Made by a program: the position numbers and the translations under genes. Positions 1 to 42,367 of a stretch of 42,367 bases of DNA are shown here, piece after piece (within the stretch, counting starts at the first letter, position 1; each line of letters begins with the position of its first letter). The stretch is from Pirellulales bacterium (GTDB lineage Bacteria > Planctomycetota > Planctomycetia > Pirellulales > Thermoguttaceae). The stretch lies in contig JAFGTN010000407.1 of the NCBI GenBank assembly GCA_016934075.1, positions 1 to 42,367 of the forward strand, read 5' to 3'. The notes below the pieces were generated by a model that did no database searches, was not told the DNA's origin, and saw nothing but the letters and a program-made list of their open reading frames with translations.

Positions 1-1375
1 CGGGCGTCTCGGGACCGTAAGTTTTTCTGAAATTCTTCCATTTCGCTCCGGCCAGGAAGTCGTCGTGTTCCCAGTAATGGCGGCTGCGACCCCGCACGCC
101 GGAACGGAGACTGTAGACCCATTTTTTGCGGAAGGGATTGTAGAACATCGTGCTGCGATCGCCCGTATCTCCGCTTTTGATGGGCTTGCTCCAATGGATG
201 CCATCGGCAGAAACCATGCACAAACCGGGCATATCGCCGCCGGGCGGGCGCATGTACATCTTCCAGCGCTGCTTTGGATCCTTCGTCTCGTAGTCGGGGA
301 AAACCGTCCAGGAGTCGGGCGTAAGACCCGGGTCGAGCACGCGGTTGGTGCCCGGCTGGATGTCGAGGTTCGGACGATCCCAGTGCAGGCCGTCGCGGCT
401 GGTGGCGTAGCAAATGGTGTGAATCCAACCGGCCTCATACCACATGCGGAACAGTTTTTGCTTGTGATCCCACCATATGCCTCCGCTTTTGGGCACCGCG
501 GCCGAGCAGAATTCGCCGTGCAGTTCCAGTTCGGTTTCCGGTTTCAAAACCGGGTTGCCCTCGTACTTTTGCGGTTTGTGGAAGTGGCGTTTAAGATCCG
601 TCGATTCGATCAAAAAACCGTCGACGAACAGTTGCCTGCCCGTGTCTATGGGGATCACTTTTGGTGGATGGTCGAGATACGGCACCGGCATGGGCTCATC
701 ATTCTCGGGTACAAGATAAGCCGGGGGCCACTGCTTGGGCAAGCGGATACCGTTATAAAGCAGTTCGCCTTCGTTCCGAGTCCACGGTTTGGGCAGTTCT
801 TGTTTCTTTGCCTGCACCTTGGACGGACCGACGATCACGGCCCATTTTCGAAGGCGGATATACTCGTCCTTTTTGATTTCTTTCTGATAAACCCGCGACA
901 AATCGAACTTCTGATTACCGAAGAGCTGAAAGACCTTTGGCTTTATGATGCGGATAAATCCGTCTGCTTCAATTTGTTTATAGAGTGTAGCCGCTTTGGG
1001 ATCGGCAGGGTCGGGTGTAATGAGCGTAATAATGCCGCCCTTCACACAACGGAAGCCACTTTGATCGATGCTGTTACGCACGAACTGTTTACCGCGGAGA
1101 TAGTCGGGCGTCTCCTTGAGCGTATAAGGGCGATTGGTAAAAAGCTTCACACCGACGTTGAACTTATCGACCTGATACTGCCCAATGACCTCGATCTCGG
1201 CTCCCGCACCCTCAAGAGGCGTCTCGCGCGTCTCTGCCCGAAGAGGTTGTACCATGACCGCCATAATCAGCAGCATAATCCCGCCGGTCACGATGTCTAG
1301 TGGATTGCATTGGTAACTTTTCTGTGACGAAACCTCGATTTTACAAGAGGATTGTGTGCTTCTACTGAAATTCAT
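1..1375 (-). CDS. Secreted beta-propeller glycosidase-like protein (GH32/GH43-like), partial: C-terminus lies outside the window
   Basis: Reverse-complement translation is open from ATG at 1375: MNFSRSTQSSCKIEVSSQKSYQCNPLDIVTGGIMLLIMAVMVQPLRAETRETPLEGAG...; contains signal-like hydrophobic stretch and propeller-like motifs such as RMWYEAGWIHTICYATSRDGLHWDRPNLD and MVSADGIHWSKPIKSGDTGDRSTMFYNPFRKKWVY. Absent from the ORF track because it runs off the window edge. Confidence 0.75.
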   Translation of the reverse strand, partial: MNFSRSTQSSCKIEVSSQKSYQCNPLDIVTGGIMLLIMAVMVQPLRAETRETPLEGAGAEIEVIGQYQVDKFNVGVKLFTNRPYTLKETPDYLRGKQFVRNSIDQSGFRCVKGGIITLITPDPADPKAATLYKQIEADGFIRIIKPKVFQLFGNQKFDLSRVYQKEIKKDEYIRLRKWAVIVGPSKVQAKKQELPKPWTRNEGELLYNGIRLPKQWPPAYLVPENDEPMPVPYLDHPPKVIPIDTGRQLFVDGFLIESTDLKRHFHKPQKYEGNPVLKPETELELHGEFCSAAVPKSGGIWWDHKQKLFRMWYEAGWIHTICYATSRDGLHWDRPNLDIQPGTNRVLDPGLTPDSWTVFPDYETKDPKQRWKMYMRPPGGDMPGLCMVSADGIHWSKPIKSGDTGDRSTMFYNPFRKKWVYSLRSGVRGRSRHYWEHDDFLAGAKWKNFRKTYGPETP

Positions 1376-1613
1376 GGTGGGATCCAAATTGAATGAGGGC
1401 GGGAAGTCGAAGAAAACCGGAGCAAACCAGTATACCGGTTTGTTCTGCCATCAATATAAATACTTTGCACCCCGCTGTAAAGCATCCGCACAGACTCTTC
1501 TGCAATGTATTATTCTGTGAACATTTATTTGAAAATCGTCGTGATAAACAGCCGTGACTCTCGCCAGATAGACCAGATGACAATCACATGTTCCTTAAAT
1601 CGGAGCTAGACCC

Positions 1614-1787
1614 ATGTTTGTCCGTTCAGAGTTTTCCCTGACCTCCGCATCGCTGGTTCTGCTGACCACGATTACCAGCCTGCTAATCGCAATGCGATGC
1701 ACTGCCGATCGTCTTACGGCAGATTTGTCCCACTTCGCCTCCCCCCTCGAAGAAGTCGAATTTTGGATTCGCGCACTCGGGGGATAG
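1614..1787 (+). CDS. Putative 57-aa single-pass membrane small protein
   Basis: ATG preceded by GGAG at suitable spacing; translates MFVRSEFSLTSASLVLLTTITSLLIAMRCTADRLTADLSHFASPLEEVEFWIRALGG*; one hydrophobic segment. No family recognised. Confidence 0.3.
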   Translation: MFVRSEFSLTSASLVLLTTITSLLIAMRCTADRLTADLSHFASPLEEVEFWIRALGG

Positions 1788-1941
1788 TGGGGGCTTTTAT
1801 GACAATTGACAAACACTCACGTTTATCAAATGGGCAGACCGGTGGTTATGCTGCTTTGACGCTGAATTGATGCTCGGTAATCCGGAACGTTGGAACGAGA
1901 ATCAACATCAGCGTATGAATGACGATCATTTTACAGCTGTA

Positions 1942-3915
1942 TCAAAGGACTTCAAACCCGATACTTTGCAAGTATTCAAATGTAGGATCGTAGTATTCTG
2001 GTAGTCTTGTGGGATCTTCATTATCTCCTGGTGGAACCACAATTACCATTCCCTGTCGAGCACGAGTAAGTAAGACTCTATATGCGTTTTTAAGATACAT
2101 TTTCCGATCATCCTTATGGATACCAGTCCACTTACTCCCGCGAAATGATCTATAGATCCAGCCGTTCGTCGCATGTCGGAAATCCGCATCCCAAGTTACA
2201 CATGTCCAATCAAGTTCTAGTCCTTGAATATGAAATTCTGTTGCCACATCTTCAAGGTAATATGAAGAACGAACATCCTCTTTACTATTAAGGAACCAGT
2301 TAACCGGATTGATTGGCGTTTTTACATCGATTGCATGAGGCTTAAGTCTTTCTGCCTGTGATGAAGCTACGATCCCGTATCTTTCCGAACCTCTTGCATG
2401 GTTTTTCAACCATTTCTTGGCGGTTTTTAATTCTCTGGTGATAGCAATAGGATACTTGTCGAGTTCTTTAAGAGTCTTGGCAGCTTGTTCAACATCTTTA
2501 TCCAGGATTTGCTTAACAAGCAATGAAACATTTTCCGCGCGAAATGATCTCATTGATACCGAAAGATGGAGATCGTCTTTGTATGTTACATTTGTCCGCC
2601 CGCGTAACATTTCCAGCGCTTGTCCAGCTGCATATTCGTTATCTGTGATTTGACTCGAGAGGCATATATTCCATTCAGGAAATGACTTTTCGAGTACATG
2701 GAGCCATTCGCCAATACCAGCTTCTCCGGTGTTAATTTCTTGACCACCACCGACTAAGCAAACAATAACCGCCCAGTCTGGGTGTCGATCCAAGCAAGAG
2801 ATCAAGAATTCGGGTTCTGATTGGCTGAAGTTCGGCCTATTCTTTTTCCGTTTCATAAAGTCGGCAGTTTGTTTCTTATTCCAAGCCCTCTGAGCTTCAT
2901 CGAATATTGCAACATGCTCGATGGGAGGTTTGTTCATGTCGAACAAACAGTCGTCGCGAAAGTTATGTACATTCTGTATGAACATTTGAACTTCGCTAGA
3001 AGCCTCTTTTTTTGTTATCTTTTGGCCTTGCTTCTTCTCTCGAAAAACCTTGTCCCGTACCAACGCTTCTCGCAATATGTTAACGAGTGGGCCATTTCCG
3101 GAAAGAAAAACACTGTATAGATCGCTGCTTATTTCGTAATGAGTGGTTGCGATGTTTAATCCGACAAGCGTTTTGCCGGCACCTGGCACACCGGTTACAA
3201 AGCAAATCGTTTTTCTCGAATTGGCTTTTGCATTTTTTATGATCGCGGCAACAGTATTTGATGTTCTGCTAAGGTTAATCGCACCGGCATCACTCCGGGA
3301 TATACTTTCAACGGAATGGTTATTGTAAAGTGCAGTTGCTGCTTCAATAATAGTCGGAGTCGGACAATAACGACTACTTGCCCAAGTAGTTGAGTCTATT
3401 TGTCCGTCATCGGAAAATTCAAGGGCAGTACTAATAGCCACATCTAAAGATTCACCATTGCAGCATACCGGGTCGAATGCCTTGTCACTTTTGCAGGACA
3501 TTCCTATCGTGATATCAGAACTTGCTGCTTCGGTAGCAATCAGAATTGGCGCGACATGATGACCATGGCTGGCTTCATGAAAGTTTTTCAAATCTAAAGC
3601 ATAATCCCATACCTGATCAATATCGCAATTTAAGAAAGATTTCGCCCCGACTTTAAATTCCAGAACAAAGACAACCGCATCAATTAGCACTACAACATCG
3701 ACTCTGCGGCCCATTCGTGGTATTGTATATTCGAAGTAAACTGTGCCTTGATAAGTCTTGAGTGTATTCCTTAAAATATGAATCTGCTCCAACCATGCAT
3801 CCCGCTGCGTTGTCTCAAGAGAAAATTCGTTATTCTTAGACAGTTGCCCCACAATAGTTGTTGAGCTGTCTTGCAAAAAGCCTTTTATCGTATTGCTGTA
3901 ATACCATCTAGACAC
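1942..3915 (-). CDS. DUF2075 (schlafen-like) DNA/RNA helicase with N-terminal PD-(D/E)XK-like nuclease domain
   Basis: Walker [16 protein letters not shown], Walker B-like [29 protein letters not shown]-terminal [19 protein letters not shown]-terminal [21 protein letters not shown] fits a D...ExK nuclease core. Confidence 0.8.
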
Positions 3916-4124
3916 TTAACAATCCCCAAATACGTGTTTCAGATCACTGCATTCAGCCAATGGCAGAATTTCGGGCCAAGACTTATCGAAACCAGTAATA
4001 TGGAATTCAGCCTATCACAATACAAAAAAACTGCTTTGTATCGCAGATAAAAAGCATACTTGATATGGTATCAGATTTATCGCTCCTAGTCATTATATAA
4101 CGTCAGCTTGCCCAAAGAATACGC

Positions 4125-4152
4125 CAGGGCGGCGGGAATACCCGTCGCCCTG
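4125..4152 (-). terminator. GC-rich hairpin downstream of clpX, possible terminator
   Basis: CAGGGCGGCGGG-AATA-CCCGTCGCCCTG: 12-bp arms with one mismatch, just beyond the clpX stop; only a weak T-rich tail. Confidence 0.4.
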
Positions 4153-4217
4153 TGTACATCCGATCGCTGCCCGAGTTTGGTCTCGGGCCAACCTTCGCAC
4201 TTTTCACCGGGAGGGCG

Positions 4218-5504
4218 TCAAGCGCTTTTCGGTTTCTTCTCCGGCAAGGGGAGAAACTGCTTGCGGCCGTCCACGATATCGTCGGTGATTACGTATCGAC
4301 TTCCGGCCGGTTGTTCGGGCAATTCGAACATGATATCGAGCATTACGCTTTCGATAATAGATCGTAATCCGCGAGCACCGGTTTCCTTGGCCTGTGCCTT
4401 GACGGCGATGGCACGCAGCGCTTCTTCGGTGAATTCCAGTTCGGCATTGTCCATGGCGAACATTTCGCGGTACTGTTTGACCAAGGCGTTGCGCGGTTCT
4501 TTGAGCACGCGTACCAGGGCTTCGTTGTCCAGAGGCGTGAGTGTCGAGAGTATGGGCAATCGGCCCACGAGTTCGGGAATCAAACCGAATTCGAGGATGT
4601 CGTCGCTGGTTGCCTGCGGCAATAACTCGGCCAGGTCTTCTTCCTTGTGCAATATCTCACGTTGGCCGAAACCGATGGTCTGTTTGCCCAAACGTTGGCT
4701 GATGATCTTATCCAGCCCCACGAACGTTCCACCGCAGATGAAAAGGATGTTGCTGGTGTCCATCTGGATGTATTGCTGCTCGGGATGCTTCCGTCCACCC
4801 TGCGGCGGCACGTTGGCGGTGGTACCCTCGAGCATTTTCAGCAATGCTTGTTGCACGCCCTCGCCCGACACGTCGCGGGTAATGGAGACGTTCTGGCTGG
4901 TTTTACCGATCTTGTCGATCTCGTCGATGTATAGGATGCCACGCTGCGCGGATTCGATATCGAAATCGGCGGCGTGCAGAAGTTTCAACAGCAGATTCTC
5001 GACATCCTCTCCCACATAGCCGGCCTCGGTCAAGGTGGTGGCGTCGCCGATGGCGAAGGGCACGTCGAGCACGCGGGCCAGCGTTTGGGCCAGCAGTGTC
5101 TTGCCGCTTCCGGTGGGGCCGATCAAGAGTATGTTCGACTTGTCGAGTTCGACCTCGGGATTGCTTGCCCCGTGCATCAACCGTTTATAGTGCGTATTTA
5201 CGGCAACGGCCAAAACCTTTTTGGCAAATTCCTGGCCGATTACATATTGGTCGAGTTTCTCAACGATCTCGCGAGGCGTGTGTATCTTTCCGAAGAGTTG
5301 TTTACTCGTGCCGCGTCGTCGTCTTTCCTGATCCAGGATAGACTGACATAATTCGATACATTCTCCGCAGATATAAACGTCGCCCGGCCCTTCGACCAAC
5401 GGCCCGACGTCGCGGTAGCTCTTGCGGCAAAATGAACAAAACGCGTTTTTCTTGGTGGTGCCGCTACCACGGCGTCCGGAGCCAAAGTCCCGTCCTGATG
5501 GCAT
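4218..5504 (-). CDS. clpX: ATP-dependent Clp protease ATP-binding subunit ClpX
   Basis: C4 zinc finger [31 protein letters not shown], Walker [38 protein letters not shown]. Start placed at ATG 5504 (AAGGA upstream) rather than the longer ORF start at 5594. Confidence 0.97.
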
Positions 5505-5769
5505 GCTAATTCCTTTCGGCGTCACCCGCCCAGGACAACCTTTTCGGTCGTTCCTTGCGGGGCATGTAATCCTTGGTGTGGCTCGATCGGTCATGCGGCG
5601 ATTCGTCGCCTTTGACCTAGGGGGCTTCCTTGTCCTTATGGTTCGAGCAGTTTTGCACTCCAGATACTACGTACGGAAGGTTACTGTGGTTTTGTTCAGT
5701 TGCAAAAAACCGGTCATTTCTGAAAAATCGTCCGGACCGGATACTTCCTAACTACTGCTGTCAACCGTC

Positions 5770-6042
5770 TTAACCCGTTTGGCCGTCATCCCTTAACTCG
5801 TTCTGGAGTTGCTCCGCCAATGTAGTTTTAATTGTTCGGAATTCTGCGTCGCTCAGGTCACCCCTGGTATGTGATTCAACGAATTTTGATAGTATTTCTC
5901 TCTCCGGTAGTTCATGTTGTAGCGTCTCGGCACGGGTTTTCCTAATGGCGTATCTGGCCGCCAGCACAAGCAATGCCAGTATGCCCAACGAAATCGCCAA
6001 CTCCACCCCGTGCGACCATATCTGTGCAACGTTCAAAACCAT
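5770..6042 (-). CDS. Small membrane protein with SHOCT-like C-terminal segment
   Basis: 90 aa; N-terminal TM segment ELAISLGILALLVLAARYAI then LSDAEFRTIKTTLAEQLQ. Confidence 0.6.
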   Translation of the reverse strand: MVLNVAQIWSHGVELAISLGILALLVLAARYAIRKTRAETLQHELPEREILSKFVESHTRGDLSDAEFRTIKTTLAEQLQNELRDDGQTG

Positions 6043-6638
6043 TCCTCACCGGAAAAATCTGCAAACTTACACGTGGTAAATGTTGCCGGGCGCCAGCCTC
6101 ATAACCGACAAACTTCCTTGTCACAGCACCGAGCAAAACACTATTCCATGCCGTGACGCCACCTGTCTACATTATTGCACAATAGACCGAATCAGGTCCA
6201 GAAAGAGAAAGATACCATTATCTTATAGCAATAGATCCGGCCCCTACCGCTGGCATTCTGTGTAGATCTGGAATTTTGTATCAAACGCTTGCCCCTGTCG
6301 CCCATATACGCAATCTCTATAACCGGTAAGTGAACCAAAGGTGCCAAGAAAATATTTGGTAACAACTTTGTTAAATAGCTGCTGGATTAGCATTCTTTTT
6401 ATTGAGTCCGGAAAAAACTCTTTTGTGTCGCGGGAATCTACATTCACCATCACATCAGGGGGTCCAGCCCGCAAATCTCCCGAAAATATTGCCTGTTTCC
6501 ATTTTCAGATCCGGATTTTTTTTGCAATCGTCACAGCCCCAAATTAATATCGGGGTATGGAATACAGGGGTGTTTGAGAAAGCTTGGCAGTCTTTTGGGC
6601 AGCATTGTTTTCCACATTTGAACAGAGATCAGGCAACT

Positions 6639-7340
6639 ATGAGCAAGCAATTTGCATATCTACCATTGGTATTATGCATATTATTCACCTCAGCCGCGTT
6701 CGGCGAGAGTATGCATTTCAGTACCGGGGGCGAAAATAACACCTCTTGGACTATCACAATGTCTGGAGGCACGGCTGTCCTTAGCTTCACGAACAATGAA
6801 ATCGATACTACGGATCCCACTCCGGATGCGGCACTTAACGATTTGATTGATCTGCCCGACATGACACTGACCAACCTGACGCTGACTAATTACTTTGGCA
6901 TCGATATGATAACTGCGGATCTAGTGCCTAGCGATTCTTCGCTAGAGATCACCGCTAATGCGGCTTCCGGTGGTGTCGGATCAGGACAAGTTGTGATGTC
7001 CGCTGACATTACCCACGGCAGATTTCTAGCCGTAGGCACGAACTTCGTAGCCTATTCCGATGAGCAAGACGATTTAGGCAATATCATCTCCCTTTGCCCC
7101 GGATACTCCGATGTGATTGACGCTTTTGCGGCCGCCGATGCCGCGGGCAAATATGTCGACTTGTCAATTAGCGGTGATGCGTCCCAAATAATCACGAAAC
7201 TCTTGAACGGAACTTCCGATGGATCTATTTCCGGCACTCTCAGTGGGCAGTTAACCGCTGCTATCCCGGAACCTTCGACTGCCGCATTGTGTTTGTGCCT
7301 GCTGCTGTCCGGAATATGCCTACTTCGGCGAGATCGTTAA
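6639..7340 (+). CDS. PEP-CTERM sorting domain protein
   Basis: Signal peptide MSKQFAYLPLVLCILFTSAAFG; C-terminal IPEPSTAALCLCLLLSGICLLRRDR (PEP motif, TM, basic tail). Start moved to ATG 6639. Confidence 0.85.
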   Translation: MSKQFAYLPLVLCILFTSAAFGESMHFSTGGENNTSWTITMSGGTAVLSFTNNEIDTTDPTPDAALNDLIDLPDMTLTNLTLTNYFGIDMITADLVPSDSSLEITANAASGGVGSGQVVMSADITHGRFLAVGTNFVAYSDEQDDLGNIISLCPGYSDVIDAFAAADAAGKYVDLSISGDASQIITKLLNGTSDGSISGTLSGQLTAAIPEPSTAALCLCLLLSGICLLRRDR

Positions 7341-7357
7341 GACGTACTGCTCGACAC

Positions 7358-9679
7358 TCACTGCTTTGACAAACGCCTTACACCTGCGGTAGCGAGTGGC
7401 AGACCTTGCTCAACGGCGGCCTTGTAGAGTTCGAGCGCGCGTTTTTTATTTTTATCCACACCCGCACCAGCTTCATAACATTTTGCCAGGCTGTAAGTTC
7501 CTACTGCGTTTTTCTGATCCGCCGCTAATTGAAACAGCTCAGCAGCCCGGCGAGGATCACTTTTTACGCCCCTCCCAAGCATGTAACAGGTACCGAGTTT
7601 AGTCTGACCTTCCGGGTCTCCCGCGGCGGCCGCTTTTTTGTACCAAGCCACAGTATGGGACAGGTCTTTTTCCACACCAGTTCCCTTTTTATAGCAATGG
7701 GCCAATCGCATCATTGCGCGACTTGATCCGTTAGCCGCCGCTTTTCGATACCACTCGATGGCTTCCTGCGGCGATTTGTTTTCCGACTCCAAGAGTTGCC
7801 CGAAGCAGAACTGAGATTCCGCATTGTTTTGCTCGGCAAGTTTTTCAAGTAGTGGACGAGCATCCGGTGCCTTTTGCTTTGCCGCCGCCAAGTATAAGTG
7901 GCTGGCCTTGGCGATGTCGACCCTTTGTTGAAGTAGCCCATCTTGATAGACGTGGGCCAGGTAAAGTTGCGCCTTGTCAAGCTGCTTTGCTGCTTGATGC
8001 ATAAGTTGCAGTCCCTTTTTGATGTCTTTTTCGACACCCTCGCCATTCAAATAGCATATGCCTAAATTATTCATTGCTGAAATGTTTCCAGCTTCAGCAG
8101 CCTTTTTATACCACTGCACGGCCACCTTTTCGTTCTTTTTGACTCCACGGCCCTTCTTGTAGCAGAACCCAAGATTCAACTGGGCTTCGGGATGCCCTAA
8201 TTCGGCGCCTTTACGATACCACTTGACGGCCTTGACGGGATCACGTTGCTCTTCCGGAAGTAGCACTTCATATCCAACTCCCAAATTGAAACACGCCTCG
8301 CTCGACCCCAGGTCCGCCCCTTTCTGCAGAAGATCAATCGCTTTGGCATGGTCGATCTCGACTCCTCGCCCGTGTGAATAGCAGATTCCCAAAGAATTAA
8401 AGGCGGCTGCTTGGCCTTTGTCGGCTGCATTCTGCAAAAGTGGGATCCCCATTTTATAGTTGCCCTTCTGAACAAGTATCCGCCCCAGTTGCATCTGAGA
8501 CGGACCTTCTCCGTGGAGTGCGGGTTTCGAATAGTACGCCATGGCTTTGTCGATGTTTTTTTTGACTCCCCAACCGTTCTCATAACAAAGCCCCAATTGA
8601 TGCTGAGCGTTAGGATGGCCTTGTTTGGCCGCCTTCTGATACCAGTAGATGGCCTTTTTATAGTCGCGATCGGCGTAATTGCCTTCGAAATAGAGGTCGG
8701 CCAATATGGCCTGGGCAATATCGAGACCTTGTTGTGCGGCGGCATGATAGAGCCCCATCATAATCTTCTTTTGCTTTTCGTCGGGACATTTCTTCACCAG
8801 GCGAATGTACTCGGCGTAGACAAACTGTGCGCCTGGCGACTTCTCGCTCGCCAGACGCAACATGCTGAGATTGGCTTGGCGATTACCTTTATGCGCGGCA
8901 CGGAAATAGTGTTTGGCCGCCTCGTAGAGGTCTTTCTCAAGGCCTATGCCTTTTTCCCTGCAGAGGCCGAGATCCTTCTCGGCCGCCACGCAGCCTTGAT
9001 CCACCGCTTTGCGGAGATAGCGTACGCCTTCTTTCTCGTCTTTTTCCACGCCGCGTCCGAGGAGCAGACAGACCGCCCAATTGTGCTGACCGTTGGTGTC
9101 TCCTTGTTCGGCCGATTTACGAAACCACTCGGTCGCTCTATCGGGATTCTTCTCGCCGCCGATGCCATGCAAGATCAACATTCCATAGTCGTTCTGTGCC
9201 TTGGCCAAACCCTGCTTGGCGGCATCTTTAATCAAACGCAGTGCTTCCGCTTCGTCCTTTTCAACACCCAGGCCTCTTCGATAGCAGTGCCCCAGGTTGA
9301 CCATCGCATGAGGCAGTCCCTTGTCCACGGCCTTGCGATATAGTTTGATTGCTCTCTCAAAATTAGTTTGGACACCATTGCCTTTCTCGTAGCAATATCC
9401 CAAGTTGCTCATAGCCTGAGGATATCCTTGTTCAGCAGCTTTTTGGAACCATTGGACCGCCTTAGAGAAGTCTTGCTTCGCGCCATTGCCGTTAAAGAAC
9501 CGCAAACCTAATTCAGTTTGATAGGTCGCATCGCCCTCATTTGCCTTGGGTAGCAACTCATCGACCGTCAACTTCTCAATAACGACCGGCTTGTCGGCTC
9601 CCATGCAGAGTGAGACCGGCATTGTTATGGTGACTGCCAGGATGAATCGAGAGAACAAATCGTGAAGGGAGCGTCGCAT
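7358..9679 (-). CDS. Secreted Sel1-repeat (TPR-like) protein
   Basis: Many tandem Sel1 repeats, e.g. AVQWFQKAAEQGYPQAMSNLGYCYEKGNGVQTNFERAIKLYRKAVDKG; N-terminal signal peptide. Confidence 0.92.
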   Translation of the reverse strand: MRRSLHDLFSRFILAVTITMPVSLCMGADKPVVIEKLTVDELLPKANEGDATYQTELGLRFFNGNGAKQDFSKAVQWFQKAAEQGYPQAMSNLGYCYEKGNGVQTNFERAIKLYRKAVDKGLPHAMVNLGHCYRRGLGVEKDEAEALRLIKDAAKQGLAKAQNDYGMLILHGIGGEKNPDRATEWFRKSAEQGDTNGQHNWAVCLLLGRGVEKDEKEGVRYLRKAVDQGCVAAEKDLGLCREKGIGLEKDLYEAAKHYFRAAHKGNRQANLSMLRLASEKSPGAQFVYAEYIRLVKKCPDEKQKKIMMGLYHAAAQQGLDIAQAILADLYFEGNYADRDYKKAIYWYQKAAKQGHPNAQHQLGLCYENGWGVKKNIDKAMAYYSKPALHGEGPSQMQLGRILVQKGNYKMGIPLLQNAADKGQAAAFNSLGICYSHGRGVEIDHAKAIDLLQKGADLGSSEACFNLGVGYEVLLPEEQRDPVKAVKWYRKGAELGHPEAQLNLGFCYKKGRGVKKNEKVAVQWYKKAAEAGNISAMNNLGICYLNGEGVEKDIKKGLQLMHQAAKQLDKAQLYLAHVYQDGLLQQRVDIAKASHLYLAAAKQKAPDARPLLEKLAEQNNAESQFCFGQLLESENKSPQEAIEWYRKAAANGSSRAMMRLAHCYKKGTGVEKDLSHTVAWYKKAAAAGDPEGQTKLGTCYMLGRGVKSDPRRAAELFQLAADQKNAVGTYSLAKCYEAGAGVDKNKKRALELYKAAVEQGLPLATAGVRRLSKQ

Positions 9680-9709
9680 TACTTATTTCTCCAGATGTAC
9701 ATATTTGAT

Positions 9710-9725
9710 GCCCTATATTTAGGGC
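9710..9725. promoter_or_regulatory. Short perfect palindrome upstream of the Sel1-repeat gene
   Basis: GCCCTA-TATT-TAGGGC, about 30 bp upstream of the start codon at 9679. Confidence 0.25.
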
Positions 9726-10085
9726 AAAATCTATAAAGTTATCGGTTTGATCAAAAAAGGACCCCAGGTTTAATTCAATCTCCACCTGATTTTACTGCAA
9801 ATCCTCATATGCCTGCAAGAGCAGACGAACTTTGGCTGTTAACATGCAATCCGCGCGGCCTTTGCTACACTTAACCTCTGCTAGTCCGCGATTTGGCTAT
9901 AATACCTACTAAGCGCGAAACGCAAGAATAATCAATGCTTTTGATCCGCTAGGTTTATCTAGTCTACATTTTTTTCGGCGCACTGACTTTTGCTTTGTGT
10001 TGCAGCCGATTATTCCACCGAAAGCTAGGAGCTCGAACAACGCGAGCATGATTGAACAAAAGCCGCTCGTGGTTCGCGACGTATA

Positions 10086-10583
10086 GTTTTCAATAACGAC
10101 GTCAACAACATCGTCTATCACCTCAAGGAAATCACACCCAAGGCGAATTTGACGGCGTGCATCTCACCGCTTGTCGGCACAAAGGTGGATTCCATTTTCT
10201 ACAGCTCTTAGAATTCCGGACTCGGACTCTGCACACATAAAAGCCGCGTTGCGGAACTCTTCCTGGCGCAAACCTGACCGTTCAGATTCAATAGAACACG
10301 GGAGTTTCATAAGGAAGGACTTGATCCACTTGAAATCATGATCGATTTCGGCTAGGCCCACGGAATCAGAATCTCCTGGTCCATGCTCATGAACGATATT
10401 CACAATGCGTTCCTACAATGGTCGGCATTGCTTCCGAATGCCTTCCACATTGATAAGTGGTTCGTGAAAAAAGTTCCAATTGCTTTCATCCGGAGTGGTG
10501 CAAACTTCGTGGAAATCTGCTATCATAAATCAAATACACAGGTGGCAATGAAAGATCTGTTCCTGCGTATGAACTATCAATAA
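10086..10583 (+). pseudogene. Decayed fragment of a glycoside-hydrolase-like (GH10-like/hypothetical glycosyl hydrolase) gene
   Basis: Frame-jumping translation: FNNDVNNIVYHLKEITPKANLTACISPLVGTKVDSIFYSS* / SGLGLCTHKSRVAELFLAQT* / REFHKEGLDPLEIMIDFG*AHGIRISWSMLMNDIHNAFLQWSALLPNAF. Recognisable motifs are interrupted by stops and at least one frameshift. Confidence 0.6.
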
Positions 10584-10626
10584 GATCAATAAAATACTCA
10601 CTCCCCAACTCCCGCTATGTACTCCC

Positions 10627-11784
10627 ATGAAAATTTCCATCTTACGTTGTTTGCTCACAATTACGTTTAGCATAACCGTAGCTAATTATTTACATGCCGA
10701 AGAATCAAAAACAGGTCACGACGCAAAAAATCCCGCGGCGGGCCGCTGGTCGTGCGACAAAGCCAACCAGTGGTATGCAAAGCAACCGTGGCTGGTGGGG
10801 TGCAACTTCATAGCCAGCACCGCCATAAACCAACTGGAAATGTGGCAGGCCGATACCTTTGATCCAAAAACGATTGATCGCGAACTTGGCTGGGCCGCCG
10901 GGCTAGGTTTCAACGTTGTCCGCGTGTACCTGCACGACCTTGCTTATCAACAGGATCCTGACGGTTTCCTGGAACGAATTGATAAATTTCTGAGTATCGC
11001 CGACCGCCACGGCATCAAGGCCTTGTTGGTAATTTTCGACGACTGCTGGCTGGCCGAACCCAAGGCCGGCAAGCAGCCGGAACCCTGGCCCGGCGTACAC
11101 AACTCCGGCTGGCTGGAAAGCCCCGGCCAGCCTCAACTCAAACGCTATCCCACCGATCCAGCCTTGCGGGAGCGACTGGAAAAATACGTCAAGGCCGTCT
11201 TGACCCGCTTTGGCAAAGACCCGCGTGTATTGATGTGGGACTTGTATAACGAGCCTGGCGGATGGTGGTATCGCCGCGGCGATAAACCGGGATCTTTCGA
11301 AAAAGGATTGTCAAACGAACTATGCATGCCGCTGTTGCGTGATGTTTATTGTTGGGCACGTCAAGTCAATCCATCACAACCGATCACTACCTGCTGGAAC
11401 CGTGGTGCCTATGAAGAAGAACCGGCTTTGAAATGGGCAGATGTCGTCACTTTCCACCACTACAACAACCTCAGTTCGCTACAGAAACTGATCGACAAAC
11501 TACGCAAGGGCGCGCCGAACCGGCCCTTGATTTGCACGGAGTACCTCAACCGTGAAGGCGGCAGCCGCTTCCAAACCCACCTGCCGCTGTTTAGCAAACA
11601 ACGCATCGGGGCTATCAACTGGGGTCTCGTGGCCGGAAAAACCAATACCATGTGGGCCTGGAAATCGTGGAATCAACCCGGCACTCCAGAGCCCAAATCC
11701 TGGCACCACGACATCCTCCGCAAAGATGGAACGCCATTCGACGTTAAAGAGATTGCCGTCATACGGTTCCTGACTAAAGAGTGA
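10627..11784 (+). CDS. Secreted GH5-like (cellulase/mannanase-type) glycosidase
   Basis: Signal peptide; VMWDLYNEPGGWW (putative acid/base Glu) and PLICTEYLNR (putative nucleophile Glu), GFNVVRVYLHD. Confidence 0.85.
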   Translation: MKISILRCLLTITFSITVANYLHAEESKTGHDAKNPAAGRWSCDKANQWYAKQPWLVGCNFIASTAINQLEMWQADTFDPKTIDRELGWAAGLGFNVVRVYLHDLAYQQDPDGFLERIDKFLSIADRHGIKALLVIFDDCWLAEPKAGKQPEPWPGVHNSGWLESPGQPQLKRYPTDPALRERLEKYVKAVLTRFGKDPRVLMWDLYNEPGGWWYRRGDKPGSFEKGLSNELCMPLLRDVYCWARQVNPSQPITTCWNRGAYEEEPALKWADVVTFHHYNNLSSLQKLIDKLRKGAPNRPLICTEYLNREGGSRFQTHLPLFSKQRIGAINWGLVAGKTNTMWAWKSWNQPGTPEPKSWHHDILRKDGTPFDVKEIAVIRFLTKE

Positions 11785-12420
11785 CGTACGCCCGCTAGGA
11801 CTCGAACCTCGAACCGGAGGAACGGCTCTATTTCGAGAAATCTTCGATCGATTGAGCAAAGAAGATAATCGCGGTCATGGATGGTTACTACTACTGCTCC
11901 TTCATGATGGTTCTTACACGTGTATCGCATGTGCTCGGGCTAGTCGGCCACTTACCTTCCGCGCTAATGACGCCCCCTCTAAAGTATGTGGCACCATACA
12001 GCGATAGCTACGACTCTGCCATTTTCCTCGCCGATTTCCTCACCCCCGAGCTGACATTTTAACATGCCGATATCCCAATTTAAGCCTTTTATAGCGGTTA
12101 AATCCGCATAAATGGGTGTAGCGATACACTATAATGGTATGAAACATTCCGGCTGATGGGGTATTATCTAACAGCTTATCCCCCGATTTTTTTTAAGGGG
12201 GCTCCACCTTTGTGAGAATTCTGCTATGATTCAAGTGGGCCAGCCAAAGCGGCAACAAGAGGGGACAGTGATGGGTAATGGTCACAACCCCCTTCAGACA
12301 TTACTTTTAACCGAGAGCCAACACAAAAAACAGAACTTTCGGCAACATATCAACCCGCTATTGGAGGGCGTGGTTTTTAGAATAGTGCAAGAGGCTATTT
12401 ACCAATAATCGAGGAAACAT

Positions 12421-13059
12421 ATGAGCAACAAAATTAGAATACTGATTGCGGATGACCACGAAGTTGTGCGCTGCGGACTGAAAACCCTTTTGACCGACTC
12501 CGACATCGAAATCGTCGCGGAAGTATCGACCGGTGCGGCGGCGGTCAAGTATGCCATCGAGAATGATGTCGATGTTGTGCTGTTGGACATTCGTATGCCC
12601 GAGGGTGACGGTCTGACCGCACTCGGCCGCATCAAACTCGACAAGCCGGAATTACCAATTCTGATGCTTTCCACATTCGACAATCCCACCTATATCGCTC
12701 GCGCGGTTGCACTCGGCGCCAGTGGCTATTTGCTGAAGGGTTGCACGCGTGAGCATCTGATCAAGTGCATCCAGTCGGCAGCCGCCGGCGAAAGCGCTTG
12801 GACACGAGACGAGCTCCGCCGCGTTACCGGCGCGTTGGCCACCCCGCGACTGGCGGCCGACGTCGAGGTACCGCTTACGCAACGCGAAAGCGAAGTCTTG
12901 CGTCAATTGGCTTATGGCCTGACGAATAAGGAAATAGCTCAAGCCTTGCACATCAGCTACGAGACGGTCAAGGAACACGTGCAGCATATCTTGCGTAAGA
13001 TCGGCGTTTCCGACCGCACCCAGGCTGCCGTTTGGGCGGTTCGCAAAGAACTGGTCTAA
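12421..13059 (+). CDS. NarL/FixJ (LuxR-type) response regulator
   Basis: REC: IRILIADDHEVVRCGLKTLL, VVLLDIRMPEGDGL; LuxR HTH: LTQRESEVLRQLAYGLTNKEIAQALHISYETVKEHVQHILRKIGVSDRTQAAVWAV; GAGGAAA upstream of the ATG. Confidence 0.95.
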   Translation: MSNKIRILIADDHEVVRCGLKTLLTDSDIEIVAEVSTGAAAVKYAIENDVDVVLLDIRMPEGDGLTALGRIKLDKPELPILMLSTFDNPTYIARAVALGASGYLLKGCTREHLIKCIQSAAAGESAWTRDELRRVTGALATPRLAADVEVPLTQRESEVLRQLAYGLTNKEIAQALHISYETVKEHVQHILRKIGVSDRTQAAVWAVRKELV

Positions 13060-13117
13060 GCCGCTACCGGCTATTGCGATCTATTGAAACCTCGGTGGCA
13101 CCGGCCGCTCGCGGCTG

Positions 13118-14983
13118 GTGCTATTTTGGGTTGTTCGGCAACTTATGATAATCTTCCACTTCTTTTCGGCAGGAGCGAAATTTCTTTTGCCAGGATTTCT
13201 TTTTTCCGCCCTGTCGATCATTTGTTTCGCATGTCTGCCCGAGGCTCAAGCATTGGAAATGAGCGCCGCCGAACGGACGACGGTCGATACCTGGTATAAA
13301 AGTTCTTTTCTTGGAGAGGAAAGCTCGTGCGACAATTCGAGATTTTTCTCCGGTGATATTCCATTTTCCTTTGTTCTTGGCGGCAAGCATTCCTCTAAAC
13401 TACTGCCGACTTGGAAGAAAACCGTATCAGATGCGAAGAGCGACCGCGGAGATCCTGTCCGCCTCGTTACATACTTGGATCCTGTCAGCGGGTTGGAAGT
13501 GCGGTGTAGAGTCACCCGCTATGCCGATTTTCCTGCTTTGGACTGGACTCTATATTTCACCAATCGGGGCAGAAACGATTCGCCTATCATCGAACGTGTC
13601 GAAGCAGTCGACTCGAAAATGATGGTACGGCCCGAGATTGCGATGTCGTTTCAAAGCCTCAACGCCGCCACGGCAAACGGAGTGGCAGACTGGCAGCCTT
13701 ATGAAAAGGCTTTGCCGATCGATGGTCATATCGATTTCGCTCCCGAGCAAGGTCGCTCATCAAAGGGTGCGACTCCTTTCTTCAATCTGCAATGTGGTGA
13801 CAGGGGTGTTATCACGGCCATCGGTTGGACCGGCCAGTGGAGGGCAAGCATCATCCGCAATTCCCGCCAGGTCAACATAACCGCCGGCATGCAGAACCTG
13901 TGCCTTTCGCTCTTCAAGGGCGAAACAATCCGATCTCCCCGCATTATACAACTCTATTGGCAAGGCGAAGATCAATATCGCGGATACAATCTCTTCCGCC
14001 GGTTGATGTTCAAGCATATCATGCCCCGCGTGGACGGACGTGTAGTCGTTCCACCGATAGCGAAGACGGGCATGGGCTTGCACGAAGGCGACCGTGGTAC
14101 CGAGGCCGATCAACTAGCACATCTGAAATCGGTCGAGGGACTGGGTTTCGAGTATTTCTGGTTCGATGCCTTCTACGGAAGAGACGATTTTCCCAAGGTT
14201 GGAAACTACGTCTTGCCGGTCTCGAGAGGCTTTAATACAAAACGTTTCCCACGGGGATTTACAAACGTAGCCAAGGCCGTCAATCGAGCCGGCATGAAAT
14301 ACATTCAATGGTTCGAACCAGAGCGAATCTGCCCTGGCACACTGATGGCCCAGGAACATCCCGAATGGGTCGTCTTGCCCGACAACGGTCCCTGGGGCAT
14401 GTTCAATCTTGCGATTCCAGAAGCGCGGGAGTATATCACGAAATATCTCGACGACATGATCAAGCAGCATGGCATCGATTGTCTAAGAATCGATAACGGC
14501 GTTGGCTGTGGATCGACTCCCGGTTACGACCAGCTTTGGGCAAAGTTGGACAAGGCCGACCACGATCGTATCGGTATCAATGCAGGTATAACCTTCTGCG
14601 ATGATTGCCGTCCGAAGAACTACCCGAAGGATCTTCTCAAACTCGCGATCTGCGAGGGAAAACGCATCCGCAAGTATTATCGCGGCGATTTCTATCCCCT
14701 CACCAAAGTGACAACCAGCCATGAAGATTGGTGCGTAACCCAATATCATCGCCCCAGTTATGGCGACGGTATGATTCTTGCGTTTCGACGCGGCAAATCG
14801 CCACTTGAGTCGCTTGTTGTAAATCCCCATGACATAGACCCCAAGGCCGAATACGAAGTCACCAGAAGCAAAGACTACAATCATTCCAAACCTGAAAGTA
14901 TTGCCGGAAAAGAGTTGTGTAAACTGAATATTCAGATCGACGCTCAGCCCGGTTCTATGTTAATCGAGTACAAAATCAAATAA
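13118..14983 (+). CDS. GH36-like alpha-galactosidase-family protein, apparently internally deleted
   Basis: Signal peptide; GLGFEYFWFDAFYGRDDFP, GMKYIQWFEPERICPGT, IDCLRIDNGVG, then DRIGINAGITFCDDCRPKNYPKDLLKLAICEGKRIRKYYRGDFYPLTKVTTSHEDWCVTQYHRP. The conserved CASGGRR...PLWRSD-type acid/base segment is not present. Confidence 0.82.
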   Translation: MLFWVVRQLMIIFHFFSAGAKFLLPGFLFSALSIICFACLPEAQALEMSAAERTTVDTWYKSSFLGEESSCDNSRFFSGDIPFSFVLGGKHSSKLLPTWKKTVSDAKSDRGDPVRLVTYLDPVSGLEVRCRVTRYADFPALDWTLYFTNRGRNDSPIIERVEAVDSKMMVRPEIAMSFQSLNAATANGVADWQPYEKALPIDGHIDFAPEQGRSSKGATPFFNLQCGDRGVITAIGWTGQWRASIIRNSRQVNITAGMQNLCLSLFKGETIRSPRIIQLYWQGEDQYRGYNLFRRLMFKHIMPRVDGRVVVPPIAKTGMGLHEGDRGTEADQLAHLKSVEGLGFEYFWFDAFYGRDDFPKVGNYVLPVSRGFNTKRFPRGFTNVAKAVNRAGMKYIQWFEPERICPGTLMAQEHPEWVVLPDNGPWGMFNLAIPEAREYITKYLDDMIKQHGIDCLRIDNGVGCGSTPGYDQLWAKLDKADHDRIGINAGITFCDDCRPKNYPKDLLKLAICEGKRIRKYYRGDFYPLTKVTTSHEDWCVTQYHRPSYGDGMILAFRRGKSPLESLVVNPHDIDPKAEYEVTRSKDYNHSKPESIAGKELCKLNIQIDAQPGSMLIEYKIK

Positions 14984-15079
14984 CATCCAGCCGAATCTGT
15001 TGTCCTTAATTGTTGCCGACGACACGGAGGAATTGGAATTTCAATTCGTACTATCCATTAATGTTATCACTACACGGAA

Positions 15080-16270
15080 GTGGCCATGGCAAAACGGCTC
15101 AAAATCGCGATCTTGATGAGATCCTCGCGACGTTGCCATCGCGATTTGCTTTGCGGCATTGCGGCGTATGCCCGACCGCACGGCCCTTGGGAATTCTACC
15201 ATCAAGAAGAACCTCTAAGCGACGAAGTGCCCGGCTGGCTTCGCAACTGGGACGGCGACGGTATCATCATTCGTATCGAAAACCGCCGGCTTTTCGAAGA
15301 TGTTCGCAAACTTGGAATTCCCTGCATAGATCTTTGCGGGCTGTTCATCGATGGCGGGTTTCCCTCCATAGACAGCGACTATGCTTCGGTGTCGCGGCTT
15401 GCAACCGAGCATTTTATCGAACATGGATTCGAGAATTTCGCATTCTACGGAGTGCCCGACATTCACTATTCTAACAACTGTTGCCGGTCGTTTACCGAAC
15501 AAATACGCCAGTCCGGTCGCGAGGTTGAGATTTTCCAGTGCCCCTGGGAACTCCAGCGCGTGATGGCCAACACCTCGGAAATTCGTGGCCTTTTGCGCGA
15601 AAACGAGATGGCGGCTTGGTTGAAAGCATTACCCAAGCCGGTCGGGCTGATGGCCTGCAACGATTTTCGTGCTCAACAGGTGCTGGATCTATGTTTGCAG
15701 GAGGGCATCGTGGTACCGGACGAAGTAGCCGTGGTTGGGATAGGTAACGACGAGGTGCTTTGCGAGTTGAGCAATCCGCCCATGACCAGCATCGACGTCA
15801 ACGCCTGGAAAATGGGCTACGACGCGGCAGCCTTGCTCGAGAGCATTATCCGCGGTGAAAATCCGCCGTCGCAACGCGTTTTGGTCGAACCTCGAGGAAT
15901 AGTCGTCAGACAGTCCAGTTCAGTTTTGGCCATCTCCGACCGTTCGGTGGCCGAAGCAGTTCGTTTCATCCGCGAACATGCCTGTGAGGGCATAGGGGTC
16001 GAGGAAGTTTTGAAAAAAGTGCATGTCTCGCGGAGCACGCTCTATCGCCGCTTCAATGAGTTTTTGGGCCATTCGCCTAACACCGAGATACGCCGCGCGC
16101 GGTTGCAACGTATCAAACAATTTCTATCCGAGACCGATTACCCGCTGGTCAAAATCGCTCAATTGGTGGGGATTGCCCATGTCGAAAATATGTGCAATCT
16201 GTTTAAGGCCGAAACGGGCATGACAGCCAGGCAATATAGGATTGAGGCACGTAACGGGACAAGGATTTAG
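15080..16270 (+). CDS. XylR-type regulator: LacI-like sugar-binding domain plus AraC HTH
   Basis: LacI-like core KPVGLMACNDFRAQQVLDLCLQEGIVVPDEVAVVGIGNDEVLCELSNPPMTSID; AraC HTH VLKKVHVSRSTLYRRFNEFLGHSPNTEIRRARLQRIKQFLSETDYPLVKIAQLVGI. Confidence 0.93.
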   Translation: MAMAKRLKIAILMRSSRRCHRDLLCGIAAYARPHGPWEFYHQEEPLSDEVPGWLRNWDGDGIIIRIENRRLFEDVRKLGIPCIDLCGLFIDGGFPSIDSDYASVSRLATEHFIEHGFENFAFYGVPDIHYSNNCCRSFTEQIRQSGREVEIFQCPWELQRVMANTSEIRGLLRENEMAAWLKALPKPVGLMACNDFRAQQVLDLCLQEGIVVPDEVAVVGIGNDEVLCELSNPPMTSIDVNAWKMGYDAAALLESIIRGENPPSQRVLVEPRGIVVRQSSSVLAISDRSVAEAVRFIREHACEGIGVEEVLKKVHVSRSTLYRRFNEFLGHSPNTEIRRARLQRIKQFLSETDYPLVKIAQLVGIAHVENMCNLFKAETGMTARQYRIEARNGTRI

Positions 16271-16445
16271 GCACCAGGAGTGATGGTTGTAGGGCGTGGA
16301 ATAATTACAAATAGCGCAGAGATAGTGACTTACGGTGAAGAAGCTCTATTGTGACACGAACTTTCCGTGAACGGATCTTGTAAGTTTCTTGAGGTCTAGT
16401 CATGAATTATATGTAGTTTTAAACAGTTATATCACACATAAGCCG

Positions 16446-16467
16446 TGAAACGTATTCATAAGTTTCA
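16446..16467. promoter_or_regulatory. Operator-like inverted repeat upstream of the Ntn-hydrolase-like gene
   Basis: TGAAAC-N10-GTTTCA (TGAAACGTATTCATAAGTTTCA), between the XylR-type gene and the CDS at 16551. Confidence 0.35.
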
Positions 16468-16550
16468 TGGGACGAAATGCAGTTGCTCAAGATGGCGATA
16501 CGTTTATACTCAATAGAGTCACCACCACTTATCGCATCCAAGGAAATGTA

Positions 16551-17951
16551 ATGCCCACGCGAAGAGAAGCACTATGCACGATGGCCTCCATGGCCATTGG
16601 TGGAACTGCTCTACACACCCCGACCGAGCTTCAGGCCGCCGATAATGGTACGGCCTGTACTAAACTTGTCGACCTGTCAGGTGATCCGAAGACCGTTGGA
16701 AATCGATTCGGATTCACCAACGCCAAGGACATCAAGAAGCACATGAAGACCGTGCTGGTAGATTGGCGCAGGCGTGGTTTGTCCGATGCGGATATGATCA
16801 ACAAGAGCGAGCCCTTCCGCCGCTTTACGGCCAAGTTCGCCCCGGCTTGGGTAGAGGAAGATTATTGGTGCGCAATTCGTGCCGGCGTGCGTCCCGAACT
16901 GTACACGGCCTTTTTGGCCGGCAAATACCGCGAACTTTTCTTTGTCGATGAATGTACATCCTTTTTCGCGCTGGGCGAGGCCACTGCCGACGGGGCACCG
17001 CTCTTCCACAAAAACCGCGACAACGCGCCCCGTGAACAGTGTGCCTATCGCAAACACGTACGTCACTCATCCAGGCCGGCCGCCTTCCACGCCACCGGCG
17101 ATACCAGCGACTCTGGCTTGATGATGATGGTCAACGAACACGGTCTGGCAGGATCGGCCGATACGGGGGGTCTAAAAGAAACGCGCCCCAAGGGGCACGG
17201 CGTGATGAATCCCTACATCCTCCGCCTCATCGCAGAACGGGCCGAACGTTGCGAAGACGCTCTGGAAATTATCCAGGAGATGATCCGCGACGGCTGGTAT
17301 GCTGGCGGATCGAAAACCGGCACCAACTGGTTCTTTGCCGACCGTTATGGAAAAGGATTGCGCGTGGCGCAAAACTCGCACGAAGAACAGCACTGGTTTT
17401 TCCGGGACACGATAGTTTTTTCCGCCCGGGCAAATACGGACGGTGCGAGAATCGTTTTGAGCAAAAAGGGTAACTTGACTTTGGCAGACATGAACGCGGC
17501 CGCCACGCACCCGAGTATATGTTTCGGCTCGAGTATTTCGGGGATGACTGTCCGCATCGATCCGAAGCAACCGGGGCAGTTAAGCAGCGTGTGGTTTGCT
17601 TTGCCGTGCATTTCGCCGTATGTACCGCTTTATCCGCTGGCGAACGGTACGCCTAAAGCAATTTTAGACGGAAAAAGCTCAACCGCGGGCCGGCGTCTGA
17701 TTTCGCTTCTGGCAAAGCCCGGTCAACAAGAGTTCGGCTGCGGGCTGGCACTCAAGGGCGACTTGCTCGAAGCCCACAAGCAAGCTCAGGAGAAAATTTA
17801 CGCCCAGGACAAACAAATACAAGCCGAGATCGAAAAGGCTTTTGCCGATGGCGACAAGAACACCGCGAGGGGACTGGCCACGCAAGGAACCGTTGAGGGA
17901 TGCTCGACACTGATGAGTTATCTCGACTCGCTGAAAATTAACACTACATAA
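16551..17951 (+). CDS. TAT-exported C45-like/Ntn-hydrolase family acyltransferase or amidase
   Basis: Twin-arginine leader MPTRREALCTMASMAIGGTALHTPTELQA; FVDECTSFFALGEATADGAPLFHKNRDN resembles the processed Cys nucleophile region of C45/C69-type Ntn hydrolases. Start moved to ATG 16551. Confidence 0.7.
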   Translation: MPTRREALCTMASMAIGGTALHTPTELQAADNGTACTKLVDLSGDPKTVGNRFGFTNAKDIKKHMKTVLVDWRRRGLSDADMINKSEPFRRFTAKFAPAWVEEDYWCAIRAGVRPELYTAFLAGKYRELFFVDECTSFFALGEATADGAPLFHKNRDNAPREQCAYRKHVRHSSRPAAFHATGDTSDSGLMMMVNEHGLAGSADTGGLKETRPKGHGVMNPYILRLIAERAERCEDALEIIQEMIRDGWYAGGSKTGTNWFFADRYGKGLRVAQNSHEEQHWFFRDTIVFSARANTDGARIVLSKKGNLTLADMNAAATHPSICFGSSISGMTVRIDPKQPGQLSSVWFALPCISPYVPLYPLANGTPKAILDGKSSTAGRRLISLLAKPGQQEFGCGLALKGDLLEAHKQAQEKIYAQDKQIQAEIEKAFADGDKNTARGLATQGTVEGCSTLMSYLDSLKINTT

Positions 17952-17969
17952 ACAGGAGTCTGTTGTCGA

Positions 17970-19031
17970 ATGAAAACCGAGAGCTTATATTCGCGTTACT
18001 TATCGCGAACAGGTCGGGCGACTTATTTGAAATCCGGCTGCCAAAAGCGGGTTTCCGGCTTCACGCTCGTGGAACTCCTGGTAGTGATAGCCATTATCGG
18101 CATCCTGATAGCGCTTCTGTTACCGGCCGTGCAAGCTGCCCGCGAGGCGGCTCGACGCATGACATGCACCAACCATCTCAAACAAATGGCCGTGGCGCTG
18201 CATGTCTATCACGACACGCACGGAGTGCTTCCGCCCGCGGCAATCGTATCCGGCAGCAATCCCCGCTCCAGCGACGACAGCCCCCCGGCCAGCCAGTGGC
18301 AGGTATGGGAAGACGCTATAAGCACCAGCGGTGCCGGCCGCCACGGCACCAGTTGGATGCTATTAATCTTACCCATGATAGAGAAGGGCATGCTCCACGA
18401 CCAGTGGAATTTCAACACCAATGTGCGTGGAAACCTTCATATTGCCGCCAACGACATTGCCGAATTCTACTGCCCCACGCGGCGGAACACGGTCGGCGGA
18501 GGCAAGTATGCAAACATGATATTCATGGGCATGAAGAAGGGCGGCACCGATTACGGCGCCTGTGCCGGCGGCGGCGATTCGCTTTACAACTCGCCGCCCA
18601 CCTCGCATCCGGTGACCGGTCTATTCTGGCATCAAAGCGGCAATCGCGGGCTGTTCCTGCCCAACATTACAACCAAGCTGGACGACTGCACCGACGGTAC
18701 TTCGAGTACGGTTATGATCGGCGAGGTGCAACGACTCTGGGGAACTTCCACCCGCACCAAAAGTCTTGACGGTTGGGCCGTGGGCGGAGCATCGAATCTT
18801 TTCGACGGCGCCACCGGCTACAATACGCCCGGCCCGGGACGCGAAGACAACAGTAACGGTATCAACGGTCCATACTTCCAAGCGCCCGGTAGCGACCATG
18901 TGGGTGGAGCCAACTTCGGATACGCAGACGGAAGTATCCATTTCATCAGTGAAAATGTCGGTAACTACCTGTTCGAACGGCTGTGCACAATGCAGGAAGG
19001 AACCGTGGTGGGGACGGATGAGGATTATTAG
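17970..19031 (+). CDS. DUF1559 domain protein (type II pseudopilin-like)
   Basis: GFTLVELLVVIAIIGILIALLLPAVQAAREAARRMTCTNHLKQMAVALHVYHDTHGVLPPA and C-terminal HVGGANFGYADGSIHFISENV. Confidence 0.96.
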   Translation: MKTESLYSRYLSRTGRATYLKSGCQKRVSGFTLVELLVVIAIIGILIALLLPAVQAAREAARRMTCTNHLKQMAVALHVYHDTHGVLPPAAIVSGSNPRSSDDSPPASQWQVWEDAISTSGAGRHGTSWMLLILPMIEKGMLHDQWNFNTNVRGNLHIAANDIAEFYCPTRRNTVGGGKYANMIFMGMKKGGTDYGACAGGGDSLYNSPPTSHPVTGLFWHQSGNRGLFLPNITTKLDDCTDGTSSTVMIGEVQRLWGTSTRTKSLDGWAVGGASNLFDGATGYNTPGPGREDNSNGINGPYFQAPGSDHVGGANFGYADGSIHFISENVGNYLFERLCTMQEGTVVGTDEDY

Positions 19032-19161
19032 AAGGCAGATGTCAGAGGGCAGAAGGCAGGGATTGTGAATGTTGAATTTGCAATTTTATGTAAGTCTTAC
19101 CAATTCATAAGGAATGTGGGCAATGACCGATGTTTGGTGTGTTATTAGAATTGTTTATACA

Positions 19162-19551
19162 ATGATACGTAGTAATATTCTGCAATCAATTCTGTTGTCG
19201 GTTGGTGTTTTGGTTGTGTGTGGGTGCGGGAGTTCGGACCGGCCGGAGTTGGGCACGGTCAGCGGCACCGTTACGCTGAATGGTAAACCACTTGCCAATG
19301 CGGAAATCACCTTCCAGCATGAGAAGAAGCGATTCTCGACCGGAACCACCGACGCCGACGGCCGCTACGAACTGATCTACATCCGCGACATAAAGGGAGC
19401 GGTCGTGGGTAAACACACCGTTGTCATCACTGCCAAAGATACCGCCAGACGTCAACTAGTTCCGCCGAAATACAACCACAACACCATCCTCACCGCCGAC
19501 GTCAAACCAAAACACAACACGTTCGATTTCGAACTGAAAACGGGCCGCTAG
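19162..19551 (+). CDS. Lipoprotein with carboxypeptidase-regulatory-like (Ig) domain
   Basis: Lipobox VVCGCGSS; GTVSGTVTLNGKPLANAEITFQHEKKRFSTGTTDADGRYEL. Confidence 0.85.
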   Translation: MIRSNILQSILLSVGVLVVCGCGSSDRPELGTVSGTVTLNGKPLANAEITFQHEKKRFSTGTTDADGRYELIYIRDIKGAVVGKHTVVITAKDTARRQLVPPKYNHNTILTADVKPKHNTFDFELKTGR

Positions 19552-19628
19552 TGTGGAAATCCAAAGGCTGGATGCCGAAGTCGTGGCGTTCCCTGTTCTC
19601 GTTTCTCTGCTTTTTCTTTGCGTTCTCT

Positions 19629-19712
19629 GTTAGCCCCGTCGCCTGCGACGGAACAGAGAGTGTCGGAAAATCCAGTATTTCCACCAGCCGGTCGCAGGCG
19701 ACCGGGCTAACA
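19629..19712. repeat. Long imperfect inverted repeat (REP/MITE-like) between lipoprotein and sulfatase
   Basis: GTTAGCCCCGTCGCCTGCGAC ... GTCGCAGGCGACCGGGCTAAC: 21-nt arms with one mismatch. Confidence 0.75.
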
Positions 19713-19751
19713 AGGGCCAATTCATCAACAGAAACCAATGTGGAGGTTGCA

Positions 19752-21227
19752 ATGAATCGTCCAGCACTCTTTTTCATTTTGGTTGCACTTCTTGGATCAT
19801 GCCTGGCGGCTCAGGCCCAAAAAATCAAGGATACCAAACCTCGCAACATCATCCTCGTCCTCAGCGACGACCATCGTTACGACTTCATGGGCTTCGTGAA
19901 TGGTTGCCCCGAGTTTCTCGAAACTCCGCATATGGACCGCATGGCCAGGGACGGCGCCTATATTCAAAACGCATTCGTCAGCACCTCGCTCTGTTCGCCC
20001 AGCCGCGCATCGATCCTTACCGGCCAATATGCGCATCATCACGGAGTGGTCGATAATCAGCGCCCCGTTCCCAAAGGAACCGTTTTCTTTCCTGAACACT
20101 TGCAGCTCCACGGTTTCGAAACGGCCTTCATCGGCAAGTGGCACATGGGCCACGATCACGACGATCCACGTTCCGGTTTCGACCACTGGGTCAGCTTCCG
20201 CGGGCAAGGCACATATTTCAATCCTACCTTGAACATCAATGGTCAACACGCCCAACACGAAGGCTATACGACCGACATCCTCACCGACCAGGCCTTGGCC
20301 TGGCTCAAGCAGAAACGCTCCGGGCCCTTCTTCCTTTACCTGTCGTATAAAGCAGTCCATTTCCCCTTCCAACCGGCGCCGCGACATCAAGGTCGTTATG
20401 AAAAGTCGCCGATCAAGTACCCCAAAACCATGGCCAACACCGAGGAAAACTATCGCACCCAACCACGCTGGGTTCGCGAGCGGCGATACGGCATCCACGG
20501 CATAGACCATATGCAGACCGGTCCCTTCGACAATGATCCCGTCCCCTCCTTCGATGATCTGTATCGCCGCTACTGCGAGACGGTACACGGACTGGACGAG
20601 AACCTCGGGCGCGTGTTGGAATACGTGGACAAGTCCGGGCTGGCCGATTCGACCTTGGTGCTTTATATGGGCGACAACGGCTTCGAGTTGGGCGAACACG
20701 GTTTCTACGATAAGCGCGATGCTTTCGAAGAATCGATCCGCGTGCCCATGCTCGTCTACGCTCCCGGTCTCATCAAGCCGGGCACGAAACTCACACAGAT
20801 GATCCAGAATATCGATATTGCACCCACTCTTATGCAAGCAGCCGCTTGCCCCGTGCCTAAGGAGGCCAAAATTGACGGCCGATCCTTCCTGCCGCTTTTA
20901 GCAGGCAAAAATATTCCCTGGCGCAAAAAAATTCTGTACGAATACTACTGGGAATGGAATTTTCCGGCCACCCCCACGATATTCGCTCTGCGCGGGGATC
21001 GCTATAAATATATATTCTATCATGGTGTTTGGGATTGCAATGGATTTTACGACCTTAAAACCGATCCTGTCGAACGTCATAATCTCATCAACGTGCCGGC
21101 CTATCAAGACCAAATTGCCGAGATGCGCAAAGAGCTTTTCGATAGATTGGAAGCCTCCGGCGGTATGACCATCCCGGCACGTCGTCCCGCGGGCGTGCCA
21201 CTGCACGATCGCAAGTTGCGGCGATAA
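19752..21227 (+). CDS. Secreted type I sulfatase (formylglycine-dependent)
   Basis: Signature SLCSPSRASILTGQYAHHHG, N-terminal NIILVLSDDHRYD, GKWHMGHD, MGDNGFELGEHGFYDKRDAFEESIRVPMLVYAP. Start moved to ATG 19752 with signal peptide. Confidence 0.95.
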   Translation: MNRPALFFILVALLGSCLAAQAQKIKDTKPRNIILVLSDDHRYDFMGFVNGCPEFLETPHMDRMARDGAYIQNAFVSTSLCSPSRASILTGQYAHHHGVVDNQRPVPKGTVFFPEHLQLHGFETAFIGKWHMGHDHDDPRSGFDHWVSFRGQGTYFNPTLNINGQHAQHEGYTTDILTDQALAWLKQKRSGPFFLYLSYKAVHFPFQPAPRHQGRYEKSPIKYPKTMANTEENYRTQPRWVRERRYGIHGIDHMQTGPFDNDPVPSFDDLYRRYCETVHGLDENLGRVLEYVDKSGLADSTLVLYMGDNGFELGEHGFYDKRDAFEESIRVPMLVYAPGLIKPGTKLTQMIQNIDIAPTLMQAAACPVPKEAKIDGRSFLPLLAGKNIPWRKKILYEYYWEWNFPATPTIFALRGDRYKYIFYHGVWDCNGFYDLKTDPVERHNLINVPAYQDQIAEMRKELFDRLEASGGMTIPARRPAGVPLHDRKLRR

Positions 21228-21249
21228 TTAACCATTAAAGTATCCCAAC

Positions 21250-24200
21250 ATGTTATTTCTAATAAAAACCGTTCTTTTGTCAGCCGCCGTTGCTAGTGGC
21301 AACCATTCCGTCCAGTATATAGGAAGTGAACTCAAGGACCGCATCGTCTATACCCATTGCGGATTCGGACATGTGAGTCTCGATGCGGCGGTCAAACCGC
21401 CGCGCAAACCGGCCCGCAAACTGATTGTTGGTGGAAAGGCCTATGCCCGCGGTATCGGAATGCACGCGCCGGGTGAGGTGGTAGTGGATCTCGACGGAGA
21501 ATTCGCCCGTTTCGATTCCGCGATCGGGCTGCAAGATGGTAATGACGGCTCCGTCGTGTTTCAGGTCTACGTCGACGACGAAAAGAAATTCGACAGTGGG
21601 ATCGTTCGCCGGAAAGACGGACTCAAGAAGGTCACAGTGGATGTTCGCAGTGGAAGCGAATTGCGTCTTGTCGTTACCGACGCGGGCGATGGATTAAGAT
21701 GCGATGCAGCCAACTGGGTCGATGTACGGCTTACGCCGGATCCCCATGGACGCAAACAAGGTCGCATCTCAAAGGTGGATGTTGCGCCTTTCGCTACCGT
21801 TGTCACCTCCGATCCAAAGCGGATGCAAGGAACGAAAGCAAAACGGGTCGAGGAATTTCCAGCGGAAGACATTTCCTTCACGAAGGACCTTGTGGCAAAA
21901 GATGGAGTATATGCGATCCCTGTCGACGACGAGGGGAACGGTGTTATCGGGTTGGAATGGCGGGAGTTTCGATATTTGCGAGAAGCGGGCCTGATCTTCA
22001 CGGATCCGATTTATGTTCCGGAGAATGTCGAATTTCAGTTATGGACGGGCGTTTCAAGTTGGCAGGGAGCCTGGAAGGCCGTAGCCGTGGAGCCCCGCAA
22101 GCGAGACGGCGCCTGGATCTGGAAGCTGAACTTTCAACAAGGCCGTAAGGCGACGGATAAAGTCCGATGGGTTTTTCGCGGTGTAAAGAGTCTTCCTTCG
22201 AAAGTAGCAAAGCTGACCGCCCGCACTAGATCGATCTATCGGACGGCGGACATTCGCATCGAAGCCGACTCTTCACTCGGGAAAACACCCGTATCGATCA
22301 ACATCTATAACGGCGAGGCCGTGAGCCGGGAAAATCCACATCGCATACGGTGGAACCCGGTCGAACCGATTACCTTCACAGTCCGCTACGCCAAGACTAA
22401 TCGTTGTAAAACGGACCAGACCACGCTACGTTTCAAGGCAAAGGACACGCGTTTTGCCGTCGCCGTCGAACCGGTTGTCGAAAATGGCGCGATGTACATT
22501 CCGAGGGCGGGGATTATGGTTTCCGACGTAAGCAAGCCCGTTTCCTTCGATGCCTATAAGAAGAAGCTGAGCGGTAATAGGCGAATCCTCGACCGGATTC
22601 GCGAGATGCCGGAACAGACGTTCGAAAAGGCCATAGAGATGGTCCACCGCGATATTCAGGACCGGGGGCCGACAATGCTTTCGCTGGCTTGCGACCAGCG
22701 TAAATTCGTGGCCTATCGGCACGGTCCGGTCGGTTTTACCCTGGAAGACGAGCCCAGCGCTGTTTTCGACGGCAAAACATATCGTGGCCAGCGGCGTTGG
22801 CCGTATCAGTTGCACGTCGTATTCGGCGACGAGCACTATGAAAAACTTTCCCGGCAGTTGGAAGACGAAACGATGCCCATTCCGGTAACGACCGTTGACG
22901 AAGAGGGCGTGAAGTATTCCGCCCGAACTTTCGTCGCGCCGGTCGAGAACACACCACATGCCGGCCGGCCGGCATGGCATCGACGGCGTTGCGTGTGCGT
23001 GGCCGAGTACACGGTTGAGAATACCCGCGATAAGGCGGCCGAGACACTGATGGTCCTCAAGGTTCTTCGTGACTCGTCCCTGAATGGGAAACAAGGATCG
23101 TCCGGGGAAAAGGGTAAGCTCATTCCGATGCAGGACCTCAAGGCGGTTGACGGCGGTTTTGTGGCCGTGCGCGACGGGCGGCTGCTTGCATTTATCGATA
23201 CGCAAAGCGCGGGACCATTGAAAATTTCCGGTGATGGGGAAAAGGTGATTGCCGCCGGCGAACTGCGGGCAGGGCGAAAGGCGAAGGTTTGCTGCTACAT
23301 TCCCGGCTGGAAGGTAAAGGTAGACGACTATGTCCGGTTCAAGGAAACAGCCGACGAATATGCGAAAAAGACGAAAGAATACTGGCGCGAACTGATGAGG
23401 AATTCTGCCCGGATAGAAGTTCCCAACAGATTCTTGACGAATCTGATTCACGCGTCACAAATCCATATCATGCTGGCCGCCGGGAATGAAGAGCAGGGCA
23501 AACGAATCGATGCTTGGACATCATCGGACCGATACGGCGCGCTGGAGAGCGAATCTCATCCGGTTATTCGTGGCATGGACATGATGGGGCATCAAGATTT
23601 CGCGAGAAACGCTTTGGAGTTCTTTATTGCACGCTATAACGACGCGGGTTATCTCACCACCGGTTACACGATGATGGGAAGCGGCTGGCATCTTTGGACG
23701 ATGGTCGAACATGTCGAACGCTCCGGCGGCATGGAGTGGTTCGAAAAGAACGCAGCGGAGTTCGCGCGGTTGTGCAACTGGATTTCCGCGCAGCGAGACA
23801 AAACCAAGCAAATTGACAGCCACGGAGAGAAGCAACCGAATTGGGGCGTTGCACCGCCGGGCGTTTTTGCCGACTGGGGACGGTATACAAACACGACGTT
23901 TCAAGAGGCCCAGTATTGCTCGGGCTTACGAGAAACGGCCCGGCTGCTGGGCAAGATCGGTCATGCCGACGCCGGGAAGCTTGCTCGTGCTGCGGCCGAA
24001 TACCGCGATTGCATCGAACGGTCGTATCGTTGGACCGCCGCGCGGGCACCGGTTGTATCGCAAAGCGACGGCATGTGGGCGCCGGCCTTCCCGCCCATCC
24101 TGTTCGTGTTCGGCGAAGTGGGAGGTTTCTTTCCAGGCGAGGACGGCAGTCGCGCGTGGTGCAAGAACGCGATGGCACATCAGTTGTATGTGACCGGCGT

Positions 24201-24885
24201 GTTCGATCCCATGGCAGAGGAGGTCGAGGACATGCTGGATAATATGGAGAGTCTGGAGTTTCTGCGGTCTGGACTTGGCGAGCCGAGTTACGATGAAAAA
24301 TTCAACCGTACGAGCTGGTTCCATCTGGGCGGTTTCAATAAGTGCCAACCGTACTATCGACGCAGCGTTGAGCTGTACGGTCTGCGAGACGATGTGAAGC
24401 CGTTCATTCGAGCCTACTTCAATACGATTCCGTCACTGGTCAGCCGCGAGAACCTGACGTTCTGGGAGCATTTTCACAACGCCGGTGGTTGGAACAAGAC
24501 GCACGAGACGGGCTGGTTCCTTTGCCAGACACGGATAATGCTTGTGCAGGAGCGAGGCGACGAACTGCGCCTGGCGCCGTTTGTAACCCGAAATTGGTTG
24601 AAAGACGGGATGCACATTCGCGCCGAACGACTCCCGACCATCTTCGGCCCGATCGGTTATGTCATTACGTCAGCCACGAAGAACGGCCATATCGAGGCGT
24701 CGATCTCGCCGCCCACGCGAACGCCACCGGAGAAGATTACGATCCGCTTGCCCCATCCGCGCGAGAAGCGAATAAAGCGAGTTTTTGTCGACGGCAAGAC
24801 CCACGCGGATTTCAACCCCGAGAAAGAAACGGTAATGGTTGTTCCGAGAGGAAAAGAAATCAAAGTCCGCGCGGAATATGAGTGA
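21250..24885 (+). CDS. Large NPCBM-domain protein with alpha/alpha-toroid (six-hairpin) glycosidase-like module
   Basis: N-terminal GKAYARGIGMHAPGEVVVDLDGEFARFDSAIGLQDGNDGSVVFQVYVDDEKKFDSG (NPCBM); later GMDMMGHQDFARNALEFFIARYNDAGYLTTGYTMMGSGWHLWTMVEH (hairpin-toroid style). Confidence 0.78.
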   Translation: MLFLIKTVLLSAAVASGNHSVQYIGSELKDRIVYTHCGFGHVSLDAAVKPPRKPARKLIVGGKAYARGIGMHAPGEVVVDLDGEFARFDSAIGLQDGNDGSVVFQVYVDDEKKFDSGIVRRKDGLKKVTVDVRSGSELRLVVTDAGDGLRCDAANWVDVRLTPDPHGRKQGRISKVDVAPFATVVTSDPKRMQGTKAKRVEEFPAEDISFTKDLVAKDGVYAIPVDDEGNGVIGLEWREFRYLREAGLIFTDPIYVPENVEFQLWTGVSSWQGAWKAVAVEPRKRDGAWIWKLNFQQGRKATDKVRWVFRGVKSLPSKVAKLTARTRSIYRTADIRIEADSSLGKTPVSINIYNGEAVSRENPHRIRWNPVEPITFTVRYAKTNRCKTDQTTLRFKAKDTRFAVAVEPVVENGAMYIPRAGIMVSDVSKPVSFDAYKKKLSGNRRILDRIREMPEQTFEKAIEMVHRDIQDRGPTMLSLACDQRKFVAYRHGPVGFTLEDEPSAVFDGKTYRGQRRWPYQLHVVFGDEHYEKLSRQLEDETMPIPVTTVDEEGVKYSARTFVAPVENTPHAGRPAWHRRRCVCVAEYTVENTRDKAAETLMVLKVLRDSSLNGKQGSSGEKGKLIPMQDLKAVDGGFVAVRDGRLLAFIDTQSAGPLKISGDGEKVIAAGELRAGRKAKVCCYIPGWKVKVDDYVRFKETADEYAKKTKEYWRELMRNSARIEVPNRFLTNLIHASQIHIMLAAGNEEQGKRIDAWTSSDRYGALESESHPVIRGMDMMGHQDFARNALEFFIARYNDAGYLTTGYTMMGSGWHLWTMVEHVERSGGMEWFEKNAAEFARLCNWISAQRDKTKQIDSHGEKQPNWGVAPPGVFADWGRYTNTTFQEAQYCSGLRETARLLGKIGHADAGKLARAAAEYRDCIERSYRWTAARAPVVSQSDGMWAPAFPPILFVFGEVGGFFPGEDGSRAWCKNAMAHQLYVTGVFDPMAEEVEDMLDNMESLEFLRSGLGEPSYDEKFNRTSWFHLGGFNKCQPYYRRSVELYGLRDDVKPFIRAYFNTIPSLVSRENLTFWEHFHNAGGWNKTHETGWFLCQTRIMLVQERGDELRLAPFVTRNWLKDGMHIRAERLPTIFGPIGYVITSATKNGHIEASISPPTRTPPEKITIRLPHPREKRIKRVFVDGKTHADFNPEKETVMVVPRGKEIKVRAEYE

Positions 24886-24923
24886 AATGCCTGAAGGTAG
24901 GCCGGGCGAAATAGCTTGTTGAT

Positions 24924-24975
24924 TTGTGGTGCGGCCATCTTGGCTGCTCAAGCAGGCTGGAAGCCTGCACCACAA
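24924..24975. repeat. Short palindromic REP-like element
   Basis: TTGTGGTGC ... CAGGCTGGAAGCCTG ... GCACCACAA: nested inverted repeats in the intergenic region. Confidence 0.65.
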
Positions 24976-25198
24976 GATCTAAACGCTGGATTACAACCAG
25001 GCCCACTGATTGACTTGGGGATGGTTTTTCGACAAGTTCTCCCCATAATCCGGGTGGTGTTGCTGGCGACTCATAAATCGGATAGAATAGGCATAATGTA
25101 GCGAATTTTCATGGGTAAGTTACGGGCTCATATGCCGGTTTGGGGTGGGAAAACCCGCCATAGATACACATCTCGGAAATAACACAGAGGGTCAGGTC

Positions 25199-28100
25199 AT
25201 GCGGGAGCGGTTATTTGAGTTAGGACACCTTGTGTTGTGGCGGAAGCGTTCGCGACAGAAAAAATTCCGGCATATGGCCATGCTTCGAGGAGAGGTGTTT
25301 GCCCGTCGGTTAAGGTGCGAGCCGCTGGAAGATCGTCGCATGCTCAGCGTAACGGGTTCGAGCGAATCCTTATCTAGCGATGCTTTACAGATGTTCCATA
25401 CGCAAGACGCGCTATTCGCCGAAAACGCCGGCCAGTGGGCAGCCGATAATGTCTACTTCGGCTACAACAAGGGCGGCACGCAGATCTATTTTACGGACGA
25501 TTCGATAGAGTTTGGTTTATCTCGTGGGCCGGAAAAAGGGGACTGGTACAATTTGTGTGCAGCACCCGAAGGGCCTTCCAGGCAAATTGTACCTGTCCCC
25601 TTTTTTGGTGACTACGATGACGCGAGTGGCAAAAGTGTTGTTTTCAGCCGCACGGCCGACGGAGTCTACACCGTTGGAGTTCAAGTGGTCGACGACGATG
25701 TAGCTTATGACATGCACAGCACTACCGTGACGGTCTATAATGTTGCACCCACGGCTCATGCCGGAGGACCATACGTGGCTGACCAAGGGGGAACTATAAC
25801 ACTAATTGCCGCCGGTTCAACCGATCCCGGCAACGATATTGCATCGTACCAATGGGATTTCGACGGTGACGGACAATTCAACGATGCGTCAGGTATTAGT
25901 GTCGCCTTTAGTAGTACCGTTCCCGGTGAGAATGTCGTAAGCGTCTTGGTGACAGATGACGACGGGGGGTATGATGCGTGCGATGCCATAGTCACAGTCA
26001 ACAATACACCCCCTACGGCGGAGATCTTATCAAACGCAAGCATCGCTGCTAATGAAACTGTCTTCTCGGTGAACTACTCGGATATCAACGCCCTCTCCAC
26101 GGCAACAATCGGAGCAAACGACATCTTTGTAACCGGCCCAAACAGCTATAGCCGATACGCCGAGTTGATTAGCATTGACGACTACACCGATGGTTCACCG
26201 AGAATAGCCACGTACCGTGTCACCCCGCCCGGTAGTCTCTGGCGAGATGATGATTTCGGAGAGTATCAGATCACAATGGTTGCCGATCAGGTGTACGACA
26301 CTTCGGGCGCTTCAGTTCCAGCCGGATCACTAGGTATATTTTCTATCACAAGGACCGAAGACGACGAGTTAATAATTCAGGAGGATGATGCCCCCAATAT
26401 AATCCCTGCCGGCTATCTGGTGGATAATGACGTTAGCGTGGGGCCACTTATGGTCGACTCTGTCGAAGCAACATTTAACACGCACGGCACGGTGGACCTT
26501 GCTGGACAGACGGTTGTATATACACCGGATGCCAGTTTTAATGGCTGGGCAAGTTTTAATTACACGACTATTAACCAGTGGGGATATCGAAGCACAGGCA
26601 TTGTGACAGTTTTATGCCACTGTGCGATCACGGTCGACAATCTCGAAGACAATGTGGACCTGGACGGCCTCATAACCCTCCGCGAGGCCATCGAAGCCGC
26701 AAATAAAAATTTGTCCGTCGGCGACGCGACTGCCGGTTGGGATGGTTTGGATCGTATCGATTTCGATCCGTCACTCTTCGCCGACGGTCCGGGCACGATT
26801 GTGCTCGATGGATCGTCACTTGCTATTACCGAGGATCTTGAAATTCTAGGCCCCGGCGCAGACAAGCTAGTGATCGACGCCGACGGGCGTAGCAATGTGA
26901 TACGGATCATAAATGGCGTGACCGCCACGATCGACGGAGTCACAATAACCGGTGGCGCGGACAACAGCGGCGGCGGGATTTATAATAGCGGTATGCTTAC
27001 TGTTGCCAACTCGACGATCTCGGGCAATTCGGCAAATGACGGAGGCGGGATTACCATCTATGGGAATAGCAGCGACACGTCGCTGACGGTAATCGGCTCG
27101 ACTATCGCAGGCAACTCGGCGGATCGCGGCGGTGGGATTTACAATAATAGTCTGGGCGGCACGGCCACGCTTGCGATAACGGACTCGATTATCTCGGACA
27201 ATTCGGCCTACGAAGGTGGTGGGCTTTACAGCAACGTAGGATTCTATAGCAACAGTTTCGGCACGGCGACGATCATCGACTCGACTTTTTCGGAAAACTC
27301 GGCCATTAAAGATGGTGGAGGGATTCGCAACTATTCCGGCGAAATGACCATATCGAGTTCACGTTTCAACGGTAACTCGGCCGGCGAGGACGGCGGAGGG
27401 GTTCGCACGCATTACGGCACGATGCGGATCGAAAACTCCTCATTCTCGGGCAACTCGGCGGACGAAGGCGGAGGAATTTTCATCGGCGGTGGACTTTACA
27501 CCACGACTCCCAGTTATCCCGATCTGTTTATCACGAACTCCACTCTGACGGGCAACCTGGCAAGCAGCCGTGGCGGCGGAATTTTTACCTCCTGCAATCA
27601 TAGCTTCCCGACCACGACGCTTAATAACACTATTGTCGCTAAAAATACATCGCCCGATAGGCCGGACATCGCTTTCGAAGAAAATGGCACGATTACCGGT
27701 TCTTACAGTATCATCGGTGATGATTCAGACCAGAATGCTCTGATTAACGGTAGTGGCGGCAATATCGTGGGGACAACCGCAAGTCCGACCGATCCGCGGT
27801 TCTTGCGCGATGCGTGGGACGGGGGCGACGGCTGGCGGGATGATCCAGGCACGGCAAACATCGACGAATCGGCCAATAACGATTATGGCGATATGCGGAT
27901 CGAGATTGACAGCCCGGCCTTCGACGCGGGCAGTGATTCTTTGGCGGTAGATGCCGAAGGTAGTCCGTTGGCCAACGATTTGCTGGGCGGGTCGCGAATT
28001 CTTTTCACATGCGTCGATATTGGTGCGCATGAGTACGCTCCCCCGATAGATGTGCGTGCAATCGTCGTTACGGGACGAAGCGTGCTCGATACCGACGGCG

Positions 28101-29071
28101 AGAAAGACGTACTTCCGCCCGGGGCGGATTGGATCGACGAGTGGCAACCTTTTTTTGTGGAAATCTGGGTGGATACGCCCAGCACGGATCAACAAGGCGT
28201 ACCCTCGGCCTTGGTCGATTTACAGTATGATACCGGTTGCCATACGGCCACGGCCATCGAGTATGGGCCGGGGTTTGAAAGTAATCATTCCGGGACGATT
28301 GATGACAAAAGCGGCACGATCTCCGGTGTGGGGGCGGCGACCTCGCGGATGGATGTCGGCGACGACCGGTGGGCTTTGCTTGCCCGCGTGCGGTTCGAAC
28401 CCACGGCAAGTGATGCGGGAGTGCCGATTCATCTTGCGGGCGAGTATTTGGACGCGGTTGCATGCGGGATTGAATTGCAGTCGCCGCAGGATGGGTCGGC
28501 CGAGGCGGTACCCTGCATAATGCAGTTCGGGCCAGGGCCGCATACGCAATTGCGGGCCGTGCCCTACGATATGGATGACGACGGTACGGTCGGTTTGGCA
28601 GACTTGTCGTTCTTCGCATCGGTTTATGGCGAAAAGCCGGGCATTACCACCGACAGCCCATACGCCTATGCGGCCGACTTCAATCGATCGGGCACGATCG
28701 ACTTGGGCGACCTGGCTTTCTTCGCGAGCAACTATCGAAGTGCCCGGCCTAATACGGCGATCTCTTATCCGGTGGAGTTCAATGAATTGCCCCTGGCCAC
28801 TACCGCCGTGATACTATCCGCCGATAGTATCGGTACGTACGATAACGGCTCTACCGATTCCGACATTATGGCTGCTAAGTATAAATCGATGTCAAGCTTG
28901 TTCTGGACCAATGAGGATGCCAGCGTGGATAACTATCTGATCAATGGCGCCACTATTATGGCCTATCACTGGATAGATGTTGAGAACAGCAACGACGAGG
29001 ATGCCCGCGACGCGGTGTTTGCGGAAGTTGGGACGGAAGACAAGATGATGCTGTTGTTTGACGAAGTCTAA
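25199..29071 (+). CDS. Giant secreted protein: PKD-like domains, right-handed beta-helix repeats, dockerin type I
   Basis: N-terminal RCEPLEDRRMLSV motif typical of planctomycete exported proteins; PKD ASYQWDFDGDGQFNDASG; repeats NSTISGNSANDGGGI; dockerin YDMDDDGTVGLADLSFFASVYG...ADFNRSGTIDLGDLAFFASNY. Start at ATG 25199 preferred over GTG 25145. Confidence 0.9.
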   Translation: MRERLFELGHLVLWRKRSRQKKFRHMAMLRGEVFARRLRCEPLEDRRMLSVTGSSESLSSDALQMFHTQDALFAENAGQWAADNVYFGYNKGGTQIYFTDDSIEFGLSRGPEKGDWYNLCAAPEGPSRQIVPVPFFGDYDDASGKSVVFSRTADGVYTVGVQVVDDDVAYDMHSTTVTVYNVAPTAHAGGPYVADQGGTITLIAAGSTDPGNDIASYQWDFDGDGQFNDASGISVAFSSTVPGENVVSVLVTDDDGGYDACDAIVTVNNTPPTAEILSNASIAANETVFSVNYSDINALSTATIGANDIFVTGPNSYSRYAELISIDDYTDGSPRIATYRVTPPGSLWRDDDFGEYQITMVADQVYDTSGASVPAGSLGIFSITRTEDDELIIQEDDAPNIIPAGYLVDNDVSVGPLMVDSVEATFNTHGTVDLAGQTVVYTPDASFNGWASFNYTTINQWGYRSTGIVTVLCHCAITVDNLEDNVDLDGLITLREAIEAANKNLSVGDATAGWDGLDRIDFDPSLFADGPGTIVLDGSSLAITEDLEILGPGADKLVIDADGRSNVIRIINGVTATIDGVTITGGADNSGGGIYNSGMLTVANSTISGNSANDGGGITIYGNSSDTSLTVIGSTIAGNSADRGGGIYNNSLGGTATLAITDSIISDNSAYEGGGLYSNVGFYSNSFGTATIIDSTFSENSAIKDGGGIRNYSGEMTISSSRFNGNSAGEDGGGVRTHYGTMRIENSSFSGNSADEGGGIFIGGGLYTTTPSYPDLFITNSTLTGNLASSRGGGIFTSCNHSFPTTTLNNTIVAKNTSPDRPDIAFEENGTITGSYSIIGDDSDQNALINGSGGNIVGTTASPTDPRFLRDAWDGGDGWRDDPGTANIDESANNDYGDMRIEIDSPAFDAGSDSLAVDAEGSPLANDLLGGSRILFTCVDIGAHEYAPPIDVRAIVVTGRSVLDTDGEKDVLPPGADWIDEWQPFFVEIWVDTPSTDQQGVPSALVDLQYDTGCHTATAIEYGPGFESNHSGTIDDKSGTISGVGAATSRMDVGDDRWALLARVRFEPTASDAGVPIHLAGEYLDAVACGIELQSPQDGSAEAVPCIMQFGPGPHTQLRAVPYDMDDDGTVGLADLSFFASVYGEKPGITTDSPYAYAADFNRSGTIDLGDLAFFASNYRSARPNTAISYPVEFNELPLATTAVILSADSIGTYDNGSTDSDIMAAKYKSMSSLFWTNEDASVDNYLINGATIMAYHWIDVENSNDEDARDAVFAEVGTEDKMMLLFDEV
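25533..25605. repeat. REP-like palindrome embedded in frame within the giant CDS
   Basis: AAAAAGGGGACTGGTACAATTTG ... CAAATTGTACCTGTCCCCTTTTT: 23-nt arms with one mismatch around a 27-nt loop. Confidence 0.85.
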
Positions 29072-29392
29072 AGCCGGGTTTTGTCATACAAGCTGCGATT
29101 CTGCTAATTGCATTCCCACGGGCCTTTTGCCCTTCTCCATTCTCGGGCGTACCATCCTTTTTGTGCAGGACTGTAAAGAACAAGCGGTAGTAGGAGAGAG
29201 TGGCGTATTGCCTGGTTATTTAAGGGAATTCCATATGGCATTCACCTAAAAGATCACCTGAAAGGATTGCAATGAATGCTTTGATTACCACGGCAAAATC
29301 GGCAAAAAACGACGAAAAATGTATTTGACAGTCTGGTTATCGTACCCCACGATTTAGTGTAATCTAGTCACAATTAAACATAATGGTTTCCA

Positions 29393-29552
29393 CGAGAAGA
29401 AGGAAACGGTGGTTCGCCGTTCGGTGTCTATTCCGTTGACCGGGATTGATGGACGTTGCTCTTATGGCTTTTCACCGAAATGCGATGAATCCCGGCTCAG
29501 GGAATCCGGGCAGCCAAAAAAGTCACGGGCTTGTTGGCGGAAGGAGAAGACA
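29393..29552 (+). promoter_or_regulatory. Structured 5' leader with mutually exclusive stems upstream of the ModA-like gene
   Basis: GTTTCC/GGAAAC hairpin; CCGGGATT (29440-29447) / AATCCCGG (29488-29495); CCCGG (29491-29495) can instead pair with CCGGG (29506-29510); GCCAA/TTGGC stem adjoining GGAAGGAG before GTG 29553. Confidence 0.4.
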
Positions 29553-30353
29553 GTGCGAGCGATTATCTGGATAACGATGGGGCTCGCCGTCTTTGCCATT
29601 ATGATGTCAACAGCTTTTTGGTATGCCTTTGCCGATGTAAACGGCGAAGAAGAGCCTCGTAAAGAGCTGTTGGTCTACTGTGGCATCACGATGTTCAAGC
29701 CGATTGCGGAAATTGCGCGTGTGATAGAGAAACAGGAAGACTGCCAAATCATTATAGCCCGGGGGGGCTCGGGTAATTTGCTTCACGCAATCAGTGTCAA
29801 TCAATTGGGCGATCTGTACTTGCCTGGATCGCATTCCTATATGAAGACATGCGTTCAGAAAGGTCTTGTTCTTGAAACGGCAGTCGTGGGATATAACAAG
29901 GCTGCTATCATGGTACAAAAGGGGAATCCTAAAGGAATCACGAACGATCTTGCCAACCTTGCCAACCCTGAATATTACGTTGTGATCGGCGATCCGGATA
30001 GCGGAAGCATTGGGCGGGAAACCAAACGAATTCTGCAGCGACGAGGCATTTACGAGGCCGTTGCCCACAATGCGAGAGCACTAACGACCGATTCAAAAGA
30101 TCTTACAAAGGTGCTTGCAGACAAGGAGGCCGACGTTGTCGTCAACTGGTACGCTACTTCCGTCTGGCCCGAAAACTCTCCTAATGTGGATGCGATTGCA
30201 ATCGACGAGCAATACGCCGGCAAAAAGACACTTGTCTTGGGTGTACTCACTTGCAGCCGGCACCCGGAAATCGCGAAGAAGTTTCTAGACTATGCCTCGT
30301 CCCCAAAAGGCGTTGAACTGTTCAAGCGGTATGGACTCTATGAGGTGGAATGA
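29553..30353 (+). CDS. ModA-like periplasmic substrate-binding protein
   Basis: ELLVYCGITMFKPIAEIARVIEKQEDCQIIIARGGSGNLLHAI; GYNKAAIMVQKGNP; IGDPDSGSIGRETKRIL. GTG start preceded by GGAAGGAG. Confidence 0.82.
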   Translation: MRAIIWITMGLAVFAIMMSTAFWYAFADVNGEEEPRKELLVYCGITMFKPIAEIARVIEKQEDCQIIIARGGSGNLLHAISVNQLGDLYLPGSHSYMKTCVQKGLVLETAVVGYNKAAIMVQKGNPKGITNDLANLANPEYYVVIGDPDSGSIGRETKRILQRRGIYEAVAHNARALTTDSKDLTKVLADKEADVVVNWYATSVWPENSPNVDAIAIDEQYAGKKTLVLGVLTCSRHPEIAKKFLDYASSPKGVELFKRYGLYEVE

Positions 30354-30435
30354 TTGGAATACGGGAGTTTTGCACAGAGTTGTTGAGCCGAACATGTACT
30401 CGACCAACTGAATCGTCCTGAAACATCGTTGTGTT

Positions 30436-33015
30436 ATGCGAATACGTTATATCAAATGCCTGATTGCGAACGCTCGCCGATTTTTCCCGGGCTTGCGGGA
30501 ACCTATTATCGGCTGGTTTTTATTTTTGATCGCAATCTGCTGCGCGACGATAGGGTTTATCCTGCTCGAATCCTACATTGACGAGCGACACAGGCAAAAT
30601 TACCTGTACCTTGTCGCGCAGCAACGTGCGAAACAAACTCTCGGCAACATAGTGAAAAATGACGTTCTGCTTCTCGGTCACCACCTGCACCATCTGACCA
30701 CTGCTAGCGATGACCAGGAAGTTCGAATCATACGCGATAAGGCGTTTCGACAAATCGATTCCGCTGAAGAAATACTTCGTGTTCTGTCGAACGGCGGCAA
30801 TATAATAGACGTAAGGCCAGCCACCCTCGGAAATGTCGGCGAGATTCGGCGTTCGATTACCTATCACCGCAGTCCGCATGAAAACATTGTTGTCGAGGTC
30901 GTCGAACTCGTGCCATTGCTCGCGGATTTATCGGTAAAAATAAACACGCTGTCGCAATTAGTCTTGCATAAATTCGAGACAAGTGATCCAACGGCTCGGC
31001 GCAAGATCGACAGGAGTATCGGCCTGGAACTGAAAGTAGGCTGTGCTCTGACCACGCGTGCCGCGGAATACGCCGACAAGATCCGTTACGATACGGCCGA
31101 AAGGTTGGCGTTCTTGGAAAGTCAACTCGAAGAAGCTGCTTGGAGGATGGCGATTGTCCGGTATTTTACGATCGGCACTTCAGGTATTCTGGCGACGATA
31201 GTCAGCACATGGATCCTCGCACAAACCATGCGTCTTCTGAGAAGGCGGCGCCTCTCTGAAGCCGATCTACGCCGGTCGCGGGCTACATTGGAAACCATCT
31301 TGGAAAGTATACCGGTTGGGGTGGCAGTAGTGGGTGCCGATCATAGGGTGCGAAAGATGAATGCCTCGGCTTTGAAAACCGCGGGATATACGACGGATGA
31401 AGAGGTCGTGGGCAAATTCTGCCATGAAACACTCTGTCCCAAAAGGATGGGACAATGTCCGATACTCGATCTAGGACAATCTGTCGATCACTCCGAATGC
31501 ATCCTCATTTCAAAGACAGGAAAAAGGATCCCCATTCTGAAGACGGTCACGCCGATAGAGATCGACGATGAGACAGTGTTGCTGGAGGCCTTTTTCGATA
31601 TTACCGAACAGAAGAGAGCAGAAGAAAAACTGGAGAAATACCATAAGCACCTGGAACAGCTCGTAGAAGAACGAACTGCGGGACTTGCCCAAACCAATCA
31701 ACGGCTTGAGGAGGAAATCCACAGCCATCAAAAAACCGAAATCGAATTGAAACACTCTGCCGATGCCTTAAAGGCCGCCGTTGACGAAATGGCAAAACTC
31801 AAAGACGCGGCCGAAGCTGCAAGCCAGGCAAAGAGCGAGTTTCTGGCCAATATGAGCCATGAGATACGTACGCCTATGACATCGATTCTCGGCTTTGCGG
31901 ACCTTCTGCAATCGCCCGATACGGAAGAGGGAGAACGGCGAAGTTATATAGACACCATACGCCGTAGCGGTCGGGCTCTTCTGGATTTAATCAATGACAT
32001 CCTCGATTTATCGAAAGTCGAAGCAGGAAGAATGGTGGCCGACATCCAGGAATGCTCGTTCTTGGATATCCTCCAAGATGCCGTGTCTCTTCTACAGCCG
32101 GTTGCTGAGCAAAAATGTTTAACTCTGGAAGTGCGTTATGATTTCCCGCTTCCCGCAAAGATCCAATCAGACCCGGGACGTCTTCGACAGATTATAGTGA
32201 ACCTGGTCGGCAATGCGATAAAATTCACGAGTTCCGGCCACGTTCGTCTTTTTACAAAGATGGTACACCTGGCTGACGGTTCCACACGCATCCAGTTCGA
32301 CGTGGAGGATACAGGCATCGGTCTGCCGGAAAAGGCGATCAGACATATCTTCGAACCGTTTACCCAGGTTGATTCGTCGGCAAGCCGGCGCTATGGTGGG
32401 ACCGGACTCGGATTGGCCGTGTCTAGAAAACTGGCCAGGCTGCTCGGTGGAGATATCACAGCTCGGAGCAAACAAGGGAAGGGAAGCACGTTCAAGTTGA
32501 CAATCGATCCGGGATCTTTGGATGACGTTTTATGGCTCGACGCGCTTCCTAAGGGAAGGCAGACAAGTCATAGAGATGCACCGAAAGATAGCTGGCGGCA
32601 GTGGCAGGGAAGAGTGCTACTGGCCGAAGACGGACCGGACAATCAGCGCCTAATCAGTACGATCCTCAAAAAGCTGGGGCTGCAAGTCGAGATTGCCGAA
32701 AACGGTGCAGTGGCCTATCGGGAAGCAATGAGATCCGCCCGGGAAAACTTGCCCTACGATCTCATTTTGATGGATATGCAGATGCCGGAAATGGACGGCT
32801 ACGAAGCCACACGCAAACTTCGGCAGACAGGATGGAAATCGCCCATAATAGCGCTCACGGCACATGCCATGTCCAACGATCGCGACAAGTGTCTTGAGGC
32901 CGGATGCGATGAATATCTAACCAAGCCAATCGACCGTGATCGGCTGTCGGCTGTTATTGACAACTACTTGCAACCCAAAATCCCAGCCAAGTCAAATGCT
33001 AACACTGACTTATAG
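30436..33015 (+). CDS. Hybrid sensor histidine kinase (periplasmic sensor, PAS, HisKA, HATPase, REC)
   Basis: Two TM segments; PAS IPVGVAVVGADHRVRKMN; SEFLANMSHEIRTPMTSILGFADLL; GGTGLGLAVSRKLARLLGGDI; REC DLILMDMQMPEMDGYEATRKL. Confidence 0.95.
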   Translation: MRIRYIKCLIANARRFFPGLREPIIGWFLFLIAICCATIGFILLESYIDERHRQNYLYLVAQQRAKQTLGNIVKNDVLLLGHHLHHLTTASDDQEVRIIRDKAFRQIDSAEEILRVLSNGGNIIDVRPATLGNVGEIRRSITYHRSPHENIVVEVVELVPLLADLSVKINTLSQLVLHKFETSDPTARRKIDRSIGLELKVGCALTTRAAEYADKIRYDTAERLAFLESQLEEAAWRMAIVRYFTIGTSGILATIVSTWILAQTMRLLRRRRLSEADLRRSRATLETILESIPVGVAVVGADHRVRKMNASALKTAGYTTDEEVVGKFCHETLCPKRMGQCPILDLGQSVDHSECILISKTGKRIPILKTVTPIEIDDETVLLEAFFDITEQKRAEEKLEKYHKHLEQLVEERTAGLAQTNQRLEEEIHSHQKTEIELKHSADALKAAVDEMAKLKDAAEAASQAKSEFLANMSHEIRTPMTSILGFADLLQSPDTEEGERRSYIDTIRRSGRALLDLINDILDLSKVEAGRMVADIQECSFLDILQDAVSLLQPVAEQKCLTLEVRYDFPLPAKIQSDPGRLRQIIVNLVGNAIKFTSSGHVRLFTKMVHLADGSTRIQFDVEDTGIGLPEKAIRHIFEPFTQVDSSASRRYGGTGLGLAVSRKLARLLGGDITARSKQGKGSTFKLTIDPGSLDDVLWLDALPKGRQTSHRDAPKDSWRQWQGRVLLAEDGPDNQRLISTILKKLGLQVEIAENGAVAYREAMRSARENLPYDLILMDMQMPEMDGYEATRKLRQTGWKSPIIALTAHAMSNDRDKCLEAGCDEYLTKPIDRDRLSAVIDNYLQPKIPAKSNANTDL

Positions 33016-33060
33016 GCGTTCTGAAGCACTGCTACCGTGAAACCGCTCGAGCAGATCGGT

Positions 33061-34023
33061 TTACCATAACATTGAAATCAAAAGCATGCTCAGGTTCAGA
33101 AGGAGTGAAAATAGCAGGTGCAATTGGACATTTGCTTTTGCTATAACCATCAACTCTTGTGGATCGTTGTGATGTGACTTCAGCACAATAATAATACGCG
33201 GGAAGATAACCACATAGGGTAGCAGTGCTGCGAATAGAGGCCAGCCGTATCCTTCGAGTTGCACAGCCACGGCAATTACGTTGAGTACGATTGCCGCTTG
33301 CGCGGCCGCATAGATCGCTGCCGTGGCTTTGCTGCCTAGCCGTGGCGCAATGCCTAGCTTCCCGGCTTGCTTGTCGGCGGGTAAATCGATCAGCTCCCCC
33401 ATCAGCAGTATGGTCACCGTGCTTAAACCACCGATTGGCATGGCTGTTATCATCACGGAACACAGGTCGGTATTTTGGCTGACATATGCCAGCATCATTG
33501 CCATGGGGCCGAAGCTGAACAAGACGGCAATTTCACCCAGCCCGCGATAAGCCAATTTGACCGGAGCTGCCGTGTAATACTTGCTCAAAAAGGCGGATAC
33601 AAAAAAAAGTGCCCACAGCATTGGCCATTGCGATCTGTCCACGAAAAAAGTTAAGGCTATCGTTCCCAGCAAAGATAAAATCAATCCTGCTCGTGCAAGC
33701 ATGTACATTTTTGCGGTCAACTCGGGATACCTGACCAGGATCCCCGAACCACCGCTGAACTCATTGCGATGAACGTTTACCTCATCCGCGCCTTGTTCGG
33801 TATCGTAGATATCGTTGTATACATTAGTGGCAGTGTGCAATCCAATTCCGATAACCAACATCAGTAAAAAATTGATTACCTCGAAGCGTCCGTCTACATG
33901 GCAGGCCAGCAGCGTTCCGAAAACCAATGGCGATAGCAATGCCGTAAAGAACGGTGCCCGGGCCATCTGGAAGATGTTTGGATATTCTTTCATCAGGGTA
34001 TTTCCTATGTCGTTGTGGCTCAT
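33061..34023 (-). CDS. UbiA-family prenyltransferase (MenA/homogentisate-prenyltransferase-like)
   Basis: NVYNDIYDTEQGADEVNVHRNEFSGGSGILV and MGELIDLPADKQAGKLGIAPRLG Asp-rich motifs, many TM segments. ATG at 34023 overlaps the upstream gene's TGA (ATGA). Confidence 0.9.
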   Translation of the reverse strand: MSHNDIGNTLMKEYPNIFQMARAPFFTALLSPLVFGTLLACHVDGRFEVINFLLMLVIGIGLHTATNVYNDIYDTEQGADEVNVHRNEFSGGSGILVRYPELTAKMYMLARAGLILSLLGTIALTFFVDRSQWPMLWALFFVSAFLSKYYTAAPVKLAYRGLGEIAVLFSFGPMAMMLAYVSQNTDLCSVMITAMPIGGLSTVTILLMGELIDLPADKQAGKLGIAPRLGSKATAAIYAAAQAAIVLNVIAVAVQLEGYGWPLFAALLPYVVIFPRIIIVLKSHHNDPQELMVIAKANVQLHLLFSLLLNLSMLLISMLW

Positions 34024-35057
34024 TTCTTCATTGTAGAGAGATTCATCAGTCGCTGCGTGTCGCCCATGGCTTCCATGCCCGCGTGATGGCCAATGTCGCG
34101 GAATATCTCGCATTCGGCCTTATGATTCAATTCCTGCAATTTGACATGGATTGTTGCACCGAGCGTTTCCACCACGCGACCTTCCATACTGATGGATGTG
34201 GGCCCGCGTAGAGAGTGACCCCCGGCACCGATGACATGCATTTCCAAGCGGTGATGTTTGTCTTCAACAGTGAGCTTTATTTGTTCGTTTTTTACGTCAA
34301 TTGCTTTAATTTTGGCGCCCGTGTAGGTGGCGAAACGATAGAGCCTGCCGTTGTGCCAAAGTCCAATGATGAAACCGGCAAATGGCCTGCGTAACCACGG
34401 TATTATGGCCACCGAGCCCGTCAGGCTGGTGCCGGTCTGACTGAAATGGTTGCACTGAAACCATATCCAGGCCTCCGGGAAACTTCTGCCCCAATCTTTT
34501 TCAGTGTAACCTCGCCCATTGTCGAAACAAATCGCTTGTCCGTCCAGATCGATCGTGCCGTGAATGGCATGATCCAGGCTGACGATGCCGTGGTAGCATT
34601 GCATGAAGGGAACCCAGGAATACCAGCCCATAATGCCGGGCGAAACCCAAGTGGAAGGCCAGGGGGTCAAATCGCGAAGAGTCAGGTCGCCACGTATGCA
34701 ACTTTCTTCCGTTTCGAGATCAAGTAATATTCTCTCCGCGGAAAACTGATTCGGGCCGATGCGAACATCGAAGTCGTGATTTGTCGACCGGAATTCCTTT
34801 AAGGGGTATTTGCAGAAAGTTGTCTGGCCGCTGGTACCATGATACACCTGAACGAATGCATGACTTTGCCGAGAGTCTTCCGTGAGGCAAAGGCACGGCA
34901 TTACCGCCAAAGGATGTTCTTCCTCGTGGTCGACAAGTTTGTAATACCACCCTTCGAAAAATGGGGGAGCATGGGCACGATTCATGCCGGTAGTCGGACA
35001 GGTTATAAACGGTAATAATCTCTTCAACACGGAACGGCTTTCTTCATCGCCAAGCAA
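34020..35057 (-). CDS. Tocopherol cyclase family protein (Tocopherol_cycl-like)
   Basis: PPFFEGWYYKLVD and HGTIDLDGQAICFDNGRGYTEKDWGRSFPEAWIWFQCNHF match remembered VTE1 motifs ([42 protein letters not shown]); SLRGPTSISMEGRVVETLGATIHVKLQEL at the C-terminus. Start uncertain (TTG 35057 or ATG 34985). Confidence 0.85.
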   Translation of the reverse strand: MLGDEESRSVLKRLLPFITCPTTGMNRAHAPPFFEGWYYKLVDHEEEHPLAVMPCLCLTEDSRQSHAFVQVYHGTSGQTTFCKYPLKEFRSTNHDFDVRIGPNQFSAERILLDLETEESCIRGDLTLRDLTPWPSTWVSPGIMGWYSWVPFMQCYHGIVSLDHAIHGTIDLDGQAICFDNGRGYTEKDWGRSFPEAWIWFQCNHFSQTGTSLTGSVAIIPWLRRPFAGFIIGLWHNGRLYRFATYTGAKIKAIDVKNEQIKLTVEDKHHRLEMHVIGAGGHSLRGPTSISMEGRVVETLGATIHVKLQELNHKAECEIFRDIGHHAGMEAMGDTQRLMNLSTMKK

Positions 35058-35339
35058 AAAATGAAAGAGCTATCCGGGGATTGTTGATCGCCGATTTACG
35101 ACTTCAGGCGAGATAATTATCGAATCCGAAATAGCGGACTATGACCAGTTTCCAAGCCATGACGACTGCTGTCAAGGCGTTAGTTGAAAATTAGCTCAAT
35201 TTATGCAACACTTTAGAAGATTCCGGACAATCACTGATGCATTCCGCCGAAAGCCGCCAGTGTTGTTGCCGAACCAACCGGAATGTTAACGATCTACGAA
35301 CTGTCTTTGGAAAATTGCCGCAAAGGAAGCAGACAAGAA

Positions 35340-37574
35340 ATGAAGTGGTACTTCGGCTGGATAATAAATCAGCGTGGAAAAGCCGGTGTGCTTGTTGTTC
35401 TGGTGATCGTGATAAGTATTCTTGCCGGATCGCAGGTCGGCTTTGACGAGGATCCTCACAGTACATTTCGACGTAACGACAGTAATTTCCAGGAGTTGGA
35501 GAGCCTTTACGAGGATTTTGGATCGGACTATAGAGACTTATTGATTATCCTTCAGGGGGACAGTCTATTCGCACCCCAGGGCGTGGACATCTTGCGGAAT
35601 ATTGTACGCGAGGCCGAAAGTATAGAGGGGGTCGATTCCGTTTTAAGTCTGGCCGGCATAAGGCGACAAGGAAAACTCGTCGTGAATCTGTTGCCCGTGT
35701 CCAACAACAGTGTTGATCGCCTCCAGCGAGCGCGCCGCGAAGCCTTGGAGCATCCGGTTGTTGCGGGGCATTTTTTGTCATCCGACGGCAAAACGACACT
35801 ATTGGTGCTGCGGCTGACGGAAGAGACAGCAAAGATTTCTCAGTTCGAACGTATCGTTGCCCAAGTGCGCGAAATTACACGGGCCGCTACTCAAGGTTCG
35901 GCAATCGAGGCACGTGTTACCGGGTTGCCGGCTGTATGGGGAGACACATTGGCAAATGCGCGTAGAGAGACGTTGAAATTCACGTTCCTGGGCGCTGTGC
36001 TTTCGACATTGATCGCGATGTTTCTTTTTCGCCGTCCGGCGGCAGTGCTGATTACCGTGGCCGGTCCAATTACGGGCGTGATCTTGACAATCGGCGCGAT
36101 GGGCATGGTGGGCGAGAACCTCAATGGAATCAATGCCGTAGTTCCCACTTTGCTGTTGGTGGTCGGATTCACCGATGCGGTCCACCTGGTGATCGATATT
36201 CGCTTTTCTCTCGCAGCCGGCCGTTCCAGAAGCGAAGCGGCATGGGCCGCGATCAAGCACCTTGGACCGGCATGTGCCTTGGCATCATTAACAACCGCCA
36301 TCGCCTTTGCTTCTTTGACGCTGGCAAATACCGAACTCGTGCGACGTTTCGGTATTGTTTGTTGCTGTGGAACGGCACTGACATTCCTGTCCGTGATTAC
36401 CTTGGTGCCTCTGCTGACAGCCGGTCGCCTCGGTTCACGCATTCTACCGGAAGGATTCAACGATCCCGCCGAGTTGGAATCGCCGCGTCTTAATCGACTG
36501 GCAATTTTTCTACTGAACCATCCCCGAGCGATTTCTACGGCCACAATTGTACTAATTACAGTACTGTTAGCAACGGCACTGCAATTACGTCCGGAGTGTC
36601 TTACGACCGAGTTCATTCCCGATAATTGCGAAACTACCATGGCACTTGCCGAATGTGACAAAGCCTTTGGCGGCGGGATAATGGTATATGTTGTCGTACA
36701 ATGGCCCGAGTGGTTGGAATTGCATTCGCGTGAGGTGCAGGAAGTCACTTCGGCGATTCATGGCATACTGGAAAAAGAACCGTTGACGACCTCACCGTTT
36801 TCGGTGTGCAATGTTCTACGGAGTTTGCCTGGATCCGGAGACGATCTGGGCCAACGTGTATCTTTATTGCGACGCATTCCCCTCAAGTTTCGCGATCGGA
36901 TGGTACGGCCGGACAGAAACCGATTGATCGTAACCGCAAATGCCCCGAACATCGGCGCCTCGGAAACTCAACCGGCGTTTTTACGCATTCAACGTGAATT
37001 GGCCGAATTGCAGGACAGGCATCCCGGTTTCAAGCTTGTTCTGACAGGGACGTACGTGGTGGCTTCTCAGAATGTCTATTTGCTCGTCGGTGATCTTGCC
37101 AGAAGCCTGGGCCTGGCCGCCGTGCTGGTATTTGCAGTCGTCGCGATCGCTTTGCGATCATTGCGTCTGGGCCTTGTGAGTGTGATCCCAAATGCGTTTC
37201 CGTTGCTCTTCACTGCCAGTGTGCTGGTATGGAGTGGGCAATCATTGAGGGTTGCTAGCGTGGTGAGTTTCAGTCTCTGCCTGGGGCTGGCCGTGGACGA
37301 CACTATTCACTTGCTCATGCGTTTCAATCGAGAACGGTGTTGTCAATCCGACGTGCGATCGGCCATAGTGCGGAGCATGAGTTCGGTGGGGATTGCCGTG
37401 GTGATGACGTCGATGATTCTGAGCGCCGGATTCGGCGTGATGATGTTGAGTTTCATGCCCGCGATACGAGATTTCGCTTTTTTCTGTTTACTGGCCATTC
37501 TTTCGGCACTGCTCGGAGACCTGCTGATTCTGCCGCCTTTGCTGTATTTGTTTGGTCCGCCGGAAAAAGGTTAA
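35340..37574 (+). CDS. RND/MMPL-family (HpnN-like) lipid exporter
   Basis: 763-aa ORF (from 35283) with multiple TM helices and duplicated RND architecture; VVPTLLLVVGFTDAVHLVIDIRFSLAAGRSRSEAAWAAIKHLGPACALASLTTAIAFASL and SFSLCLGLAVDDTIHLLMRFNRE. Start may be ATG 35340 or 35283. Confidence 0.9.
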   Translation: MKWYFGWIINQRGKAGVLVVLVIVISILAGSQVGFDEDPHSTFRRNDSNFQELESLYEDFGSDYRDLLIILQGDSLFAPQGVDILRNIVREAESIEGVDSVLSLAGIRRQGKLVVNLLPVSNNSVDRLQRARREALEHPVVAGHFLSSDGKTTLLVLRLTEETAKISQFERIVAQVREITRAATQGSAIEARVTGLPAVWGDTLANARRETLKFTFLGAVLSTLIAMFLFRRPAAVLITVAGPITGVILTIGAMGMVGENLNGINAVVPTLLLVVGFTDAVHLVIDIRFSLAAGRSRSEAAWAAIKHLGPACALASLTTAIAFASLTLANTELVRRFGIVCCCGTALTFLSVITLVPLLTAGRLGSRILPEGFNDPAELESPRLNRLAIFLLNHPRAISTATIVLITVLLATALQLRPECLTTEFIPDNCETTMALAECDKAFGGGIMVYVVVQWPEWLELHSREVQEVTSAIHGILEKEPLTTSPFSVCNVLRSLPGSGDDLGQRVSLLRRIPLKFRDRMVRPDRNRLIVTANAPNIGASETQPAFLRIQRELAELQDRHPGFKLVLTGTYVVASQNVYLLVGDLARSLGLAAVLVFAVVAIALRSLRLGLVSVIPNAFPLLFTASVLVWSGQSLRVASVVSFSLCLGLAVDDTIHLLMRFNRERCCQSDVRSAIVRSMSSVGIAVVMTSMILSAGFGVMMLSFMPAIRDFAFFCLLAILSALLGDLLILPPLLYLFGPPEKG

Positions 37575-38776
37575 AGCGATTTTACGATAGCCTTGAGCTT
37601 GACCATCAACTCGTACTGTCGTCCGCGATCCTGTATTGCAGCTTTGATCGCACCGTTTCGTTCCAAAGCGGCGTTGACATATTGAGCATATACCTCAGGC
37701 GGAAATCCGTCTGAAAAAACAACACTTTTGCTAAACTGCTCGCCGAATCTTTCCATCCATAAACGATCGTAGGCTTGAAGTGAATCGCGGGAGAGGTCGC
37801 CTCGCTGCAACGCATCGGCACCTGCTTCTGCGGCCATAATGCCCGAGTCTAGTGCGAAAGCGATACCCTCGGCGGTAACCGGATTTACAAAGCCCGCCGC
37901 ATCGCCCACGACCATGAATCCCCCCGCGACGCGCGAACGGTCGTGCTCCATGGCCAATGGTATCCGTCCGCCGCGGAGTTTGCCCCGTAGCGTTGCTACT
38001 TGTGCTTTATTCGCTGCAATGGGGTGTGTACTAAGAAAATTTTCCAACAATTTTCGCAGGTTGAGACCGCGCTTATGGATAATATGCTGGAATGATCCGC
38101 AACCGATATTGGCCTCGGTCGGAGAAAGGGGGAATATCCAATAGTAGCCGGGCAGTACGTTTTCGTCGAAATAGATCTCGATGACGTTACTGAGGTTGCG
38201 CATGCCTGAATAATAGCCGCGCACAGCCAAGGCGCAAGTGCCGGGCCCGGAATAAAGCATCCCCGCTTTGGCGGCCAAGGCCGCGTTAACGCCTGTGGCA
38301 TCGATCACCAAGGGTGCATGAAGTTCTGTATGCCCGCAACCGCTCAGGCGGATACCACGTGCTTGCCCATTGTCCATCAGCAGTTCTTCGGCTGTGCAGC
38401 CGTCGAGAAAGGTTACGTTTTTGCAGTTTTTGGCCGCTTCCAATAATAAATTGTCGAAATCCCCACGGCGGGTAATGTGGATAGCCGCCTGATCGTTATC
38501 ATCATGGCGGCGAATAGTGATTTCGCTCATATCGCTGGAATATAGCGAGTAGCCGTGGGCACAAAACGGCGAAGTTTTACGAAAAGTGTCCCAGAGGCCC
38601 AATTTTTGCAGGGCTTTTCGGGATTTGAAAGTAATTCCTCCTCCACAGGCTTTATCGCGTGGGAAAGTCTTTTTATCGATCAAAAGCACTCGGTAGCCAC
38701 GTCGGCCGAGAATGTGAGCGGTGCTTGTGCCCGCCGGTCCGGCGCCCGTAATAATTGCATCGTATTGGGCTGTCAT
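37571..38776 (-). CDS. Geranylgeranyl reductase family FAD-dependent oxidoreductase
   Basis: DAIITGAGPAGTSTAHILGRRGYRVLLIDKKTFPRDKACGGGITFKS; GGFMVVGDAAGFVNPVTAEGIAFALDSG. ATG 38776 preferred over 38800. Confidence 0.9.
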   Translation of the reverse strand: MTAQYDAIITGAGPAGTSTAHILGRRGYRVLLIDKKTFPRDKACGGGITFKSRKALQKLGLWDTFRKTSPFCAHGYSLYSSDMSEITIRRHDDNDQAAIHITRRGDFDNLLLEAAKNCKNVTFLDGCTAEELLMDNGQARGIRLSGCGHTELHAPLVIDATGVNAALAAKAGMLYSGPGTCALAVRGYYSGMRNLSNVIEIYFDENVLPGYYWIFPLSPTEANIGCGSFQHIIHKRGLNLRKLLENFLSTHPIAANKAQVATLRGKLRGGRIPLAMEHDRSRVAGGFMVVGDAAGFVNPVTAEGIAFALDSGIMAAEAGADALQRGDLSRDSLQAYDRLWMERFGEQFSKSVVFSDGFPPEVYAQYVNAALERNGAIKAAIQDRGRQYELMVKLKAIVKSL

Positions 38777-38854
38777 GCTTGGTCCTTGCATACGATTCAT
38801 GGATGGAGGTGGAATCCATTGCCGGCGTAGTGTGCCTGAGACTGGGCTACCGGC

Positions 38855-39916
38855 TCATGATTTCCTTTGCGCCATGGAACGAGCGATCTCGGTAAGCCGC
38901 TCCCGCAACGGTTGGGGCAATGCGGCAATGCTATCCACTGCTTGCTCGACAAGATCTTCGGTTCGTTGAGCCGCAAGTTCGATGATATTGTATTTCTGAT
39001 ACAAATCGATAAGCCAGTTTACATCTTTGTCAGAGGTTTCGTCTCGTGGGAGGTCTAAAACATCATAAAGTCGTTTTCGTTCTTCATGATTACACTGTTC
39101 CGCTGTGGCTACGGCCAGCCAGGTGCGTTTGCCCTCACGAATGTCGGAGCCGATTTGCGTGCGCCCCTTGCCTGGAGTGAGATCAAGGGAGTCGTCGACA
39201 ATCTGATATGCCAGACCCGTGGCATTAGCGTAGGACACGAGACTTTGGCGAATCGTATCCGATCCATCGGCAATAATGGCGCCGCCCAGCAACGCCGATA
39301 TCCAACATTGCCCCGTTTTCATTATCGCGATGGACTCGCAATCAGATAAACGCATCTCACGGCGATTTTCGCCCGCCAGGTCGCTGGCTTGCCCCCTTCC
39401 CAGCACGAGCATGGTATTATTCAACAGACCGAGAAGCTGCAGTATCTTAGCGTTACAGAGCCCGTTGCCGCTAGAGGTCAGCAAAACAGAATAGGTTTTG
39501 GCCGCGAGAAAATCACCTATGTTGATACCATGTGCAAAGCCGTAGCGTGCCCACACGGCGGGACGATTCCGCCTCGTTCGGTCGCCGTCTTCCAGATCGT
39601 CGTGTACCAGCAAGAATTGGTGTAAGATTTCGACCGAGAGCGCGTAAGGCAATGCGAGATCTCGCGTCGCTCCCAATCCTTCTGCCACCAACAAACAAAG
39701 TGCGCCGCGTAGGCGCTTCCCGCGATGGACCGACTCGGAACTATCTAATCCCAGCGCGTAGCGCAGCCCCTCTGTGAGCACGGGAGTCTCCGGCTCCCGT
39801 GCTATATAATCTTGTAAAGCAGATTCCGTTAAATCTACATACTCGCGGAGAAAATCTGGCAGCATCGCATCTCCAATGGTTGGCGCAAGACTATGGATCA
39901 ATGCTTGAGTAGTCAT
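38855..39916 (-). CDS. Polyprenyl synthetase family protein (GGPP/FPP synthase-type)
   Basis: LRGALCLLVAEG, LLVHDDLEDGDRTRRNRPAVWARYG (first Asp-rich motif), LAYQIVDDSLDLTPGKGRTQIGSDIREGKRT (second Asp-rich motif). Confidence 0.92.
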   Translation of the reverse strand: MTTQALIHSLAPTIGDAMLPDFLREYVDLTESALQDYIAREPETPVLTEGLRYALGLDSSESVHRGKRLRGALCLLVAEGLGATRDLALPYALSVEILHQFLLVHDDLEDGDRTRRNRPAVWARYGFAHGINIGDFLAAKTYSVLLTSSGNGLCNAKILQLLGLLNNTMLVLGRGQASDLAGENRREMRLSDCESIAIMKTGQCWISALLGGAIIADGSDTIRQSLVSYANATGLAYQIVDDSLDLTPGKGRTQIGSDIREGKRTWLAVATAEQCNHEERKRLYDVLDLPRDETSDKDVNWLIDLYQKYNIIELAAQRTEDLVEQAVDSIAALPQPLRERLTEIARSMAQRKS

Positions 39917-40145
39917 GAAACCGTTTCTAATCATATCATCCTGCAAGAAGTGCCACAAGCCGACACATTGCGACGAACCCGTTCGGCAAGATCACAATCG
40001 ACCGGAACCTGTATTTGCCAGGTGATACGCTTGATGAGAAATCTCTTAAGAAACGCAAGATTTTTACACTTTGATCATAATTTAAGCGTCGTAACCTCAA
40101 AGGTGTAAGGCCAAGGCAAATCGTGTCGGCATCTTGTACAGGTTG

Positions 40146-40286
40146 CTAGTTCCACTGTTTGAGTTACGTTCGTAGTTCCGCCTTCAGGCGGCAAACGCCT
40201 TACCATGAAGATTTAAGATGCCCTATATCCCGCCTTAAGGCGGTACTACAAGCGGCAAATAGTCGTAACTCAAACAGTCGAACTAG
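40146..40286. repeat. Nested inverted-repeat element, MITE-like
   Basis: Outer arms CTAGTTCCACTGTTTGAGTTACG / CGTAACTCAAACAGTCGAACTAG (22/23 match) around inner palindromes CCGCCTTCAGGCGG and CCGCCTTAAGGCGG. Confidence 0.8.
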
Positions 40287-40471
40287 TGAATCCGAATTTT
40301 GAGCAAGAAGCCCCCCATAAGCGGCATCCGTGACGATTCAGGTCGACGCTATTCTTTGGTGTAAAAGCTTATCGTAATTATTTACGTTTGAAGACCACAA
40401 ACGACAAGGTATGAGTGTAATGTGGGCTGATCCCAAACAACCAAACATGCTTCTCTAAAGCTGCCGGTTCC

Positions 40472-40714
40472 ATGTCCCAAATCAACCGCCGCGCTTTCTT
40501 AAAAACTACTCGGAAAACAAGGCAATCTCATTCGGAAATATTTAATCCGCTCATTGTGTTTGTGTCAGCAAAAACAAATTGTGGACTATGGTTGCATCGA
40601 GATGTCTTTCGTGCAATATTGGATAGAAGTGTACGACTCCTGGAAACTGTACCGAGCATGTTTGATGTTCGTTGGCGCCAGATCTCCAGGAAATGGAATC
40701 GCCATTTACCGTAA
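40472..40714 (+). pseudogene. Possible fossil 5' end of a TAT-leader oxidoreductase-type gene
   Basis: ATGTCCCAAATCAACCGCCGCGCTTTCTTAAAA = MSQINRRAFLKTT (twin-arginine start), very like MPEMNRRQFLNRS at 42124, but the leader collapses into unrecognisable sequence. Confidence 0.3.
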
Positions 40715-40760
40715 CGAATGGACCAACATTGAAACGATGCTATCCCGATAGTTTTGTTCT

Positions 40761-41948
40761 ATGAAGAGTGCTAAATCAAAGCAGCGGCGATCGGTGGGAG
40801 TATTCTTGGAGGTCGGTCGCGCTGCCATGCGCAAAGTCGTCAGCGGCGTCATGGAGTTTGCCCATCAACGCGGCAACTGGAACGTTTGCATTCCGGAGAG
40901 TCGCAGTAGCAGTTCTCTGGAAACCATGCTTGAAGGGCACTGGGACGGGGTGATCGTGGGTTTCGACGATCCGCACGGGCCCGAACTGCTGCGGCTGTCG
41001 GTGCCGTTGGTCGGAGTCGGCGGAGGCTATGGCTGGTTTCGATCGAGCATGAAAATCCCCTACGTGGGAACCGACAATACGGCCGTTTCGCAACTGGCGG
41101 CGGACCACCTGCTGGAACGCGGTTTTGTGCATTTCGCCTACTGCGGTTACAGTCCCACGCCCGTCAACGGTTGTTCCGAAAGACGGGAACGCGCCTTCCA
41201 CGAGGCGATTTGTCGGGCTGGACATACTTGCACCGTCAAAAACATTCCGGACACGGCCTCGAACACTTGGGAAAGTCTGTCAGCCGAGTTGGCCGATTGG
41301 CTCTCCAGTCTACCTCGTCCATTGGGGATTATGACCAGCAATGATGCGCGCGCTCTTCAGATTATCGAAGCCTGCCGGATGGCGGGACTGCGCGTACCGG
41401 AAGACGTGGCTGTGGTCGGTGTCGACAACGAGGAGGCTGTTTGCCCGTTTTCCGATCCGCCTTTAACGAGCGTCAATCAAGGCGCGCAGCAGACAGGCTA
41501 TGAAGCAGCTCTTTTGTTGGATCGATGTATGGATGGTGAGTCTGTGGCACCAGGTAAGCGTTTGGTGTTGCCGGTGGGGATTGTCACCCGCGGATCCACC
41601 GAGGTTCTCGCGGTCGACGACAACGACGTGGCCTCTGCCCTGCAATTCATCAGCAAGCATGCTTGTCGGCGGATCGGACTGGACGACGTAAGCGGGGCAA
41701 TCGGCACGACGAATTCGACCCTTCGACGGCGGTTCAAAGCCATCCTGGGGCGTACGGTCCACGAGGAAATACAGCGCGTTCGCATCGAGCGTGCCAAGCG
41801 ATTCCTGATCTCCACCGACTGGACCTTCCGCCAGGTCGCCCGCGAGTCCGGATTCTGCTCGGTGCAGCACATGACCACGCGATTGCGTCAAGCCACCGGC
41901 CACACGCCGCGCGTGTATCGCCAACGATACGCCACGCCGGCTTCGTAG
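40761..41948 (+). CDS. XylR-type regulator: LacI-like sugar-binding domain plus AraC HTH
   Basis: RPLGIMTSNDARALQIIEACRMAGLRVPEDVAVVGVDNEEAVCPFSDPPLTSVNQ; HTH TNSTLRRRFKAILGRTVHEEIQRVRIERAKRFLISTDWTFRQVARESGF. Confidence 0.93.
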   Translation: MKSAKSKQRRSVGVFLEVGRAAMRKVVSGVMEFAHQRGNWNVCIPESRSSSSLETMLEGHWDGVIVGFDDPHGPELLRLSVPLVGVGGGYGWFRSSMKIPYVGTDNTAVSQLAADHLLERGFVHFAYCGYSPTPVNGCSERRERAFHEAICRAGHTCTVKNIPDTASNTWESLSAELADWLSSLPRPLGIMTSNDARALQIIEACRMAGLRVPEDVAVVGVDNEEAVCPFSDPPLTSVNQGAQQTGYEAALLLDRCMDGESVAPGKRLVLPVGIVTRGSTEVLAVDDNDVASALQFISKHACRRIGLDDVSGAIGTTNSTLRRRFKAILGRTVHEEIQRVRIERAKRFLISTDWTFRQVARESGFCSVQHMTTRLRQATGHTPRVYRQRYATPAS

Positions 41949-42123
41949 CCGATGTTCTTTTCACGCAACAGTTTGCAGTATTTTTGTACGTTGACGTCGC
42001 GATAATGGACACCTTATAGTGAAGTATGCTGGGTTATCACCCGGCTATTCATGTTCGCTGAACCTTTTAGCGCCGGATTACACCCGGTCTATAGAGGCTA
42101 CCCCCCAAAAAGGACCGGCTTCC

Positions 42124-42367
42124 ATGCCAGAAATGAACCGACGACAGTTTCTCAACCGCTCGCGAACCACTACGCTCGGTCTGTCCGCGGGCGCAACAAT
42201 TCTTGCTAACGCTCAATCTGTCCATGCCACCCCCGCCAACGACCGGCTTGTGCTGGGAATGATCGGCATAGGCGGAGGGCGTGGCCACACACTGGCAATG
42301 GGATTTCTCGACCGCGACGATTGCGAGATCGGCTACGTTTGCGACGTGGACCGAAGTCTGCATGAGC
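42124..42367 (+). CDS. Gfo/Idh/MocA-family oxidoreductase with TAT leader (partial, runs off the window)
   Basis: MPEMNRRQFLNRSRTTTLGLSAGATILANAQSVHATPANDRLVLGMIGIGGGRGHTLAMGFLDRDDCEIGYVCDVDRSL: TAT leader then Rossmann start. Confidence 0.88.
   Translation, partial: MPEMNRRQFLNRSRTTTLGLSAGATILANAQSVHATPANDRLVLGMIGIGGGRGHTLAMGFLDRDDCEIGYVCDVDRSLHE

Follow-up and report, generated by a model that had tools for sequence, protein, structure and literature searches.

A palindrome at a domain junction

How does a near-perfect DNA palindrome come to be translated in the middle of a secreted protein, at the very place where one domain stops and another resumes? The question is raised by a contig of a Pirellulales bacterium (GCA_016934075.1, JAFGTN010000407.1), of which the whole stretch of 42,367 nucleotides is referred to here as the window; it belongs to a MAG of 929 contigs that is 79% complete. 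The element is 73 bp long and is made of two arms of 23 nt each, complementary at 22 of 23 positions, with 27 nt between them (Table 1). It is the top-listed inverted repeat in the surrounding 3.5 kb and, as single-stranded DNA, is predicted to fold at -24.8 kcal/mol on the plus strand (z -6.4) and at -23.5 kcal/mol on the minus strand (z -7.0), with zero shuffles of either strand reaching so low an energy. An earlier note on this DNA had described a palindrome translated in frame, and both its exact position and its translation are borne out, since the element is stop-free within its ORF and reads (E)KGDWYNLCAAPEGPSRQIVPVPFF. A second repeat, unrelated to the first (TTGTGGTGCGGCC...GCCTGCACCACAA), lies in intergenic DNA upstream of the host ORF at 24915-24985 and has 44 matches in the same genome.

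Table 1. Features of the host gene and of the palindromic element in the window
Feature	Position	Strand	Remark
Host ORF, 1308-aa secreted protein	25145..29071	+	in-frame ATG at 25274
Planctomycete extracellular signal motif (CEPLEDRRMLS)	25304..25351	+	Pfam match below threshold
DUF7948 start, truncated	25376..25531	+	78% and 66% identical to two G026 homologs
Palindromic element (TIR dimer, REPIN-like)	25533..25605	+	translated EKGDWYNLCAAPEGPSRQIVPVPFF
Left arm (TIR), AAAAAGGGGACTGGTACAATTTG	25533..25555	+	resembles RAYT TIRs in relatives
Spacer, conserved	25556..25582	+	family consensus GTGCGAAGCACCCNNNGGGCCGTTCCGGC
Right arm (TIR), inverted copy, CAAATTGTACCTGTCCCCTTTTT	25583..25605	-	
PKD domain without its first half	25607..25741	+	PKD_4 positions 42-85
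Following PKD domain, near-complete	25739..25984	+	

The host protein carries PKD, Big_9 and PMP-like repeats and, as judged by eye, a dockerin-like C-terminus. It had been proposed that an 'ENAGQW' domain stops abruptly to the left of the element and that a PKD domain lacks its start to the right, and both observations hold. The 'ENAGQW' part aligns with the DUF7948 profile over its initial ~35 positions out of 214, a match that is weak by itself (E 0.007), and the PKD match on the 3' side, confined to the PKD_4 positions given in Table 1, is likewise weak by itself (E 0.015). That DUF7948 is truncated emerges far more clearly from two full-length homologs in a relative, G026, than from the profile match. 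These homologs resemble the N-terminus of the window protein over ~50 residues, at the identities given in Table 1, and continue with a full DUF7948 at the place of the element, followed by propeller repeats and a dockerin-like end; at the DNA level, divergence from the window starts within ~8 nt of the element. Conservation of the translated segment in homologs, which would have spoken against an insertion, is thus absent from these two proteins. On either side, the break in the window domain lies only a few nucleotides from the end of the element. Since DUF7948 stops at the element and PKD resumes in mid-domain, the element marks the junction of a deletion or a fusion.

A family of short repeats in related genomes

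The element is not unique to this locus, and uniqueness was one of the two findings that, by the earlier note, would have spoken against its reading. A DNA search of the same MAG returned more copies at 76-85% identity to the window element, an arm-spacer-arm pattern found eight strict copies and its reversed control none, and looser searches added diverged copies. The family unit is ~71-73 bp long and is composed of two inverted arms of ~21 nt around a conserved, GC-rich spacer of ~29 bp. Its pattern is present in 14 of 101 genomes of the same taxonomic family, the richest being G026 (62 copies), G058 (17) and G022 (12), and outside that family in one of 292 genomes of the phylum, as a 57-bp version; a search of Rfam with the element gave no match. 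Within a copy the two arms show a mean of ~0.3 differences, with 65 of 80 copies free of mismatches, whereas arms of different copies differ at 3.5 positions on average.

Two further observations concern G026. Many of its copies (L101-L113) have an extra conserved tail on one side, CCGCGGGCCGTGAACGGTTACG, with a small palindrome of its own. In addition, two tandem copies overlap and have one arm in common (contig C106, L106:8561-8681), an arrangement that copies would be expected to produce by recombining or slipping against each other.

RAYT genes with the same ends

The loci of Y1_Tnp (PF01797) genes were taken from element-rich genomes. In G026, G022 and G032, RAYT-type genes encoding ~230-240 aa have an arm of this kind on each side, the two being inverted relative to each other, so that the repeat unit is found there as the terminal inverted repeat (TIR) around a RAYT-like tyrosine transposase. 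The RAYTs of this clade match PF01797 and, by eye, have the HUH motif as NHWH and a tyrosine motif Y..VVRYVERN. Perfect inverted repeats of 19-26 bp surround 14 RAYT genes with at least 45% identity to the RAYT of G026, a set that includes some mutual orthologs, and begin ~55-70 bp upstream of the gene; nearly all contain a GGGGAC- or GGTGxC-type motif and a AAAAGGGGAC-like start, and the few RAYTs without such repeats are partial, at a contig end or not resolved. The repeat of the G026 RAYT, AAAAAAGGTGCCAGGCACC, includes the arm of the abundant element of G026 itself. Because the element and the RAYT genes have the same ends, Y1 (HUH, IS200-like) transposases of this RAYT/TIRYT clade probably mobilise the copies in trans.

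The motif GGGGWSAS is found in the TIRs, most arms carrying GGGGACAG or GGGGTCAG and the right arm of the window copy GGGGACAG; the left arm of the window copy, GGGGACTG, and the GGTGxCAG variants depart from the motif at one position. The arms begin with AAAAGG and neither end of the element has the GTAG that marks the foot of a classical REP hairpin, and this identity was therefore rejected. Hence, of the suggestion that the palindrome is a REP tied to RAYT transposases, the tie to RAYTs stands, through the arm-type TIRs in relatives, and the GTAG-REP type gives way to the TIR group with GGGGWSAS.

The earlier note had advised looking for a RAYT gene, and none of the matching clade was found in the assembled part of the window's own 79%-complete MAG. 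The Y1 genes of this genome (L010-L012) were rejected as a source, their arms not matching and L010 being flanked by other repeats. The L010 locus (contig C697, L010:1330-2470) contains an intact IS200-like transposase gene of 151 aa between repeated palindromes, AGCCCGAAGGGCT and AACCCCAACGGGGTT, which suggests that it forms another repeat system with them.

Copies inside genes and their empty sites

In the window's own genome, nine of ten long copies run in frame through gene-like ORFs; in G026, copies are apparently mostly outside genes. The hosts in the own genome include a lactonase, a 3-hydroxyacyl-CoA dehydrogenase, a sulfatase, a radical SAM protein and a CoA transferase, together with ORFs without a Pfam match. 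In relatives, the domains that hold or adjoin a copy belong to PdxA, UvrA, UvrD (two copies), HemD (two copies), biotin ligase, a histidine kinase, a PurF-like protein, TsaD, an FtsJ-like protein and an SNF2 helicase; by eye, a copy was also seen in an LpxK-like ORF. The Pfam domains of the hosts span or flank the inserts, and alignments to PDB chains are broken at the insert in PdxA (query 222/252 against chain 203/203) and likewise in TsaD. The UvrD and HemD genes of G058 each contain two in-frame copies. In the ECF sigma-factor-like genes of L064, L066 and L067, copies are located within the gene or at its very end.

All three frames are represented among the copies, which occur both in cytosolic enzymes unrelated to one another and between genes. 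Among 28 listed in-gene copies, some of them in orthologs, frame class a is used by 16, b by 9 and c by 3. A codon score, which is noisy, undercounts in-gene copies and serves as support only, placed the best flanking frames on the same strand in 38 copies, and the frame was shared across the element in 28 of these, compared with one third by chance. Moreover, 52 of 80 copies are stop-free in all six frames, as are 0.1% of composition shuffles, the copies being related rather than independent.

Empty sites are present in the congeners G004 and G040, the comparison with G004 covering part of the sites. The net insertion is a multiple of three at 12 of 13 sites, several of which are without a clean other allele, and at eight of the nine cleanest; the exception, L064, is an apparent frameshift in a sigma-factor-like gene. 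At clean sites the net insertion ranges from 67 to 90 bp, by which a fixed unit of 75 bp (25 codons) was rejected, and because the length varies in this way, the keeping of frame looks like selection. In-frame insertion with an empty site in relatives is thus documented for sister copies, the window copy standing outside this evidence.

Most copies have 2-5 complementary bases immediately outside the element. These short flanks are variable and complementary within each copy, yet are missing from clean empty sites, and a pre-existing palindromic target was rejected on this ground. At one site (L065), seen by eye, an additional left flank matches the target in reverse complement, hinting at templated copying of the target. 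The PdxA site has a decayed copy in G040 (L246), a copy in G058 (L065) and none in G004, which could reflect an insertion long ago that was subsequently lost, or else separate events.

Origin of the junction

Taken together, we consider it probable that the palindrome is a RAYT-associated mobile TIR dimer that resides in genes, and that in the window it joined parts of secreted proteins, most likely by recombination or by insertion and deletion. The window palindrome would be one copy of a miniature mobile element, REPIN- or MITE-like, built as a dimer of terminal inverted repeats about a conserved GC-rich spacer of ~29 bp, which inserts both within and between genes. Its copies would persist as protein inserts of ~24-30 residues because they are mostly stop-free and because, in a gene that is needed, an insertion lasts only if it keeps the frame. 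The window copy appears to sit inside a gene for a DUF7948-type secreted protein from which the rest of DUF7948 has gone, along with the start of the PKD domain. As the likeliest path, two in-frame copies would have recombined, or an insertion would have been accompanied by an adjacent deletion, with the frame left intact and parts of two secreted proteins fused. Recombination between copies is plausible, since the two in-frame copies in UvrD and in HemD of G058 represent an arrangement from which it could produce the structure seen in the window. The flanks of the window copy are complementary for 1 nt only, unlike those of most copies, as expected if they stem from different insertions; 0-1 complementary flank bases occur in 17 of 77 copies, and this asymmetry is not unique to the window. 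That the element bridges two truncated domains, as had been suggested, is thus upheld, and its part in causing the fusion or deletion is the probable reading of these breaks. No ortholog of the window gene was found, with or without the junction, from which the order and mechanism of the deletion might be read; a search from the PKD side likewise gave none, and a search for other genomes with the junction returned distant PKD matches only.

One may argue that the element simply inserted into a gene that was already truncated or naturally fused and did not cause the domain loss. Most examined copies of the family did insert without a large deletion, and DUF7948 proteins with Big_9/PKD-like regions are known (L196). 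Set against this are the breaks of both domains within a few nucleotides of the element and the lack of the mutual flank complementarity that is typical of insertions, and we regard such a simple insertion as unlikely. Still less likely is a misassembly in which two genes were joined at a repeat, their true forms lying elsewhere. A fragmented MAG with several copies of the element would invite such an error, and the junction is confirmed by no second genome. However, the reading frame is unbroken across both joins, and the orphaned remainder of DUF7948 was not found elsewhere in the assembly, in a search run without a positive control. Furthermore, no other copy in the MAG exceeds 85% identity to the window copy, a level that makes these copies poor bait for a misjoin. 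That the segment is a selected protein feature (a linker or processing site) or an RNA hairpin, palindromic by chance and not mobile, is very improbable, for despite the favoured reading frame noted above all three frames are used, unrelated cytosolic enzymes and intergenic DNA carry copies, empty sites exist and Rfam has no match.

The preferred reading, a mobile TIR dimer that helped to join two secreted-protein parts, can be extended tentatively. The family may be a gene-tolerant, RAYT-driven selfish element that is kept stop-free in six frames, encodes an innocuous peptide and spreads through coding DNA, including that of housekeeping enzymes, with direct in-frame copies serving as places of recombination from which new domain fusions, the window protein among them, arise; we hold this wider view to be possible, though rather less probable than not. 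Sister copies are in frame in many ordinary enzymes, and mobile DNA thus repeatedly becomes part of proteins. The case touches on how far genes tolerate translated mobile DNA and on whether small palindromic elements help to assemble multidomain proteins. It also carries a warning for annotation, as translated mobile DNA can account for runs like KGTGPICRNGPEG...LSPF in the proteins of planctomycetes.

Relation to known elements

The closest likeness is to TIRtrons, RAYT-like genes flanked by TIRs with GGGGWSAS, some of whose TIRs form dispersed dimer families, and many such TIR-flanked RAYT-like genes are reported from Rhodopirellula baltica (Di Nocera et al. 2013, PMC3733652). The GGGGACAG and GGGGTCAG arms described here fit the TIRtron motif, whereas many other arms are GGTGxCAG variants. 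In addition, both copies inside genes and empty sites are found here, and neither TIR families inside genes nor empty sites appear in the portion of PMC3733652 drawn on for this comparison.

REPINs are inverted REP doublets that are mostly extragenic (Bertels and Rainey 2011, PMC3116915). The family resembles them in having two short inverted palindromic units with a spacer, which form one hairpin and are matched to a RAYT, but differs in the many copies that lie in frame within genes; the REPs of P. fluorescens SBW25, by comparison, are extragenic almost without exception (PMC3116915). In its working we judge the family, from its sequence features, to be REPIN/MITE-like and best filed with TIR-dimer repeats.

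Palindromic DNA translated in frame in unrelated genes also has precedents. Rickettsia palindromic elements (RPEs) insert in frame, the first-described being ~150 bp long (reviewed in PMC10969869), and intragenic REP dimers that encode 20-30 aa are described in several species (in the portion of PMC3733652 drawn on), with published hosts that include uvrA and a UvrD/REP helicase (PMC3733652, in the same portion; PMC10969869). The family is like these in entering unrelated genes, UvrA and UvrD among them. In contrast to the Rickettsial RPEs of ~150 bp, the present unit measures 71-73 bp and is accompanied by a RAYT clade with matching ends. Thus, intragenic REPs (the RPEs of Rickettsia and those of Opitutus) and TIRtrons were known before, and the new findings are this family, the RAYT clade that goes with it and the evidence from empty sites. 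They bring mobile DNA together with a clade of matching transposases, with empty sites and with protein inserts in one case outside the hard-to-manipulate Rickettsia.
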